NCBI RefSeq assembly: GCF_013294015.1
Contig: NZ_JABSNO010000012.1
Location: 1-64,000, forward strand
DNA length: 64,000 nt
Source of the DNA: Frigoriflavimonas asaccharolytica
Lineage (GTDB): Bacteria; Bacteroidota; Bacteroidia; Flavobacteriales; Weeksellaceae
Direction: 5' to 3'
How positions within the stretch are numbered: the first letter of the stretch is position 1; the number at the start of each line of letters is the position of its first letter. The notes below the pieces were generated by a model. The model saw nothing but the letters and a program-made list of their open reading frames with translations, was not told the origin of the DNA and made no database searches. Made by a program: the position numbers and the translations under genes. This document shows, piece after piece, positions 1 to 64,000 of the stretch.

Positions 1-384
1 ACGAGTAGAAAAGGCGGAAGAGAGGTTGATAGAAGCGAATTTGCAGACGCAGTTTCCGAAAATAATGAACGCTACAAAGCCAACGCACAATTGTACCGAA
101 AACGGCAAGAGATTAATGAGCATATTTTCGGTACAATCAAGCGACAATGGGGATATAACCACACAAATTTAACGGGATTGGAGAAAGTAAATGGCGAACA
201 CAGCTTGATCATGCTGGTCTACAACATCAAACGAGCGATGAATATTCTGGGCGTTCCGGAATTAATTGCGAAACTCAAAAACTGGAAGTCGCCTTACAAA
301 GCGAAGTCTTGTTTTGTTCTTGAAACGACTTATTTTGAGCTTGTTTTCGGTTATGTAAAAAATACATTATCAATTGCAGCCTAA
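1..384 (+). CDS. IS1182-family transposase, C-terminal fragment (5' end outside window)
   Basis: The frame is open from base 1 and ends with TAA at 382-384, giving 127 residues of a longer protein. The segment YRKRQEINEHIFGTIKRQWG (about residues 31-50 of the fragment) has the spacing of the last catalytic region of IS4/IS1182-like DDE enzymes, with a Glu followed by a Lys seven residues later. The part after it (LVYNIKRAMNILG) is the usual helical tail. The enzyme would cut and join IS ends. Nothing in the visible part looks broken, but whether the whole gene is intact cannot be judged. A TTG at 91 is internal and not the true start. Confidence 0.85.
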   Translation, partial: TSRKGGREVDRSEFADAVSENNERYKANAQLYRKRQEINEHIFGTIKRQWGYNHTNLTGLEKVNGEHSLIMLVYNIKRAMNILGVPELIAKLKNWKSPYKAKSCFVLETTYFELVFGYVKNTLSIAA

Positions 385-474
385 AAAACAGCGTGCTTAA
401 AAACGCATTTATTGAGGTTTGAAAGGTTGATTAAATTGAATAATTAGGTGAAAATTGAGTTTTTTCACAGCCTG
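1..474 (+). mobile_element. IS1182-type insertion sequence, 3' part only
   Basis: This stretch carries the C-terminal coding part of a DDE transposase plus about 90 bp of AT-rich sequence after its stop codon. The left part lies outside the window, so inverted-repeat ends and a target duplication cannot be paired. The right end is guessed at about 474, just before the cassette-like palindrome that starts near 480; the boundary is inference. Confidence 0.5.
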
Positions 475-481
475 ACGTTTG

Positions 482-608
482 GCGGCTTGCAGAAGTGGCG
501 AACTTCGTAACCGATTATTTTCGGCTAAGATAAAATTTCTTGCGAAAGATAAACGTGAATTTACCAAATATTTCGCCATTTTTGCAAACCGCTGTTACCG
601 GCTGTCGC
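482..608. repeat. attC-like imperfect palindrome at the 3' end of the 611-1102 gene
   Basis: Two 21-bp arms, 482-502 and 572-592, are inverted copies with three mismatches (core GGCGAA ... TTCGCC) around a roughly 70-bp centre. Right after the second arm comes GTTACCGGCTGTCGC (594-608), which touches the stop codon of the lipoprotein gene at 611. This resembles the recombination sites that end gene cassettes, where a folded palindrome follows each short gene. The core does not match the classical integron consensus (GTTRRRY) and no integrase is visible, so the cassette reading is inference. Confidence 0.55.
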
Positions 609-610
609 TC

Positions 611-1102
611 TCATTCAAACAAATATCCTTTAGAACCTCTTTTTAATTTTTTCAGATAGATTAACTTGTTTTCGATGATTTTTAAAGTATCGATATTCCA
701 AATAGAATAGAGTTCTTCTTGGTTGCTATTCATCGTTCTTCCGTCAAATATTTTTCGATCTTTTGTGCTTCGATATTTTTCTGACAGAAATAAGCAGTTA
801 GAATTATTAAAATAAGGTAAGTTGAAATTAAATATACTGTCAGTTAAAATTATTGAGTTTTGAATTCTATGATATTTTTTTTTGAATACAATTTTTCTAT
901 ATTTTTCGTCAATATTTGTGCAAAAGAATTCATTAGTAATCTCCAAATCTTCAGTATCAATGATCTTAATTTCAAGTCTTCTGTTTTCAGTTTTTGCCGT
1001 GAATTTTTTCCCAATTAATTCATTAGTATTTGTCTTATTAGATGAACAAGAAAGTATCATCCAAAAACTAAAAAGATAGATGACTAATTTTTCCAAGTTC
1101 AT
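611..1102 (-). CDS. small lipoprotein, unknown function
   Basis: Predicted 163-residue protein starting with a lipoprotein signal: hydrophobic LVIYLFSFWMILSC with the lipobox cysteine at residue 19, then SSNKTNTNE. I chose the ATG at 1102-1100 because it places the signal peptide at the N terminus; an upstream in-frame ATG at 1171 would add 23 unlikely residues. The mature part is about 145 residues, rich in Lys, Asn and Ile, with no family I recognise. The gene lies alone between inverted copies of a 15-bp motif (594-608 and 1122-1136), as a cassette gene would. It is probably anchored in a membrane; its role is unknown. Confidence 0.6.
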   Translation of the reverse strand: MNLEKLVIYLFSFWMILSCSSNKTNTNELIGKKFTAKTENRRLEIKIIDTEDLEITNEFFCTNIDEKYRKIVFKKKYHRIQNSIILTDSIFNFNLPYFNNSNCLFLSEKYRSTKDRKIFDGRTMNSNQEELYSIWNIDTLKIIENKLIYLKKLKRGSKGYLFE

Positions 1103-1121
1103 TTTATGATGGTTTTTTTTT

Positions 1122-1136
1122 GCGATTGCCGGTAAC
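1122..1136 (-). repeat. inverted copy of the cassette-boundary motif
   Basis: GCGATTGCCGGTAAC is the reverse complement of GTTACCGGCAATCGC, which matches GTTACCGGCTGTCGC at 594-608 in 13 of 15 positions. It lies 19 bp upstream of the lipoprotein start, so the two copies bracket the gene (about 543 bp end to end). Confidence 0.55.
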
Positions 1137-1146
1137 TTGCATATAT

Positions 1147-1207
1147 GTATCATAAAATGATACATATCCACCCAAATTTGTAGAGATATGTATCACAAAA
1201 GTGATAC
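1147..1207. promoter_or_regulatory. pair of operator-like palindromes GTATCAY-N3/4-RTGATAC
   Basis: GTATCAT-AAA-ATGATAC (1147-1163) and GTATCAC-AAAA-GTGATAC (1190-1207) are perfect 7-bp inverted repeats whose centres are about 43 bp apart, close to four helical turns. Such paired sites are typical for a dimeric helix-turn-helix repressor. They lie upstream of the lipoprotein gene (reading left). No regulator gene is adjacent; the TA pair at 1472-1983 has its 3' end towards them. Function is inferred from symmetry only. Confidence 0.5.
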
Positions 1208-1471
1208 TTTATTTAAAAACAAATATAGTTTAAAATTCCGCAAGCTTTCAATAAAACTTCACCTTTTAGATTCATCATTCATTCATTCCACTTTGCTAAT
1301 TACAACCTCGCGCTGTACAAAGTCTCCCGACTTTAAGTTACGTGCACAACTCACTAAAATTGCATTTATAGTTGAGGCATCCGTGCTTTCAGAAACAAGC
1401 ACAAGAAACCAAGAAATCTATTTCTCAAGAAACCTAATAACAAAGAATTTTCCGAGTACATCTTTTAAATA
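1208..1471. other. no convincing gene between the palindromes and the TA pair
   Basis: Together with the palindromes this makes 369 bp without a supported gene. A forward frame (1188-1475) begins inside the second palindrome and resembles no family. A short hairpin AAAGTC-TCCC-GACTTT occurs near 1319. The stretch may be the remains of something lost, but I see nothing definable. Confidence 0.4.
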
Positions 1472-1771
1472 TTAAAATTTCAGATCTTTTGGATTCATTT
1501 TATTTCCCCAAAAAGTTAAAATCTCTATCACTTCATTTTTTAAACGATAATAAAGAGCAAAATTTGTCAAAATTAGAACTCTTCTCACTTCATTATTTGT
1601 ATTTTCCACAATAATTCCGATGAGAGGATTTGCAATTAATAAAGATTCCATGTAGATAACTTCTTCAATAATCTTCTCTGAATAAGTTGAAGATTTATTG
1701 TTTTCAATCCAAAAATCCAGGTTTTTATAATATTGTTCCTCAGCTTCTGGTGTCCACTTTACCGTGAACAT
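1472..1771 (-). CDS. RelE/ParE-family toxin
   Basis: Predicted 99-residue protein with the RelE/ParE pattern: an N-terminal strand (FTVKWTPEAEEQ), two helices, then strands with VRRVLILTNFALYYRL and a final EILTFWGNK. ParE members poison gyrase and RelE members cut mRNA on ribosomes; the sequence alone does not separate the two. Its start overlaps the 3' end of the upstream small gene by 13 bp, the usual arrangement with the antitoxin first and translational coupling. The ATG at 1771-1769 is the natural start. Length and position fit a complete toxin. Confidence 0.8.
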   Translation of the reverse strand: MFTVKWTPEAEEQYYKNLDFWIENNKSSTYSEKIIEEVIYMESLLIANPLIGIIVENTNNEVRRVLILTNFALYYRLKNEVIEILTFWGNKMNPKDLKF

Positions 1772-1983
1772 AGCAGTTTAGCTTTTTGATGCACAGATTC
1801 GCTATCTTTTAATTCTCCTTTATTTGCTTGCTCCAATCCTGTTCTTATAGATTCCATCTCCTCTATTGAAACAGAAACTTTTTGCTCAATATCTTTTCTT
1901 TCAAAAGAAACCTGCATCTTTTTTAGTAAATTTTCCAAAAATGTCTGCTCTTCGAAAGAATTGGTGTGTATTAGAATTGCCAT
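1759..1983 (-). CDS. antitoxin partner of the RelE/ParE toxin
   Basis: A 74-residue, highly charged protein (many Glu and Lys) with an N-terminal strand AILIHTNSFEEQTFLENLLKK, then IEEMESIRTGLEQANKGEL. It has no clear DNA-binding domain, but size, charge and a 13-bp overlap with the downstream toxin make it the likely antitoxin, which would wrap and inactivate the toxin. The ATG at 1983-1981 is the only sensible start. No TAnnTTTG box was found just upstream. The antitoxin call is mostly from context. Confidence 0.7.
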   Translation of the reverse strand: MAILIHTNSFEEQTFLENLLKKMQVSFERKDIEQKVSVSIEEMESIRTGLEQANKGELKDSESVHQKAKLLCSR

Positions 1984-2068
1984 AAATTGGTATTATATAA
2001 TTAAATTATTAACAATTAAACTTACGAAATCTAAATTTAAATGATGAAATAAATATTATCATTTGCTA

Positions 2069-3250
2069 TTACTTCTCAAAAAAACCGATAGAGCTCCCAA
2101 TCCATATCGCATCTTTCTTGTTAAAATCTACATTCACCATTGCCACTTTCGTCATGCGCACAAGATTGTCCATCAGCGTTGGTGTAGCATCTTCCTCCTT
2201 CCAAAGGAAAAGCATACGGATCTCGGCTTTAGAATATTCACCATTCGTATCCAAAAATAAGGGCTCATAATGAACTTTTCTTTGTAGAATAAAATTTTCT
2301 TTATCCTCAATAGCATCAATAGTTTCCTGCGTAGGATCTAGATTTACCCCACTTCCTGCAAAAGAAAACAAAGGTTTCAATACAAAATTCTTCAAATCTT
2401 CTGTCGCAGGAAAATCGGGTACAAAATAACTCTTCGGTACAGAATCGTGCTCCAGCAGCGGCAATATATATTTAGAAATCTTAAAAAACCAATTCGGATG
2501 CGTGATCCATTTTACCTCCACATCTTCCCGAAAATCAAATTCGGTCACAAGATCTGGTATATTATCAATCTCATCAAAGATCACCCTATTATAAATTCTA
2601 TGGATCGGAATTAATTTCCCCTCATTCTCATAAAACAATTTCTTACCCTGCTTTTTTACTTTCGTCAAACATACCGTTTTGATACCCAAATACTTTTCCG
2701 TCAACGCAAAATCTACAGCAGTTTTCTGTTTCTCTGGATAAATTTCTAACAAGATCACATTCTCAGGATTCTCTTCCCCAACAATCACATCCTTCAAAAA
2801 TTGAATATACTGCGGCTTCGGCATAGAATTCCGAAGATCTTGCAAGAAAGGATACACCTCAGAAATCACCCCTTCATATTCCTCTTGAAAGGCATACAAA
2901 GTAGGGAAGGCTTGCAATTCTATCAGTTGAGGTACAATTTCGCCCGCTTCATTTTTACAAATTCCAAAATCTATCGCTAGAAAATGTGGTTTTGCATTAT
3001 CATTCGGCACCTTACAATTTTCTGGAATGGCTTTCGCAAAAACCTCTTCAGGAATCTTTTTTATTTGTGCTACAATGGTTTCGCAAGCATCGTCTAGTTT
3101 ATTCTTAAAATCTTTAGATAAAAAAATAGGACTCTCAGATAGTCGAAATCCTGCTTCTATACCAGCATTGTCTCTTATTTTATCTTGCGTCAATTGGTAT
3201 TTTTCCTTAGAAAATTCTTCGTTGAATTGTTGTCTGTATTTTTGTATCAT
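2069..3250 (-). CDS. permuted-looking ATP-grasp ligase
   Basis: Predicted 393-residue soluble protein. Residues 216-229 (IHRIYNRVIFDEID) resemble a signature of glutathionylspermidine-synthase-like and circularly permuted ATP-grasp proteins. Residues 291-301 (LKPLFSFAGSG) look like the ATP-grasp lysine and glycine loop, and 322-326 (LQRKV) like the hinge strand. The acidic metal-binding residues are harder to place, perhaps in KAEIRMLFLW (341-350). It would join a carboxylate to an amine using ATP. It is the last gene of the eight-gene cluster, separated from its neighbour by 255 bp, so it may have its own promoter. I rate the ATP-grasp fold as likely and the substrate as unknown. Confidence 0.65.
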   Translation of the reverse strand: MIQKYRQQFNEEFSKEKYQLTQDKIRDNAGIEAGFRLSESPIFLSKDFKNKLDDACETIVAQIKKIPEEVFAKAIPENCKVPNDNAKPHFLAIDFGICKNEAGEIVPQLIELQAFPTLYAFQEEYEGVISEVYPFLQDLRNSMPKPQYIQFLKDVIVGEENPENVILLEIYPEKQKTAVDFALTEKYLGIKTVCLTKVKKQGKKLFYENEGKLIPIHRIYNRVIFDEIDNIPDLVTEFDFREDVEVKWITHPNWFFKISKYILPLLEHDSVPKSYFVPDFPATEDLKNFVLKPLFSFAGSGVNLDPTQETIDAIEDKENFILQRKVHYEPLFLDTNGEYSKAEIRMLFLWKEEDATPTLMDNLVRMTKVAMVNVDFNKKDAIWIGSSIGFFEK

Positions 3251-3505
3251 TCGGTAATAATATTAGTTTTTAATAAAGAAAAGGTTGAAAGAATTTTTAA
3301 GCATAAAGGGAACAAAAGCTAAAGAAGTTAAAACAAATTTAAAAGAGAAAATAAATATTTCATACTTATTTTATCCTAAAATTCATTCTATAAATTCAAT
3401 AATAGTAATCTGCACTTCTCAATTTTTATTTACTTCAAAAATGGCGAATCTTCAATTTGTGCTTAGCATTTTAAATAAAGTTTGATAATGCTCTAAGTGT
3501 AGATT
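3251..3505. other. gap inside the ligase cluster
   Basis: 255 bp of AT-rich sequence upstream of the 2069-3250 gene. A forward frame (3285-3485) is low-complexity and lacks a good start. No hairpin or TAnnTTTG box stands out. It probably contains a promoter for the last ligase gene, which is inference from its size. Confidence 0.3.
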
Positions 3506-4339
3506 TTACGCAGGCACAGCATTATTTTTCATAATATTTTCTGTGGCATGCTGCAGAAATCTTGGTAAAATTTGCTGTTGTGTGAGTACTATTTTATCAT
3601 CATCATTCAAGCGATCTACGGTTTGCAAAAATTTTTCTTTTCCGTATGCTTCTATCATGGCGTCTCTGTTCTTTTTTACCTCCAGATTTTTCATCATCCC
3701 TTCTGGATCAGCTTCTGGATGAAATTGTGTGCCAAAAATTTCTTTAGAAAATTTCACCGCCATCACCGCTCTATCTAAGTGTATGTGTGGTCGCATTTTC
3801 TCTAATGCCATGATCTCCATACCCAATTTTTCAAAACGTGCTTTGTTCGGTTCTACAAATTGATAAGCTCTAGAATCTACTGCATAGAAAGGTTCTGGTA
3901 AATTTTTTAATACAAAATCTTGCTCTCCTTCCACTGTTTTATGCATCGGCATTACCCCAAAAGAATAAGATTTTCTTTTGCAAATATTGCCTAATTTCCA
4001 ATGGATACTCGCAATCTGAAAGGAATGACAGATAAGAAAAGCGAATTTTTTGTCTTCGTTTTCTATGTTGTGATTATAAAGGTCATTCAAAAATTTAGCG
4101 TAGGGTTTTTCCCACGGATGTCCTTGTTTGTGAGGTGTGCCTGGTCCACCAGAAGAGATGAAGATATCAAAATCTTTTACTTCTGGTATTTCATTTTTAA
4201 ATCTTACATCAAATACGTGAATTTCTATATTCTCTTCCGCAATATTTTTATAATGCTCTGCAATTTCTTTTATGTTTCGCATTCCTTGGTTTGCCCTGTT
4301 ATTGTTCATATCCAAGAGTGCAATGTTGATCGTCTTCAT
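3506..4339 (-). CDS. class I glutamine amidotransferase-like protein
   Basis: Predicted 277-residue protein with the class I (triad) glutaminase layout: SSGGPGTP (62-69) near the oxyanion region, a nucleophile Cys104 in FLICHSFQ, and His207 and Glu209 in FGTQFHPEADPE. The cysteine context is C-H-S-F rather than the common G-x-C-x-G, so it may hydrolyse something other than glutamine, for example a gamma-glutamyl product. Family members release ammonia for a partner or cut gamma-glutamyl bonds. It sits 46 bp downstream of the YbdK-like ligase, which suggests it supplies ammonia to, or trims products of, these ligases. A C-terminal extension of about 65 residues follows the triad. Confidence 0.8.
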   Translation of the reverse strand: MKTINIALLDMNNNRANQGMRNIKEIAEHYKNIAEENIEIHVFDVRFKNEIPEVKDFDIFISSGGPGTPHKQGHPWEKPYAKFLNDLYNHNIENEDKKFAFLICHSFQIASIHWKLGNICKRKSYSFGVMPMHKTVEGEQDFVLKNLPEPFYAVDSRAYQFVEPNKARFEKLGMEIMALEKMRPHIHLDRAVMAVKFSKEIFGTQFHPEADPEGMMKNLEVKKNRDAMIEAYGKEKFLQTVDRLNDDDKIVLTQQQILPRFLQHATENIMKNNAVPA

Positions 4340-4385
4340 TTAATAATCTTTTAAGATGGCAAAATTACAAAAATTGAAATTAGAC

Positions 4386-5495
4386 TTAAGATTCTGGTAC
4401 CATTCCATATTCGGTTTCACTAATCATATAATCTACCACAGCTTTCAGATCGCCTGTTTCTTTCAATACCTGCAATTGTCTGTCTGCTCCAGTTCCGCGT
4501 TCCATGATGGTCCAAGCGTAATTGACCTCATCTCTGCAGTCCAATTCGTCTACCACATCATCTATAAAATCTAGAAGTTCTTTTAATAAATCTTTGTAGG
4601 GCACGCTTTCTTCTTTACCAAAATCTATCAGATGAGAATTGATACCATCTTTTGCAGCACGCCATTTATTTTCTTGCAACAATAATCTTCTATAACTTCG
4701 GAAGCTCAAATTTTGTTTGTGAAGCTTGTGAATTTTGGCAACCAAACATTGCATGATTGCAGCCAGACACACGGTTTCATCCAAACGCATGGGCATATCG
4801 CAAATTCTAAATTCTATGGTTGGATAGAAAGGATGTACACGAAGATCCCACCATATTTTTTTGGCATTATCTATCGTTCCTGTTTTCACCAATAGGTTTA
4901 CATAATCATCAAATTCGCCAACACTACTAAAGTAACTCGGAATACCTGTTCTCGGAAATTTAACGAAAACTTGTTGTCTATAAGATTTAAAACCTGTATT
5001 TCTACCTACCCAAAACGGGGAATTTGTAGAGAGCGCAAATACATGCGGCAAGAAATAGCGCATGACATTTTGTATTTTCACACCTTCTTCTCTGCTTGGA
5101 ATTCCAATATGAACATGCAAACCGAAAATTAAATTTCCTCTTGCAACATCTCCCATATCATCTACAATTTTTATGTAGCGTTCTCCTTGCGTAATGGAGT
5201 TTGTTTCCCAATTGGAAAACGGATGTGTGCCACCACCAGAAACGCGAAGGTTTTGATCGTGTGCAGTTTTGATGAGGTGCTTTCTAAGCATGGTTAATTC
5301 TGCTCGTGCTTCTTTGATGTTCCCACAAATACCAGTCTCCATTTCAATCATGGATTCGTGCATTTCATGCTTCAAATTTTCGCTGAGAACTGCTTTTCCA
5401 CCTTCAATAATTTTGGATACATGCGACACCAAATCTCTCGTATCTTTATCAATAATTTGGTATTCTTCTTCTATCCCGATTGTAAATTTATGCAT
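4386..5495 (-). CDS. YbdK/GCS2-type carboxylate-amine ligase
   Basis: Predicted 369-residue enzyme of the glutamate-cysteine ligase type 2 (COG2170) family. Visible marks are the acidic GIEEEYQIID near the N terminus (E9-E11), EMHESMIEMETG (44-55), GGGTHPF (87-93) and LHVHIGIPS (126-134), which provide metal and nucleotide ligands. The enzyme activates a carboxylate, classically the gamma-carboxyl of glutamate, with ATP and joins it to an amine such as cysteine. Length matches YbdK. It stands 77 bp downstream of an ATP-grasp gene and 46 bp upstream of the amidotransferase-like gene. The actual amine is unknown; YbdK-like proteins are often only weak gamma-glutamylcysteine synthetases. Confidence 0.9.
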   Translation of the reverse strand: MHKFTIGIEEEYQIIDKDTRDLVSHVSKIIEGGKAVLSENLKHEMHESMIEMETGICGNIKEARAELTMLRKHLIKTAHDQNLRVSGGGTHPFSNWETNSITQGERYIKIVDDMGDVARGNLIFGLHVHIGIPSREEGVKIQNVMRYFLPHVFALSTNSPFWVGRNTGFKSYRQQVFVKFPRTGIPSYFSSVGEFDDYVNLLVKTGTIDNAKKIWWDLRVHPFYPTIEFRICDMPMRLDETVCLAAIMQCLVAKIHKLHKQNLSFRSYRRLLLQENKWRAAKDGINSHLIDFGKEESVPYKDLLKELLDFIDDVVDELDCRDEVNYAWTIMERGTGADRQLQVLKETGDLKAVVDYMISETEYGMVPES

Positions 5496-5572
5496 AAAAA
5501 ATCATGATTATAAAGTTAAAGTAATTATTTAGCAATCAACATATATTATTGATTGCTAAACAATTATAAATG

Positions 5573-6529
5573 TTACTTAATTGTATTTTTAACGAAGCTT
5601 CCCCAAGAGATATTAGGTTTTCCTGGCTTGTATTCTTTGGCTTTTTCTATCGCAAATTTTGCAGCATGTTCTACCACCCAAGCAAAATTTTCTTCGCCCA
5701 CAGATTTTAAATCTGCATCTGGTGCCGGATTACAAAAATCTATCGCGTAGGGAATTCCATCTTTTACTGCAAATTCTACGGTATTAAAATCATACCCTAA
5801 AGCTTCATTCATCTTAATGGTATAATCATGAATTGTTTTAAGAATATCTTTTAGCTGTTTTCCTTCATATTTAGATTCTGTTACGTATCTTAAATGATGA
5901 GGATTTCTTGGTTCGTAAGGCATAATGTGCACGTGTTTTTTGCCCAAACAATAAACTCTATAGTAATCTTCAAATACAATTTCTTCTTGCATCATCATTA
6001 CCAATTCTCCAGTTTCTTCTAGTTTTTCCCAAAGTTCTTCGGCGTTTTCTACTCTGTAAACGCTTTTCCAACCACCGCCATCATGTGGTTTTATGTAAGC
6101 AGGAAATCCAACATAATTAAAGATATAATCCCAATCCTGCGGAAATTTCAAATTTCTAAAAGATGTTTCTGTCGTGTTTTCTGGCATTGCTTTAGAAGGC
6201 AGAAGCACAGTATTTGGCAAAGGAATTCCCAAAGTTTTCATCAAACAATTGTTGAAGAATTTTTCGTCTGCGCTCCACCAAAAGGGATTGTTCATCACGT
6301 ATGTTCCCATCAAGGCTTCGTTTTTTAGATAAGCTCTGTAAAATGGAACGTCTTGTGAAATTCTATCGATTATTACTGCATATCCATAATCTCCTGCTTG
6401 CTCTAGTTTGTCTATTTGTACTGCTTCTGCAACTACATCTCCTTTTCCTAGTTCATTCACTTTATCTATGAAAGCCCATGGAAATGTGTCTTCCATTCCG
6501 AATAAAATTCCTACTTTTTTTGGTGCCAT
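5573..6529 (-). CDS. ATP-grasp ligase
   Basis: Predicted 318-residue ATP-grasp enzyme. It has an N-terminal pre-ATP region (VGILFGMEDTFPWAFIDKVN), the lysine and glycine loop AYIKPHDGGGWKSVYRV (K147, GGG 151-153), a hinge VMMMQEEI (178-184), and the metal-binding end NTVEFAVKDGIPYAIDFCNP with E252, D264 and N267. These are all the parts needed for activity. Such enzymes form an acyl phosphate and then an amide or thioester. It lies between the esterase (167 bp upstream) and the YbdK-like ligase (77 bp downstream). The acyl and amine substrates cannot be read from the sequence. Confidence 0.88.
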   Translation of the reverse strand: MAPKKVGILFGMEDTFPWAFIDKVNELGKGDVVAEAVQIDKLEQAGDYGYAVIIDRISQDVPFYRAYLKNEALMGTYVMNNPFWWSADEKFFNNCLMKTLGIPLPNTVLLPSKAMPENTTETSFRNLKFPQDWDYIFNYVGFPAYIKPHDGGGWKSVYRVENAEELWEKLEETGELVMMMQEEIVFEDYYRVYCLGKKHVHIMPYEPRNPHHLRYVTESKYEGKQLKDILKTIHDYTIKMNEALGYDFNTVEFAVKDGIPYAIDFCNPAPDADLKSVGEENFAWVVEHAAKFAIEKAKEYKPGKPNISWGSFVKNTIK

Positions 6530-6696
6530 AAATTTTGATTTTTAATTTTTATATTTTTATATTATTTGTCTTTAATCAACTTTTTGATTTTTAATTTTGA
6601 ACGCAGCGCGCGCAAAAGTTTTTTTTAAAAAATCCTTCGTCTTTGTCTCGTAGAGCCACTTCATGTAGCAAAGTTAATGCTGGTAGCAATATTTTT

Positions 6697-7410
6697 TTAA
6701 GAAAAAAATCTCCCCACAAACATTGGGAATACCATTCTCCAAAGTGGCCAATCGTGCCCGATCCATTGTCTTTCGTCATACCAATTGTTGATGCCTTTTG
6801 AATTTAAAATTTGAGCCATTTCTTTGGTTTGCTCTTTACAAATATCTTGGTCTGATGTGCTTAAAACAATATGCATGTGTTTATATTTCCAAGCTTCATC
6901 ATTTTTCACAAATTCTCTCGGACAATTGAAATAAACCAATTCATCATCGTATCCATCCATAAAACTTCTGATCGTAAATGCGCCAGAAAGACAAAATAAA
7001 TGTGAAAATAAATCTGGATATCTAAAAGCTAAATTGGATGCGTGATATCCACCAAAACTTGCTCCTGCAGCACCGATTCTATGTGTTTGATGCGCTTTTT
7101 GAAGATAAGGAATAAACTCCTGAATCATAAATTGCACCCATTTTTCGTAGTTTCTGATGCGATCTGCAGGATGTATATTCTTGTCGTACAAACTATATTT
7201 ATCAATAGTTTGGATGTTGTATAATTTAATTTTCCCCTCATCTACCCATTGTTGCACGCTTTCGTTTAATTTAAAATCAAAATTTTGTGTGTAATCTCCT
7301 TTCGTGGTGGGAAACATGACGATAGGCATACCAAAATGTCCGGTAACTTCTACATCTAAACTCATCCCAAGAATGTGAGAATAAAAATTTGTGTGCTCTA
7401 TTTGTGGCAT
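6697..7410 (-). CDS. esterase-family alpha/beta hydrolase
   Basis: Predicted 237-residue protein of the esterase D-like family (PF00756 type). The nucleophile elbow is GAAGASFGGYH with Ser118; an acid at Asp187 or Asp189 (STSDQD) and His219 (IGHDWPLW) complete the triad. There is no signal peptide, so it should be cytoplasmic. Esterases of this family often sit in ATP-grasp clusters and could release or transfer an acyl or peptidyl product. It is 30 bp downstream of the larger ATP-grasp gene, consistent with one transcript. A small overlapping frame at 6591-6779 is not a gene. Confidence 0.85.
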   Translation of the reverse strand: MPQIEHTNFYSHILGMSLDVEVTGHFGMPIVMFPTTKGDYTQNFDFKLNESVQQWVDEGKIKLYNIQTIDKYSLYDKNIHPADRIRNYEKWVQFMIQEFIPYLQKAHQTHRIGAAGASFGGYHASNLAFRYPDLFSHLFCLSGAFTIRSFMDGYDDELVYFNCPREFVKNDEAWKYKHMHIVLSTSDQDICKEQTKEMAQILNSKGINNWYDERQWIGHDWPLWRMVFPMFVGRFFS

Positions 7411-7440
7411 ATTTTATAGTTTTTTTGTTTTTAATTACTG

Positions 7441-8658
7441 TTAAGCAGTTGGTTTCATTTTGGGTGGCAAAATATTTAAAATATCTTGTGTAATTTTTAC
7501 GGCAGCATCATCCAAACATTTTTGAATATTCTTTTCATCTTTATCTTTGTAAATGATGCCGATGTGATAATCTAAATCTAAAAATTGAGAGACATATTTG
7601 CATTCAAACTGTTTCGTATCTGGCTTTTGCTCTTTTGCTAATGCAATGATTAATCCCGCCGTAAAATCCGTAGAGTCTGCTAAAGAATATTTGGTCTTTT
7701 TTAATAAAGAATCTTCAATTTTTGCCCATTCTCTCCAAATATTAATTCCTGTAGAAGCTTCTACCAAATCTGGTATATGTGCACCGCCAACTCTGGAAGA
7801 AGTCTCTAAAAAGTACCATTTTCCATCTGCTTTTCCACGGATAAACTCTGTATGCGTAGCACCATAAACCAAACCAAATTTTGTTAAAACTTTTTTGTTA
7901 GCTTTTTCTAAGGCAATATATTCTTCAGAATTTTTTTCTAAGGTCTTTGTGCGAAAAACTCCACCTTCGTGCGAAACTTCCATCGGTGGCGAAAGATATC
8001 TGGAAGCAGAGGTGAAGATGATTTCTTTCTCAAAAACCAAACTATCTACATGATAAACATCTCCCGGTTTGAAAGATTCAAGTAAAAATTTGTGTCTTTC
8101 TTCGCCCAATTTTTCTATTGCAGGCCAAAGTTCTTCTACAGAATTTATTTTACTTATTCCACTTGCAGAAGCTTCAGATCTTGGTTTTAGAACCCATGGT
8201 GGAGGATTTTGAGCGGTAAATTCTTCTAATTTTGCATTATTAAAAATAGAAGAAAATTGCGGAACTTCAATTTCATTGTCCAAGGCCATTTGCCGCATTG
8301 CCAATTTATCTCTGAAGTAGCGATGCGTAGTTTGACCCATTCCAGGTATTCTAAAAGTTTCTCTAATAAGAGCTGCTTTTTCTACGTCATAATCGTCTAA
8401 TGCGATTACTGCATCTATTCTGTTATCTTTCATCAAGTGGGAAAAACCTTGTACCAAATGATCTGTATTCCAAACAGAAGGCTCTAATTCTTGCATATAA
8501 TAAACCTCGTCTATTGCATGCCATGGCCATTTTTTATCTTTTAAATTTTCTGATGTAATAAGTATAACTTTATTGCCTAGTTTTTTTATTTCATCCATAA
8601 ATTCGTAGCCTTTGTAGTAACAAGAGATACAAACGAAAGTTTTTTCTGCCATATTCAT
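7441..8658 (-). CDS. ATP-grasp ligase of the L-amino-acid ligase/carnosine-synthase type
   Basis: Predicted 405-residue three-part ATP-grasp enzyme: a Rossmann-like N-terminal third (VCISCYYKGYEF), then HRYFRDKLAMRQMAL (K118), WVLKPRSEASASGISKI (K158 and the loop), FLLESFKPGD, and the metal site HTEFIRG (E271) with YFLETSSRVGG (E285, R289). This pattern is close to amino-acid ligases that make dipeptides such as BacD, and to carnosine synthase. The start was moved from a TTG at 8661 to the ATG at 8658; an ATG at 8652 is also possible. It lies 136 bp downstream of the aminopeptidase. It could form a peptide bond between two amino acids; substrates are unknown. Confidence 0.88.
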   Translation of the reverse strand: MNMAEKTFVCISCYYKGYEFMDEIKKLGNKVILITSENLKDKKWPWHAIDEVYYMQELEPSVWNTDHLVQGFSHLMKDNRIDAVIALDDYDVEKAALIRETFRIPGMGQTTHRYFRDKLAMRQMALDNEIEVPQFSSIFNNAKLEEFTAQNPPPWVLKPRSEASASGISKINSVEELWPAIEKLGEERHKFLLESFKPGDVYHVDSLVFEKEIIFTSASRYLSPPMEVSHEGGVFRTKTLEKNSEEYIALEKANKKVLTKFGLVYGATHTEFIRGKADGKWYFLETSSRVGGAHIPDLVEASTGINIWREWAKIEDSLLKKTKYSLADSTDFTAGLIIALAKEQKPDTKQFECKYVSQFLDLDYHIGIIYKDKDEKNIQKCLDDAAVKITQDILNILPPKMKPTA

Positions 8659-8794
8659 CAATTTTATATAAATGTTGAATTATCAAAAAATTAAAATGAT
8701 TTTTATTAAATAATTATTATCAATATTCTTAAATCTTTTTTAATGTGAAAATTCTATATCAATAATACAATGATTTTCTTTTAAAAACTAATTT

Positions 8795-10219
8795 TCAGCA
8801 ATTTCTTTTAAGAAAATTTAACAAAAGTTGCACGCCATATCCAGTTGCGGCTTTTTCTTTCGCATAATTCACGTTTCCAAAGGCAACACCAGCAATATCT
8901 AAGTGTGCCCAGTTGGTATGTCCTTCTATAAATTGCTCTAAAAACTTACCAGCAATAATGCAATCTCCGATAGGTTTTAACGAAATATTTTTGAAATCCG
9001 CAACATCTGAGGAAATATCTTCTTTCCAAATATCCCACAATGGTAGATTCCATAATCTTTGGTTGGTCTCATTTCCGCAAGAAATTAATTCTTGTATCAA
9101 TGCTTCGTTATTTCCCATCAAAGCGCCACAAGTATCGCCAAACATTCTCACGGAACTTCCCGTAAGTGTCGCCAAATCTATCATCACATCTGTTTTGTAA
9201 TTTTTAGAAAGATACGATAGTCCGTCTGCAAGCGTCATTCTTCCTTCTGCATCTGTGTTCAAAACTTCGATTGTTTTTCCATTGTAGGCTTTTATCACGT
9301 CGCTTGGAAGATAGGCATCTCGAGAAACTGCATTATCCGTGATTGGCAATATTGCGATTAAATTTACAGCTAAATCCATCTCTTTTGCAGCTATTAAAGT
9401 ACCGATAACGGCAGTTGCACCTCCCATGTCAGATTTCATATAGTGCATATTGTCTCCGCCCTTTATGGAAATCCCACCGGTATCAAAAAGGACACATTTA
9501 CCAACCAATCCTATGGTTTTTAAATTTTTAGTGTTGTTTTGTGGTGTGTATTCTATAATTGTAAATGCTGCATCTTTTGCGCTACCTTGGTTTACACTTA
9601 GATAAGCTCCCAAACCTTTTTCTACACATTCTTCTCTGTTGAAAACGGTGTATTTAAAGCCTTTTTCGCTTGATAAATCTTTTAGAAAGCTGCTTATCAA
9701 ATCCGCATTTTTAAGATTGGCAGGTTTGTTCAGCCATTCCATACAAGCAAATTGTCCGTTGCAAAGTGCGCTTGTATTTGCGGAAATCTTATTTAAAATT
9801 TCGGTAGAAAATTTATTGATATTTAATGAAAAGCCATCTTGCCAAAAGGTATGGTCTTTTTTCATCCCATATTGGTAAGTTCCTAGAAACAACCCATCAA
9901 TTAGTGCTGAAAATAGATTTTCATTAATAAATTCTGCTTCGATTTTAGTTTCTACAGCCAAAAAATTTTTCTTTTTACTTTGAGAAAATTGATTCGCTAT
10001 TTTTTGTATTTCGAATGGTTTTAAATCAGAATTTCCAACACCAATTAAATATTGAATTGAATTTTCTTCAGCATTTATATAGATTTCTTTTGCTTTTCCT
10101 TTAAAAAATTGCGCTATGTTTTTAGGGTAATTTTTCTGTTCTAAATTCCAACTTTCCTCTGTGAAAAAACTGAAAATTTGTTGAAAATTTGTCTCGTTTG
10201 TACTTGAAATTTTTATCAT
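8795..10219 (-). CDS. M17 leucyl aminopeptidase-like protein
   Basis: Predicted 474-residue cytosolic metallopeptidase. The M17 signature NTDAEGR is at 321-327, with FDTGGISIKGG from 245 (K253 a metal and substrate ligand) and MKSDMGGATAV from about 262. The N-terminal domain is about 150 residues, as usual. The enzyme removes N-terminal residues from peptides using two metals. The ATG at 10219-10217 was preferred over an upstream one that overlaps the preceding gene; this leaves a 13-bp gap and a normal N terminus (MIKISSTNET). Its place in the ligase cluster suggests a role with the peptide product, but it could be general housekeeping. Confidence 0.92.
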   Translation of the reverse strand: MIKISSTNETNFQQIFSFFTEESWNLEQKNYPKNIAQFFKGKAKEIYINAEENSIQYLIGVGNSDLKPFEIQKIANQFSQSKKKNFLAVETKIEAEFINENLFSALIDGLFLGTYQYGMKKDHTFWQDGFSLNINKFSTEILNKISANTSALCNGQFACMEWLNKPANLKNADLISSFLKDLSSEKGFKYTVFNREECVEKGLGAYLSVNQGSAKDAAFTIIEYTPQNNTKNLKTIGLVGKCVLFDTGGISIKGGDNMHYMKSDMGGATAVIGTLIAAKEMDLAVNLIAILPITDNAVSRDAYLPSDVIKAYNGKTIEVLNTDAEGRMTLADGLSYLSKNYKTDVMIDLATLTGSSVRMFGDTCGALMGNNEALIQELISCGNETNQRLWNLPLWDIWKEDISSDVADFKNISLKPIGDCIIAGKFLEQFIEGHTNWAHLDIAGVAFGNVNYAKEKAATGYGVQLLLNFLKRNC

Positions 10220-10232
10220 TATTTTTTTATTT

Positions 10233-11357
10233 TTAATCGTTTGCTTCGTAAATTTGTATAGGTGCGGTTTCAATCGGATTTTCACTATTGTCGTAGTAGA
10301 GCCATTCTACAGCTCGTGGAAATTCTTGCGACCAATAAAATTCGTTGTGTGTACCTTCCGGATTGATGTTTGTTTTGAACTCAAAAGAGAAAATATTTTG
10401 CTCATCCCATTTTACTAGTTGTTTTTCAAACATTTTAATTCTCTTCACCATTTTTGAGCCTTCTTTTTCGCCGCCATAGATGTATGCTTTAATTTTGTAA
10501 GGTTTGCGAAAACTCATCATCGGAAAATTATTGTTGGGTTCTATCCAAAGTGAGGGCGAAAAAATCATCAACTTACTGTAGACTTCTGGGTAGAGAAAAC
10601 CACTATAAATACTGATTAAAGCGCCCAAAGAACTTCCGCCAATTCCTGTATTTTCTCTATCTTTTTTTGTTCTATAAACAGAATCTACATAAGGTTTCAA
10701 AGTATCTGTGATGAACCGAATATATTTTTTGCCTTCAGATCCGCTTGCAACCTTGTCATTATCAAATATGTATTCATTTATGCGGTCTTCGCTACCATGT
10801 TCTACGGCAATTACGATAACATCTCCACGAGAATATTCTGCAAGAATAGATAGCTTTTTGTCTATTTCCCAATTACCAAAAGGCGAACCTTCGTTAAATA
10901 AATTTTGAGCATCTTGTAAATATAAAACAGGATATCTTTTTTCAGAGCTGTAATAATCATACGGTAGAAGTGCCCAAATTTTGCGATACCTATCTAATTG
11001 TGGAATGTAAAAGTTTTCCGAAATAACTTCTACAACTGGATTGAATTCATCTTTAAATGGGCCCCAATTCAATCTCCATAATTCCACTACACTATCGCAA
11101 GATTTTTTGTTTTTTGCTATTTTTCTGTTGATGGTGATGTTTCCAAATCTATCTAGTTCCACATTTTCCCAACCAGCTTTTGTGAATTTAAATTCTATTT
11201 TTTCTGGCAATAAGTCGTCATCAATTTCGATACTATAACTCTCGTCGTTATTTTTTGTTAATTGAAATGCTGCGTCTTTTGGGTTCCACTTATTAAAATT
11301 TCCAGTGATATAAACGGGACGTTCATCTTGATCGATGGTTGTTAAATTAAAAATCAT
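10233..11357 (-). CDS. esterase with N-terminal CBM48/E-set-like domain
   Basis: Predicted 374-residue protein. Residues 1-80 look like an early-set carbohydrate-binding (CBM20/48-like) domain: PVYITGNFNKWNP (14-26) and IEFKFTKAGWENVELD (54-69) mimic the glycogen-binding fold. Residues about 110-360 are an esterase D or enterochelin-esterase-like alpha/beta hydrolase with the elbow GGSSLG (Ser243) and a late histidine in GTHNEFYW. No signal peptide is seen. It is the first gene of the eight-gene leftward cluster and faces glgB across 187 bp. Binding to glycogen is possible from the domain and the neighbour, but not shown. Confidence 0.82.
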   Translation of the reverse strand: MIFNLTTIDQDERPVYITGNFNKWNPKDAAFQLTKNNDESYSIEIDDDLLPEKIEFKFTKAGWENVELDRFGNITINRKIAKNKKSCDSVVELWRLNWGPFKDEFNPVVEVISENFYIPQLDRYRKIWALLPYDYYSSEKRYPVLYLQDAQNLFNEGSPFGNWEIDKKLSILAEYSRGDVIVIAVEHGSEDRINEYIFDNDKVASGSEGKKYIRFITDTLKPYVDSVYRTKKDRENTGIGGSSLGALISIYSGFLYPEVYSKLMIFSPSLWIEPNNNFPMMSFRKPYKIKAYIYGGEKEGSKMVKRIKMFEKQLVKWDEQNIFSFEFKTNINPEGTHNEFYWSQEFPRAVEWLYYDNSENPIETAPIQIYEAND

Positions 11358-11544
11358 TACTATTTATTCGTCTGTTAGAAAGCACAATTTAAAAAATTTA
11401 ATTCATTTTTCGGCGATAGTTTTTATAAATGATTGAATTGTTTATAATAACATTCTATTAATTCAAAATTAATTTTATTTAATTTCATTATTAAGGAAAA
11501 ACGAATTATATTCGTACATTAGTTTCAATTCTAAACATAATTCA

Positions 11545-13794
11545 ATGCAAAAAATTCAACCTTTCTCACTTTTTACAGAGGAAGATGTTTATCTTTTTCG
11601 GGAAGGCAAACATTACCGTTTATATGAAAAATTTGGATCTCATTCTGCGAAAGTAGATGGTATAGAGGGGATTTATTTTGCAGTTTGGGCACCAAACGCT
11701 GTGCAAGTTTCTGTAATTGGGGATTTTAATAATTGGCACTCCGAAGCGCATATTCTTTTTCCAAGATGGGACAAGAGTGGAATTTGGGAGGGTTTTATAC
11801 CCAATTTAGTATGGGGAACTTTGTACAAATATGGCATTAGAACTACAAAAGCTGAACTTTTAGAAAAAAGTGATCCTTTTGGTTTAAGTTTTGAGCAAAA
11901 TAGACAAGCAGCATCAATGGTTTCTACCAATTGGTTTGAGTGGAAAGATACCAATTGGATGGCAAATCGTTTCAAAAAAAATACGTTAAAAGCGCCACTT
12001 TCCGTTTATGAATTACATCTTGGCTCTTGGATGCGAGATCTAGCACTGCCAGAAGTATTTTTAAATTATAAAGAAATTGCAAAGAAATTAATTCCTTATA
12101 TAAAGGAAATGGGATTCACGCATGTAGAATTTATGCCTGTAATGGAACATCCTTATGAACCAAGTTGGGGATATCAAATAACAGGATTTTTTGCTGCAAA
12201 CTCACGTTTTGGATCGCCCCAAGATTTAATGTTTTTGATTGATGAATTGCATCAAAATGAAATTGGCGTATTTCTAGATTGGGTTCCTTCACATTTTCCG
12301 GGGGATGCCAATGGTTTGCATTATTTTGATGGTTCTTTTTTATATGAACATGAAGATCCAAGAAAAGGCTATCATCCAGAATGGAATTCTCATATCTTTA
12401 ATTATGGAAGGCCGGAAGTAAAATCTTTTTTAATTTCGAACGCACTATTTTGGCTAGATAGATATCACGCAGACGGACTTCGAGTTGATGCTGTGACTTC
12501 CATGTTGCATCTAGACTATGCGAGAGAACAAGGACAATGGGAACCAAATATATTTGGTGGTAACGTGAACTTGGAAGCAGAAGAATTTTTAAAAGATTTT
12601 AATATTGCAGTATATAAAGAATTTCCAGATGTGATAACTATTGCTGAAGAAAGTTCGGATTTTCCAAATTTGACAAAACCCGTGCACGATGGTGGAGTTG
12701 GTTTTGGGATGAAGTGGATGATGGGATGGATGCACGACACGCTGAAATATTTTAAACAAGAAATAAACGATAGAAAATACCATCATCACAAATTGACTTT
12801 TGCATCCATGTATCAATTTAATGAAAATTACATGATGCCTCTTTCTCATGATGAAGTTGTGCACGGAAAAGCAAGTATGATCTATAAAATGCCAGGAGAT
12901 GAATGGCAAAAGTTTGCAAATTTGCGCGCTTTGTATGTTTATATGTTCACAAATCCTGGCGCGAAATTGCTTTTTATGGGTAATGAATTTGGGCAAACAA
13001 ATGAATGGAACTTCGCAGCTTCATTGAATTGGAATTTATTAGAACATCCTGTTCATAATGGTTTGCAATTATTAATAAAAGATTTAAACAAGCTATACAA
13101 AACAGAAACTGCACTATTTGAAAATCAATTTTCGCAAGATGGTTTTGAATGGGTGGAAGCCAATGATGAAGAGAAATCTACCTATGTCTACCTAAGAAAA
13201 GGGAATTCTGAAGATGATGTATTGATGATGGTTTTAAACCTAACATCAGAAGTTTTTGATTATAAAATAGGAGTTGATGAAAATACAACTTGGAATGTTA
13301 TTCTCAATTCCGACGACAAAAAATATGCTGGTAGCGGGGTAGAGGCAGATTTATTTTTAGAAGAAAATGAGGAATGGATGAATCGAAAAAATTCTATTTC
13401 TTTAAAGCTACCACCACTTTGCGGTTTGGTTTTAAAAATGAAAAGAAAAGCACTACCAAAAAAAGTCGCTTCTAGAGTGCGAAAACCAGCCGCCGTAAAA
13501 CCAGTAAAAAAAATTACAAAAAAAACAGATTCTATTTCTGGTGAAGTTGTGGATATAACTTCAGCATTAGTTGAAAAGCAAAAACCTGTAAGGAAAGCGA
13601 CCATTACTAAAAAACCAGCGCTAAAAGTGCCTACAAAGCCTAGAACTTTGAAGTCGGAACCTATCGCAAAACCACTTACGAAAGCTCCCGCACTCAAAAA
13701 TACAATCGCTGTTACTTCAAAATTAGTAGAAAAAAATGCAGCAACAACTTCAAAAAATTCTTCGACTGCCCAAAATGCTAAAAAGAAACTATAA
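11545..13794 (+). CDS. 1,4-alpha-glucan branching enzyme with basic C-terminal tail
   Basis: Predicted 749-residue GH13 branching enzyme, which makes alpha-1,6 branches in glycogen. The order is an N-terminal E-set domain (GIYFAVWAPNAVQVSVIGDF), a catalytic barrel with GLRVDAV (nucleophile D315), IAEES (acid/base E368) and LSHDEVVHG (D436), and a C-terminal beta domain to about 633. After that comes a tail of about 115 residues made mainly of Lys, Pro, Ala, Thr and Ser (KALPKKVASRVRKPAAVKPV and on) that other branching enzymes lack. It opens the glg operon with glgA 19 bp downstream. A near-consensus box TATATTCG lies about 35 bp upstream, but no clear -33 element. Confidence 0.96.
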   Translation: MQKIQPFSLFTEEDVYLFREGKHYRLYEKFGSHSAKVDGIEGIYFAVWAPNAVQVSVIGDFNNWHSEAHILFPRWDKSGIWEGFIPNLVWGTLYKYGIRTTKAELLEKSDPFGLSFEQNRQAASMVSTNWFEWKDTNWMANRFKKNTLKAPLSVYELHLGSWMRDLALPEVFLNYKEIAKKLIPYIKEMGFTHVEFMPVMEHPYEPSWGYQITGFFAANSRFGSPQDLMFLIDELHQNEIGVFLDWVPSHFPGDANGLHYFDGSFLYEHEDPRKGYHPEWNSHIFNYGRPEVKSFLISNALFWLDRYHADGLRVDAVTSMLHLDYAREQGQWEPNIFGGNVNLEAEEFLKDFNIAVYKEFPDVITIAEESSDFPNLTKPVHDGGVGFGMKWMMGWMHDTLKYFKQEINDRKYHHHKLTFASMYQFNENYMMPLSHDEVVHGKASMIYKMPGDEWQKFANLRALYVYMFTNPGAKLLFMGNEFGQTNEWNFAASLNWNLLEHPVHNGLQLLIKDLNKLYKTETALFENQFSQDGFEWVEANDEEKSTYVYLRKGNSEDDVLMMVLNLTSEVFDYKIGVDENTTWNVILNSDDKKYAGSGVEADLFLEENEEWMNRKNSISLKLPPLCGLVLKMKRKALPKKVASRVRKPAAVKPVKKITKKTDSISGEVVDITSALVEKQKPVRKATITKKPALKVPTKPRTLKSEPIAKPLTKAPALKNTIAVTSKLVEKNAATTSKNSSTAQNAKKKL

Positions 13795-13813
13795 CCAAAA
13801 ATTAAAGTAAAAT

Positions 13814-15220
13814 ATGAATATTTTTCACCTTTCTATGGAATGTTATCCTGTCGCGAAAGTGGGCGGTTTAGCAGATGTTGTAGGAGCATTGCCTAAATAT
13901 CAAAATAAAATAAAAGGTATAAAAGCAAGTGTTGTAATGCCTTGGTATAATAAAAAATTCATTTACGAAAACGAATTTGAAACTGTTTTTGATGGTTTCA
14001 TACATCAAGGTGAAGACATGCTGCAAGTGATAGTTTACAAAGAATTGAAAAGTACTTTGGGATTTGATTTGTATTTGGTGAAGATTCCAGGATTATTGGA
14101 TCGTGAAAATCCTTATGGCTACAAAGACGAAAGTTATCAGTTTCTAGCTTTTCAACATGGTGTATTGCATTGGTTGAGTGCGATGCAGATTCGTCCAGAT
14201 GTTTTGCATTGTCATGATTATCATACAGGATTAGTCCCATTCATGATACAGAATTGCCCCTCTTTTGAATTTTTGAAAGGTGTAAAAACTATTGGTACCA
14301 TACATAATGGAGAATATCAAGGACAAATGCGTTGGGATATGGCTAAATATATGCCGTGGTTTGATAGCTATCAATGGGGACTTTTAGATTGGGACGGGTA
14401 CATCAACCCATTAGCAGCAATGATGAAATGTTGCTCGGCTTTCAATGCTGTTTCTCAAGGATATATGGATGAACTCTACCAAAATCTACGAGGTTTGGAA
14501 AGTTTGGTACAAGCTGAACATGCGAAAGCATTTGGAATAATTAATGGAATAGATACAGAAGTTTGGGATCCGGAAACAGACGCTTACCTGGAGCATCATT
14601 ACACAGTAAAAACAGCGGGTGAAGGAAAATTTAAAAATAAAAAGGCAATATGTGAAGAATATAATTTGAACCCAGATTTACCTTTGGTAGGTTTTATCGG
14701 CAGATTTGCAGGTGAAAAAGGAGCAGATCTATTGCCAGATATCGTTTGGAAAAGCATCCAACAAACTTATGGAGCATTAAATATTATCATTCTCGGTAGT
14801 GGAGAAACGCATGTAGAAAATAGATTGTTAGAATTAAATTATACGTACACAAATTTAGGATTAGAATTAGGATATAGAGAACCGCTTTCTCATCAAATAT
14901 ATGCAGGCGCAGATTTTTTGATAATGCCATCTCGTGTAGAACCTTGTGGATTAAACCAAATGTATGCAATGCGATATGGAACCGTGCCAATTGTAAGATA
15001 TATTGGTGGTTTGAAGGATACTGTAGAAGATATCTCTACTGGTGGCGCAGGAATTTTGTTTAATGATGCAACTGTAGATGATGCTGTAAATGCAATCCAT
15101 CGCGCTCTAAGTATTTACCATCATCCAGGTTTGATGGATGAATTAATAAATAGTAACATGAATTTTAATTTTTCTTGGGTAAAATCTGCTGAAAATTATG
15201 TAAATTTATATCAACAATAA
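13814..15220 (+). CDS. glycogen synthase (ADP-glucose type)
   Basis: Predicted 468-residue GT5 enzyme that extends alpha-1,4 glucan chains from ADP-glucose. The ADP-glucose site KVGGLAD is at residues 15-21 (K15), and the C-terminal donor region SRVEPCGLNQMYAMRYGTVP is clear, with the acidic retaining-GT residue in VEPCGL. Length matches bacterial GlgA. It lies 19 bp after glgB and 61 bp before glgC, and all three are probably one transcript supplying and using ADP-glucose. Confidence 0.96.
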   Translation: MNIFHLSMECYPVAKVGGLADVVGALPKYQNKIKGIKASVVMPWYNKKFIYENEFETVFDGFIHQGEDMLQVIVYKELKSTLGFDLYLVKIPGLLDRENPYGYKDESYQFLAFQHGVLHWLSAMQIRPDVLHCHDYHTGLVPFMIQNCPSFEFLKGVKTIGTIHNGEYQGQMRWDMAKYMPWFDSYQWGLLDWDGYINPLAAMMKCCSAFNAVSQGYMDELYQNLRGLESLVQAEHAKAFGIINGIDTEVWDPETDAYLEHHYTVKTAGEGKFKNKKAICEEYNLNPDLPLVGFIGRFAGEKGADLLPDIVWKSIQQTYGALNIIILGSGETHVENRLLELNYTYTNLGLELGYREPLSHQIYAGADFLIMPSRVEPCGLNQMYAMRYGTVPIVRYIGGLKDTVEDISTGGAGILFNDATVDDAVNAIHRALSIYHHPGLMDELINSNMNFNFSWVKSAENYVNLYQQ

Positions 15221-15281
15221 TTTAATACCTTGTTCAATAATTAATGAATCAAGAAATAAACATTTAAATAAACTAAAATAT

Positions 15282-16550
15282 ATGAGAGCCAACGTAATTT
15301 CTATAGTTTTAGGTGGAGGTAAAGGAAGCAGACTTTTTCCACTCACATATTCTCGATCAAAACCAGCAGTTCCTATTGCAGGTAAATATAGATTGGTAGA
15401 CATTCCAATTTCCAATTGTTTGAATGCAGGATATAATAAAATTATGGTATTGACGCAGTACAACTCTGCATCCTTAAATTCACACATAAAAAATGCCTAT
15501 CATTTTGATATTTTCAGCAAAGGATTTGTAGATATTCTTGCAGCAGAGCAAAATGTAGGTAACGATAAATGGTACCAAGGTACAGCAGATGCAGTTCGCC
15601 AATCCATGAAACATCTGGAAAAATATGATTACGATTATGTTTTAATTCTTTCTGGTGATCAGTTATATCAGATGGATTATAGAGAATTGATTGATTTTCA
15701 TCAAAAAAATAATGGAGATGTAACGATTGCAACCATACCCGTAAATGCAAAAGATGCTACAGGATTTGGAATTTTAAAATCTGATGATGCAAATGTAATC
15801 ACATCATTTATAGAAAAGCCAGATGCAGTAGAATTACAAAATTGGAAATCCGAAACCTCTGAAAAAAGCAAAGCAAATGGCAAGGATTATCTTGCATCCA
15901 TGGGGATTTATGTATTCAGTAAATCTGTATTGGAGAAGATGTTTGAAGAAGATCCAGGAGACGATTTTGGTGGAGAATTAATACCAAATGGTATCGATAA
16001 ATATAAGACATTAAGTTTTCAATTTGATGGATATTGGACAGACATCGGTACTATAGAATCTTTCTACGAAGCAAACCTAGACCTTTGCCAAGATTTTCCG
16101 AAATTTAATTTATTCAGCAGTTCGCCCATATTCACAAGAGCAAGAATGCTTCCTCCTTCAAAAGTAAACGGATCTTATGTGAAAAATGCTGTTTTTGGAG
16201 AAGGATGTATTATAATGGCGGATAAAATAGAAAATTCTATTATAGGAAATAGAACGAGGATAGATAAAGGAACAACAATTGTAAATTCCTATATAATGGG
16301 TGCAGATTATTATCAAAAAACACAATCCATAGTAGATAATGATAAAGCCGGAAAACCAAATATGGGAATTGGAAAATATTGCTACATAGATAAAGCGATT
16401 ATAGACAAGAACTGTTACATTGGAAATGATGTAAAAATAATAGGCGGTAAGCATCTCCCAGATGGTGATTTTGAAAATTATTCTATAAAAGATGGTATCG
16501 TAGTAGTGCAAAAAGGAGCTACTATCAAGCCTGGAACAGTTATTAGTTAA
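15282..16550 (+). CDS. glucose-1-phosphate adenylyltransferase
   Basis: Predicted 422-residue enzyme that makes ADP-glucose from glucose-1-phosphate and ATP, the committed step for glycogen. The nucleotidyltransferase signature VLGGGKGSRLFPLT is at residues 9-22, followed by SKPAVPIAGKYRLVDIPISN. The middle carries FIEKPD and GIYVFSK, and the C-terminal third is a left-handed beta-helix domain with the ADP-glucose pyrophosphorylase pattern, used for allostery and tetramer contacts. It ends the glg operon; a hairpin terminator follows at 16575. Confidence 0.96.
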   Translation: MRANVISIVLGGGKGSRLFPLTYSRSKPAVPIAGKYRLVDIPISNCLNAGYNKIMVLTQYNSASLNSHIKNAYHFDIFSKGFVDILAAEQNVGNDKWYQGTADAVRQSMKHLEKYDYDYVLILSGDQLYQMDYRELIDFHQKNNGDVTIATIPVNAKDATGFGILKSDDANVITSFIEKPDAVELQNWKSETSEKSKANGKDYLASMGIYVFSKSVLEKMFEEDPGDDFGGELIPNGIDKYKTLSFQFDGYWTDIGTIESFYEANLDLCQDFPKFNLFSSSPIFTRARMLPPSKVNGSYVKNAVFGEGCIIMADKIENSIIGNRTRIDKGTTIVNSYIMGADYYQKTQSIVDNDKAGKPNMGIGKYCYIDKAIIDKNCYIGNDVKIIGGKHLPDGDFENYSIKDGIVVVQKGATIKPGTVIS

Positions 16551-16574
16551 ATAATTTATTTTTCCAAAGAATTT

Positions 16575-16613
16575 AGAGTAGTCAAAAATATATTGGCTAC
16601 TCTTCTTTTTTAT
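16575..16613 (+). terminator. terminator after glgC
   Basis: AGAGTAG (16575-16581) pairs with CTACTCT (16597-16603), extended by G-U and C-G pairs towards the loop, and a T-rich run follows. It ends the glgBAC transcript. The right arm overlaps the promoter of the next gene. Confidence 0.75.
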
Positions 16614-16623
16614 TTTAATTTTG
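16593..16623 (+). promoter_or_regulatory. promoter of the SRPBCC gene, predicted leaderless
   Basis: TTG (16593-16595), 20 nt, then TAATTTTG (16616-16623) is a full match to the Bacteroidota housekeeping promoter. The ATG at 16628 follows after 4 nt (CAGA), so transcription should start at or next to the start codon. Confidence 0.7.
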
Positions 16624-16627
16624 CAGA

Positions 16628-17659
16628 ATGCGTTGGTTCAAATTTTCTATAATTTTCTTGTTGCTAATTTTGGGAGTATATACAGCTTCTATGTATATTT
16701 TTGTGAAAAAAAATTCCACAATCAAAGTTGAGCGAGATATCAATTATGGCATAGATAAAGTCTATCCACAATTTAATAATCTGCAAAAATTTTCTCGCTG
16801 GAATAGTTTTTTTTCAGAATCTAAAACATTTTTTACAGAATATTATCAACCTTATGAAGGCAATGGAAGTTCTATGAGCTTTTCAGATGATTCGCACAGC
16901 GGAGAGCTTCAAATTTCATATGAAAACCCACTTAGAACGTTAAAGTACCAACTGTATCAAGATAAAAATGCAACACCTACAAATATTACCGTAAAGTTTT
17001 TACCAGTTTCTACAGAAAAAACAAAAATAATTTGGACTGTTTTCACCCCAGAAAAGTCTGTTTTAGAGCGGTACTCAAATCTATGGTCAGATTCTGATTT
17101 TGTAGAAATTGTAGACAAAAGCATGACGAACCTAAAAACAGTTTTAAGCAATAAGATTGATAAAGAAGAACTACTTAAAGATATTAAATTTGATAGTTTG
17201 ATGGTTGAAAACCTGAATGAGCAATTACTTCTTGGCGTAAACGTTACTACTTCTAATAAAAGTGATGCACTGTACAAAAATATTTTGCTGAATTATTCCA
17301 AAGTTACGAACTTCATTACCAACGATCTCAATAAAAAAGAAGACGAATTTGGTTTTCCAGTACTTATAACAACTGCTACAAACTTCAAAGACAAAGAATT
17401 ATCTTATTATTTAGGTTTTCCCCTGTCAAAAAAAGTGACTATCACAGATAATAATTTTAATTTTAAAGAAATAAAAGCCTCAAAAGCATTTACAATTTAC
17501 TACAAAGGAAACTATGCAAATAGGGTAAGAGCAATACAAACACTGTTGCAAAAAGCAAAAAGTGAATCATTAGATTACAGCGAAATGCAGCAAGTCTTTC
17601 TAGAAACTCCGACAGCAGACAGAGATGTTTTGATGAAATTTTCTCTGCCATTAAGATAA
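16628..17659 (+). CDS. membrane-anchored SRPBCC-like protein
   Basis: Predicted 343-residue protein with one N-terminal membrane helix (residues about 5-25: FSIIFLLLILGVYTASMYIF), then a domain with the look of an SRPBCC/polyketide-cyclase-type ligand-binding fold (VERDINYGIDKVYPQFNNLQ... FSRWNSFF), and a second domain of about 150 residues that I do not recognise. The protein should face the periplasm with its bulk outside the inner membrane. It follows glgC but has its own promoter embedded in the glgC terminator, so it is not part of the glg operon. Function unknown. Confidence 0.7.
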   Translation: MRWFKFSIIFLLLILGVYTASMYIFVKKNSTIKVERDINYGIDKVYPQFNNLQKFSRWNSFFSESKTFFTEYYQPYEGNGSSMSFSDDSHSGELQISYENPLRTLKYQLYQDKNATPTNITVKFLPVSTEKTKIIWTVFTPEKSVLERYSNLWSDSDFVEIVDKSMTNLKTVLSNKIDKEELLKDIKFDSLMVENLNEQLLLGVNVTTSNKSDALYKNILLNYSKVTNFITNDLNKKEDEFGFPVLITTATNFKDKELSYYLGFPLSKKVTITDNNFNFKEIKASKAFTIYYKGNYANRVRAIQTLLQKAKSESLDYSEMQQVFLETPTADRDVLMKFSLPLR

Positions 17660-17717
17660 TACATTCTCTTAGTACTTTTTTTGCTCAAAAAACAATGCAA
17701 TAATCGGTTTTTTTTAG

Positions 17718-17725
17718 TAATTTTG
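17718..17725 (+). promoter_or_regulatory. -7 box upstream of sucA
   Basis: TAATTTTG matches TAnnTTTG and lies 45 bp before the sucA start. A TTG at the right distance upstream is missing, so only the -7 half is supported. Confidence 0.4.
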
Positions 17726-17770
17726 ATTTTTACTTTTTTTCAATAAATAAACACAGATAACCTGTAAATA

Positions 17771-20581
17771 ATGGATAGATTTTCATTCTTAAACGCTGCA
17801 CATTCCCAATTAATAGAGGATTTATATCAACAATACACGAAGTTTCCAGATTCTTTGGAGCCATCTTGGAAAGCCTTTTTTCAAGGTTTTGATTTCGCAT
17901 TAGAAAATTATGGGGAAACTGAAGATGAAAATCCGGTTTCTAACGCTAATTCTAACCCTATTCAAAGTAAATTTGCATCTATAGCTGAAGGTGAAGTTTC
18001 TGAAGAAGTTAAAAATGAATTTCGTGTCGTTAACTTAATAGAAGCATATAGAATTCGTGGACATTTGTTTACCAAAACAAATCCTGTAAGAGATAGAAGA
18101 CACTATGAACCATCTTTGGCAATAGAAAATTTTGGACTTACACAAGCAGATTTAACAAAAAAATTCAACAGTTCTATTTCTATAGGAATGAACGAAGCTG
18201 CTACCTTGAAAGAGATAGTAGATTATTTAGAATTGATATATTGTGATTCTATAGGATTAGAATATATGTACATCAACGATGTAGAAGAAAAAAAATGGAT
18301 TCGCAATTGGATTCAAACCAATGAAAATCATGCTGTACTTTCCTCAGACGAGAAAACGGAGATTTTACTTAAGTTAAATCAAGCTGTAGCTTTTGAAAAT
18401 TATTTGCATACAAAATTTGTAGGTCAGAAAAGATTTTCTTTGGAAGGTGGAGAATCTTTGATTCCTGCATTAGATCAACTAATATCTAGATCTTCCAAAA
18501 ATGGAGTAGATGAGGTAGTTTTGGGTATGGCGCATAGAGGAAGATTGAATGTATTAACAAATATATTTGGAAAATCATACAAACAAATTTTCTCAGAATT
18601 TGAAGGAAAAGAATTCGAAGAAGACGTATTTTCTGGAGACGTAAAATATCATTTAGGTTCTAGTAAGGTGATAAAATCTGCTTCTGGCGAAGAAGTTTCG
18701 ATACACTTAACGCCAAATCCTTCGCATCTAGAAACTGTTGCAGCTTTGGTAGAAGGTATTTGCCGCGCAAAGGTAGATATCAAATTTAATGGAGACTACA
18801 AAAAAGTATTACCAATAATCATCCATGGTGATGGAGCCATTGCAGGGCAAGGTATTGTTTATGAAGTTGCACAAATGATGATTTTGGACGGCTACAAAAC
18901 CGGTGGAACAGTGCACATTGTTGTGAATAATCAAGTTTCATTTACCACAAATTATCTAGATGCAAGATCATCTATATATTGTACAGATATTGCAAAAGTA
19001 ACATCTTCACCAGTGATGCACGTAAATGCAGATGATGTGGAAGCCGTTGTTCACGCAATTAATTTTGCTGCGGATTTCCGAGCTGAGTTTGGTAAAGACG
19101 TTTATATAGATTTATTAGGCTATAGAAAGTATGGTCATAATGAAGGTGATGAACCTAGATTTACACAACCAAATTTGTATAAATTAATTTCTAAACATGC
19201 AAATCCTAGAGAAATTTACAAAGAAAAATTAATCGATGAAAAAGTTGTTTCTGATGAGGTTTTAGAAAAAATGGAAACTGATTTTAAAGCACTTTTGGAT
19301 GATAATTTTGATGCTTCTAAAGAAATCGAGAAAAACACGATGGATGTCTTCATGAAAGAAGATTGGGAAGACTATCCACTTGGTGAAAAAGGATCTTTGC
19401 AGAAAGCTGTAGATACAACTTTTGATATTACAGAATTAAAAAAATTGGCATTAGAGATTTCAACTTTGCCAAAAGACAAAAATTTTCTAAAGAAAATCAC
19501 TAGATTGTTTGAAAATCGTGTAAAAATGATTGAAGGAAATTCTTTGGATTGGGCTTTAGGAGAATTGCTTTCTTATGCAACATTATTAAATGAAGGTTTC
19601 AACGTAAGGATTTCTGGTGAAGATGTAGAAAGAGGAACATTTTCACACCGTCACGCTGTTTTAAAAACCGAAGATACAGAAGAAGAATACGTTCCATTAA
19701 GACAAATTACAGATCAAAAGTTCGATATATATAATTCTCATCTTTCAGAGTATGGAGTTTTAGGTTTTGATTATGGATATTCTATCGTTACACCAAAAAC
19801 TTTAACTGTTTGGGAAGCTCAATTTGGAGATTTCGTAAACGGAGCTCAAATCGTGATAGATCAGTATTTGGTAGCAGCAGAAGAAAAATGGAAAATGCAA
19901 AGTGGTATGGTAATGCTTTTGCCACACGGTTCTGAAGGACAAGGTGCAGAGCATTCTTCGGCAAGATTAGAGCGTTTGCTTACGCTTTGTGCAAATGAAA
20001 ATATGGTAGTTGCCAATATTACTTCGCCAGCAAATTTCTTCCATTTAATGAGAAGACAAATGAAATGGAAATTTAGAAAACCTTTGTGCGTAATGTCTCC
20101 AAAATCTCTTTTAAGACATCCAAAAGTGGTTTCTAAATTGGAAGATTTTGCAACAGGAAGTTTTCAACCTATATTAGATGATCCTACTGCAGATCCTGCA
20201 AAAGTAAAAAGACTCGTTCTTTGCAGCGGAAAAATATATTTTGAGCTTCTAGAAAGACAAGAAAAATTGAACGATGATACAATTGCGATTGTAAGATTAG
20301 AGCAGATTTATCCTTTAAATACAGATGGAATTTCCAAAATATTAGATAAATATAATGCAAGAACATCTTTTGTTTGGGCGCAAGAAGAGCCAGAAAACAT
20401 GGGTGCTTGGAGTTATATCTTACGTAATTTCCGAGAAACAAATATTGAAGTAATTTCTCCGGTACAAAGTGCAACACCTGCACCAGGAAGTCACAAAATG
20501 TTTGAAAGAATACAATGTGGAATTATGAATAGAGTTTTTGGCACAGAAGAAGCACCAGAAGCAAGACCTGTAACGGTGTAA
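17771..20581 (+). CDS. 2-oxoglutarate dehydrogenase E1 component
   Basis: Predicted 936-residue thiamine-diphosphate enzyme that decarboxylates 2-oxoglutarate and succinylates the lipoyl group of E2 in the TCA cycle. The N terminus (MDRFSFLNAAHSQLIEDLYQ) is the usual E2-binding start, MAHRGRLNVL is the conserved histidine region, and HGDGAIAGQGIVYE with the following VNNQVSFTT forms the ThDP/Mg site. The C-terminal domain has WAQEEPENMGAW. Length and order are normal. sucB follows 114 bp downstream. Confidence 0.97.
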   Translation: MDRFSFLNAAHSQLIEDLYQQYTKFPDSLEPSWKAFFQGFDFALENYGETEDENPVSNANSNPIQSKFASIAEGEVSEEVKNEFRVVNLIEAYRIRGHLFTKTNPVRDRRHYEPSLAIENFGLTQADLTKKFNSSISIGMNEAATLKEIVDYLELIYCDSIGLEYMYINDVEEKKWIRNWIQTNENHAVLSSDEKTEILLKLNQAVAFENYLHTKFVGQKRFSLEGGESLIPALDQLISRSSKNGVDEVVLGMAHRGRLNVLTNIFGKSYKQIFSEFEGKEFEEDVFSGDVKYHLGSSKVIKSASGEEVSIHLTPNPSHLETVAALVEGICRAKVDIKFNGDYKKVLPIIIHGDGAIAGQGIVYEVAQMMILDGYKTGGTVHIVVNNQVSFTTNYLDARSSIYCTDIAKVTSSPVMHVNADDVEAVVHAINFAADFRAEFGKDVYIDLLGYRKYGHNEGDEPRFTQPNLYKLISKHANPREIYKEKLIDEKVVSDEVLEKMETDFKALLDDNFDASKEIEKNTMDVFMKEDWEDYPLGEKGSLQKAVDTTFDITELKKLALEISTLPKDKNFLKKITRLFENRVKMIEGNSLDWALGELLSYATLLNEGFNVRISGEDVERGTFSHRHAVLKTEDTEEEYVPLRQITDQKFDIYNSHLSEYGVLGFDYGYSIVTPKTLTVWEAQFGDFVNGAQIVIDQYLVAAEEKWKMQSGMVMLLPHGSEGQGAEHSSARLERLLTLCANENMVVANITSPANFFHLMRRQMKWKFRKPLCVMSPKSLLRHPKVVSKLEDFATGSFQPILDDPTADPAKVKRLVLCSGKIYFELLERQEKLNDDTIAIVRLEQIYPLNTDGISKILDKYNARTSFVWAQEEPENMGAWSYILRNFRETNIEVISPVQSATPAPGSHKMFERIQCGIMNRVFGTEEAPEARPVTV

Positions 20582-20695
20582 ATGGTGTAAAGCTAAAGTA
20601 AAATGTTTAAAGTGAATCGTTAGATTTTGAAAGATTAAAAAAAAATCAAATTCATCGATATCTTATTAGAATTTAAAATAAAAAAAATACAAGAC

Positions 20696-21928
20696 ATGTC
20701 AATATTAGAAATGAAAGTTCCTTCTCCAGGAGAGTCTATTACAGAAGTAGAAATCGCTTCTTGGTTGGTAAGTGATGGGGATTACGTGAAAAAAGATCAA
20801 CCAATTGCAGAAGTAGATTCTGATAAAGCAACTTTAGAATTGCCAGCAGAAGAAAGTGGAATTATTACTTTAAAAGCTGAGGAAGGAGATGTAGTACAAG
20901 TAGGGCAAGTAGTTTGTTTAATAGATATGTCTGCAGAAAAACCTACTGACGCTCCAAAAGAAGAAGCTACAAAGGAAGAACCAAAACAAGAAGCTGCAAA
21001 AGTAGAAACACCAAAAGCTGAAGTAGCAAAACCAACCAGTTATGCTAGTGGAACTCCTTCTCCTGCGGCTAAAAAAATATTAGACGAAAAAGGTGTAGAT
21101 CCTTCTCAAATTACTGGAAGCGGTAAAGATGGCAGAATAACCAAAGATGATGCACATACTGCAAAAGTAGCTGCAATGGGATCTGCTAATCTAACTACAG
21201 GAGCGAGAGGCAGCAGTACTTCCAAACTATCTATGTTGAGAAGAAAAGTGGCACAAAGATTAGTTTCTGTGAAAAACGAAACCGCAATGCTGACTACTTT
21301 TAATGAAGTAGATATGTCTGAAATTTTCAGAATTAGAAAAGAATTTAAAGATGAATTTTCTCAAAAACATGGAGTAGGATTAGGATTCATGTCATTCTTT
21401 ACAAAAGCTGTAACCAGAGCATTGCAAATGTATCCAGATGTAAACGCATCTTTGGATGGTGACTATAAAATAAATTATGATTTCTGTGATATTTCAATTG
21501 CTGTTTCAGGTCCAAAAGGATTGATGGTTCCAGTAATTAGAAATGCGGAAAATATGAGTTTCCGTGGAGTAGAAGCAGAAGTAAAAAATCTTGCTGAGAA
21601 AGCGAGAGATGGAAGAATTACAATAGACGAAATGACGGGTGGAACCTTCACTGTAACTAATGGTGGTGTTTTCGGGTCTATGCTTTCTACGCCAATTATC
21701 AATCCACCGCAATCTGCAATTCTGGGTATGCACAACATTATCCAAAGACCTGTAGCTGTTGATGGGCAAGTGGTTATTCGTCCGATGATGTATTTAGCCA
21801 TGTCTTATGATCATAGAATTATCGATGGTAGAGAATCTGTAGGATTTTTGGTAGCCATCAAAGAAGCAATTGATAATCCTTTGGAATTATTAATGAATGG
21901 TGATGCTAGAAAAGCATTAGAATTATAG
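20696..21928 (+). CDS. 2-oxoglutarate dehydrogenase E2, dihydrolipoyl succinyltransferase
   Basis: Predicted 410-residue E2. One lipoyl domain (1-80) has its lipoylated lysine K44 in [11 protein letters not shown]; a Glu/Ala/Lys-rich linker (about 82-112) follows, then an E3/E1-binding domain ([20 protein letters not shown]), then the catalytic core ending with SYDHRIIDG (H373, D377). It transfers succinyl from E1 to CoA. It forms an operon with sucA and ends at a hairpin terminator. Confidence 0.97.
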
Positions 21929-21948
21929 AATATATCTATCAAATATAG

Positions 21949-21980
21949 AATCCCGCTTTTGAAAAAAGGCGGGATTTTTG
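21949..21980 (+). terminator. terminator after sucB
   Basis: AATCCCGC (21949-21956) pairs with GCGGGATT (21969-21976), extended by T/A pairs, and T residues follow. GC-rich stem plus T-run is a standard intrinsic terminator. Confidence 0.8.
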
Positions 21981-22003
21981 TATTAAATTTCTAAATTAAA
22001 ATT

Positions 22004-22390
22004 ATGGTTTCCAAAATCACTTCCGAAATTCAAGTTTCAGTTCAACCAGAATACGATATAAGAAACAGTTTTCCTTCAGAGAATCGATTTGTTTTTAAGT
22101 ACAATATTTCCATAGAAAATTTGGGAAATACTCCTATCCAAATTTTAAAAAGAAAATGGTTGATTTATGATTTAGGCTTTGGCTTTACAGAAGTAATCGG
22201 TGATGGTGTGATTGGATTGAAACCAGAAATAAAATTTGGCGAGAAATTTAATTATTTTTCTAATGTACAGGTTCGCTCTGGAGTCGGACACATGAGCGGA
22301 TTTTACTTGGTAAAAGATCTTTTGACAGATGCTACTTTTGAGATAGAAATACCTCGCTTTTCTTTAATGAGTGAAGTTTTAAGTAACTAA
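22004..22390 (+). CDS. ApaG-family protein
   Basis: Predicted 128-residue all-beta protein (DUF525). Typical stretches are ISIENLGNTPIQILKRKW, VIGDGVIGLKPEIKFGEKF and SGVGHMSGFYLV, which match the ApaG core including the G-x-G-x-x-G-like loop. ApaG was linked to Co/Mg resistance in enterics, but its biochemical role is not settled. It stands alone between the sucB terminator and a convergent gene, with a normal start 24 bp after the terminator. Confidence 0.92.
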   Translation: MVSKITSEIQVSVQPEYDIRNSFPSENRFVFKYNISIENLGNTPIQILKRKWLIYDLGFGFTEVIGDGVIGLKPEIKFGEKFNYFSNVQVRSGVGHMSGFYLVKDLLTDATFEIEIPRFSLMSEVLSN

Positions 22391-22601
22391 GTAAAATTAT
22401 TTAATAAACCAGTTACAAATTTTCAACACTAGGAAATATCTCCGAATTTCACAATTTTTATTTTTATAATTAATTTGATATTTTAGAAAATATTTTAAAC
22501 AATATGAAATCCTTTTTCTACAAACTCGTATTTACTGAAAACCTTTATTTCGACTAATTTTTTAGTATAATCATTTTTGTAATATTAATTTACACAAAAA
22601 C

Positions 22602-23669
22602 CTAGTTATTTATACCCATTTTTTTTGCCCGAATTTCCCAATTTTTTCTTGCATGAACTTGCATATCTTCTACAGAATCTATCTCGTCCATAATTTCTAA
22701 ACCAAGCAAAGTTTCTATGATATCTTCCATCGTGACGATGCCAATTGTATTTCCAAATTCGTCTACAACTTGAGCGATATGAACCCTATCTTTGATGAAA
22801 ATCTCAAATAATTCTGGTATTGGTCTTTCAGAATTTACAACACTCATATTTCTCCTGATGTCTAGTAATTTCTTTTCGCCTTCATTATTAATAATAGATT
22901 CCAAAATTTCATCTCTTAGAACAAAACCCGTAATATTGGTCATTTTATTTTCGTAGACAGGAATTCTTGAAAATCTAATGTTTTTATGAATTTCTTGAAA
23001 CTTATTCATAGTCATTATTTCACTTTCAGCCGTTACAACTGTGAAAGGAGTCATTACATCTTTGGCTTTTACAGATTTGAAAACCAATAGATTTTTAATA
23101 ACAGTAGTTTCATTTTCTTCAAATACGCCTTCTTGTTCTGCAGCATTGGTCATCGCAAGAAATTCCTCACGGCTCATTGCATTCACGTGTGCAGAACTTC
23201 CAACTGCTTTGGTTACAAACATCAGTAGCCACAATATTCCTGTGTATTTTAATGGAAAAATAATTACTTTTAAAAATGTAGCCGTAAATGGTCCTAATTT
23301 TTCCCAATATGTAGCGCCAATGGTTTTAGGAATAATCTCTGAAAGTATTAAAATAAGAAAGGTCATCACACCAGAAACAATTCCTACAATGTTGACACCT
23401 AGAATGTTGATATCGTACTCCAGACTTTCGGCTTGTACACCAACCAAAATTGCACCAACAGTATGCGCGATAGTATTGATGGTTAAAATTGAAATTAAAG
23501 GTTTATCTATATCCTTTTTATAATTGGCAATAGTTGTTGCATAAGCGTGACCTTCTTGCTTTTTAATCCGAATAAAATTGGGTGTAAAACTTAATAGAGC
23601 GGCCTCCAAAATAGAACATAGGAAAGAAAAAAAAATTGAAAGTACAGCGTAAATTATTAATAAAGTCAT
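22602..23669 (-). CDS. CNNM/CorC-type transporter with CBS pair
   Basis: Predicted 355-residue membrane protein: a DUF21/CNNM transmembrane domain with four hydrophobic segments in residues 1-170 (for example LLIIYAVLSIFFSFLCSIL and SEIIPKTIGATYWEKLGPF), then two CBS domains (about 195-330, ending VDEFGNTIGIVTMEDIIETL). The short C-terminal tail lacks a full CorC_HlyC domain. Homologues are annotated hemolysin-like or Mg/Co efflux proteins, and the CBS pair senses adenine nucleotides. No operon partner is evident. Confidence 0.88.
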   Translation of the reverse strand: MTLLIIYAVLSIFFSFLCSILEAALLSFTPNFIRIKKQEGHAYATTIANYKKDIDKPLISILTINTIAHTVGAILVGVQAESLEYDINILGVNIVGIVSGVMTFLILILSEIIPKTIGATYWEKLGPFTATFLKVIIFPLKYTGILWLLMFVTKAVGSSAHVNAMSREEFLAMTNAAEQEGVFEENETTVIKNLLVFKSVKAKDVMTPFTVVTAESEIMTMNKFQEIHKNIRFSRIPVYENKMTNITGFVLRDEILESIINNEGEKKLLDIRRNMSVVNSERPIPELFEIFIKDRVHIAQVVDEFGNTIGIVTMEDIIETLLGLEIMDEIDSVEDMQVHARKNWEIRAKKMGINN

Positions 23670-23862
23670 AGATTATTTTTTTACAAGTTAAAAAAAATCG
23701 ATAAGAAAGTTGAGGAAATTTTGAATAGAAATCAAAAAAAAAATTTAAAATTTAAATTAGTTAATGCTAAACGATTTACCATTACCAAAACTACGTGTAA
23801 GAAACATAAATTGACATTGTATCATTTCTAAAATACCACTTTTAGTTCTCTCAACATTTTCA

Positions 23863-24282
23863 CTACTTTATTTTCTTAATCAATTTTTCAAATTTTTTGG
23901 ATTTAAAAACAATTTTAGGTTTGTGTTTCCCATCAAATAAAACCATAGCATTTCGTTTTGGTAATTTTGATATTTCTAAATAATATGTTTTATCATTTAA
24001 ATTGAATTTTAAATCTTTTGCGTTAGTTCTTCCGATGTAAAAAATATCAGTTGCTGGTCCGTAATTATTGTAAAGTTTGTTAGTTGTGTTTTTAAATTTA
24101 ATGCTTTCAATTTGTGATGTGTTTATTTTTTCATTTTCCACAAAATAGACAGTTTTGTTGGGTGCTGTAACTTCAAACCCAAATTTCGTTTTCTTGCCAG
24201 CTTCAACATTTTCTATAAATCTAGAATTGCAAGAAGTAAGACTTAATATAATTAATGTACTAATTAGTGTCAATTTTTTCAT
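23863..24282 (-). CDS. small lipoprotein, unknown function
   Basis: Predicted 139-residue lipoprotein: MKKLTLISTLIILSLTSC with the lipobox cysteine at 18. I chose the ATG at 24282-24280; the longer frame from 24315 adds 11 residues before the signal. The mature part (RFIENVEAGKKTKFGFEV...) has no motif I know and ends with a Lys-rich stretch (KFEKLIKKIK). It stands alone with 157 bp before the next leftward gene start. Confidence 0.7.
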   Translation of the reverse strand: MKKLTLISTLIILSLTSCNSRFIENVEAGKKTKFGFEVTAPNKTVYFVENEKINTSQIESIKFKNTTNKLYNNYGPATDIFYIGRTNAKDLKFNLNDKTYYLEISKLPKRNAMVLFDGKHKPKIVFKSKKFEKLIKKIK

Positions 24283-24439
24283 TCTAAATATTCCTGTTTG
24301 TAAATTTACGTTCAAATTTCTGTATTGCCGAAATAGAAAGTAGTATTTATAAAATTTTGTTCCATGCCATTATCCACATATAAATAAAGTCCAATTGGGA
24401 AAATAAAAAATGCTAAAAATATATCTATTAGCAGAAGTT

Positions 24440-25525
24440 TTATTTCCATTTTTCCATCCAATGCTTTTCATCATCTGTCAATATTTCTATATTGGCTTCG
24501 TAGTTTGGATTTGGAATATACCATTCCATTTCTGTGTAAAAATCGTTCAATTCTTTATTTTTAAAAATGTACCCACGCCTTGCAAAAGGTAGATTTCTCA
24601 ATATTTTTCTTTGCAGATTGTTTTGTGGCTCGTTAATATTATCTATTTGATGATATGAAAAAGGAATGTATGATAAATTTTCGATACCTATATAATTTTG
24701 AGAATACAGTCGTAAATCACCATCAATCTTAAAATTTTTTTTCTGAAAAATAAGATTTCCTTTTTGTAAATGAAATTTTAATGCGTCTTTTTCTATAAAT
24801 GAATTTTTTACACCAATTACGTTTTCTGTTTTTCCTATACCATTTACTAACCAGTCATTCGCTGATTTAAAAAATGATTTGTCTATAGAGAATGTTTCAA
24901 ATTCTCCCATATCAATAATTAGCGTAAAATCATCTATTTGCTTATTAGACCAACGATTTGCAGCAGTTAGAACATATTCAAAATCGTAATTGTAATCAAT
25001 TGAACCAGATAAATCGTAATTGTAGGTATGTTTTATAATGTTAAGTCCTTTTTTAAAATTAGCTTCAAAATGATAAACATAATAAAAATCAACATAATTA
25101 CCGCTTTTGTTCCCTTCAAATTTCTCAAAATCCAACGATTTTATTTTTCCTTTTTTGTTATATAATGAATCCGAAACGTAGGCTACATTATACTTTAAAA
25201 TTGTATTATTCAGTTCTACCGTAAAATCTCGCATATATGGATGATGCCCGTTTTTGGGTGCGCCATCAACATCTCCTTGTGGCGAAAATGCCTCAAAACC
25301 AACGGTTATTTTTTTGTCTTCATTCGGATTGAAAAATTCATAATAGACTGTTACTTCTATAAATTGATTTCTAATTTTCTTGAGTGTCAAAATTTCTTTT
25401 TTTACACTAATTTGAGATTCAGTGATTGGTATCAATTGATTCCCTTTCGCAAAAAAAGCCCCGTCATTCGCAAAGACAGAATAATTTATCAGAAAAAATA
25501 ATATTATCAGAGTATGTCTTGTCAT
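24440..25525 (-). CDS. secreted YARHG-domain protein
   Basis: Predicted 361-residue secreted protein. A signal peptide (HTLIILFFLINYSVFA, cleavage about residue 19) precedes NDGAFFAKGNQLIPITE, a DUF4424-like start. The C-terminal 65 residues match the YARHG pattern: a Phe-Ala-Arg-Arg-Gly core in RNLPFARRGYIFKNKELNDF followed by an aromatic run (YTEMEWYIPNPNY). The domain is thought to be extracellular; its function is unknown. The gene follows the P-type ATPase gene by 152 bp on the same strand. Confidence 0.72.
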   Translation of the reverse strand: MTRHTLIILFFLINYSVFANDGAFFAKGNQLIPITESQISVKKEILTLKKIRNQFIEVTVYYEFFNPNEDKKITVGFEAFSPQGDVDGAPKNGHHPYMRDFTVELNNTILKYNVAYVSDSLYNKKGKIKSLDFEKFEGNKSGNYVDFYYVYHFEANFKKGLNIIKHTYNYDLSGSIDYNYDFEYVLTAANRWSNKQIDDFTLIIDMGEFETFSIDKSFFKSANDWLVNGIGKTENVIGVKNSFIEKDALKFHLQKGNLIFQKKNFKIDGDLRLYSQNYIGIENLSYIPFSYHQIDNINEPQNNLQRKILRNLPFARRGYIFKNKELNDFYTEMEWYIPNPNYEANIEILTDDEKHWMEKWK

Positions 25526-25677
25526 TTGGTATCGTTTTTTAAATCTTTGTAAACATCAATGTATTAAGAAATTTCGTGTATGATAATCAAAAATGGAAGC
25601 AGCCTCACATAGGATGGGCTTTTAAAAAAATAGCAAAATATAATGAATATAATTTATTTTTATAGCTATTTATCTTT

Positions 25678-28188
25678 TTACAATTTGCTGATATTGCTTC
25701 TCAATCTTGTATTTATTTTCACCAATTCATACCAAATTACTGATAAAAAACCGATACCGATACAGATCAATAGGTCTAAAATATCAGGTTGCTCAAACCC
25801 AAAGAAGTCAGTGAAAACTGTAACGAAAAGCAATAGTGCCGTGGTAAAAATCGTAATGCCAATCATGAGATAAATTAAATTGTTCTTATATTTTAAAGTA
25901 GTAAATATAGAATAGTAAAATGATCGATTGACAAGGGTAAGAAAAATATTGGCAGCAATTAGGACTGTAAATACCATTGTTCTGGTATGTGCTTCTGTAA
26001 ATTCTCGATGTACAGCGTATTGGTAAACCATTAAAGTTCCAACTGTAATTGTTAAACCTTGTATAATGCTTGTTGTCAGTTCTTTTCTATTGAAAAATGT
26101 GGTGGTAAATGGTCTTGGTTTTTGCAACATTATATTTTTTTCCATCGGTTCGTTTTCGAAAATGATGGAGCAAGTTGGTCCCATGATCAATTCTAAAAAA
26201 ATGATGTGAACTGGCGATAGTATATTCGGGAAAACCCAGCCTAAAACCAATGGAATAAAGACGGTAAGTATTATGGGAATATGTATGGAAATAATATATT
26301 GTATGGCTTTTTTTAAGTTGGTATATATTCTTCTGCCCATTGCAACAGCATCTACCATTTTAGATAAATCGTCTTCTAAAAGAATGAGTGATGCTGCTTG
26401 TTTCGCTATTTCTGTTCCCTTTTTTCCCATTGCAATTCCAATGTGAGCGGCTTTCAAAGCGGGACCATCATTTACGCCATCTCCCGTCATTGCTACAATT
26501 TGGTTATTGGCTTTCAAGGCATTTATAATTCGCAATTTTGCTTCGGGAAACATTCTGGTGAAAATATTGGTGTGCATTACTTTCTGCTGCAAATCTGCAT
26601 CCGATAATTGCATCAGTTCGTCTCCAGAAAGACTGTTTTCGTAACCTTTAAAATTAATTTGCTTTGCAATGGCAGTTGTAGTTTTGGCATTGTCTCCTGT
26701 AATTATCTTTACAGCAATACCAGCTGCGTAAAAATCTTGTAAAACGCTTGCAATATTCTTTTTCGGTGGATCGTAAAATGCTACAATTCCTTTAAATATA
26801 AACGGAAATTCTTGCTGAGTTTCGGGGAAATTATTTCCTTTAAAATTGCTTTCTGCAACGGCCAAAACTCTGTAACCTTCGCTAGTTATCGTTTTTATAG
26901 CTGTTTCTATTTGATCTTTTTCAAATTTTGATAATTGGGAAATAGCCATCAAAGCTTCTGGTGCTCCTTTGGCCGCGATTATTCTTTCACCCTTATCATT
27001 TTCAAAAATGTGCGTCATCATCGGAGGTTTTCCACCTAATGGATATTCATGGATAATTTTGAAATTAGGACGTTCATCATTTTCAAATAAATCTTCATAA
27101 GCATTGTGCAACGCAATTTCCATGGGATCAAAAGGTATAGGTTCACTTGCCCACATTGCTATTTTTATAAGATTTTTTTCATCTTCTTTTGGTTCAGCAG
27201 GAGAAATTACTTGTAGAGAAGCCATGGAAAATACTTTTGCCAAAGTCATTTTATTTTCGGTGATGGTTCCAGTTTTATCTGTGCAAATTACTGTAGCAGA
27301 ACCTAAAGTTTCTACGGTTTTCATTTGCTTCACCACAATTCCCATTTTCATTAATCTCCACGCTCCAATTGCCATAAATGCTGTAAATGCCATCGGAATT
27401 TCTTCTGGCAAAATGCTCATTGCCAAAGTAAGCGCCTTCAGCAAGCTATCTATTATATCATAGGAATGGAAATAATTAATTCCCCAAACAATTACAAAAA
27501 CGACAGCGCCAAAAATCACTAATTTTTTTACAAAATTATTTATTTGTAATTCTAAGGGAGTTTTTTCTTCCTTAATGCTTTCTAAGCTTTTCCCGATTTT
27601 GCCTAGCTTAGTTTCATTACCAATATGAGTAATTTCTACAATTGCTAAACCGCTTGCAACCGTAGTTCCTTTAAAAACAAGTTGATTTTCTACAGATTTA
27701 TCTTTGAAAACCGCAAATGATTCGCCCGTAAGAATAGATTCATTAACCGAAAAATCATTAGAATGAATAATGTTTCCATCTGCTGAAATAGATGTGCCTT
27801 CTTCTACAATCAAGTAATCTCCAATTACTAAATCTCCACTTCTTATTTCTTCTATTTCATAATTTCTGATTACTTTACAAGTGGGTTGGGATAAATTTTT
27901 TAATTTTTCTAAAGCATTTCTACTTCTCGAATCTTGATACAAAGAAATAACGGAAACAATAATAATTGCGGATAAAAGAAAAAATCCATCACCAAGATTT
28001 CCACTCACAAAATAAATAAGTGCAGCAACTAATAATAAAATAATCATTGGCTCTTTTGCCAAGCTTTTTATTGCAGCTACTATTTCATTTTCCTTTTTAT
28101 AATTCAATGAGTTTGGTCCAAATTCCTTTCGAGCTAGCAAAACTTGCTCATTGGTCAAACCCTTAAAATTGAAATTATTTATAGGCAT
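25678..28188 (-). CDS. cation-transporting P-type ATPase
   Basis: Predicted 836-residue P-type ATPase. The actuator motif TGES is at 154-157, the M4 motif is ILPEEIP (259-265), the phosphorylated aspartate is D304 in DKTGTITENKM, and a TGDGVNDGPALK hinge motif appears late. The domain order and ten membrane segments fit the P2 class (Ca2+-type and relatives). The M4 PEEIP sequence differs from the PEGLP of eukaryotic pumps and is usual in bacteria. The ion could be Ca2+, Mg2+ or Mn2+; I cannot choose. A TATATTTG box lies 44 bp upstream of the start. Confidence 0.92.
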   Translation of the reverse strand: MPINNFNFKGLTNEQVLLARKEFGPNSLNYKKENEIVAAIKSLAKEPMIILLLVAALIYFVSGNLGDGFFLLSAIIIVSVISLYQDSRSRNALEKLKNLSQPTCKVIRNYEIEEIRSGDLVIGDYLIVEEGTSISADGNIIHSNDFSVNESILTGESFAVFKDKSVENQLVFKGTTVASGLAIVEITHIGNETKLGKIGKSLESIKEEKTPLELQINNFVKKLVIFGAVVFVIVWGINYFHSYDIIDSLLKALTLAMSILPEEIPMAFTAFMAIGAWRLMKMGIVVKQMKTVETLGSATVICTDKTGTITENKMTLAKVFSMASLQVISPAEPKEDEKNLIKIAMWASEPIPFDPMEIALHNAYEDLFENDERPNFKIIHEYPLGGKPPMMTHIFENDKGERIIAAKGAPEALMAISQLSKFEKDQIETAIKTITSEGYRVLAVAESNFKGNNFPETQQEFPFIFKGIVAFYDPPKKNIASVLQDFYAAGIAVKIITGDNAKTTTAIAKQINFKGYENSLSGDELMQLSDADLQQKVMHTNIFTRMFPEAKLRIINALKANNQIVAMTGDGVNDGPALKAAHIGIAMGKKGTEIAKQAASLILLEDDLSKMVDAVAMGRRIYTNLKKAIQYIISIHIPIILTVFIPLVLGWVFPNILSPVHIIFLELIMGPTCSIIFENEPMEKNIMLQKPRPFTTTFFNRKELTTSIIQGLTITVGTLMVYQYAVHREFTEAHTRTMVFTVLIAANIFLTLVNRSFYYSIFTTLKYKNNLIYLMIGITIFTTALLLFVTVFTDFFGFEQPDILDLLICIGIGFLSVIWYELVKINTRLRSNISKL

Positions 28189-28231
28189 TTAGAAATATTT
28201 TTTGTTGAAATTTATGACTGAAATCAATACA

Positions 28232-28239
28232 CAAATATA
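28232..28239 (-). promoter_or_regulatory. -7 box of the P-type ATPase gene
   Basis: CAAATATA on the plus strand reads TATATTTG leftward, a full TAnnTTTG match 44 bp before the start codon. No clear -33 TTG. Confidence 0.4.
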
Positions 28240-28317
28240 GCTCGTTTTGAGATGATTTTCCCTACGAACATCAGCAAAAAATATAATGTTTAAATATATT
28301 TATAAAAAATAGAACCT

Positions 28318-29466
28318 CTATTTCCCCTTATTAGTTACAGATTGAAAAAATCTCTCCACAGAATACATAGATAATTGTCCAGCTGGTCCGTTTAGATTGT
28401 ACTCAAAACCATGTGTTCCCCACGGAATTGTGAGCAGATAATTTTTTACGCCATGTTTGTCTAGTTCTTTTTTCATTGCTACACTTTGGATGTGCCAAAC
28501 GTGAGCATCATTAATCCCATGAGCTAGAAATGTGGGTGTAGAATTAGCTTTTACATGAAATAATGGAGATTCTGCATTGTATCTTTCTGGTACTTCCTCT
28601 GGTGTACCGCCCAGAAAATCCCTTTGCACAAGTTTGGAATCCATAATATTGATATTATCTGGATGTTTGTAGCTCCATGGCATTGCAACGGCGCCATAGA
28701 ATGCTGCAACCCCTTTCACGCCGCTTTCATTTCCTGTATACGCCATCGTGAGAATTATTTGTGCTCCTGCAGATCTGCCGAGCATTACAAAATTTGTGGT
28801 ATCAATTTTTAATTTTTGAGCATTTGCTCGCAGCCATTTGAAGGCGGAATGCAAATCTTCTTGTTGCGCCGGACTTGGATGTTTCGGAGCCAATCTATAA
28901 TTAATAGTAGCAACTTGATAACCAACATTTGCAAAATAATTATTTACTGCAGCTATTTCGCTGTTGTTTCCTTGTTTCCAAGATCCACCATGAACAACCA
29001 CAAGACAAGGGCGAATACCGGGAAGCGCAGATGGTGTAAAATTTAGTTCCAATTTTTCACCTTTTGGTTCTGCGAAAGTATAGGTTTTGAAAGGGATGTC
29101 TTTTGCACCATTTCCAGTAAACATTTGGAAAAAACTGAAGGGCTTTGTTTGATGAAAACCCATCATATCTGTATCTTTTATCCCATAAGCTTTTTCTAAT
29201 TCTTGTGGCAATGTGCTGCCTACATTGTAAGCACGAACGATTGGCGAAGAAAGGATAAAAAAAGTAATAAGACTCAAAATGATGGAGGAATATCTCATTC
29301 TTTTAGCATAGAAACTCCAGACTGTTAATGCTAAAGCAACGAGCATGAAAATCCAAGGAAATTCTGGTACTGCGATTCCTGCATACCAAGTACTTTGACT
29401 GGGAACCGGAAAAAAGTTGACGAGTGAAAGTATGAAAAGAAATAAGATGAGGATAATTCGTATCAA
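28318..29466 (-). CDS. membrane-anchored alpha/beta hydrolase (esterase/lipase type)
   Basis: Predicted 382-residue protein with three hydrophobic segments in the first 95 residues, then an alpha/beta hydrolase. HGGSW gives the oxyanion hole of the hormone-sensitive-lipase-like or BD-FAE class, and LGRSAGAQII holds the nucleophile. Late HGINDAHVW carries the acid and WGTHGFEY the histidine. It should hydrolyse small esters at the membrane. The direction and gaps do not tie it to an operon. Confidence 0.85.
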   Translation of the reverse strand: MIRIILILFLFILSLVNFFPVPSQSTWYAGIAVPEFPWIFMLVALALTVWSFYAKRMRYSSIILSLITFFILSSPIVRAYNVGSTLPQELEKAYGIKDTDMMGFHQTKPFSFFQMFTGNGAKDIPFKTYTFAEPKGEKLELNFTPSALPGIRPCLVVVHGGSWKQGNNSEIAAVNNYFANVGYQVATINYRLAPKHPSPAQQEDLHSAFKWLRANAQKLKIDTTNFVMLGRSAGAQIILTMAYTGNESGVKGVAAFYGAVAMPWSYKHPDNINIMDSKLVQRDFLGGTPEEVPERYNAESPLFHVKANSTPTFLAHGINDAHVWHIQSVAMKKELDKHGVKNYLLTIPWGTHGFEYNLNGPAGQLSMYSVERFFQSVTNKGK

Positions 29467-29590
29467 TGGATTTGGTTTTAAAATTTATATACGAGAAAAT
29501 TTATTTAATAGACTTTTTTTTACAATATAGTTTATTATAATCTATTTTCGCCTAAGATATATCCAATTCCAAATTTGCGTTTTAGCAATT

Positions 29591-30148
29591 TCACAAAAGT
29601 TTTATGCTTTTATTCATCAATTCTTTTACTTCATCATTTCTTGTAATCATTAAATTTTGAAAACCTAGTAAAGAAATTTTTGCACAAACTTCTGCATCTG
29701 CTCCAGCTCTGTGATGATTGAAAGAAATTTGATGTGCATTCGCAAGATTTTTTAGCCCAAAACCTTTGAAATTTTTCCAAGATTTTTTTGCAATTGCGAT
29801 ACTGCATAGATAATTTAGTTTTGGCTTATAAAATCCATAATGCTCCAAACAGCTCCGCAAAACTCCCGCATCAAAACTTGCATTGTGTGCTACCATCAAA
29901 TTGCCAAACATTATTGGTTCTAGCTCATGCCAAACTTCATCAAACGTGGGTGCGTCTTTCACATCTTCTGGCGAAATACCATGAACATTAACATTGTGAA
30001 AATTAAAATAGGGATAAGATGGCGGTTTTATCAGCCAACTTTTGGTTTCTTTTATTTCGCCGTTTTCTACGATACAAATTCCAACTTCGCAGGCGGAATT
30101 TCTTTGTCCTGTTGCAGTTTCAAAATCTAATGCGATAAAGTCTATCAT
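29591..30148 (-). CDS. DEDDh 3'-5' exonuclease (DnaQ/PolC type)
   Basis: Predicted 185-residue exonuclease. The first acidic motif is ALDFETA (D8, E10), the second includes VAHNASFDAGVL, and the third is NHHRAGADAEVCA, giving the DEDDh set. The remaining part is a short helical tail. Related free-standing proteins trim DNA or RNA 3' ends, or act as proofreading-like subunits. It is encoded 4 bp after the alpha/beta hydrolase gene at 30153, so the two may be cotranscribed. Confidence 0.92.
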   Translation of the reverse strand: MIDFIALDFETATGQRNSACEVGICIVENGEIKETKSWLIKPPSYPYFNFHNVNVHGISPEDVKDAPTFDEVWHELEPIMFGNLMVAHNASFDAGVLRSCLEHYGFYKPKLNYLCSIAIAKKSWKNFKGFGLKNLANAHQISFNHHRAGADAEVCAKISLLGFQNLMITRNDEVKELMNKSIKLL

Positions 30149-30152
30149 ATAT

Positions 30153-30920
30153 TTACTCTAAAATCGTTTTCATTTCCCTTTGATATAAATCAAAAGTATG
30201 CAAATCGCTATGATTTCCATTTTCTATTTCTATAAATTTTTTCTCAATTTGAGGTTGAGATTTCTCAAAATTTTCAAATAATTTTTTACCAGATTCTATG
30301 GGAACTACCACATCTTTTGTCCCATGGAAAATATACAGCGGAACTTTTATTTTTTGAATGTATTTATCAGATTCAAAAATATAAGTCATTTTTGGTTTTA
30401 TCTTTTGCGTAGCATATTCTGGAATCCAACGTGCAGCCATATCTTGAAGATTGCAAAAAGTACATTCTAATATCACTTTTTTTGGCGAATTTTCTGAAGC
30501 TATTTTTGCGGCAAATGCTCCACCAAGACTTATCCCGTAAACGATAATTTGATTTTCTCGATAGATTTTTTTAAGATAATCATAACAAAATTGCGCGTCT
30601 TCAAATAAAATTTTTTCAGATTTTGGACCCGTGCTTTTTCCGTAACTTCTATAGTCCATTACCAAAATATCATACCTAAAATCTGTAAATGCAGAAGCTT
30701 CTTTTCCCCATCTTACCAAATTTCCTGCATTCCCGTGAAAATATAAAATTACGCCTTTTGAGTTTTCAACGGTGAAATGGAGCGCATTGATATTGCCATT
30801 ATTTGATGTTTCAAAATTTAATTCTTTAAAGTTTTTATCAAAGAAATATTCGTAGTTGGAATCTAATTTAATGGGTAGAAAAACAACTTTTTCTTGTAAA
30901 TATTGAAGGATTTTGCTCAT
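30153..30920 (-). CDS. alpha/beta hydrolase, paralogue A
   Basis: Predicted 255-residue hydrolase of the ABHD13/17-like serine hydrolase family. YFHGNAGN (60-67) forms the oxyanion hole, YGISLGG has Ser131, D203 follows HGTKDVVVP, and H237 is in IENGNHSDLH, so the triad is complete. There is no membrane anchor. It is a tandem paralogue of the next gene upstream (30948-31805), 27 bp away, and shares VMDYRSYGKSTG with it. Confidence 0.88.
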   Translation of the reverse strand: MSKILQYLQEKVVFLPIKLDSNYEYFFDKNFKELNFETSNNGNINALHFTVENSKGVILYFHGNAGNLVRWGKEASAFTDFRYDILVMDYRSYGKSTGPKSEKILFEDAQFCYDYLKKIYRENQIIVYGISLGGAFAAKIASENSPKKVILECTFCNLQDMAARWIPEYATQKIKPKMTYIFESDKYIQKIKVPLYIFHGTKDVVVPIESGKKLFENFEKSQPQIEKKFIEIENGNHSDLHTFDLYQREMKTILE

Positions 30921-30947
30921 CTCAATCGGAAAATTTCTTGTAAATAA

Positions 30948-31805
30948 TTATTTGCGATGGCTATAGTTAAAGCTTGTAGTAGAGGAATCCATATAATTTA
31001 ATCTGGGATCAAAAATTTCTTCCATTGCTTTGTGGTATTCTTCAAACTGATGAATGTCTATATGTCCGGCTCCTAAAATTACATACAATCTAGTAAGTTT
31101 CGGATTAATTTGTGAAAGTTCTATCGCTGTTTTTATTGGCACTAAGTTGTCATCTGTTCCGTGTAGAATTTTTATCGGGCAACGCACATTTTTTAAGTAA
31201 TGATGTGTGGGAAAATTAAATTTCATAAAAGGTTTTGCAGGCATAAATGGCAAATAGCGGTGTATCGTTTTTTCTAATGAGAAAATGGGCGAAGTGAGAA
31301 TGAGCATTTTCGGACTATTTTTAGAAGCTAATCTTGCTGCAAAACCAGTTCCTAAACTTCTGCCATATACAAAAATTTTATCTTCAGAAAATTCTGTTTT
31401 CACAAGATCATAGATGAATTGAGAATCTCTTTTCATAGCATCAGTATTCCTTTTACCAGTGCTTTTTCCAAATCCACGATAGTCCATCATTACTACATCG
31501 TATTGCAATCTGGTGAAATCTATAGCGAATTTTCCCCAACCTTTAATGCTTTTTGTATTCCCTTTCAAATAAATTACAACCCCTTTCGGTTTTTCAACTT
31601 TAAAATGTAGATAGTTAATTTGTGCATCTTTTTCGGGAAAAACTGTCTTTTCTTCTGCTACCAAATTTTCATAAGCAAATTTAAAATCTTGCGGCAATTT
31701 CTCTGCTTGAAAAAAAAATTTGTGCTGGAAGAAATATATCAAAATTCCAATCGCCAAAATAGAAATGACGATGATGCTTGCTATTAAATAATAATTGATG
31801 TGCAT
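30948..31805 (-). CDS. alpha/beta hydrolase, paralogue B, membrane-anchored
   Basis: Predicted 285-residue protein with an N-terminal membrane helix (about 5-25), then the same fold as its neighbour: MMDYRGFGKSTG, GRSLGTG with Ser150, HGTDDNLVP (D219) and GAGHID (H248). Where the neighbour has HGN, this one has YLKGNTK (K81), so the usual oxyanion-hole histidine is a lysine. It may still be active with a changed mechanism. Length is longer mainly because of the anchor and a C-terminal tail. First gene of a probable three-gene unit with 30153 and 29591. Confidence 0.82.
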   Translation of the reverse strand: MHINYYLIASIIVISILAIGILIYFFQHKFFFQAEKLPQDFKFAYENLVAEEKTVFPEKDAQINYLHFKVEKPKGVVIYLKGNTKSIKGWGKFAIDFTRLQYDVVMMDYRGFGKSTGKRNTDAMKRDSQFIYDLVKTEFSEDKIFVYGRSLGTGFAARLASKNSPKMLILTSPIFSLEKTIHRYLPFMPAKPFMKFNFPTHHYLKNVRCPIKILHGTDDNLVPIKTAIELSQINPKLTRLYVILGAGHIDIHQFEEYHKAMEEIFDPRLNYMDSSTTSFNYSHRK

Positions 31806-32023
31806 AAAAATGGAATGAAAAGAAATTTTAATGAAAATCTTTCCTATTTCAAAAGTACAAAATTTAATAGTGAGATAAATTATCTAAATTCATTTTAAAT
31901 GGTTTTGTGAAAAATGCTCTATCCATTTTTTTTATTTCAAATGGTTCTAGGAAAATGTTATGCTACAATCTATTTTTAATTTTTTATCATTAAAATTTAT
32001 ATCTTTTTTCAAATGAAAAAAAA

Positions 32024-32050
32024 ACCCTCACAATATAAAAAGATGAGGAT
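32024..32050 (-). terminator. weak terminator after the YdcH-like gene
   Basis: Reading leftward, CCTCA and TGAGG (5 bp) form a hairpin followed by a run of nine T residues. The stem is short, so the call is tentative. Confidence 0.4.
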
Positions 32051-32061
32051 TAGATTTTTTG

Positions 32062-32298
32062 CTAATTTTTAAGAAGATACACGTGAATTTCATCTTTTAA
32101 TCTTACGCGTTCTACCCGCAAATTATTTAAGATGTCGTCGGTTGCAGGTTCTGCATCACTTTCTATTCTATAGATTTCGTGATCTAACTCATCATACTTC
32201 GTAAATAAAATTTTGAAGTGATTGTCTTCTAATTTCAAACTTTGAATTTTTTGTTCAAACTCTGGAAATGCTTCCGCTAAATTGTGCTTTTTGATCAT
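32062..32298 (-). CDS. YdcH-family (DUF465) small protein
   Basis: Predicted 78-residue helical hairpin protein. HNLAEAFPEFEQKIQSLK, then DNHFKILFTKYDELDHEIYR and a second helix ending RLKDEIHVYLLKN match the DUF465 pattern. The family is widespread and uncharacterised. A single-gene unit with a weak terminator behind it. Confidence 0.88.
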   Translation of the reverse strand: MIKKHNLAEAFPEFEQKIQSLKLEDNHFKILFTKYDELDHEIYRIESDAEPATDDILNNLRVERVRLKDEIHVYLLKN

Positions 32299-32686
32299 AT
32301 CTATTTGTTTTAATTAATTATATAAATTTAGCAAATATTTAGTTTATAAAAAAGGACAAATGTCAGTATAGGGAAAATTTAAAATTAAAAACTGAAAGGT
32401 CTCTTCGGTTTTCAAGTAAATTTTAAAGGTAATTGGAAATTTGGGAATTGCTTTAAAAATTTACAAAATTTATATCTGTATTCGAAGTGCAAAAATCTGC
32501 GGAAAAAGTTGACGATAAATGTAAAGGGCGTCTTTCCAACCTTAATAGAATCTTATGCACCGGATATTTTCCAAGTTTTAAATCATATTGAAGGAACTAT
32601 AATGAGTAAATTTCCTTTCCACTGTTGCAAATATTATAAAAAGAATTTATCTAAATAGAAGAAATATTGCAACCGAGACGATGTTT
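32299..32686. other. gene-poor gap with an open frame lacking a start
   Basis: 388 bp between two leftward genes. The only structure is a forward frame at 32389-32658 without a start codon, listed separately. No hairpin or consensus promoter was found apart from a TATTTG-like word upstream of the YdcH gene. Confidence 0.35.
32389..32658 (+). pseudogene. possible coding remnant without a start codon
   Basis: A forward frame is open for 89 codons, ends at TAG 32656-32658 and follows a TAA at 32386. It contains LFGFQVNFKGNWKFGN and KGVFPTLIESYAPDIFQVLN, which looks more protein-like than random AT-rich sequence. There is no ATG before position 32603. It resembles no family I know. It could be the 3' end of a decayed gene or chance. 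Confidence 0.25.
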
Positions 32687-33655
32687 CTATTTTCCCAAGA
32701 AATGCTTAAAAACCAACCATTTCTGTTGGTAATAATTTTTTATTTGATGGCTTCCACGAAGTTTCCAAGTTGCAGGTATTGCAAAATAAAAAGCAAAATG
32801 TGCTTTTATAACTGCTGTGAAATGTGCAAAACCTTCTTTTTTAGCTATAAATATAGCTGCTAATCCGTCTAAAACTAATCGAGTTGGTATCACCCAAAGT
32901 AGAGTAGAGAATGGTAGATTTTTTACGAGCATGCTAAGATTATTTCGGAAATTTAAAAATGTTTTCCTTGGATTGGTTTTGTTTAAAGTTCCACCACCAA
33001 CGTGATAAATAGTCGATTTATGGCTATAATAAATTTTTCTGCCAGCATTTTTTAATCTCCAACAGAGATCTATTTCTTCTTGATGCGCAAAAAAACGTTC
33101 ATCAAAACCATTTTGTTTCCAAAAATCTACAGACCTTATAAATAACGAACAACCAGATGCCCAAAATATTTCTGTTTCGTCATCATATTGACCGTTGTCT
33201 TTTTCGGTATTTTCAAAAATTCTCCCCCTACAAAATGGGTAGCCCAGATTGTCTACAAAACCACCTGCAGCTCCCGCAAACTCAAAAAACTCGCGATTTG
33301 TAAAGCTTAAAATTTTCGGTTGAACTGCTGCAATATTTTCATCTTTTTCAAATAATTCTACAATTGGTGAAATCCAGTTTGCAGTAACTTCTACATCGGA
33401 ATTCAATAGACAAAAAATATCTGCAATTATGGTTTTTAAACCTTCATTGTAACCACCAGCAAAACCATAATTTTTTTTATTAATAATTACAGAGATTTCT
33501 GGAAATTCTTGTTTAAGAAAAGCTACCGAATCATCCGTAGAAGCATTGTCAATCACATAAATTTCTGCAATTTGAGAATGGATAATAACTGTTGGTAAAA
33601 ATTTTTCTAACCAATTTTTACCATTGTAATTTAAAATTGCAATTGCTACTTTCAA
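32687..33655 (-). CDS. family 2 glycosyltransferase
   Basis: Predicted 322-residue GT2 enzyme of the rhamnosyltransferase-like kind: VAIAILNYNGKNWLEKFLP at the start, YVIDNASTDDSV, then NYGFAGGYNEGLK and LLNSDVEV, which carries the sugar-nucleotide and metal aspartate. QEEIDLCWRL gives the acid-base region. A hydrophobic stretch near 270-300 may be an interfacial or membrane anchor. It is encoded 4 bp after the lipid A acyltransferase-like gene, so both probably act in envelope glycolipid synthesis. Confidence 0.9.
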   Translation of the reverse strand: MKVAIAILNYNGKNWLEKFLPTVIIHSQIAEIYVIDNASTDDSVAFLKQEFPEISVIINKKNYGFAGGYNEGLKTIIADIFCLLNSDVEVTANWISPIVELFEKDENIAAVQPKILSFTNREFFEFAGAAGGFVDNLGYPFCRGRIFENTEKDNGQYDDETEIFWASGCSLFIRSVDFWKQNGFDERFFAHQEEIDLCWRLKNAGRKIYYSHKSTIYHVGGGTLNKTNPRKTFLNFRNNLSMLVKNLPFSTLLWVIPTRLVLDGLAAIFIAKKEGFAHFTAVIKAHFAFYFAIPATWKLRGSHQIKNYYQQKWLVFKHFLGK

Positions 33656-33659
33656 GATA

Positions 33660-34538
33660 TTACGAGATATATTTTTTTATCAAATGATTGTATTTCCATT
33701 TTCTATGACTCCACAAATAATTTGCAGGATTATTTTTGATGGTTTGTTCCAACATGTTATGAAATTTTCTGACCACTTCATATTCCACAAATTTTTCTCC
33801 ATCTGGCAAAATTTTGTAATAATTTACTTGATAAAAGCCGCGTTTGATCTTTTTCATATCACAGTACACAAACTCTAAATTCATGCGAGTTGCCAGTTTA
33901 TCATAACCTATGAATGCAGGTGTTCTTTGGTGCAAAAATTCCAAGCCAACATCTACATGGAAATGATTGGGCGTTTGATCTGCCACAAACATATAGATGG
34001 AATTGCCATCATTTTTGTTGCGAAATATATGCTTCACTACATCATTAGCTTCTATACTTTCATTACCGAAACTATTTCTGATTTTCTTTAATTTTTCTTC
34101 CCAAAAAAGATTTTGCATTTTACGATATACGGGAAAAGAATGCTTCTGTGGTACAACAGTTGCGAGTGCTGTTATCCATTCCCAATTAAAAACATGACCG
34201 CAAAGCAATATGATATTTTTTCCGTCGGCATTTGCTTCCGAAAAAATATTTTGATTGATATGCTGCACTCTTACACGTAAATTTTCTGAAGATATCGTGA
34301 AAGATTTGATAGTTTCTACGATATAATCTGATAAATTTCTAAAAAATTCTTTGCTAATTTTCTTTACTTCCTGGTCACTTTTTTCTGGAAAAGAATTTTT
34401 GATATTATTAAAAACTATTTTTTTTCTGTATCCAGCAATGTGGTAGATTAATATAAAGAGCATATCCGAAAAAAGATAAAGCACTTTCAACGGGAGTTTA
34501 GAAATAAGAAGGACAATTTTGAATAAAAATTTCATCAT
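33660..34538 (-). CDS. lipid A lauroyl-type acyltransferase (LpxL/HtrB family)
   Basis: Predicted 292-residue inner-membrane enzyme. The N-terminal helix is hydrophobic, and LLCGHVFNWEW gives the H-x4-E catalytic pair (H115, E120). The rest includes VADQTPNHFHVDVGLEF and PAFIGYDKLATRMN, usual for the family. It adds a secondary acyl chain to lipid A. The frame starts with two ATG codons (34538 and 34535). A TAAATTTG box 8 nt upstream predicts a very short leader. The glycosyltransferase gene follows directly. Confidence 0.9.
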   Translation of the reverse strand: MMKFLFKIVLLISKLPLKVLYLFSDMLFILIYHIAGYRKKIVFNNIKNSFPEKSDQEVKKISKEFFRNLSDYIVETIKSFTISSENLRVRVQHINQNIFSEANADGKNIILLCGHVFNWEWITALATVVPQKHSFPVYRKMQNLFWEEKLKKIRNSFGNESIEANDVVKHIFRNKNDGNSIYMFVADQTPNHFHVDVGLEFLHQRTPAFIGYDKLATRMNLEFVYCDMKKIKRGFYQVNYYKILPDGEKFVEYEVVRKFHNMLEQTIKNNPANYLWSHRKWKYNHLIKKYIS

Positions 34539-34546
34539 AGAAAATG

Positions 34547-34554
34547 CAAATTTA
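34547..34554 (-). promoter_or_regulatory. -7 box of the lipid A acyltransferase gene
   Basis: CAAATTTA on the plus strand reads TAAATTTG leftward, 8 nt before the first ATG. No -33 TTG at 20 nt. Confidence 0.45.
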
Positions 34555-34608
34555 CTTAAAATTTACCTTCTAAATCTAACAATCTTGTTTTTTGATATAA
34601 AATAATGA

Positions 34609-35970
34609 TTATGCTAAAATTTTCAGCCATTTCATTTTAGCTGCTGTGTATGGTGGATATTTTAGGTCTGGTTCTCCCCAAGTTGCTTTTTTCAAAATTG
34701 CTTTTTGATGTGAAAAGGCATCAAAACCATATTTACCATGATAGCTACCAAAACCTGAATTTCCAACCCCACCAAAAGGCAGATAATCGTTTGATAGATG
34801 CATCACAACATCATTTATACAACCACCACCAAAAGAAATTTCTGATAGGAAAAGATCTTGTTCTTCTTCGTTATTGCTAAATATATAAGCGGAAAGTGGT
34901 TTTTCTTTAGATGCAATAATTTTTAAAACTTCTTCAAAATTATCAAAAGATAATATTGGCAAAATAGGTCCGAAAATCTCTTCTTTCATTACGGCATCTT
35001 CCCATTGCACATTGTGTAAAATTGTAGGTTGAATGTACAAACTTTCATAGGTTGTTTTTCCACCATAAACGATTTTGTCATGATCAATTAATTTCTCTAA
35101 TCTTTCAAAATTTCTTTCATTGATAATTCTTGTATATTGAGGAGAATCTGGAGTATATTCAAATTCTTCAATGTATTTTTTTAGCAGCAAGAGAAAATCT
35201 TCTTCAACATCTTTATCACAGTAGATGTAATCTGGTGCTACACAAGTTTGCCCAGCATTTAAAAATTTACCCCAAACTATTCTTTTCGCTGCAATATCTA
35301 GATTGGCATTTTTAGTAACAATTACAGGAGATTTGCCACCTAATTCTAAAATAACAGGTGTTAAATTTTTTGCGGCCGCTTCATATACAATTTGGCCTAC
35401 TTTGGTACTTCCTGTAAAGAATATTTTATCAAATTTTTCTTTTAAAATCTCTGTAGTTTCCTCTACGCCACCTGTTGCAATGTGTAAATATTCTGATGGG
35501 AAGTTGTCATTAATTATTTTTTCCATTGCTAGCATTGTGTTTTCTGCAATCTCACTTGGTTTCAAAACGCAGGTATTTCCCGCAGCGATAGCCGCGACAA
35601 CAGGAGAAAGGGAAAGTTGGTAAGGATAATTCCACGCACCGATAATTAAACAACAACCCAAAGGTTCTGAATAAATTTTGCTTGTCCCAATCTGGTTCGA
35701 AAGATTTGTAGTAGTTTTTTGCGGCCTCGCTAGATCCGAAAGATTTTTGAGGTAGTATTGGATATCTTTTAAAATGAAGGAAAATTCTGTAGCGTAAGTA
35801 TCGAAAGCAGATTTACCAAAATCTTTTTGGATGGCTTCATACATCATCACTTTATTTTCAAGTAGTATAGATTTTAATTTTTCCAGTTGCGCTTTTCGAA
35901 ATTCTATGGATTTCGTTTCCTGAGTTGAAAAATATTTTTTTTGCTTCTTTACTATTTTTGTAATTCCCAT
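34609..35970 (-). CDS. aldehyde dehydrogenase
   Basis: Predicted 453-residue NAD(P)-dependent enzyme of the ALDH3-like length class. VILELGGKSP holds Glu209, FLNAGQTCVAPDY holds the nucleophile Cys243, FFTGSTKVG binds the nucleotide, and MKEEIFGPILP is the usual late motif. It oxidises aldehydes to acids, probably medium or long-chain ones judging by length. No N-terminal signal. The L9 terminator separates it from the ribosomal genes upstream. Confidence 0.93.
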   Translation of the reverse strand: MGITKIVKKQKKYFSTQETKSIEFRKAQLEKLKSILLENKVMMYEAIQKDFGKSAFDTYATEFSFILKDIQYYLKNLSDLARPQKTTTNLSNQIGTSKIYSEPLGCCLIIGAWNYPYQLSLSPVVAAIAAGNTCVLKPSEIAENTMLAMEKIINDNFPSEYLHIATGGVEETTEILKEKFDKIFFTGSTKVGQIVYEAAAKNLTPVILELGGKSPVIVTKNANLDIAAKRIVWGKFLNAGQTCVAPDYIYCDKDVEEDFLLLLKKYIEEFEYTPDSPQYTRIINERNFERLEKLIDHDKIVYGGKTTYESLYIQPTILHNVQWEDAVMKEEIFGPILPILSFDNFEEVLKIIASKEKPLSAYIFSNNEEEQDLFLSEISFGGGCINDVVMHLSNDYLPFGGVGNSGFGSYHGKYGFDAFSHQKAILKKATWGEPDLKYPPYTAAKMKWLKILA

Positions 35971-36016
35971 TATATTAATTTATAAGAATGTAATTTAATG
36001 AAATTTTTTCATAAAA

Positions 36017-36047
36017 AAACCGTTTCAATGCAATATTGAAACGGTTT
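36017..36047 (-). terminator. terminator after the S6-S18-L9 operon
   Basis: AAACCGTTTCAAT (36017-36029) pairs with ATTGAAACGGTTT (36035-36047) in a perfect 13-bp stem with a 5-nt loop; a T-run follows in the leftward direction. Confidence 0.88.
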
Positions 36048-36070
36048 ATATAAATTTTGAAACTTCGTGA

Positions 36071-36619
36071 CTACAAAATCACTCTGTTTGCTTCGTTATC
36101 CATATCAAATATAGATTTTTCTTTGATAACTTCTTTTCTAGCTTCTAATTTTGGTTTAGTGCTTTCGTAAGGAGCATCTGCGATAATTTCAAAAGGGAAA
36201 TTGTACTCAACATCTCTGTGAAGTCTAACTACTGCTTCATATTTACCTGCAGTTTTAATCGTGTTTCCAGGAATTTTGATGTATTTTCTATCAATAACGA
36301 TAGCTTTTTTACTCAATTCTTCAGAAAGATTTGCATTGTTTATAGAACCAAAAAGTTTGTTTGCTGCACCTACTTTAGTTTCAATTACAAGAGTTAATTC
36401 TTTTAATTGAGCAATTTTAGCATTTGCTTCTGCTACAATTTTAGCTTCTACTTCTTTTCTACTTTCCAAAGTTTCTGCAAGCATCGCTTTGTTTTTTGGT
36501 GTTGCCAATAAAGCTAAACCTTTTGGAAGTAAGAAATTTCTTGCATATCCTGGTTTTACGTCTAAAGTATCAAACTCTAAACCTAAATTTTCTACGTCTT
36601 TTTTTAATATAATTTGCAT
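36071..36619 (-). CDS. 50S ribosomal protein L9
   Basis: Predicted 182-residue protein with the L9 N-terminal domain (MQIILKKDVENLG, PGYARNFLLPKGLA) and the long helix and C-terminal domain (LFGSINNANLSEELSKK). It is about 30 residues longer than the usual 150, with an extra tail after YNFPFEIIADAPYES containing KEVIKEKSIFDMDNE. It binds 23S rRNA. Last gene of the rpsF-rpsR-rplI unit, 162 bp after rpsR. Confidence 0.97.
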   Translation of the reverse strand: MQIILKKDVENLGLEFDTLDVKPGYARNFLLPKGLALLATPKNKAMLAETLESRKEVEAKIVAEANAKIAQLKELTLVIETKVGAANKLFGSINNANLSEELSKKAIVIDRKYIKIPGNTIKTAGKYEAVVRLHRDVEYNFPFEIIADAPYESTKPKLEARKEVIKEKSIFDMDNEANRVIL

Positions 36620-36781
36620 TGTTGTTGTCCGTTTTTAATTTTTGATAAATGATAATTGATGAAAGATCGTCGATATTATATCTATAATTTTCTTTACTAA
36701 CATTCTCTAAAATCGTTAGAATTAATTTTAATTATTCAGCAACTATTTTGCTATAAGCCTATTGCTTACAGCTTATAGCTT

Positions 36782-37084
36782 TTATTTAAGTAAATCTGCT
36801 ACATAAGGCATCAAAGCCAAATGTCTTGCTCTTTTTATTGCAGAAGACACTTTTCTTTGGTATTTCAAAGATGTTCCAGTGTATCTTCTTGGTAAAATTT
36901 TACCTTGCTCGTTTACGAATTGTAAAAGGAAATCTGCATCTTTATAATCTACATGCTTAATTCCAAATTTCTTAAATCTACAGTATTTAGATTGAGATTT
37001 TGTGTTGATGTCTACTGGTGTAAGATATCTTACTTCAGATTCACCACCTGCGGCTGCTTGTTGCGCCATATCGTCTATTGCCAT
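36782..37084 (-). CDS. 30S ribosomal protein S18
   Basis: Predicted 100-residue protein. The core [29 protein letters not shown] is the S18 RNA-binding part, preceded by [17 protein letters not shown]. About 25 residues in front ([20 protein letters not shown]) form an extension. It lies 24 bp after rpsF and 162 bp before rplI. Confidence 0.97.
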
Positions 37085-37108
37085 TGTTCTTTTGTTTTAG
37101 GGGTTAAA

Positions 37109-37453
37109 TTAAGCTTTTGAAGATTTTTTCTTCTGTCTTCTAGTTTCTGCATATTCCAATGCATACTTGTCTAGGTTTGTAGTAAGGTAACGGATGATTC
37201 TCTCATCTCTTTTGAATGCTAATTCTAAATCAGCAACAATAGTTCCTTCACCTTCAAACTGGATAAGTGTGTAGAATCCATTCTTTTTTAATTGAATAGG
37301 ATAAGCTAATTTTTTTAGTCCCCAATTTTCTTTGGCTACTATTTTGCAATCTTTTGAAGTTAAAAGATCTTCAAACTTTTTTACTGCTTCCTCTACCTGC
37401 GCATCAGATAGAACGGGAGTTAAAATGAAAACAGTTTCGTAATGATTCATCAT
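37109..37453 (-). CDS. 30S ribosomal protein S6
   Basis: Predicted 114-residue protein: [20 protein letters not shown] at the start and [19 protein letters not shown] near the end match S6, which pairs with S18 on the 30S platform. First gene of the operon with rpsR and rplI. The M2 (37450) could also start it. Confidence 0.97.
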
Positions 37454-37484
37454 GTTAAAAATATTAATTATTTATTTCGAGGTG

Positions 37485-37512
37485 CAAAATTAAGGATTTA
37501 TTTTTAATACAA
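37485..37512 (-). promoter_or_regulatory. promoter of rpsF operon
   Basis: Reading leftward: TTG (37512-37510), 17 nt, TAATTTTG (37492-37485). Both halves of the Bacteroidota promoter are present, 31 bp before the rpsF start. Confidence 0.65.
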
Positions 37513-37674
37513 AAACTTTTTTGGTAAAAATTTAGTGATTCTACAATTATTTCTATTCTTTGAAATTTAAATTTTATCTTTTTGGTCATTTGCGCTAGCT
37601 TAGTTCAAGAATTTACCATCTTATTATTTTTTAGCTAATAGCATTCAAATTTAGGTTTTAACATTCGATTTGCA

Positions 37675-37682
37675 TATTTTTG
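37675..37682 (+). promoter_or_regulatory. -7 box of the SulP gene
   Basis: TATTTTTG fits TAnnTTTG and lies 17 nt before the ATG at 37700. No clear -33 TTG. Confidence 0.45.
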
Positions 37683-37699
37683 TGAGCAAGTAACATATT

Positions 37700-39568
37700 A
37701 TGGCATTTAAAAACTTTTTCAAATTTTCATTTAAAGATTTCCGTGGAGATCTATTTGGAGGTATTACAGCAGGTATTGTTGCTTTGCCATTGGCGTTAGC
37801 TTTCGGACAGCAAACAGAAATGGGTGCTGCTGCAGGACTTTTTGGGGCAATTTTCATTGGTTTTTTTGCTTCACTTTTTGGCGGAACCAATACGCAAATA
37901 AGCGGACCAACTGCACCGATGACGGCGGTTTCGTATCTCGTAATCAGTAGAGTTTTGCAACAATTTGATGGAGAATTAGAAAGAGCTTTGCCCACAATTT
38001 TAATGGTTTTTTTCGCTGCAGGAGTTGTTCAAATTATTTTTGGAATTCTAAAGATTGGTAAATATATAAAGTATATTCCGTATCCTGTGGTTTCTGGTTT
38101 TATGAGTGGGATAGGTGTTATCATCATTATTACACAACTGTTTCCTGTGCTAGGATATGAGCCAATGAACGATGAATCTTTAATTAGACAAAATATTCCG
38201 CGAGCAAAAGAAAGGCTATTAGATAAAATTCTGGTGAATGAAGCTGGTGATGGCATCAAAGTTTTAGATGATTATAAAATAACATTATATGAAGCCAAAA
38301 AAATTTCTACAGAAGAAATCAGAAATGAAGCCAAAATAATTACAAAAAGAGATACCGGAACCGCCGAAGGAACCGTGAAATTTTTACCAAACGCCTTGCA
38401 AAATATAAATTATCTTCATTTTGCAATGGTGATGCTTACCATATTTATTATTTATGGTTTCAAAAAAGTTACCACTAAAGTTCCAAGTACGCTAGTTGCG
38501 CTTATTGTCGTCAGTTTACTCGTCTTTTTAGTCGGCTGGAATCTTACATTAATAGATAAAATTCCGCAAGGATTTCCAAAGTTTCAATTGGGGAATATGA
38601 TTGCAAACGCCAATTTTGGAATATTTTCAAACCACATTACAGATATTTTTTCTCTGGCAATTCTTGGTGCTATAGATTCACTTCTTACCTCAGTAGTTGC
38701 AGATAATATGACGAAAACAAAACATGAAAGCAACCAAGAATTAATAGGACAAGGTATCGGAAATTCTATGGCTGCATTTTTTGGCGGACTTCCTGGTGCA
38801 GGCGCAACAATAAGAACTGTAGTGAACATCAATTCTGGTGGAAAAACTAGACTTTCTGGTATGACTGCCGGTATCCTTTTGCTCTTTATTCTATTAGCAT
38901 TAGGTCCTGTTGCTTCTATGATTCCTAAAGCGGTTTTGGCAGGAATTTTAATTACAGTTGGTATAGGTGTGATGGATTATAAAGGTTTGAAAGCCATCAG
39001 AAAAATACCAATTGCAGATGCTTTTGTGATGATTTTAGTCTTGGTTTTAACCGTGTTTTTAGGATTAATAGAAGCAGTTGCACTGGGAATGGTGATTTCT
39101 GCACTCGTTTTCATGAAAAAAATGGGAGACAATACCGCCAAAAGCTCAATTGTGCAGACGGTTGAAGAATTTGAAGAAAAAAATGAAACCTTAACACTCA
39201 CAGAAAAATTACCAAAAAATTTAATTGAAGAAGTCTATGTAAAAGAATTTGGAGGGCCTTTATTTTTTGGAGTTACAGACGAAATTAAAGAAAAGCTATC
39301 TGCCATACCAGAAACAGCAAATTGTTTGGTGCTGATTATGGAGAAAGTAAATTATATGGATCAAAGTGGTGTTTTTGCGCTAGAAGACGCCTTTATGGTT
39401 ATTAAAAACAAAGGAATAGATATAGTTTTGGTGAATCTACAAAAGCAACCAAGATATTTAATGGAAAGAATTCAAATTATTCCGCAATTAATTAGTGAAG
39501 ATCAAATCTTCCTAGATTATCCTTCTGCAGTGGAATGGATACAGAAAAATGTGAAAAATATCTTTTGA
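37700..39568 (+). CDS. SulP-family anion transporter with STAS domain
   Basis: Predicted 622-residue membrane protein. FRGDLFGGITAGIVALPLAL opens the transport domain; SGPTAPMTAV and the TM10-like GSIGAGFFGGLPG-type stretch (MAAFFGGLPGAGATIRTVVN) are SulP hallmarks. A hydrophilic insert of about 70 residues interrupts the membrane domain (about 155-230). Residues 510-622 form a STAS domain (YMDQSGVFALEDA). The substrate may be sulfate, bicarbonate or another anion. A DUF1543 gene follows 13 bp later. Confidence 0.92.
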   Translation: MAFKNFFKFSFKDFRGDLFGGITAGIVALPLALAFGQQTEMGAAAGLFGAIFIGFFASLFGGTNTQISGPTAPMTAVSYLVISRVLQQFDGELERALPTILMVFFAAGVVQIIFGILKIGKYIKYIPYPVVSGFMSGIGVIIIITQLFPVLGYEPMNDESLIRQNIPRAKERLLDKILVNEAGDGIKVLDDYKITLYEAKKISTEEIRNEAKIITKRDTGTAEGTVKFLPNALQNINYLHFAMVMLTIFIIYGFKKVTTKVPSTLVALIVVSLLVFLVGWNLTLIDKIPQGFPKFQLGNMIANANFGIFSNHITDIFSLAILGAIDSLLTSVVADNMTKTKHESNQELIGQGIGNSMAAFFGGLPGAGATIRTVVNINSGGKTRLSGMTAGILLLFILLALGPVASMIPKAVLAGILITVGIGVMDYKGLKAIRKIPIADAFVMILVLVLTVFLGLIEAVALGMVISALVFMKKMGDNTAKSSIVQTVEEFEEKNETLTLTEKLPKNLIEEVYVKEFGGPLFFGVTDEIKEKLSAIPETANCLVLIMEKVNYMDQSGVFALEDAFMVIKNKGIDIVLVNLQKQPRYLMERIQIIPQLISEDQIFLDYPSAVEWIQKNVKNIF

Positions 39569-39581
39569 TAAAATTTAAAAA

Positions 39582-40145
39582 TTGATTATTTTGAAATTAT
39601 TTTACGTCATCCTTGGTGCTACACCAAAAGGTAGAAATACAGAACAACACGATGTTTTTTTTGGTATCGCAGAAAATGTCTACGATCTAATAAAAGATTT
39701 CAACGAATTTTGGAAAGAAGCCAAAGGGAAAATTCATATGGATGCTTACATGGAAGTGAATTACATCGATGGTTATGAGGTGAAAGTGGTGCCAAAACTA
39801 GCTGAAAAAGCAGAAGAAAATCTATATTTTATGAATCTTGGTGGTTATAAACCAGGTGTTTTTGTAGAATTGCACGAGCAGATATTAATGGTAGGCAAAT
39901 CCCTATCTGAAATTACAAGAAGAGCAAAGAAAACAGACTTTTACAAAGAAATGACCTTCAAAAATTCGGAAAGCCATATTGATGATAAATATGGAGTAGA
40001 TGTAGACGATTTGGCAAAAGTAACAGATCTTTTACCAAAAAAAATGAAAGAAAAATATTCCATTATTTTGGAGAAAAACGAAAATTCTACTTTAGAAAAT
40101 GAAATCAATATTGGCTACTTTAAATTGAAAAAACCTAAAATTTAG
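39582..40145 (+). CDS. DUF1543 protein
   Basis: Predicted 187-residue protein with the family pattern LFYVILGATPKGRNTEQHDVFFGIA near the N terminus and FMNLGGYKPGVFVELHEQ later. Function unknown. There is no ATG near the N terminus; the start is a TTG at 39582 or 39591. It lies 13 bp after the SulP gene and is probably cotranscribed. Confidence 0.85.
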   Translation: MIILKLFYVILGATPKGRNTEQHDVFFGIAENVYDLIKDFNEFWKEAKGKIHMDAYMEVNYIDGYEVKVVPKLAEKAEENLYFMNLGGYKPGVFVELHEQILMVGKSLSEITRRAKKTDFYKEMTFKNSESHIDDKYGVDVDDLAKVTDLLPKKMKEKYSIILEKNENSTLENEINIGYFKLKKPKI

Positions 40146-40232
40146 TATAATTAAATTGAACGAGCTTGGAGATAAAATACCAATTAAGTTCTAGCAATTG
40201 TATATTATTTTTGAAAATATAAAAATCTACAT

Positions 40233-41342
40233 ATGAAAATAGGAATTCTTGGAGGCGGACAGTTAGGCAGAATGTTGATACAAAGCGCATTGAAATATGA
40301 TGACGAATTCTATACTCTAGATCCCGATGAAAACTGCTCTTGTGCAAATATATCTCATTTCACCAAAGGGAATTTTAAAGATTACGAAACCGTTTTAAAT
40401 TTTGGGAAAGATAAAGAGGTACTTTCTATTGAAATAGAACACGTGAACGCAGATGCACTTTCTGAGTTAGAAAAAGTGGGTATTAAGGTAATTCCCAATG
40501 CAAATATTATTAAAATAATTCAGCAAAAAATATTGCAAAAAGAGTTTTATAAAAATAATAATATTCCTTCACCAAATTTTCAAATTGTTCAAAATAAAGA
40601 CGAAATTAATTTTCCTTTTCCCTTCGTACAGAAATTAAATACCGGAGGTTATGATGGAAAAGGTGTGCAAATCATCAAAAATGAACAAGATTTAGATCAA
40701 TTTTGGGATGAACCATCTGTTCTAGAAAAATTGGTAGATATTGACAAAGAACTTTCCATCATTATCGCAAAAAATGAACGCGGCGAAATAAAAACTTTTC
40801 CGATTACAGAAATGGTGGCAGATCCTATATTGAATTTGCTCGATTTTAATATTTGCCCGGCAGATATTTCTGTAGAAATTCAAAATGAAGTGGAAAGTAT
40901 TGCCCACCAATTTATCTCTGCAGCACATTCTTCTGGCTTATTTGCTATTGAATTTTTCTTAGATAAAGCAGGAAAAGTTTGGGTGAATGAAACTGCACCA
41001 AGATTGCACAATTCCGGACATCAGTCTCAAGAAGGAAACGCCAATTCTCAATTTGAACAGTATTATAGAACACTTGTAAATGCACCTTTAGCAGATACAG
41101 ATTCATTTGGGTTTTCTGGAATGCTAAATTTAATTGGTGCAGAAAATTATACTGGAGAAGTATTTTACGAAGGTTTAGATCAGGTGATGAAAATGCCAAA
41201 AACTTACATTCATCTCTATGGAAAAAAAACGACAAAACCCGGTCGGAAGATGGGACATATCAATGTTTTAGCAGAAACAAGAGAAGATTTAATAGAAAAA
41301 TTAATTCTAATAAAATCATTAATAAAAGTTATTTCTATTTAA
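40233..41342 (+). CDS. N5-carboxyaminoimidazole ribonucleotide synthase
   Basis: Predicted 369-residue ATP-grasp enzyme of purine synthesis that carboxylates AIR with ATP and bicarbonate to N5-CAIR. GILGGGQLGRMLIQSA starts the Rossmann part, LNTGGYDGKGVQII is the ATP-grasp loop, and NETAPRLHNSGHQS is the PurK-specific site. PurE, the next enzyme, is encoded at 42332, separated by one reversed EamA gene. Confidence 0.96.
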   Translation: MKIGILGGGQLGRMLIQSALKYDDEFYTLDPDENCSCANISHFTKGNFKDYETVLNFGKDKEVLSIEIEHVNADALSELEKVGIKVIPNANIIKIIQQKILQKEFYKNNNIPSPNFQIVQNKDEINFPFPFVQKLNTGGYDGKGVQIIKNEQDLDQFWDEPSVLEKLVDIDKELSIIIAKNERGEIKTFPITEMVADPILNLLDFNICPADISVEIQNEVESIAHQFISAAHSSGLFAIEFFLDKAGKVWVNETAPRLHNSGHQSQEGNANSQFEQYYRTLVNAPLADTDSFGFSGMLNLIGAENYTGEVFYEGLDQVMKMPKTYIHLYGKKTTKPGRKMGHINVLAETREDLIEKLILIKSLIKVISI

Positions 41343-41359
41343 CCAGAATATATAAAAGT

Positions 41360-42268
41360 TTAAAGTTTTTCATTTTTTGTTTTGTAGTTTGTCACAAAAA
41401 CACCAGAAATTATCAAAATTGCGGCAATCACAAATTTAATGGTAATCTCTTCATTTAAAATAAGCCATCCTAAAAATATTGCGACAATAGTATTTAGATA
41501 AGATAATACTGCAACTTGCGTTGGTAGCAATTTTTGTAGCAAATAATTGAAGCAAAAAAATGCAATGATGGATCCGAAAACTGATAAATAAATTACCGCC
41601 AAAATGCTAGTAATATTCCAACTTTGAATGTCAATTTCTGACGAAAACAAAAGCGCAAATATTAGCTGAACTACACCTGCAAATGAAAATTGATAGAAAA
41701 GCAACAGAATAATATCTGCATTTTTTTTTAATGTTTTTTTGCTGTAAACCGTACCAATTGACCAACCAGCAACTGCGAGAAAAAGCAACGTGAGACCTTT
41801 TTGATAATCTACGTTTTCCATATTTTCTAGTCCATTCCAAAAAACAAAAACGATTCCACAAAATCCCATTAATACACCAATTAGGGATCTTATTTTTATT
41901 TTTTTAACGATAAATATTGCACTTAAAATGAAAATTAATATCGGTGAACAAGAAGACACCAATGATGCTAAACTAGAATCTACATATTGTACAGCCACTG
42001 TAGTGAGACCATTAGCGGAGATCAACATTAGACCAGAAATCAAGAATTGTTGCATGGTAGTTTTCCAACCGAGCCATCGCAATTTTTTAGAAATTAATAA
42101 ATATAGTAGCAAAATAAGGCCAGCAAAAAACTGACGAAGTCCGGATACAAACCAAGGTGGAATAGTTTCCACGGCAATTTTAATTCCTAGAAATGTAGTA
42201 CCCCAAACTATTGCGACCACAAATATTGCAAGTATTAGTTTGATATTTTTAATATCCTTCAATTTCAT
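41360..42268 (-). CDS. EamA-type (DMT) transporter
   Basis: Predicted 302-residue protein with ten membrane helices in two EamA repeats (IWGTTFLGIKIAVETIPPWF in the first, SIIAFFCFNYLLQKLLPTQV in the second). A metabolite exporter of unknown substrate. It stands reversed between purK and purE. A TATCTTTG box ends 4 nt before the ATG, so the transcript should be leaderless. Confidence 0.9.
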   Translation of the reverse strand: MKLKDIKNIKLILAIFVVAIVWGTTFLGIKIAVETIPPWFVSGLRQFFAGLILLLYLLISKKLRWLGWKTTMQQFLISGLMLISANGLTTVAVQYVDSSLASLVSSCSPILIFILSAIFIVKKIKIRSLIGVLMGFCGIVFVFWNGLENMENVDYQKGLTLLFLAVAGWSIGTVYSKKTLKKNADIILLLFYQFSFAGVVQLIFALLFSSEIDIQSWNITSILAVIYLSVFGSIIAFFCFNYLLQKLLPTQVAVLSYLNTIVAIFLGWLILNEEITIKFVIAAILIISGVFVTNYKTKNEKL

Positions 42269-42272
42269 CGCG

Positions 42273-42280
42273 CAAAGATA
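42273..42280 (-). promoter_or_regulatory. -7 box 4 nt before the EamA start
   Basis: CAAAGATA reads TATCTTTG leftward; CGCG then ATG follow. The -33 TTG is not at the normal distance. Confidence 0.5.
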
Positions 42281-42331
42281 TTTGTTTATCTTCTATCTTT
42301 AGTATCTTTACAAGGTAAAAAATAGAAATAA

Positions 42332-42835
42332 ATGATTTCAATAATAATGGGCAGCAAAAGCGATCTGCCAATAATGGAGCAAGCCGCAAATTTTTTGAAA
42401 GAATTAGAAATTGACTACGAATTGACGGTCATTTCTGCACACAGAACGCCAGAAAGAATGTTTGAATTTGCAAAAAATGCAAAAATTCGTGGTGTAAAAG
42501 TGATTATCGCTGGAGCAGGAGGAGCTGCACATTTACCGGGAATGGTGGCAAGTTGCACCACACTACCTGTAGTTGGAGTTCCCATTTTATCTAGCAATTC
42601 TATAGATGGTTGGGATTCTATTTTGTCTATATTGCAAATGCCGTCGGGAATTCCTGTGGCAACTGTTGCTCTAAACGGCGGAACAAATGCCGGAATTTTA
42701 GCCGCAAAAATCGTTGGTATTTCTAATGAAGAGGTTGCAAAAAAACTAGAACAATATCAACAAAATTTACATTCTAAAGTGATGGATAGCATTGACGATA
42801 TCAAGAAAGTGCATCCAAATTTCTTTGATCAATAG
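42332..42835 (+). CDS. N5-CAIR mutase, PurE
   Basis: Predicted 167-residue enzyme that moves the carboxylate of N5-CAIR to C4 to give CAIR. IIMGSKSDLPIMEQAANFL is the phosphate-binding start, SAHRTPERM carries the catalytic histidine, and AGAGGAAHLPGMVAS follows. Works directly after PurK. Confidence 0.97.
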   Translation: MISIIMGSKSDLPIMEQAANFLKELEIDYELTVISAHRTPERMFEFAKNAKIRGVKVIIAGAGGAAHLPGMVASCTTLPVVGVPILSSNSIDGWDSILSILQMPSGIPVATVALNGGTNAGILAAKIVGISNEEVAKKLEQYQQNLHSKVMDSIDDIKKVHPNFFDQ

Positions 42836-42870
42836 CCGAAGCCGCAATTATAATTATTATAACATTAGTA

Positions 42871-43280
42871 ATGGAAATAACAAACTTTAATATTTTTTTA
42901 TTGCTTTTTCTGCAACTATCGCAGCCGTGATTATTTATAAAATAATATCCAAAAAGACTCTTGCAATCACCAGTGAATTTTCAACTGAAAAAGAGCTAAA
43001 AGGAAATCTGGAGGATAATATGTTAATAATAGAAAATGCCTTACAGCAAGCAAACTTTAAGAATATAAAATTTGATAATGTTACTAAAATATTTCATGCT
43101 AAAGCTAATTTTTCAATTTGGTCTTTTGCTGAAAATATTGAAATTAAAATTGTAGAAAAAGAAAATTCTATTGTACTAAATTTTAAATCCATCTGTGTTT
43201 TGCCAACTCAAATTATTGATTATGAAAAAAATAAAACTAATTTCAAAAAATTTGAGAGAGTATTGAAGCTTGCAATATAA
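42871..43280 (+). pseudogene. membrane-anchored small protein split by a -1 frameshift at a T7 run
   Basis: The ATG at 42871 begins MEITNFNIF and then hits a stop (42928-42930). In the frame one base back, after the run of seven T (42893-42899), comes IAFSATIAAVIIYKII, a good membrane helix, followed by a 117-residue soluble part to the stop at 43278-43280. Reading with a -1 shift, or with an eighth T, gives one continuous protein. Either the run is a sequencing or mutational slip, or expression uses slippage. An alternative start GTG at 42927 would drop most of the helix. No family recognised; a soluble part with KIVEKENSIVLNFKSICV. Confidence 0.55.
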
Positions 43281-43281
43281 T

Positions 43282-44154
43282 TTAAGATTTTACCAAAACA
43301 GACTTTATTTTCAAAAATATATTAAACAAAATCACAGCAACAATTCCGCCTAAAAGACCAATCAATAATTCTCTCAAAATACCAGGTAGCGTCTCTAAAA
43401 AATGATGGAGAAATTCGATATTGTGGAGGAATATATTTCCAGAAACCGTAAGTAATGCTATTGTTCCCACAATCGTTAATCCTTTTATCACATAAGGAAG
43501 CGCATTTATAAGTATGTTTCCAAATTTCGCTTTTAGGCTTTTTTCACTTTTGCTCTTTTTTACCAAATGGTATCCGGCTTCATCCATCCTTACGATTAAT
43601 GCAACAATACCATAAACTCCAATAGTGGCAATAACTGCAATAAAACTTACCGTTAATATTTGATTTAATAGATCCGTGCTTTCATTGGCATTTAATGCAA
43701 TGATGATAATTTCTAAAGAAAGTATAAAATCTGTGAAAATTGCATCTTTTACTCTAGTTTTTTCCAACGCCAAAATGTCTGCTTCATTTTCTACCGTTTG
43801 AATTTCTTTACTTTTTGGATGTGGAAATATCCATTCATAAATTTTTTCAGCACCTTCGAATGATAGATAAATACCGCCTAAAATTAATAAAATTTTGATC
43901 GCAATTGGTAAAAATGCACTCAACAAAAATACTATTGGAAGTATAATTAATTTATTTAAAAGTGAACCTTTCGTAATTGCCCAAAGTACAGGTAATTCTC
44001 TACTAGAAGCAAATCCCGAGGCTTTTTCAGCATTTACAGCAAGATCATCTCCCAAAATTCCGGCTGTTTTTTTTGCAGCAACCTTACTCATCATTGCAAC
44101 ATCGTCTAAAAGAACTGCAATATCATCTAAAACTGCGAAAAATCCTGAAGCCAT
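43282..44154 (-). CDS. DUF808 membrane protein
   Basis: Predicted 290-residue protein matching DUF808 (YedI): MASGFFAVLDDIAVLLDDVA, then GILGDDLAVNAEKASGF and several membrane segments (LNKLIILPIVFLLSAFLPIA and more). Function unknown. Its 3' end nearly meets that of the upstream frameshifted gene. A TATTTTTG box lies 20 nt before the ATG. Confidence 0.92.
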   Translation of the reverse strand: MASGFFAVLDDIAVLLDDVAMMSKVAAKKTAGILGDDLAVNAEKASGFASSRELPVLWAITKGSLLNKLIILPIVFLLSAFLPIAIKILLILGGIYLSFEGAEKIYEWIFPHPKSKEIQTVENEADILALEKTRVKDAIFTDFILSLEIIIIALNANESTDLLNQILTVSFIAVIATIGVYGIVALIVRMDEAGYHLVKKSKSEKSLKAKFGNILINALPYVIKGLTIVGTIALLTVSGNIFLHNIEFLHHFLETLPGILRELLIGLLGGIVAVILFNIFLKIKSVLVKS

Positions 44155-44174
44155 ATTTTTTATTTTGATTGTTG

Positions 44175-44182
44175 CAAAAATA
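44175..44182 (-). promoter_or_regulatory. -7 box of the DUF808 gene
   Basis: CAAAAATA reads TATTTTTG leftward, 20 nt before the start. No -33 TTG. Confidence 0.4.
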
Positions 44183-44257
44183 AGGTAAATATTTAATTGT
44201 AGTAAATAATAACCAATAATATAAAACTTATTAAATTTAAATGACGTAAATTTTAGT

Positions 44258-45034
44258 ATGAAAAACGCAATATTTGCTTTATTATTTTGTTTCGGATTAT
44301 TCCAAATGGCTTGTTCTCAAAATTCTAAAACTACCGGAAAGAAAAATGAACCTCTTGCTATAAAACCTTTATCTCAAAATTCTTTCGCAATCGTTCAACT
44401 TTTTACTTCGCAAGGTTGCAGTAGTTGTCCACCAGCTGATGAACTTTTAAGAAAACTGAAAGATGAAAATACTGCAAGAAATTTATTTGTTCTATCTTAT
44501 CACGTAGACTATTGGAACAGATTAGGTTGGAAAGACGTTTTTAGCAAAGAAAAATTTACTAAAAAACAATATAGTTACGAAAATAAGTTTAAATACGGCA
44601 GCGTTTACACTCCGCAAGCAGTGGTAAATGGTGCAGAACACACGGTAGGATCTAGCGAACGTGAGGTGAAAAATCTCATCAAAAAATATCAAAATTTGGA
44701 GAATAATAATTCTTTAAATATTACTGACTTAAAAATTGATGGTGAAAATATTACTTTTAAATATAAAATTTCTACATCGTTATTAAATCAAAACTTGATG
44801 ATTGCTTTTGTAAAGAATGAACAAGAAACCTCTGTGAAACGTGGTGAAAACGGAGGTAGAAAACTAATATCTACCAACATTGTTTTAAGTGAAATATCTG
44901 AAATATTAGACACTGAAAGTAAATCAGTAAGTGCGAAAATAGAAAAAAACGATATAAAATTTACGGACATTATCTTTTATACGCAAGATAAAAATTTAAA
45001 TATAAGTGTTGCGAAACAGTTCTCTGACTTTTAA
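44258..45034 (+). CDS. DUF1223 secreted thioredoxin-like protein
   Basis: Predicted 258-residue protein with a lipoprotein signal (FQMAC, Cys19). QLFTSQGCSSCPPADELLRK has the C-x2-C pair C54 and C57 at the end of the first strand, as in thioredoxin-like folds; SYHVDYWNRLGWKDVF and YGSVYTPQAVVNG are also DUF1223 marks. It is probably membrane-anchored in the periplasm or outer membrane. Function unknown; a redox role is inferred from the motif. Confidence 0.9.
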   Translation: MKNAIFALLFCFGLFQMACSQNSKTTGKKNEPLAIKPLSQNSFAIVQLFTSQGCSSCPPADELLRKLKDENTARNLFVLSYHVDYWNRLGWKDVFSKEKFTKKQYSYENKFKYGSVYTPQAVVNGAEHTVGSSEREVKNLIKKYQNLENNNSLNITDLKIDGENITFKYKISTSLLNQNLMIAFVKNEQETSVKRGENGGRKLISTNIVLSEISEILDTESKSVSAKIEKNDIKFTDIIFYTQDKNLNISVAKQFSDF

Positions 45035-45113
45035 AAATCAATTAAACTTCCATTTTTTCATTATTTTACTTTCACTATTTTTAAATCTAAATATTTAGAC
45101 TTTTATTATTCGT

Positions 45114-45121
45114 AAATTTGC
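45114..45121 (+). promoter_or_regulatory. TAAATTTG box 160 bp before rlmF
   Basis: Full TAnnTTTG match. It could drive a 26-codon frame that starts at a TTG at 45130 or rlmF itself after a long leader. Only the -7 half is supported. Confidence 0.35.
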
Positions 45122-45279
45122 CTGCGCTTTGTTCGTCTTTTTTATAATTTTTTCTTGTAAACAAACCTATTACTTAATCTTTATAGTTGATGATGATTTT
45201 TGTAGATAGGAAAAAAGAACAATGACGAAATAACAATTTTACAGCGTTGAATAAAGCAATTACAAATAAAAACTAAGAA

Positions 45280-46188
45280 TTGGAAAAAAAAATAAGTAAA
45301 GAATCTAACCTTCACGCACGAAATAAAAATAGGAATGGATATGATTTGGATGCTCTTGTACTATTACTACCAGAACTAAAAGATTATATAATTTTAAATA
45401 AATATGGATCCAAAACCGTCGATTTCGCCAATCCAAAAGCGGTGAAATTATTAAACAAGGCGCTATTAATTCAAAATTATGATATTCAATTTTGGGAATT
45501 TCCTGCAGAAAATCTATGTCCACCAATTCCAGGTAGAGCAGATTATCTGCATTATGTAGCAGATTTATTAAAAGAAAATAATTTTGGTAGAATGCCCAAT
45601 AAGGGTAATATTACCGCTTTGGATATTGGAACTGGAGCAAGTTGCATTTATCCTATAATAGGTGTTGCCGAATATTCTTGGGATTTTATAGCCACAGATA
45701 CAGATTCAAAATCTTTAGAATCTGCGGCAAAAATTATAAAAAATAATACAATCTTAGAAGATAAAGTACAATTGCGTTTGCAAGGGAATAGCAATCATAT
45801 CTTCACAGGAATTTTAGAAAACAACGAAAAAATAGACATCTGTATTTGCAATCCGCCGTTTCATGAAAGCGAAGAAGCCGCAGAAAAGGCAAGCAGACGA
45901 AAATTGATCAACCTTTCTACTGAAAAAGTAGAAAATTTTGCCTTAAATTTTTCAGGAAATAGCCAAGAATTAATTTATCCAGGAGGTGAAATTCAATTTA
46001 TAGAAAATATGATCCGAGAAAGTAAAATTTATGCTAAAAATATAGGTTGGTTTACCACTTTGGTCTCAAAAAATTCTAATTTAAGCAGGATCTACAAATT
46101 ATTAGACAAGATTTCAGCCACTCAAATTGAGACGATAGACATGGGAACGGGAAATAAACAAACCAGAATTGTAGCTTGGAAATTCTAA
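45280..46188 (+). CDS. 23S rRNA (adenine1618-N6)-methyltransferase RlmF
   Basis: Predicted 302-residue SAM enzyme. LHARNKNRNGYDLDAL at the N terminus, DIGTGAS (115-121) for SAM binding and NPPF (191-194) for N6-adenine chemistry with HESEEAAEKASRRK after it define RlmF. It methylates A1618 of 23S rRNA. The start is TTG at 45280; no ATG precedes the conserved part. A perfect terminator follows. Confidence 0.92.
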   Translation: MEKKISKESNLHARNKNRNGYDLDALVLLLPELKDYIILNKYGSKTVDFANPKAVKLLNKALLIQNYDIQFWEFPAENLCPPIPGRADYLHYVADLLKENNFGRMPNKGNITALDIGTGASCIYPIIGVAEYSWDFIATDTDSKSLESAAKIIKNNTILEDKVQLRLQGNSNHIFTGILENNEKIDICICNPPFHESEEAAEKASRRKLINLSTEKVENFALNFSGNSQELIYPGGEIQFIENMIRESKIYAKNIGWFTTLVSKNSNLSRIYKLLDKISATQIETIDMGTGNKQTRIVAWKF

Positions 46189-46280
46189 GCATGTAGAAAA
46201 ATTGATGCTGAAAAACTGCTTACAAAAAGTTGTAAATCTCTTGCAGTTAGAAGACAAATTCAAATTATTAATTAAAAAAA

Positions 46281-46325
46281 AAAGGAACAAAATTTAACTT
46301 TACTTAAATTTTGTTCCTTTTTTAT
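46281..46325. terminator. bidirectional terminator
   Basis: AAAGGAACAAAATTTAA (46281-46297) and its inverse (46304-46320) form a perfect 17-bp stem with a 6-nt loop, flanked by A-run and T-run. It serves rlmF (rightward) and the esterase gene (leftward). Confidence 0.9.
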
Positions 46326-46387
46326 TTTATAAAGCTTTAGAATAATGCTTCCTTTTTAAAATTTAGTAAAGAGAATGCCTTTTACCT

Positions 46388-47026
46388 TTATTTATTAAAA
46401 AAATCCATCAAATCTAGATAGTTTTTCTGGTTTACACCATGTCCGCTCACATATTCTCGAAAGGTGAAGTAGCAGCCTAAATGATACAAATAATCTGCAG
46501 CTTTTCTTCCCCAATCCAGAGGAATTATGGCATCTTCGGAACCGTGGGAAATGAAAAATTGTAGTTTTTCTAATTTCTTTTTATCTTTAGAGATGTTTTC
46601 TAAAATTTTCATTTCAGGATAGCAGCTCATACAAGCTACTTTGGTAAATAAATCTGGATTTTTTAAAGCCAAGGCATAGCTCAAAATTCCACCTTGGCTG
46701 AAACCTGCAAGATGCGTTTGATTATCTACCAAACCATATCTATTACTTACTTTCAATATGTTTTCTAAAAGGATATCCAAAGATAGATTGGCTTGCTCTA
46801 CATTCACACGATTTTCTTCGTCGGCAAGATCTATATCATACCAAGAAAAACCTTCGTATGGAGTATTTCCTGGTGCACGAAAACTTACCACCAACCAATC
46901 TTTTGGCAGGGTAGGTTGAAAGGAAAAAAGGTCTTGCTCATTGCTTCCGTAGCCATGAAGTAGGAAAAGAATTGTGGTGCTTGGTGTAATATTTTCTGGT
47001 TCTCTTACGAGGTATTGTAATTCCAT
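46388..47026 (-). CDS. carboxylesterase/phospholipase-type alpha/beta hydrolase
   Basis: Predicted 212-residue serine hydrolase. FLLHGYGSNE (21-30), LAGFSQGGILSY with Ser110, D165 in HGSEDAIIP and H196 in VSGHGVNQ complete the triad. This is the size and pattern of the AB hydrolase superfamily near acyl-protein thioesterases and YpfH. It hydrolyses esters or thioesters. A TTG-N20-TATCTTTG promoter ends 4 nt before the ATG, so the mRNA should be leaderless. Confidence 0.88.
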   Translation of the reverse strand: MELQYLVREPENITPSTTILFLLHGYGSNEQDLFSFQPTLPKDWLVVSFRAPGNTPYEGFSWYDIDLADEENRVNVEQANLSLDILLENILKVSNRYGLVDNQTHLAGFSQGGILSYALALKNPDLFTKVACMSCYPEMKILENISKDKKKLEKLQFFISHGSEDAIIPLDWGRKAADYLYHLGCYFTFREYVSGHGVNQKNYLDLMDFFNK

Positions 47027-47030
47027 TTTG

Positions 47031-47061
47031 CAAAGATAATTTTATTTTTTGTGAGCATCAA
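47031..47061 (-). promoter_or_regulatory. promoter of the esterase gene, predicted leaderless
   Basis: Leftward TTG (47061-47059), 20 nt, TATCTTTG (47038-47031), then CAAA and ATG. Both halves and spacing match the Bacteroidota consensus. Confidence 0.7.
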
Positions 47062-47138
47062 GTATAAAAAATTAAATAGTATTACAATAATTTTGTAAAT
47101 AATAGATAAAAAAAAAACGGCTAATTTGCCGCTTCTAT

Positions 47139-47672
47139 TTATTTTGCTTTAATGTTTATTTCTGATTCTGCTAATTTCGACAGATCTTTGTCGCAGTTTT
47201 TTTCTTCGTTGATGGTTTCTTTTAATAATTTATGCACTTCTTTTTCCCCCAATAGTTTTGCGTAAGTTGCTAATGTTCCATAAGATGCAATTTCATAATG
47301 CTCTACTTTTTGCGAAGCAGCAATAATTGCTGCATCTCTAATTGCACCAATTTCTGTTTCCTCCATGATGCTTTCTGCTTCTTTCAAAAGTCCATCCATT
47401 GCGTCACATTTTTCTGCTTTGGGCTTTTCTCCCATCGCTTCAAAAGCTTTTTCTAATCTTGTAACTTGATTTTTTGTTTCGCCCAAATGCTTTTCTATGC
47501 CATCTTGCAATTTTTTAGAACTTGCATTTTTTTTCATTTTTGGCAGATTTTTCACTAGAGCTTTTTCAGCCCAATATAAATCTTTCAAACCATCTACCAG
47601 AAAATCTCTTAAATTTTCTGCCGCATCTTTTTTTGGTTGAATTTTCTCCGTTTCTTTCTTTTTGGTAGCCAT
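47139..47672 (-). CDS. YciE-family ferritin-like protein (DUF892)
   Basis: Predicted 177-residue helical protein. NLRDFLVDGLKDLYWAEKAL starts the four-helix bundle; IEKHLGETKNQVTRLEKAFE and AASQKVEHYEIASYGTLATY carry the His/Glu residues expected for a di-metal site. A Lys-rich N-terminal start precedes it. Homologues are induced under stress. A weak hairpin (CGGC/GCCG, 47118-47131) with a T-run follows it. Confidence 0.9.
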   Translation of the reverse strand: MATKKKETEKIQPKKDAAENLRDFLVDGLKDLYWAEKALVKNLPKMKKNASSKKLQDGIEKHLGETKNQVTRLEKAFEAMGEKPKAEKCDAMDGLLKEAESIMEETEIGAIRDAAIIAASQKVEHYEIASYGTLATYAKLLGEKEVHKLLKETINEEKNCDKDLSKLAESEINIKAK

Positions 47673-47819
47673 AATGTTTTATTTTAAGTTAATGATTTAC
47701 GTATTAATAAGATTTTTAATTATTAGTCTAAAAATTAATGTTTGTTATGTAAAATTATAAGTCTTGTATTTAAATTGCTTTCAAAATTTTTCAAAATATT
47801 TTCAATTTTTTTTAAAAAA

Positions 47820-47849
47820 AAAAGCGGCAATTTAGAATATGCCGCTTTT
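47820..47849 (-). terminator. terminator after the DUF2207 gene
   Basis: AAAAGCGGCA (47820-47829) pairs with TGCCGCTTTT (47840-47849); reading leftward a long T-run follows. It ends the lemA-DUF2207 transcript. Confidence 0.85.
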
Positions 47850-47880
47850 ATTATTTTAGATTCTTTGGATAATGTAGTCG

Positions 47881-49803
47881 CTACCAACCACCACCACCGC
47901 CGCCTCCGCCGCCGCCGCCAGAAAATCCACCACCACCAGAACCACTTCCAGAACTGGATGGTTGTGTAGCAGAACTGGCGATAGATTGTGAGAGTGAAGA
48001 ATTGAGTGTATTTCCAAAATTCATATTCATAACAGAATTTCCTACAAACCAATTTGTTTGATAATTTTCTTGTCCAATTGCAGAATTTTTAATCATGTTC
48101 TGAAATTTTTCGCCCCAAATTTTATCAACACCTAAAACCATTGCGAAAGGCAACATTTTTTCGAAAATTTGTGGTGTCATCTTTGGAGAATTGTGAAATT
48201 GCAAAGTTTTTTCTTCCGCAGTTCCTAAGTACATTTTAAAACCTTCTATTAGTGAAAGTGTTTCCAGCTTTTCTATAGATGGTAGCTTAATTAAATATTG
48301 GAAAAGAACAAATGAAATAAAACCTAAAACAATGAAAGCATAACTAGCATAAAAGCCTATGTTTTGTAAACTTCTATCATTTTTAGCAGAAATAAATACG
48401 ATGAACAAAATCATAATGGTAGAAATTATCCAAAACAAAATTCTTGCAGATAGGTATCTTTCGTATGAAACTGAAAATAAAATAGTAAGTATTAATACTG
48501 CTATTCCTAAACCAACACCAATTCCTAGAAGTGCATCATTATCTGTGAAATTAAAACTTAAAAAAAGTCCAATGATATAAGCTCCTACAATAATAAGTGC
48601 TGGAAGTATTAGTTTTGATGAATTGTTTCCCTTATTCAAAAATTTATCATGCTGGAAACTTAAAGTAACTTTAAAATCATCTACAGCATTTTTGATATCC
48701 TCATCAAATTTTCCATCAAATGTTACCCTTTTTTTTCCATTAGAAAATAAATTATTCATCAAGTTAATTTCCTCTTTTGATAAAGTTTGATCTTGCTCTT
48801 TTTGTTTCTCTAGAGAATATTCTCTTCCGCCAAATATGCCAAGAATTCTTTTGTCGTCTTCAATAATTTTTAAAAAACCTTGAGTTGCTAAACTGACGAT
48901 CGCAGCAGATATCATATTTCCGGAATAATATCCTTGCTGTAAATATCCAATAGAAGCGGGAGAAAGATTTTGCGGAGCATTAAATTGTGGGTAAATAGTA
49001 GGCTTTTCTGGATCTACACCACACTTTTGCCATTGAAAATAGAAATGAAAAAGCAAGCCCAAACCAGTGAGAATCATCGCAAATAAAACCCCATATTTTT
49101 CTATATCCGTTGGTGGAGGTGGAGGCGCAAAAAGTCCTTTTGCAAAACCGACAGCAATTGTCAATCCTTCGTTTGGTTGTAGATTTTTTGCAGACCATTC
49201 TATACTACTATCAGAAATTTTATTTACGGTACAATTTGATTCGGAACTTCCATAACTACCAGTATAACATGAGTTTTGTAAAATTTTCGCATTGTCTGGA
49301 AATACAACCTTTGCAGAAATTTCATCTACAGCAAAATCCCAAAGATTGCCATTCACATTCCAGTAAAACTCATCATATCCACTAAAAAAGCCAATTTGAT
49401 TAGAAGATTTGTAGGTGATTTCATATTCATATAATCCTGGGTCTAAGAATATATCTTTATCTCCCACGTAAATTTGAAAATCTGAAGTTGAACTTTCTGT
49501 GTGGTATTCCTCTTCTTCGCCGTCTCTTTTTACAGAAATAATATTATATTTAATTTTTTCCTCTTTTCCATTAATGTTTCTATATTTTGGAAGAGAACGA
49601 AAAATACCCCTTTTTATAATATTTCCACTTGCATATACTTTTATTTTTTCTATTATGCTTACTTGTGCATTTTTATCTATAGAAATATCTGAATGAAAGG
49701 AAAGAATATGCTCATAATTAATTAATTCTGGTGCAGCATCAGTATCTTGAGCAGCTCCAAAGCTAAAAACTAGTAGAAATAGAGTAAAAAAGAAAGTTTT
49801 CAT
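47881..49803 (-). CDS. DUF2207 membrane protein
   Basis: Predicted 640-residue protein: a signal peptide (FFFTLFLLVFSFGAAQ), an extracellular beta-rich domain to about 230 (ITYKSSNQIGFFSGYDEFYW), membrane helices near 240 and at 400-500, and a C-terminal tail made almost only of Gly and Ser ending in Trp. LemA lies immediately upstream, 3 bp away, a frequent pairing. Function unknown. The glycine tail causes spurious reading frames on both strands. Confidence 0.92.
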   Translation of the reverse strand: MKTFFFTLFLLVFSFGAAQDTDAAPELINYEHILSFHSDISIDKNAQVSIIEKIKVYASGNIIKRGIFRSLPKYRNINGKEEKIKYNIISVKRDGEEEEYHTESSTSDFQIYVGDKDIFLDPGLYEYEITYKSSNQIGFFSGYDEFYWNVNGNLWDFAVDEISAKVVFPDNAKILQNSCYTGSYGSSESNCTVNKISDSSIEWSAKNLQPNEGLTIAVGFAKGLFAPPPPPTDIEKYGVLFAMILTGLGLLFHFYFQWQKCGVDPEKPTIYPQFNAPQNLSPASIGYLQQGYYSGNMISAAIVSLATQGFLKIIEDDKRILGIFGGREYSLEKQKEQDQTLSKEEINLMNNLFSNGKKRVTFDGKFDEDIKNAVDDFKVTLSFQHDKFLNKGNNSSKLILPALIIVGAYIIGLFLSFNFTDNDALLGIGVGLGIAVLILTILFSVSYERYLSARILFWIISTIMILFIVFISAKNDRSLQNIGFYASYAFIVLGFISFVLFQYLIKLPSIEKLETLSLIEGFKMYLGTAEEKTLQFHNSPKMTPQIFEKMLPFAMVLGVDKIWGEKFQNMIKNSAIGQENYQTNWFVGNSVMNMNFGNTLNSSLSQSIASSATQPSSSGSGSGGGGFSGGGGGGGGGGGW

Positions 49804-49806
49804 TAA

Positions 49807-50361
49807 TTAAAATTTTACTTGCGGTACGTTTCTTTCTGCTTCATTTTCCAATTCAAAAAAGGTAGCTTTAGAAAATTTAAACATATTCGCAATAATGTTG
49901 CTTGGGAAAGTGTCTACCAAAATATTATTTTCTCTCACGGTTCCATTGTAATATCTTCTAGATTTTTCTATATCTCCTTCAATATTAGAAAGTTCGGATT
50001 GAAGCTGCATGAAATTTGTATTGGCCTTCAAATCTGGGTACTGCTCTGCAACAGCATTTAAATTGACCATTGCTTGGCTCAGGTTTTTTTCTGCAATTTC
50101 TTTTTCACCTACAGTATTTGCACCCATTGCTGCAGCTCTTGCTCTCGTTACGCTATCAAAAGTTTCTCTTTCGTGGGTTGCATATCCTTTCACAGTTTCT
50201 ACAAGATTTGGTATCAAATCGTGGCGTTTTTTAAGCATAACATCTACACTACTAAATGCTTCTTCTACTAGTGTTTTAAGCTTTACAAGTCTATTGTAAA
50301 TACCAACTCCGTAGAAAAAAATAAGTGCGACAATACCGACAACAATTAAAAAATAGATCAT
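49807..50361 (-). CDS. LemA-family membrane protein
   Basis: Predicted 184-residue protein with one N-terminal helix (LIVVGIVALIFFYGVGIYN) and long helices (LKTLVEEAFSSVDVMLKKRHDLIPNLVETVKGY). The pattern SRRYYNGTVRENNILVDTFP is the LemA signature. Function is not known; it is often linked to neighbouring DUF2207 proteins. First gene of a two-gene unit. Confidence 0.95.
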   Translation of the reverse strand: MIYFLIVVGIVALIFFYGVGIYNRLVKLKTLVEEAFSSVDVMLKKRHDLIPNLVETVKGYATHERETFDSVTRARAAAMGANTVGEKEIAEKNLSQAMVNLNAVAEQYPDLKANTNFMQLQSELSNIEGDIEKSRRYYNGTVRENNILVDTFPSNIIANMFKFSKATFFELENEAERNVPQVKF

Positions 50362-50480
50362 AATTTATAGTTTTTTAGTTAAATATTTTATGCTAAAGAT
50401 AATGATTAAACAATTAATTTAATATTAATTATATTTAAATGTTACCAAAATGCGTACTACTTTAAAATTAGACAATTATA

Positions 50481-50513
50481 TTGTAGAAAATATATTAAAA
50501 AAAACTATATTTG
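50481..50513 (+). promoter_or_regulatory. promoter of the 50536 lipoprotein gene
   Basis: TTG (50481-50483), 22 nt, TATATTTG (50506-50513), 22 nt before the ATG. Both halves present. Confidence 0.6.
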
Positions 50514-50535
50514 AATACTTAAAATAATTTAGCTC

Positions 50536-50952
50536 ATGAAAAAAGTTTATTTTTTATCCAACAAACTAAAGTTTAGTTTTTTAGCATTAATAATGTTATC
50601 TACTTTTGCAATCTTATCTTCTTGTAAAGATGAAGAAACTGATCCTTTCGAAGATGTAACTATTCAATTTAAAGTAGAATCTACAGCAGGAGTAGTATTG
50701 AAAGCTGTGGTAACACAAATTGGTGTAGACCAAGCTCAAGAATTTACTTTCACTAGCAATGCCTATAATTCTGTACCAAGAATTGTGAGTACATCTGTTG
50801 GCGCTTTGCATTTAGCCGTAACTGCAACTGGAGTAGATGCAGATTCAAAGGTTACAGCAAAAATTATTGTAAACGGACAAGAAAAAGCAATTGATTTGGC
50901 ACAAGGTGGCGGTTCGCTTACTGCAAAAGCTCAATACAATTTTATAAAATAA
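50536..50952 (+). CDS. lipoprotein, unknown function
   Basis: Predicted 138-residue lipoprotein with signal FSFLALIMLSTFAILSSC and the lipobox Cys30. The mature part begins KDEETDPFEDVTIQFKVES and consists of regular beta strands, with conserved-looking repeats such as TATGVDADSKVTAKIIVNG. No family recognised. It ends at a strong terminator at 51002. Confidence 0.72.
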   Translation: MKKVYFLSNKLKFSFLALIMLSTFAILSSCKDEETDPFEDVTIQFKVESTAGVVLKAVVTQIGVDQAQEFTFTSNAYNSVPRIVSTSVGALHLAVTATGVDADSKVTAKIIVNGQEKAIDLAQGGGSLTAKAQYNFIK

Positions 50953-51001
50953 ATAGATATAAATTTAATTTATTTAAATTTTCTGATAAATTTTAACCAT
51001 G

Positions 51002-51038
51002 AAAAAACCGAAACATTTATTTGTTTCGGTTTTTTTTA
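51002..51038. terminator. bidirectional terminator
   Basis: AAAAAACCGAAACA (51002-51015) pairs with TGTTTCGGTTTTTT (51022-51035), 14-bp perfect stem, 6-nt loop, with T-run to the right and A-run to the left. It serves the lipoprotein and the convergent desaturase. Confidence 0.88.
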
Positions 51039-51039
51039 T

Positions 51040-51792
51040 TTATTTTTCTCTGGTTACAACAGGTCCTGGTTTTAGTTTTATAAGTTTTAATTTATCTAAA
51101 ACAATCATGATGTAATACGTAACATCTATTTCATGCCATCTTACTCCACCAAAATTAGCTCTTCCGCCAAATTTGTGGTGATTGTTATGGTAACCTTCGC
51201 CCATCATCAACCAATCAAATTTTAACAAATTTTTAGAAGTATCAGATACCTTGAAGTTTGTATAACCATAGATATGTGCAAACCAGTTGATGATTACCCC
51301 ATGTATTGGCGCCATAAATAATGCCATTGGTAAAAATAACCAGTGCCACCAAGCATCTGCAAATATTGCAAAAAATGTGATGTACACTATTGCCCAGCCA
51401 ATTCTGCTTACCCAAGAGCTAGCAAACTTATCAAAGGATTTCCATTGAGGCACATTTTTAGTAAATTTTTCTTCTACTTCAATCTTTTCATTATTGATAT
51501 CTGCGTAGATGTTTTTTGTACGCCACATCATTGCGAATAAATTTGGGTCATATTTCGGAGAATGCGGATCTAGTTCTGTATCTGCAAATGCATGGTGCAT
51601 TCTGTGCATTACGCCATATCCGTATGCAGAAAGATAATTAGAACCTTGCGTAATCCACGTTAAAATAAAACACAACTTTTCGCCAAATTTAGACATGTAG
51701 TAGGTTTGATGTGCAGCATATCGATGCAAGAAAAAAGTTTGAAAAAATAAACCGGAGTACCAGAGAACGATGATGAAAATAATAATAGTCAT
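51040..51792 (-). CDS. acyl-CoA desaturase
   Basis: Predicted 250-residue membrane di-iron enzyme. Histidine boxes are HRYAAH (23-28), HRMHH (63-67) and HNNHH later, the three clusters needed to bind iron. Two hydrophobic pairs flank them. It introduces a double bond in acyl chains, which helps membrane fluidity. It is shorter than animal desaturases, as normal for this phylum. A TAAATTTG box lies 20 nt upstream. Confidence 0.92.
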   Translation of the reverse strand: MTIIIFIIVLWYSGLFFQTFFLHRYAAHQTYYMSKFGEKLCFILTWITQGSNYLSAYGYGVMHRMHHAFADTELDPHSPKYDPNLFAMMWRTKNIYADINNEKIEVEEKFTKNVPQWKSFDKFASSWVSRIGWAIVYITFFAIFADAWWHWLFLPMALFMAPIHGVIINWFAHIYGYTNFKVSDTSKNLLKFDWLMMGEGYHNNHHKFGGRANFGGVRWHEIDVTYYIMIVLDKLKLIKLKPGPVVTREK

Positions 51793-51812
51793 ATATTTTG
51801 AAAGATTTTAAT

Positions 51813-51820
51813 CAAATTTA
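51813..51820 (-). promoter_or_regulatory. -7 box of the desaturase gene
   Basis: CAAATTTA reads TAAATTTG leftward, 20 nt before the ATG. The -33 TTG is absent. Confidence 0.45.
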
Positions 51821-51881
51821 CGAAATATAGAATGGTATAGTTCTAAATTTAGCATCGATTTGTATGTAAAGCATTGATTTT

Positions 51882-52556
51882 TTAATATTTAAAATGGAGA
51901 AATGGAAAGAAATAGTATCCTCGAACGATCCAAAAAACAAGAAAGAAAATACCCGCGAAAAACAAAATATTGCCGTGCAAAACATCTCGTTTTGTAAATT
52001 TAGAAATTGTTTCTCCGTTTGGTAAATTTTTCTTAGCAACTTTAATGTAATACCCAATGAAAATAGCGAAAAATCCACCAAAGAAAGCTATAATGTAAAA
52101 AAGTATAAGCCAGATCGTTTTAATACCCGAAACGTTTTTCAAGTTTTCAACTCTATTTTTTAATTTTTTATCATCAGTAATTTCTTCTGAAAAAGCATTT
52201 TTTTCTTTTAATAATCTTTTCGCAAGCAGATAATCAAAAGCATTCCACTCATCTCGTGCAGAAGTTATTTTTTGTAAATCTTCGATGGAATAATCTAATA
52301 AATAATAATCTTTCGGAATATTTTCTAATTGCATTTCTACATCTTTTTCTTCCAAAGAATAAATTTTCTCAAAATTTTCTGCTGCTATTTTTACGCTGTA
52401 CTCTTTGTTAAAACTATTGTAGGCAAAAGACGGATCAAACCTTTGGGAGTGATTCTCTACAATGAATGGAATATCTTGGTTTTCTAAAAATTTTTTAAAA
52501 AAAGTAAGACTTTCATCATCATGAAATGTACGAAAAGTAATAAATTCAGAGTTCAT
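51882..52556 (-). CDS. hypothetical protein with two C-terminal membrane helices
   Basis: Predicted 224-residue protein. The N-terminal third (FRTFHDDESLTFFKKFLENQDIPFIVENHS) resembles the DUF2007 idea of a small signal-transducing-like fold. Two helices follow near 145-170 (TIWLILFYIIAFFGGFFAIF) and 195-215 (GNILFFAGIFFLVFWIVRGY). I do not recognise the family with certainty. It sits 26 bp after tyrS and may be cotranscribed. Confidence 0.65.
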   Translation of the reverse strand: MNSEFITFRTFHDDESLTFFKKFLENQDIPFIVENHSQRFDPSFAYNSFNKEYSVKIAAENFEKIYSLEEKDVEMQLENIPKDYYLLDYSIEDLQKITSARDEWNAFDYLLAKRLLKEKNAFSEEITDDKKLKNRVENLKNVSGIKTIWLILFYIIAFFGGFFAIFIGYYIKVAKKNLPNGETISKFTKRDVLHGNILFFAGIFFLVFWIVRGYYFFPFLHFKY

Positions 52557-52582
52557 AAAACTATTTACGCTATTTTCAAAAA

Positions 52583-53875
52583 TTAGATTGCTTTCAAGAT
52601 GAAATAATTTTTCTTCCCTTTCTGCAGAAGCAAAAATTTACCGTCTATTAAATCTTTTTCATTTGCTGTAAATTCTTCGGTCACTTTTTCTTTATTTATA
52701 GAAATAGAATTTCCTGCAAGCTCTCTTCTAGCTTCACCATTGGATTTTAGAAATTCACTTTTTGTTAATAAATCAACAATATTTGCATCGATTATCTCAG
52801 ATTTTGGTAGTTCTTTTTGAGGTACGCCGCCAAAAATTTCTAGAAAAGTTTCTTCGTCCAAACTTACCAAATCTTCTGCTGTAGATTTTCCAAATAAAAT
52901 TCCAGAGGCTTTTACTGCTTTTTCAAATTCTTCTTCATTATGAACCCAAATCGTAACTTCTTTAGCTAAAGTTTTTTGCAACAAACGTTCGTGTGGAGCT
53001 TCTTGATGTTTTATAATTAAATCTTCTATCGTTTCTTTTGATAAAAAAGTATAAAATTTAATAAATCTTTCGGCATCAGAATCTGTAGCATTCAACCAAA
53101 ATTGGTAAAATTTATAAGGCGAAGTTTTCTTTTTATCTAACCAATAATTTTCACCTGCTTCACTTTTCCCAAATTTAGATCCGTCTGCTTTTGTAATTAA
53201 AGGTACCGTTAAAGCAAAAGCTTCTCCGCGTGCTTTTCTACGAACTAACTCTGTACCAGTCGTGATATTTCCCCATTGATCAGAACCGCCCATTTGCAAT
53301 TTCACACCTTCGTTTTGGTATAAGTGCAGAAAATCATAACCTTGCATCAATTGGTAGGTGAATTCAGTAAAACTCATACCTTCGGCACCATCTTCACCGG
53401 TCAATCTTCTTTTCACAGAATCTTTTGCCATCATGTAATTTACGGTCAAATGTTTTCCAATATCTCTAGCAAAATCGAGGAAAGAGATGTCTTTCATCCA
53501 ATCGTAATTGTTTACTAGTTTTGCTGTATTTTCTTCATTTCCTTCAAATTTTAGGAAGTGCGAGAGTTGGTTTTTGATACAATCTACATAATGATTTAAG
53601 GTTGCTTCATCCAAAAGGTTTCTTTCTGCAGCTTTACCAGAAGGATCTCCAATCATACCTGTTGCACCACCAACCAAAGCAATTGGTTTGTGACCATGCT
53701 GTTGAAAGTGCGCTAGAATTTTTATTTGAATTAAACTTCCGATATGCAAAGAATCTGCTGTAGGATCAAAACCAATATATGCTGTCGTAGTTTCTTTATT
53801 GAGTTGATCTTCCGTTCCTGGCATCATATCCGAAAATAATCCGCGCCATTTTAGTTCTTCTACAAATGAGTTCAT
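52583..53875 (-). CDS. tyrosyl-tRNA synthetase
   Basis: Predicted 430-residue class I synthetase that charges tRNA-Tyr. The HIGH-like DSLHIGSL has H44-G46, and the KMSKS-like KFGKS is at 234-238. Residues about 355-430 are an S4 RNA-binding domain. Length matches TyrRS. A TATCTTTG box lies 17 nt upstream. Confidence 0.96.
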
Positions 53876-53892
53876 TTTTAAATAATTTGCAG

Positions 53893-53900
53893 CAAAGATA
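53893..53900 (-). promoter_or_regulatory. -7 box of tyrS
   Basis: CAAAGATA reads TATCTTTG leftward, 17 nt before the ATG. No -33 TTG at 20 nt. Confidence 0.4.
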
Positions 53901-53968
53901 ATGAAATTGGGTTAAAAATTCGGTAGAAGAATTTTTAAAAATAGATGAATTTAAAAAGCTAATTTAAT

Positions 53969-54811
53969 TTACTGATTCGCAGATTTTTGAAGGGAAGCAT
54001 TTAATAAAGCTTCTTCTTTTAGCAATCTTTTGTAAACTCTTCCGCTCATAAATAAACTAAATTCATAAAGTAAAAGCAAGGGAATAGCTGCGGCAAACAT
54101 ACTGAACACATCTGCTGGAGTTATTAATGCTGCTACAACCAAAATTACAATAGTAGCATGTTTTCTATATGTCTTTAAAAACATTGGCGTTATAATTCCT
54201 ATTCCCGTAAGGAAATAAACTATTATGGGGAAGAGAAATATCAAGCCCATACCCAATACAACTTGTAGAAAAAGGGCGGAATAATCTGTAAGATCAAATA
54301 ATTGCGTGATGGATGAAGAAATATTAAAAACCAATCCGAAATTTATGGCCAATGGTAATATTAAAAAGTAACCACACATTACTCCCATCATAAATAAAAT
54401 CCAAACAAAATTGATGACAAAAACAGAGTTTTTTCTCTCTCTTGGATGTAGTGCTGGTCTTATGAAACGCCACAGTTCCCAAATTAAATATGGAAAAGCA
54501 AGCACCATTCCACCAAAAATGGATACGGACATCATTACATTAAATTGTTCTAGCAACTTTTTTTGTTGTACTGCAAAAGTGCCTGGAAGATTAATGCTAT
54601 TTTCACCAGTTAATTCCCTAGAAAAAAAATTAATAGTACGAAAAGTAATGAAATCTTGCCTCGTGGGACCAAAAAAAATGTGATCCATTATAAAGTTAAT
54701 ATTAAAACCAATTACAAGTGAACCTACAAATATCGCTATTGCAGCTCTCACCAAATGACCTCTTAATTCTCCAATATGCCCAAGAAAGGACATTTCTTTT
54801 TCTTCGCTCAC
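53969..54811 (-). CDS. Sec-independent translocase TatC
   Basis: Predicted 280-residue membrane protein with six helices, the receptor for twin-arginine signal peptides. EMSFLGHIGELRGHLVRAA is the conserved cytoplasmic start, and FIRPALHPRERKN a conserved loop. The start is GTG at 54811 or ATG at 54793; I prefer GTG because the residues before the ATG read naturally. No tatA is nearby. A TAATTTTG box lies 40 nt upstream. Confidence 0.94.
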   Translation of the reverse strand: MSEEKEMSFLGHIGELRGHLVRAAIAIFVGSLVIGFNINFIMDHIFFGPTRQDFITFRTINFFSRELTGENSINLPGTFAVQQKKLLEQFNVMMSVSIFGGMVLAFPYLIWELWRFIRPALHPRERKNSVFVINFVWILFMMGVMCGYFLILPLAINFGLVFNISSSITQLFDLTDYSALFLQVVLGMGLIFLFPIIVYFLTGIGIITPMFLKTYRKHATIVILVVAALITPADVFSMFAAAIPLLLLYEFSLFMSGRVYKRLLKEEALLNASLQKSANQ

Positions 54812-54851
54812 TTTATTTTATAAGGATTAGGATGAAACATCTATTATTTTG

Positions 54852-54859
54852 CAAAATTA
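54852..54859 (-). promoter_or_regulatory. -7 box of tatC
   Basis: CAAAATTA reads TAATTTTG leftward, 40 nt before the GTG start. No -33 TTG. Confidence 0.35.
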
Positions 54860-54901
54860 ATCAATATAATTTTCTAAACTACTTTTTGTTCGATATGTTT
54901 T

Positions 54902-55858
54902 TTAATTAATTCCTTCGTCCAACAACCTATGAATATCTATAATTCCAAAATAGGTAGAATTTACTGTAACGATTAATTGTCCAATATTTTTTTGCTTTAA
55001 AATTTGCATCGCTTCTTTTGCGAGTGCATCTTTCTCAATGGTTTTTGGCGAAGTACTCATGATATCTTTTGCGGTAATTTTTGAAATATCGTCTGTTTTT
55101 GAAAGCATTCTTCTCAAATCTCCATCTGTAATAATCCCGATAACTTTATTGTTTTCTGTAACAGCAGTTACACCATGTCTAGAACTGGAAATAGAAAAAA
55201 TAACTTCCTTTATGCTTGAATTTTCTAGTACAGAAGGTTTTTGGTCTGAAACAAATTGAGAAACGGATGCAAGATTTTTACCTATATTTCCACCAGGATG
55301 AAATTTTGCAAAATCTTTATCTTTAAATCCATTAATGTCCATCAAGCAGACAGCCAAAGCATCTCCCAAAGCCATTTGCACAGTTGTAGAACTTGTTGGC
55401 GCCAATTTTATCGGGCAGGCTTCCTTTTCTACAGAACTATCCAAAACGATATTGGCACTTTGGGCTAATTTGCTTTCAAGATTTCCCGTCATTGCTATCA
55501 ATGCGGACGAGTAAGATTTTAAATAGGGTAGTAGCATCACAATTTCTGGCGAATTTCCAGAATTACTGATGCACAAAACAACATCTTGCTTTTGGATGAC
55601 ACCTAAATCTCCGTGAATCGCTTCTGCAGCATGTAAAAATTGAGATGGCGTACCTGTGGAATTTAAGGTTGCAACTATTTTATTTGCAACATGAGCAGAT
55701 TTTCCTATACCTACAATTATTAATTTACCTTTTGCTTCGTTTATTACGGATACAGCTTTCGCAAAATTATCGTTTAATCTGTTTTTAAGATTTTCCAGAG
55801 ATTCTATTTCTATTTCAATAGAATTTTTTGCTAGAGAAAGAATGGTAGAATTTTTCAA
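54902..55858 (-). CDS. D-arabinose-5-phosphate isomerase (KdsD/KpsF)
   Basis: Predicted 318-residue enzyme. The SIS domain (about 30-170, IVGIGKSAHVANKIVATLNST, and HAAEAIHGDLG) binds the sugar phosphate; two CBS domains follow (210-318). It converts ribulose-5-P to arabinose-5-P for Kdo synthesis in lipopolysaccharide. The start is TTG at 55858. recQ is divergent 103 bp away. Confidence 0.94.
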   Translation of the reverse strand: MKNSTILSLAKNSIEIEIESLENLKNRLNDNFAKAVSVINEAKGKLIIVGIGKSAHVANKIVATLNSTGTPSQFLHAAEAIHGDLGVIQKQDVVLCISNSGNSPEIVMLLPYLKSYSSALIAMTGNLESKLAQSANIVLDSSVEKEACPIKLAPTSSTTVQMALGDALAVCLMDINGFKDKDFAKFHPGGNIGKNLASVSQFVSDQKPSVLENSSIKEVIFSISSSRHGVTAVTENNKVIGIITDGDLRRMLSKTDDISKITAKDIMSTSPKTIEKDALAKEAMQILKQKNIGQLIVTVNSTYFGIIDIHRLLDEGIN

Positions 55859-55920
55859 GTTAAGTATTTTTTTTTTAAATTAGCTACAAAGCCATTTTAT
55901 AATGTTTAATAATAATTTTA

Positions 55921-55928
55921 TAACTTTG
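55921..55928 (+). promoter_or_regulatory. -7 box of recQ
   Basis: TAACTTTG matches TAnnTTTG and lies 32 nt before the ATG. No -33 TTG. Confidence 0.4.
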
Positions 55929-55960
55929 GAATAAGATGCAAATTTAGCAAACAATTTTAG

Positions 55961-58165
55961 ATGGATACAAAAAGCATAGATTTAAAAAAAGAATTAAAGA
56001 AATATTTTGGGTTTTCAAAATTTAAAGGAAACCAAGAGTCAGTAATAAAATCCTTGATGGATGGGCAAGATGTTTTCGTTTTGATGCCAACAGGAGGTGG
56101 GAAATCTCTCTGTTATCAACTTCCTGCATTAATTTTGGAAGGCACAGCGATCGTAGTTTCTCCGTTGATTGCTTTGATGAAAAACCAAGTGGATGCAGTA
56201 AATGGACTTTCTAATGTAGAAGGTATTGCACACGTTCTCAACTCTTCTCTCAACAAAGGACAAACGAAAATGGTGATGGATGATATTACGAACGGCATTA
56301 CCAAATTACTTTACGTAGCACCAGAATCTTTGGTGAAGGAAGAATATATGGAGTTTTTAAGAAATGTAAAAATTTCTTTCGTAGCAATAGACGAAGCGCA
56401 CTGTATTTCTGAATGGGGACATGATTTTCGTCCAGAATATAGAAATTTGAAATCTATTATTGATAAAATTGCAGATGTTCCTGTTGCTGCACTTACCGCA
56501 ACTGCTACCCCAAAAGTACAAGACGACATCCAAAAAACTTTGGGGATGAACAATGCTGTCGTTTTTAAAGAAAGCTTCAACAGGGCTAATTTATTCTATG
56601 AAATTCGTCCAAAAATAAATATTGATAAAGAAATTGTGAAATTTATCAATAATCATAAAGGCAAATCTGGTATCGTATATTGTTTAAGCAGAAGAAAAGT
56701 AGAAGAATTTTCTCAAATTTTGCAAGTAAATGGCATCGACGCTCTTCCTTACCATGCAGGTTTGGACCAAAAGACGAGAGTTGCCAATCAAGATAAATTT
56801 TTGATGGAAGATTGTGACATCATCGTTGCAACCATAGCATTTGGTATGGGAATAGACAAACCAGATGTGCGGTTTGTAATCCATTATGATTTTCCAAAAT
56901 CATTAGAAAGCTATTACCAAGAAACTGGGCGAGCTGGTAGAGATGGAGGAGAAGGAATTTGCCTAGCATTTTATGATCCAAAAGATATAGAAAAATTAGA
57001 AAAATTTCTGGCACAAAAAGCAGTATCAGAAAGAGAAATTGGTCTGCAATTGCTAAATGAAGTAGTCGGTTATGCAGAAACTTCTATGAGCAGACGACAA
57101 TATATCTTAAATTATTTTGGGGAAGAATTTGATCCTGTAAAAGGAGAAGGTGCAAAAATGTGCGACAATTCCCTCAATCCACCAACTTTGTTAGACGCGA
57201 CGAAAGATTTAAAAGTTGTGCTAAATATGGTAATGAAATTAGACGAAAAATTTAAAACCAAAGATCTAATCAATGTTTTGGTTGGTAAAGAAAGTGCAGT
57301 CACCAAGGCATACAAATTAGAAACTTCAGAGTTTTTCAATATTGGAAAAGCGGAATCAGAAAATTATTGGAAAAGTATTATCCGTCAAGCTACAGTGCAA
57401 GGTTTCCTTACGAAAGATATAGAAACATATGGCGTTTTAAAAATTTCTGAAAAGGCTGAAATAGTAATTAGTGGAAAATTTAAAGAATCTTTTTTAATAG
57501 CTCAAGATAAAGAATATGACTTAGAACAATTAAAATTTGCTTCTGATAATGCTCAAAATAGTGCATCGGGAGTTTTAGACGAAGTACTTTTTGCTCATTT
57601 GAAAAAAATACAAAAGAAAGTCGGAGAAAAGCATGGAGTACCACCATATACGGTTTTTATGGAACCAAGTCTGGAAGATATGACTATACAATATCCTATA
57701 ACTATTGAGGAATTAACAAATGTATACGGTGTTGGTGAAAACAAAGCGAAAAAATTCGGTAAAGATTTTGTTGATTTTATAAAGAAATATGTAGAAGAAA
57801 ATAATATCGAACGTTCTCAAAATAGCGTGATGAGAACCGTTGCAAACAAAAGCAATCACAAGGTTTTCATTATACAAAATACAGATAAGAAAATTGATTT
57901 ACAAGATATTGCAAAAGCCAAAAATCTTACGATGGATGAACTTTTGAAAGAGATGGAAAGTATTGTATATCAAGGTACTAAGTTAAATATCAACTATTAT
58001 ATAGATGAAAATTTTGATGAAGATTTGGTAGAAGAGTTTATGGATTTTATGAAAGATTCTGAAACCGATTCTATGAAATTGCTTTTAGATGAATTTGGGC
58101 AAGATTTAAGCGATGTAGAAGTAAGAATGCTACGCGTGAAATTTATTTCAGATGTTGCCAATTAA
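55961..58165 (+). CDS. ATP-dependent DNA helicase RecQ
   Basis: Predicted 734-residue superfamily 2 helicase. [17 protein letters not shown] is the Walker A motif, [13 protein letters not shown] is motif [11 protein letters not shown] is motif VI. The zinc-binding region that E. coli RecQ has is reduced (MCDNSLNPP). A winged-helix domain and an HRDC-like stretch ([20 protein letters not shown]) follow, and an extra C-terminal tail to 734. It resolves DNA structures. The TA array starts 11 bp after it. Confidence 0.95.
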
Positions 58166-58176
58166 ATTTGAGTGAT

Positions 58177-58425
58177 ATGAAAAATCCGATTTTAGAATAT
58201 AGAAAAGAACTGATCAATTGGGTGAATAATCTCGATGATTTGGAAATTTTATCTGAATTATTAGCATTGAAAGGTAAAGACAAATCGATTCCATTAGTTT
58301 CAGAACCACAAGAAGAATATGCTGTTGCAGATGATTTTGATGAAAGATTTGCGAAGGGAATGACAGGTGAAGAATTTCGTGAAAAAATTATTGAACATAT
58401 TGATTCTTTACCTTGGGAAAGGTAA
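58177..58425 (+). CDS. antitoxin of ParE-like module 1
   Basis: Predicted 82-residue protein. An amphipathic start (EYRKELINWVNNLDDLEILSELLALKGK) is followed by EEYAVADDFDERFAKGMTGEEF and a C-terminal helix ending SLPWER. A TTG at 58168 would add three residues; the ATG at 58177 is preferred. The last 13 bp overlap the toxin gene. It is the most diverged of the three tandem antitoxins (see 58762 and 59350). Confidence 0.75.
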   Translation: MKNPILEYRKELINWVNNLDDLEILSELLALKGKDKSIPLVSEPQEEYAVADDFDERFAKGMTGEEFREKIIEHIDSLPWER

Positions 58426-58736
58426 TTATTTATTCAGATTTAGCATTGCTAACCTTAAATGAATTGGTTGATGAACTTTATGACAAAGAGTATTTTGGTT
58501 TCAAAGAATCTGCAGTGGATTACACCATGAAAATTGTTGATTTTATTGAAGCAAGAATTGATAATCCAAATATTAAATTATCAAAAAATAAATATAAAAA
58601 ATACGGCAGAAAATATCTAAAATATAAAGCCAACCAAAGAACAACTTGGTATATTTTCTTTGATGATAAAGATGGAAAATTTTTGGTAAATTACATTATT
58701 AATAATCACTCGCACACTTTTTCAGAATTACTTTAA
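58413..58736 (+). CDS. ParE-like toxin of module 1
   Basis: Predicted 107-residue RelE/ParE-superfamily toxin. The N-terminal half (SDLALLTLNELVDELYDKEY) is helical; the C-terminal half (GRKYLKYKANQRTTWYIFFD and VNYIINNHSHTFSELL) holds the strands and the end typical of this group. No ATG is available, so it starts at TTG 58413 inside the antitoxin gene, which implies coupled translation. Gyrase poisoning is the usual ParE activity but is not shown here. Confidence 0.72.
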   Translation: MGKVIIYSDLALLTLNELVDELYDKEYFGFKESAVDYTMKIVDFIEARIDNPNIKLSKNKYKKYGRKYLKYKANQRTTWYIFFDDKDGKFLVNYIINNHSHTFSELL

Positions 58737-58947
58737 TTTGAAAATTTTAAATTTTAAAACAATGAAAAACTCAATGATAGAAGTTAAAAAAAAGTTGATC
58801 GAGTGGATAGAAAATCTGGACGATTTAGAAATTGTTGCAGAACTTATAGAATTAAAAAATAAAAGCAACCAGCCATTGCTAGTTGAAGAATCTCAAGCAG
58901 AATATGCCATTGCAGATGATTTTGATGAAAGATTTGCGAAGGGATAT
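58601..58947 (+). repeat. 347-bp direct repeat, copy 1
   Basis: It covers the toxin 1 3' end, the spacer and the antitoxin 2 5' part, and is repeated at 59189-59535 without indels (offset 588 bp). Confidence 0.85.
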
Positions 58948-59010
58948 ACAATGGAAGAATCTAGGAAAAGAACAAGAGAATTTATATCAAACTTGCCTTG
59001 GAAGAAATAA
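58762..59010 (+). CDS. antitoxin of module 2
   Basis: Predicted 82-residue protein nearly identical to the 59350 antitoxin over its first 62 residues (MKNSMIEVKKKLIEWIENLD... QAEYAIADDFDERFAK), then a different C-terminal tail (GYTMEESRKRTREFISNLPW). The ATG at 58762 follows a 16-nt near-mirror AT block. It is intact although its toxin gene carries a stop codon. Confidence 0.75.
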   Translation: MKNSMIEVKKKLIEWIENLDDLEIVAELIELKNKSNQPLLVEESQAEYAIADDFDERFAKGYTMEESRKRTREFISNLPWKK

Positions 59011-59324
59011 TCATTTTTACAGAACAATTTCATCAATCTATGGAAGAATTGGTAGAAGTGTTATTTAAAAATGAATATTTTGGTTTTGAAAAAGACAGTC
59101 AAAACTATGGAAACAAAATTTACAATTAATTTGAAGAAAATATTGAAAAACCAATTGTTAGAGTAAATAAAGAACTAAAATTCAGAAGATACGGCAGAAA
59201 ATATCTAAAATATAAAGCCAACCAAAGAACAACTTGGTATATTTTCTTTGATGATAAAGATGGAAAAATTTTGGTAAATTACATTATTAATAATCACTCG
59301 CACACTTTTTCAGAATTACTTTAA
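58998..59324 (+). pseudogene. ParE-like toxin of module 2, killed by a stop codon
   Basis: The frame begins at TTG 58998 inside the antitoxin gene and reads EEIIIFTEQFHQSMEELVEV, then hits TAA at 59127-59129 where the third copy has TAT for Tyr (IYDYIEENIEKP). After the stop the frame continues intact to SELL and TAA at 59322-59324. The part from 59189 to 59324 matches module 1 nearly base for base. One base change would restore the toxin. Confidence 0.8.
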
Positions 59325-59535
59325 TTTGAAAATTTTAAATTTTAAAACAATGAAAAACTCAATGATAGAAGTTAAAAATAAGTTGATCGAGTGGATAGAA
59401 AATCTCGATGATTTAGACATTATTTCAGAACTTGTAGAATTAAAAAATAAAAGCAACCAGCCATTGCTAGTTGAAGAATCTCAAGCAGAATATGCCATTG
59501 CAGATGATTTTGATGAAAGATTTGCCAAAAGTTAT
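59189..59535 (+). repeat. 347-bp direct repeat, copy 2
   Basis: Covers the toxin 2 3' end, the spacer and the antitoxin 3 5' part, matching copy 1 with few substitutions. A third partial copy of the toxin 3' part is at 59777-59906. Confidence 0.85.
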
Positions 59536-59595
59536 AGTCTAAAAGATTCAAGAAAACAATCCAAAGAAAAAGTGCGAGAATGGTGGGGAAAATAA
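59350..59595 (+). CDS. antitoxin of module 3
   Basis: Predicted 81-residue protein. Its first 62 residues match the module 2 antitoxin closely; the tail (SYSLKDSRKQSKEKVREWWGK) is different. The last 16 bp overlap the module 3 toxin. Same start context as module 2. Confidence 0.75.
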   Translation: MKNSMIEVKNKLIEWIENLDDLDIISELVELKNKSNQPLLVEESQAEYAIADDFDERFAKSYSLKDSRKQSKEKVREWWGK

Positions 59596-59906
59596 CCTTC
59601 ACTTCTAGATTTATACAGCAACTAGATTATCTTCAACAAGCGTTATATCAAGAGAAATATTTTTCTTCTATCGAAAATGTGGATGTTTATATTGATAAAA
59701 TCTACGATTATATTGAAGAAAACATTGAAAAACCAACTGTTAGGAAAAACAACCAAGCGAAATTTAAAAAACACGGCAAAAAATATCTAAAATATAAAGC
59801 CAACCAAAGAACAACGTGGTATATTTTCTTCGATGATAAAGATGGAAAATTTTTGGTAAATTACATTATTAATAATCACTCGCACACTTTTTCAGAATTA
59901 CTCTAA
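59580..59906 (+). CDS. ParE-like toxin of module 3
   Basis: Predicted 108-residue toxin starting at ATG 59580. Its N-terminal 60 residues (TFTSRFIQQLDYLQQALYQE) differ from those of module 1, while the last 43 (KYLKYKANQRTTWYIFFDD and VNYIINNHSHTFSELL) are the same. This is the only toxin of the three with an ATG start and an unbroken frame. Confidence 0.75.
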   Translation: MVGKITFTSRFIQQLDYLQQALYQEKYFSSIENVDVYIDKIYDYIEENIEKPTVRKNNQAKFKKHGKKYLKYKANQRTTWYIFFDDKDGKFLVNYIINNHSHTFSELL

Positions 59907-59917
59907 ATTTCACGCTT

Positions 59918-59948
59918 ACTTTGTCAAAGTTGTAATCTTTGACAAAGT
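59918..59948. repeat. perfect 12-bp inverted repeat after the TA array
   Basis: ACTTTGTCAAAG (59918-59929) and CTTTGACAAAGT (59937-59948) with a 7-nt loop. There is no T-run after it, so it is not a standard terminator; it may still end the TA transcript or act as a protein site. Confidence 0.6.
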
Positions 59949-59969
59949 TTAATATTCAAAATACATACT

Positions 59970-61046
59970 TTGCAAAAGAAAATATCCATCATATTTATAC
60001 TTCCAGATCTAGAAACAGGTGGTGCAGAAAGAATTGTAACCACAATTGCCAATCATCTTCCGCGAGAAAAATTTAACGTAAAATTGATGCTGCTTCGTAA
60101 AGAAGGTGGTTATTTAGATTTTTTGAAAGATGACGTAGAAGTCATAGATTTAAAAACACCACGCATTCGCAATTCACTTTTTCCTATTTTAAAACAGATT
60201 AGCAAAAGAAAACCCGACTTGGTGTTTAGTGGTTTTGGCGAAGTGAATGCTTATCTGGCTTTTTTCATCAAATTTTTCTCTAAAACTAAATTTATTGCCA
60301 GAGAAACCAACGTAGTTTCTCAGCACGTTACAAGAAAAGAAATTCGTTTTTTCTATAAATTTTACAATAATTATCACAAAATTATTTGCCAAAGTGATGA
60401 TATGAAAAATGATTTGCTCGCAAATTTCAATTTACAACCAGAGAAATTGATCAAAATTAACAATCCGGTAGATTTTGAATTTATCAATTCTAAATTAGTA
60501 AATGCAGTAAAACCAAGTGTTTATTTAAATGATTTCAAAAATGTGGTTGCCATCGGAAATCTATCTGCTAGAAAAGGTTTTGACAATTTGTTGAAAGTTT
60601 TTTCTCATTTAAAAGACGAAAAAATACAACTTCACATTTTGGGCGATGGTAAAGACAAAGAACTTTTGCATCAAATGAAATTGGATTTGAACTTAGAACA
60701 CGTACATTTTCACGGGCAGCAAAAAAATCCTTATCCTTATTTAAAATTCGCAGATTTGTTCATCCTTTCTTCCCGTTATGAAGGTTTCCCGAATGTTTTG
60801 CTAGAAGCTGGAGCTTGCGGAACTTACGCTCTAGCCAACAATTGTCCAGGTGGAATTTCCGAAATTATCCAGCCAAAAATCAATGGCGAAATAGCAGATA
60901 TAGAAAATCATGAAGCATTTGCTTCAAAAATTATTGAGATTTTGCAAGGTGATTTTAATAAAGAGAAAATTAAAAATTCTATTCAATCTCGGTTTTCTAA
61001 AGAAATGATTTTGGGGAAGTATGAAGAGGTTTTGGGGAGTTTTTAA
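59970..61046 (+). CDS. family 4 glycosyltransferase
   Basis: Predicted 358-residue GT4 enzyme. IIFILPDLETGGAERIVTTI is the N-terminal acceptor side, VVAIGNLSARKGFDNLLKVF and LSSRYEGFPNVLLEAGACG hold the donor site, with an E-x7-E-like pattern in EGFPNVLLEAG. It transfers a sugar in surface polysaccharide or glycolipid synthesis. There is no ATG near the N terminus; the start is TTG at 59970. Its last 67 bp are duplicated downstream at 61771-61838. Confidence 0.9.
   Translation: MQKKISIIFILPDLETGGAERIVTTIANHLPREKFNVKLMLLRKEGGYLDFLKDDVEVIDLKTPRIRNSLFPILKQISKRKPDLVFSGFGEVNAYLAFFIKFFSKTKFIARETNVVSQHVTRKEIRFFYKFYNNYHKIICQSDDMKNDLLANFNLQPEKLIKINNPVDFEFINSKLVNAVKPSVYLNDFKNVVAIGNLSARKGFDNLLKVFSHLKDEKIQLHILGDGKDKELLHQMKLDLNLEHVHFHGQQKNPYPYLKFADLFILSSRYEGFPNVLLEAGACGTYALANNCPGGISEIIQPKINGEIADIENHEAFASKIIEILQGDFNKEKIKNSIQSRFSKEMILGKYEEVLGSF
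60971..61037 (+). repeat. duplicated 3' end of glycosyltransferase, copy 1
   Basis: Part of the functional gene. It shares a 34-bp perfect core and further similarity with 61771-61838. Confidence 0.8.
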
Positions 61047-61097
61047 ATTTTTGAATTCAACTTGAATACAAAATTTACCCTTTTAAATATTAAAAAC

Positions 61098-61128
61098 TTG
61101 CAAGAAGTTATCTTTTGAATTAACTTTG
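61098..61128 (+). promoter_or_regulatory. promoter of higBA, predicted leaderless
   Basis: TTG (61098-61100), 20 nt, TAACTTTG (61121-61128), then TGAA and the ATG at 61133. Full promoter, 4 nt from the start codon. Confidence 0.7.
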
Positions 61129-61132
61129 TGAA

Positions 61133-61468
61133 ATGAAAAGGCAGATTGAATTTTACGAGCATTACTTTTTGGAATTTTATAATTCCTTAGATGGCAAAGT
61201 GAAAGCAAAGTTTCAATATGTTTTGGATTTAATAAGGCAAATTGAAAAAGTTCCTGAAAAATTTTTAAAAAATTTCAGCGGTGTAGATGGTTTGTACGAA
61301 ATTCGGATTGAATACCAATCTAATATATACAGAATTTTTTGTTGTTTTGACAAAGGGAATTTGGTGATTTTATTTAATGCTTTTCAAAAAAAATCCCAAA
61401 AAACGCCAAAGAAAGAAATTGATAAAGCAATAAAATTAATGGAAGAATATTTTTTAAACAAACAATAA
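61133..61468 (+). CDS. HigB/RelE-like toxin
   Basis: Predicted 111-residue toxin of the phage-derived Gp49/HigB type. Visible parts: FYEHYFLEFYNSLDGKVKAKF, GVDGLYEIRIEYQSNIYRIF (the strand part with conserved Gly-Leu-Tyr-Glu-Ile-Arg), CCFDKGNLVILFNAFQKKSQ and TPKKEIDKAIKLM. HigB cuts mRNA on translating ribosomes. Its XRE antitoxin follows 5 bp later, the toxin-first order of HigBA. Confidence 0.88.
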   Translation: MKRQIEFYEHYFLEFYNSLDGKVKAKFQYVLDLIRQIEKVPEKFLKNFSGVDGLYEIRIEYQSNIYRIFCCFDKGNLVILFNAFQKKSQKTPKKEIDKAIKLMEEYFLNKQ

Positions 61469-61473
61469 ATTAC

Positions 61474-61773
61474 ATGGAAAAATATAAAAACATATCTAAT
61501 TTTGAACAACTACTGGAAGTAGAACATGGCAAAATGGGCACAGAAAGTAGAGTGCAGTATGAAGAAAATTCTCAAAAATTCATCATTAGCGAAATGTTGA
61601 AAGAAGCAAGAAAAGAAGCAAATATGACGCAAGAGCAACTTGCAGAAAAAACTGGTACAAAAAAAAGTTACATTTCAAAAATTGAAAATGGAAAAGGTAA
61701 CATTCAACTTTCTACACTTTTCCGCCTTTTTGAAGTTGGTTTAAATCGTAAAATTGGATTGACTTTTTTGTAA
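61474..61773 (+). CDS. HigA-like antitoxin with XRE helix-turn-helix
   Basis: Predicted 99-residue protein. The N-terminal 40 residues contact the toxin in the family; 51-72 (MTQEQLAEKTGTKKSYISKI) is a classic Cro/C1 helix-turn-helix. It neutralises HigB and represses the operon. The TAA is inside the duplicated glycosyltransferase end. Confidence 0.9.
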   Translation: MEKYKNISNFEQLLEVEHGKMGTESRVQYEENSQKFIISEMLKEARKEANMTQEQLAEKTGTKKSYISKIENGKGNIQLSTLFRLFEVGLNRKIGLTFL

Positions 61774-61838
61774 AAATTTCTATACAATCTCGGTTTTCTA
61801 AAGAAATGATTTTGGGGAGGTATCAAAAGGTTTTGGGA
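61771..61838 (+). repeat. duplicated 3' end of glycosyltransferase, copy 2
   Basis: Reads ISIQSRFSKEMILGRYQKVL in the frame matching the glycosyltransferase C terminus, then diverges. It lies right after higA, so the TA pair is bracketed by two copies. Confidence 0.8.
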
Positions 61839-61865
61839 ATATTATCAACATAAATAATTTCGATA

Positions 61866-62498
61866 ATGAAAAATATTTTATTTCTAATATTAATTTTGTC
61901 TTGTCAAAAAAATATTGAGACAGATAGAAATATTGAACACTCGGTAGAAAATGTTGATGTACAAAATAATTTTGATAATTGGCAAAAAGGTTTTGAATTA
62001 ACTCATAATATTGATATAGATACAATTTGGAATAAACCTGTCAGATTTTATTTAGAAAATAAAAATTGTAATCCAACAGCAAAAGATTTTTATTTCGGAA
62101 AATATAGACCATATGACGAGCCAAAAACTGCGGAACTGCTGGCTTTAATTACAACAGATGATGATAATTTACGGCCTTTTTACCGTTGGATTTTAAATAA
62201 AACAATACTTATCCAAGATGGTGCTTTGGGTGAATATACAGGTGTTCCGGCAAGAAAATATGCTGAGAAATATCCAACAGAGTTTTTCGAATATATGGAT
62301 TACGATAAATCTGGAGATAAATATTTAGATTGGACTAATTCTATATCATACAGTGGAATGTATGATTTGGATGATTATAAAAATTCAAAAAAAATGCGAA
62401 AATATTTATCCAGTAAAATGAAATCCAATTGCAAAAACTGCGATGACAAAATGAAACCTAGAATTGAAAAATTTGCCAATGATTGTTTCCCAGATTAA
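61866..62498 (+). CDS. lipoprotein, unknown function
   Basis: Predicted 210-residue lipoprotein (MKNILFLILILSC, Cys13). The mature part has QKGFELTHNIDIDTIWNKPV and a Cys-rich end (CKNCDD). No family recognised. It follows the duplicated fragment and may be part of the inserted unit. Confidence 0.65.
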   Translation: MKNILFLILILSCQKNIETDRNIEHSVENVDVQNNFDNWQKGFELTHNIDIDTIWNKPVRFYLENKNCNPTAKDFYFGKYRPYDEPKTAELLALITTDDDNLRPFYRWILNKTILIQDGALGEYTGVPARKYAEKYPTEFFEYMDYDKSGDKYLDWTNSISYSGMYDLDDYKNSKKMRKYLSSKMKSNCKNCDDKMKPRIEKFANDCFPD

Positions 62499-62535
62499 TT
62501 GTTGAAATAGCTTAAATTTCCAAACAAAATCTCAT

Positions 62536-62635
62536 AGCCCTGATTGCAGCGGCATCCTTTTTTGCTTACCCTACTTTTTCTGTTAAAAATGAATTTTCAA
62601 GCAAAAAAGATATAGCGTAAAGCAGGTTCTCGGCT
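62536..62635. repeat. long imperfect hairpin element
   Basis: AGCCCTGATTGCAGCGGCAT on the left and GCGTAAAGCAGG...CGGCT on the right fold back; the inner CTTTTTTGCTT (62557-62567) and AAGCAAAAAAG (62599-62609) pair perfectly. It resembles intergenic hairpins seen in many flavobacterial genomes. Whether it is transcribed is unknown. Confidence 0.6.
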
Positions 62636-62664
62636 CCAAAATATGCAACAATTTATTCAGAGGA

Positions 62665-62723
62665 TTGCTTCGTGCCTCACAATGACGTATTGCACAATTC
62701 TCACAATGACGTATTGCAGAATT
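62665..62723. repeat. REP-like segment with 24-bp tandem duplication
   Basis: ATTGCTTCGTGCCTCACAAT resembles widespread REP-type sequence; CTCACAATGACGTATTGCAC and the following 4 bp (62676-62699) are repeated at 62700-62723 with one mismatch. Confidence 0.6.
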
Positions 62724-62798
62724 ATCGCTATGAGGACGTGTATTTTTTGTGATTGACAATAAATGAAATAGTACAATTTTAAAAGCCAAAATATTTCG

Positions 62799-62806
62799 TA
62801 AATTTG
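62799..62806 (+). promoter_or_regulatory. -7 box of lpd
   Basis: TAAATTTG, 41 nt before the ATG. No clear -33 TTG. Confidence 0.4.
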
Positions 62807-62847
62807 CAATACTAAAAATTTTAAAAATAAAAAATAAAAAATAAGAT

Positions 62848-64000
62848 ATGAGTCAATTTGATGTTACCGTTATAGGTTCTGGTCCTGGTGGTTATGTAGC
62901 GGCAATTAGATGTGCGCAATTGGGTTTCAAAACTGCAATTATAGAAAAATATCCTACAATGGGCGGAACTTGCCTTAATGTTGGTTGTATTCCAAGTAAA
63001 GCACTATTGGATAGTTCAGAGCATTTTCACAACGCTGCACACAATTTTGCAGATCATGGAATCATCATCAATGAGCCAAAAGCAGATTTGGCAAGAATGA
63101 TCGCAAGGAAAAATGAAGTAGTAGATCAAACCACAAAAGGTATTTCCTTCTTGATGGATAAAAATAAAATTACCACCTTCGAAGGAGTTGGTAGTTTTGA
63201 ATCTGCAACGCAAATAAAAGTAACTAAAAACGATGGTTCTACAGAAATGATAGAATCTAAATATACAATTATTGCAACTGGTTCTAAACCAACTGTTTTG
63301 CCTTTCATTACATTAGATAAAGAAAGAATCATCACTTCTACGGAAGCTTTGGAATTAAAAGAAATTCCTAAACACTTGATCGTAATTGGTGGTGGAGTTA
63401 TTGGATTAGAATTAGGTTCTGTGTACAAAAGATTGGGATCAGAAGTTACAGTTGTAGAATTTATGGATAAAATTATTCCTACAATGGACGCTTCTTTATC
63501 CAAAGAATTGAACAAAGTTTTGCGTAAACAAGGAATGAAATTTAATCTTTCTACAGGCGTACAATCCGTTGAAAGAAATGGAGATACCGTGAAAGTAACT
63601 GCAAAAAATAAAAAAGGCGAAGAAGTAGTTATTGAAGGAGATTATGTATTGGTTGCTGTTGGTAGAAGTCCTTTTACAAAAGGGTTGGAAGTTGAAAAAG
63701 CCGGAGTAGATCTAGACGAAAGAGGAAGAGTGAAGGTGAACGAACATTTGCAAACCAATGTTTCTAATATCTATGCGATTGGAGATGTTGTAGCTGGTGC
63801 AATGTTGGCGCACAAAGCATCTGAAGAAGGAACGATGGTTGCAGAATTAATTGCCGGACAAAAACCTCATATCAATTACAATCTTATTCCAGGTGTTGTG
63901 TACACTTGGCCAGAAGTTGCTGCAGTTGGAAAAACAGAAGAACAACTGAAAGCTGAAGGTGTAGAAGTAAAAATTGGTAATTTCCCGATGCGTGCTTTAG
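62848..64000 (+). CDS. dihydrolipoyl dehydrogenase (E3), 3' end outside window
   Basis: The visible 384 residues include the FAD site VIGSGPGGYVAAI, the redox disulfide GGTCLNVGCIPSK (C42, C47), the NAD site VIGGGVIGLELGS and IYAIGDVV. The dimer domain starts near the window edge. It reoxidises the lipoyl group for the 2-oxoglutarate and other dehydrogenase complexes. The frame is open at 64000. Confidence 0.96.
   Translation, partial: MSQFDVTVIGSGPGGYVAAIRCAQLGFKTAIIEKYPTMGGTCLNVGCIPSKALLDSSEHFHNAAHNFADHGIIINEPKADLARMIARKNEVVDQTTKGISFLMDKNKITTFEGVGSFESATQIKVTKNDGSTEMIESKYTIIATGSKPTVLPFITLDKERIITSTEALELKEIPKHLIVIGGGVIGLELGSVYKRLGSEVTVVEFMDKIIPTMDASLSKELNKVLRKQGMKFNLSTGVQSVERNGDTVKVTAKNKKGEEVVIEGDYVLVAVGRSPFTKGLEVEKAGVDLDERGRVKVNEHLQTNVSNIYAIGDVVAGAMLAHKASEEGTMVAELIAGQKPHINYNLIPGVVYTWPEVAAVGKTEEQLKAEGVEVKIGNFPMRAL

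Follow-up and report, generated by a model that had tools for sequence, protein, structure and literature searches.

The combination of an M17 enzyme with a gamma-glutamyl peptidase of the GATase type has a counterpart in plants, and the Puu and isopropylamine routes are precedents for gamma-glutamylation. Iyer et al. 2009 (Mol Biosyst) are said to have predicted amidoligase neighbourhoods in which ATP-grasp and GCS2 enzymes are grouped with peptidases. According to PMC12568646, the E-64 pathway makes a short pseudopeptide by means of stand-alone amide ligases; GCS2 and ATP-grasp are also both named in a paper on PafA/Dop (PMC7947786). No pairing of YbdK with an ATP-grasp enzyme was found in the papers searched, nor did the term LAP1 appear in those searched for the plant pairing. 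The open literature, searched by title and opening of the abstract apart from the survey of Iyer et al., gave no account of the cluster or pathway described below. The pathway logic is known, and the particular pathway is apparently undescribed.

Eight genes and their products

The window, which is the whole stretch of 64,000 nucleotides that was analysed and comes from a Chryseobacterium-like bacterium, carries eight co-directional ORFs between positions 2069 and 11357, all of them on the minus strand as the preliminary description had placed them. They are named g8 to g1 from 11357 downwards. Four encode stand-alone ligases, namely three ATP-grasp enzymes (g1, g4 and g6) and one GCS2 enzyme (g3). 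The YbdK/GCS2 ligase, the class I amidotransferase-like protein, the M17 enzyme and the two esterases that had been read from the sequence agree with the Pfam calls PF04107, PF00117, PF00883 and PF00756. All three proposed ATP-grasps were also recovered, g6 by ATP-grasp_4, g4 by a weak RimK-family match together with its fold, and g1 by fold. Neither Pfam nor NCBIfam revealed an NRPS domain in the eight proteins, in line with the preliminary description; the NCBIfam cut-off was reached by g3 alone, for a general carboxylate-amine ligase family. A defence system was considered and rejected, as PADLOC gave no match for any of the eight.

The protein g1 (2069..3250) has no Pfam match above cut-off, and its predicted model (pLDDT 88.9) adopts the fold of the glutathione/glutathionylspermidine-synthetase ATP-grasps. 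VIA-align superposed it on YgiC with a Z score of 26.1 (339 residues, rmsd 3.2), followed by glutathionylspermidine synthetase (GspS, 25.1), YjfC (25.0) and human glutathione synthetase (23.6); the scores continue down to 19.1 and then drop to 11.7 and 7.9. These alignments cover 339-371 residues over positions 1-393, indicating a whole-length match of the glutathione-synthetase type. In the Foldseek ranking the human and yeast glutathione synthetases came out on top, with YgiC in eleventh place. By sequence, g1 matches neither GSP_synth (PF03738), of which no copy was found elsewhere in the window's genome (E up to 0.001), nor any glutathione synthetase in a PDB sequence search. The glycine-rich loop reads SREGAN in YgiC versus SFAGSG in g1, and because the acidic residue is missing from the latter, the chemistry of g1 may differ from that of YgiC.

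The GCS2 ligase g3 (4386..5495) scores 532.7 bits against PRK13515 (cut-off 371), 306.2 against TIGR02050 (cut-off 176.4) and 214 against the Pfam GCS2 family, with a profile match to YbdK (1r8g) at 9.6e-67. Its R-T-G stretch aligns with the plant ligases, the corresponding stretch being D-N-G in E. coli and Salmonella-type YbdK. The neighbouring g4 (5573..6529), of the RimK/D-Ala ligase type, has no Pfam match above cut-off and matches TIGR00768 (RimK family) weakly, at 26.9 bits against a cut-off of 143.4; its predicted model (pLDDT 64.5) resembles D-Ala ligases, LysX/ArgX and RimK. A hairpin of 20 pairs (5522..5566, minus strand) lies between g4 and g3, immediately upstream of the g3 start, and is possibly a processing or attenuation site, the terminator scan as a whole being at background (4 found, 5.5 expected). 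The third ATP-grasp, g6 (7441..8661, with an ATG at 8652), is of the L-amino acid ligase type by profile (4wd3 at 1.3e-23, BL00235 (3vot) at 7.5e-15, and also BacD).

Among the hydrolases, the class I GATase-like g2 (3506..4339; PF00117, 35.9 bits) retains C104, H207 and E209 in 27 of 27 sequences, which we take to be a Cys-His-Glu catalytic triad, making it a candidate gamma-glutamyl peptidase. The small esterase g5 (6697..7410) also finds esterases by profile search, and its S118, D189 and H219, presumably the catalytic triad, are conserved in 90% or more of 25 sequences. The M17 leucyl-type aminopeptidase g7 (8795..10285; PF00883, 335.8 bits) contains NTDAEGR, which we take to be the M17 motif; the ORF as listed begins with GTG, and translation more likely starts from an ATG at 10219. 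The second esterase, g8 (10233..11357), has an N-terminal stretch that matches nothing in Pfam and that by eye we take to look like a glycogen-binding (CBM48-type) domain. The two esterases fit a peptide pathway only loosely. A sigma-70 promoter scan was at background (40 found, 41.3 expected), and the Bacteroidota-type pattern, for which we assumed a general consensus, did not occur before g8 and matched once inside g8 and once near 1251.

Gene order and co-occurrence

The occurrence of all eight families together in other flavobacteria, proposed earlier as a check, was borne out, and the refuting outcome named with it, dispersal of the genes in related genomes, did not occur. Among the Weeksellaceae loci found with g4 (the best 80 of 262 relatives), 71 carry all eight genes in the same order; eight of the other nine lack g8, one of them at a contig end (L021), and the ninth (L040) lacks g1. 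The grouping exceeds chance. The minimum gap at each junction, measured over 71-80 loci, ranges from -8 to 33 nt, so that no conserved precursor or carrier gene fits between the eight genes. No gap is roomy enough in all relatives for a graspetide-type precursor, and the earlier remark that a precursor peptide is absent holds for the gaps between the genes.

The genes form two modules, g5-g4-g3-g2-g1 and g8-g7-g6, which are joined in Weeksellaceae. The first is the wider core, with g4 as its hub, and extends well past the flavobacteria; the second is mostly separate from it outside Weeksellaceae. A g8-type gene adjoins g7-g6 in one locus (L178, genome G064) and g6 in two (L188 and L189). The single eight-gene unit of the preliminary description is better read as two modules, and the core is wider than the flavobacteria in which that description proposed to look. 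Neighbourhoods, with ORFs called from 90 residues upwards, were taken from 79 of the 134 genomes holding g4, and 74 loci were scored after omission of five without a called g4. In 54 of the 74, covering 24 of 32 families, a core partner (g1, g2, g3, g5, c9 or an M29 peptidase) was encoded on the same strand no more than 6 kb away, and the remaining 20 had none nearby. Non-core families recurred in at most 9 of 84 neighbourhoods, a figure reached by two of them, which by eye are an ABC-transporter ATPase (c7) and a sigma factor (c8).

Across 395 Bacteroidota genomes, g4 was present in 134 (E <1e-40). Among the 114 genomes with g1, 110 also had g4 and 109 a strong g3, and all three occurred together in 105; likewise g4 accompanied g2 in 84 of 86 genomes (E up to 1e-30) and g6 in 80 of 80 (E up to 1e-60). 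These counts omit three weak g4 rows (G017, G092 and G211), a g1 fragment (G047) and, for strong g3, twelve weaker matches. Exceptions run in both directions: g1 is missing from 24 of the 134 genomes with g4, and g4 from 4 of the 114 with g1. Of 129 genomes that have a g3 match of any strength, 15 are without g4, and these are weaker GCS2 matches. By family (55 in all, a family being only the highest label that appeared for the genomes), g4 was present wherever g1 (26/26), strong g3 (28/28), g2 (20/20) or g6 (23/23) was. Fisher values for this co-occurrence overstate its significance, since the genomes are not independent samples.

The link outlasts the scattering of the genes: in G101, 26 kb separate g4 from g3, and g1 sits on a different contig. 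In one family (f2), seven genomes hold g1, g2 and g3, six of them with g4, and the 19 negative genomes lack all four. Steps are also exchanged. In five loci an M29 peptidase occupies the g2 position, and none of the genomes concerned is on the g2 list; g2 is thus replaced in some lineages. A circularly permuted ATP-grasp, c9, adjoins g4 in nine genomes, every one without g1. Profile comparison gave probabilities of 1.6% for g1 against c9, 1.2% for g4 against c9 and 0.2% for g4 against g1, and the sole tie between g1 and c9 is 3n6x, matched by c9 in sequence (7.9e-9) and by the g1 model in fold (Z 22.4). That the genes act as one pathway, as had been suggested, is supported both by the conserved order and by the co-occurrence that persists when they are unlinked.

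A proposed pathway and its alternatives

We propose, as the reading we think probable, that these genes form a dedicated pathway, independent of any NRPS, which makes and dismantles a small amide-linked molecule by the logic of glutathione and glutathionylspermidine. Its observed basis is the presence of the genes, their fold classes, the triad residues of g2, the gene order and the phylum-wide co-occurrence, and from these we infer substrates, order of steps, product and role. The product is probably a short peptide or peptidyl-amine headed by a gamma-glutamyl group. Judging from the folds, synthesis would start with g3, whose bond would probably involve the gamma-carboxylate of glutamate or of a similar acid; g4 would add the second residue, and g1 would cap the growing carboxylate, either with another amino acid or with an amine, for instance a polyamine. 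Where present, g6 might make a dipeptide unit or add one extra residue. The product or its conjugates would then be cleaved by g2 (or the M29 peptidase) and g7, in the manner of a gamma-glutamyl peptidase and an aminopeptidase, and the two esterases would probably cleave acyl or thioester adducts.

One alternative is that the product is a thiol or contains a polyamine, of the glutathione or glutathionylspermidine type, which we regard as unlikely. It draws on the clustering of GCS2, the glutathione/glutathionylspermidine-synthetase fold, a candidate gamma-glutamyl hydrolase and an M17 enzyme, on the genome-wide lack of a GSP_synth match noted above, and on the term peptidylpolyamine synthetases applied to YgiC and YjfC in PMC12568646. 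Against it, the bacillithiol synthase BshC is encoded in the window's genome and in all 16 f2 genomes tested, seven with the cluster (partial in G154) and nine without. A role of the cluster as substitute for a missing thiol was rejected on the same distribution. A thiol product is possibly compatible with the proposed pathway and is not needed by it. A GshB-type domain (PF02955) gave one partial match in the window's genome, at 27.9 bits (cut-off 23) over 93 of 175 positions of the profile, in an 888-residue frame on contig C5.

A gamma-glutamylation route for the use or detoxification of an amine or amino acid, in which glutamate is attached by the ligases as a protecting group and finally taken off by g2, would suit the adjacency of the GCS2 ligase to a class I GATase-type hydrolase whose triad residues are invariant; however, such a route would not need as many as four ligases, and no non-core neighbour recurs beyond the 9 of 84 given above, some of the recurrent ones being unannotated, and we hold this route to be quite improbable. 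We judge a peptide tag put on a protein or carrier protein, in the RimK/LysW style, to be about equally improbable: g4 does resemble RimK and LysX/ArgX, enzymes that act on proteins, but the eight genes leave no space for a carrier gene in all relatives. Finally, the genes might be unrelated housekeeping neighbours, with for example a link to glycogen, as glgB, glgA and glgC adjoin the cluster in the window and in L005, L027 and L048, and glgA or glgC was found in L115, L150, L152 and L161 among 104 stretches (L150 and L152 being of one genus). This is largely refuted and has very little probability left, for 96 of the 104 stretches have no glg gene, including L015 (Elizabethkingia) and L090 (the window's own family), the gene order is kept, and the families co-occur when unlinked.

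If the proposed dedicated pathway is real, the 134 genomes with g4 would carry a small-molecule pathway equipped with enzymes both to make and to break down its product. More tentatively, and at rather less than even chances, about a third of the sampled Bacteroidota may produce an unknown metabolite akin to glutathione or glutathionylspermidine, using up to four sequential stand-alone ligases and dedicated recycling hydrolases, beside bacillithiol and maintained despite scattered genes and swapped steps. The co-occurrence of scattered genes yields a short list of enzymes for assay, and the predicted fold of g1 would limit the product to peptides or peptidyl-amines; the metabolite could therefore be found directly by comparing deletion strains.

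Comparison with known systems

The present inference is of the same kind as those reportedly drawn from the neighbourhoods of Iyer et al. 2009. Through g6 the cluster shares profile matches with the L-amino acid ligases (4wd3, BL00235 and BacD), and the remaining seven genes are presumably not of the bacilysin kind. The E-64 ligase Cp1B has the fold of g1 (9cjn, Z 21.9) but only 13% identity to it, and the oxygenase and the adenylating amide synthetase of the E-64 pathway are absent from the eight genes. Glutathionylspermidine synthetase, YgiC and YjfC are the top VIA-align matches of g1, whereas g1 falls outside Pfam GSP_synth, differs in the loop and has no amidase domain that could be found. 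As in glutathione biosynthesis, the cluster unites a GCS2-fold ligase (g3) with a glutathione-synthetase-fold ATP-grasp (g1); it differs in the lack of a PDB sequence match between g1 and the glutathione synthetases and in having two further ATP-grasp ligases.

Gene content and flanks of the cluster

ORF calling on the window revealed that 2069-11357 is filled by eight ORFs, all on the minus strand. In the order of transcription they encode an esterase (g8, 10233-11357), an M17 aminopeptidase (g7, 8795-10285), an ATP-grasp enzyme (g6, 7441-8661), a second esterase (g5, 6697-7410), another ATP-grasp (g4, 5573-6529), a YbdK/GCS2 ligase (g3, 4386-5495), a class I GATase-like protein (g2, 3506-4339) and a third ATP-grasp (g1, 2069-3250). 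ORF and domain calls together with predicted folds confirmed this inventory, which the preliminary description had read from the sequence. A hairpin of 20 pairs lies between g4 and g3 (5522-5566, minus strand).

Directly downstream of g1, an ORF at 1472-1771 on the minus strand matches the ParE toxin (PF05016, 24.9 bits). Another ORF, at 91-384 on the plus strand, looks by eye like the end of a transposase. On the other side, glgB-glgA-glgC (11545-16550, plus strand) are divergent to g8. The three genes also adjoin the cluster in L005, L027 and L048, and glgA or glgC occurs close to g4 or g6 in L115, L150, L152 and L161, which may point to a connection with glycogen metabolism or be coincidence.

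Conservation and co-occurrence in Bacteroidota

Near-relative loci were retrieved with g4 as the query (best 80 of 262 relatives) and are labelled Kaistella, Chryseobacterium, Elizabethkingia, Halpernia, Soonwooa or simply Weeksellaceae bacterium. Taxonomy look-up placed Kaistella and Soonwooa in Weeksellaceae, phylum Bacteroidota, and the Chryseobacterium, Elizabethkingia and Halpernia loci we take to be Weeksellaceae as well. All eight genes stand in order in 71 of these best 80 loci. g8 is absent from eight, seven of them Kaistella or Chryseobacterium loci and the other (L021) at a contig end, and g1 is absent from L040; stricter ORF recovery gives 70 complete loci, L053 then lacking g7 as well.

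Across the phylum, strong g4 matches were found in 134 of 395 genomes. Neighbours were mapped on stretches from 79 of the 134, with 74 loci scorable by the ORF caller. In 54 of the 74, spread over 24 of 32 families, g4 has one or more of g1, g2, g3, g5, c9 (a type 2 circularly permuted ATP-grasp) and an M29 peptidase within 6 kb on the same strand (g3 39, g1 31, g5 28, g2 27, c9 8, M29 5). The expectation that the genes are kept together holds among the near relatives; phylum-wide, g6 and g7 are near g4 in only three and one of the 74 loci. Elsewhere, these two are grouped with an esterase of the g8 type as a second module, arranged as g8-g7-g6 (L178), g7-g6 (L184) or g8-g6 (L188, L189); in L094, g8-g7-g6 lies directly beyond g1 on the opposite strand. 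In seven of the mapped loci, c9 separates g4 from g2, and all nine c9 genomes lack g1. In five loci (L119, L121, L123, L126 and L145; one copy confirmed by Pfam), the M29 peptidase stands where g2 would be expected, and all five genomes are absent from the g2 list, which looks like a replacement of one type of hydrolase by another. Four g4 copies (G365, G113, G204 and G272) carry an in-frame stop, one also being split in two; these are either decayed genes or assembly errors.

The co-occurrence check suggested in the preliminary description came out in its favour, as g1, g2, g3 and g6 track g4 over the 395 genomes, far-apart genes included. The number of genomes with a match was 114 for g1, 117 for strong g3 (129 when weaker ones are counted), 86 for g2 (E up to 1e-30) and 80 for g6 (E up to 1e-60). 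g4 is shared by 110 genomes with g1, 113 with strong g3 and 105 with both, g1 and strong g3 by 109, and g4 is present in 84 of the 86 g2 genomes and 80 of the 80 g6 genomes, Fisher values assuming independent genomes, which the 395 are not. By label, g4 occurs in every family with g1 (26), strong g3 (28), g2 (20) and g6 (23). The association persists when the genes lie far from each other, as in genome G101, where 26 kb separates g4 from g3 and a different contig carries g1. In one family (f2), seven carriers have g1, g2 and g3, six of these also g4, and the 19 f2 genomes scored negative yielded none of the four. Counter-cases comprise 24 g4 genomes without g1, four g1 genomes without g4, and 15 of the 129 genomes with any g3 match without g4. 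G154 (L172) has g1-g2-g3 together on a stretch from which g4 and g5 are absent.

Ligase folds and hydrolase residues

Pfam search of the cluster proteins gave no match for g4 and none above the cut-off for g1. The ATP-grasp class of g4 is drawn from weak family matches plus the predicted fold, and that of g1 from the predicted fold. The g4 model is moderate (pLDDT 64.5, 13 sequences). Among the 50 Foldseek matches listed, which from their titles we take all to be ATP-grasps, D-alanine ligases are on top, with LysX/ArgX and RimK included. The model of g1 is of good quality (pLDDT 88.9, 34 sequences). VIA-align revealed YgiC as its best match (Z 26.1, RMSD 3.2 over 339 residues), followed by glutathionylspermidine synthetase (25.1), YjfC (25.0), homoglutathione synthetase (24.2) and human glutathione synthetase (23.6); Z declines to 19.1 and then falls to 11.7 and 7.9. 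However, Foldseek ranks this group in another order, with human and yeast glutathione synthetases on top, leaving the fold undecided between glutathione and glutathionylspermidine synthetase functions. By sequence alone, g1 matches YgiC marginally (E 0.047), and in this marginal alignment the glycine-rich loop near g1 Lys292 reads SREGAN in YgiC and SFAGSG in g1, with loss of the acidic residue. By profile match g6 groups with L-amino acid ligases (4wd3, 1.3e-23). g3 matches YbdK at 9.6e-67, and its R-T-G stretch is like that of plant glutamate-cysteine ligases and unlike E. coli YbdK.

Among the hydrolases, Cys104, His207 and Glu209 of g2 are conserved in 27 of 27 sequences. The g5 copy in L127 (10464-11189) has glycine at the position of the nucleophile serine (GGFGLG) and, judged from its sequence, is perhaps inactive.

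Proposed pathway and known systems

Glutathione and its spermidine conjugate are assembled by two of the ligase classes present here, GCS2 and the glutathione/glutathionylspermidine-synthetase fold. Hydrolases of the kinds found here remove a gamma-glutamyl group and then an N-terminal residue, and in plants a gamma-glutamyl peptidase of the GATase type is paired with an M17 enzyme. Based on these two ligase classes and hydrolase kinds, we propose by analogy that the cluster probably both makes and turns over a small peptide or peptidyl-amine of the gamma-glutamyl type. The bond made by each ligase, any involvement of cysteine or a polyamine, and the esterase targets are matters we infer.

Bacillithiol is predicted for Bacteroidetes in a survey (PMC6282198). 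Bacillithiol synthase (BshC) is present in the window's genome and in 16 of 16 f2 genomes tried, carriers and non-carriers alike; therefore, a thiol role for the cluster product is not required.

Iyer et al. 2009 reportedly introduced inference from amidoligase neighbourhoods in a survey. The available parts of two later papers (PMC8939145; PMC2922099) do not mention a cluster of this make-up, and searches of titles and abstracts, with that survey outside their reach, found no description of it. The ligase logic is already known. E-64 and the dapdiamides are among the products made by stand-alone ligases independently of an NRPS, and E. coli YgiC and YjfC have been named peptidylpolyamine synthetases (PMC12568646). 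The fungal E-64 ligase Cp1B is itself in the VIA-align fold list of g1, with a Z of 21.9.
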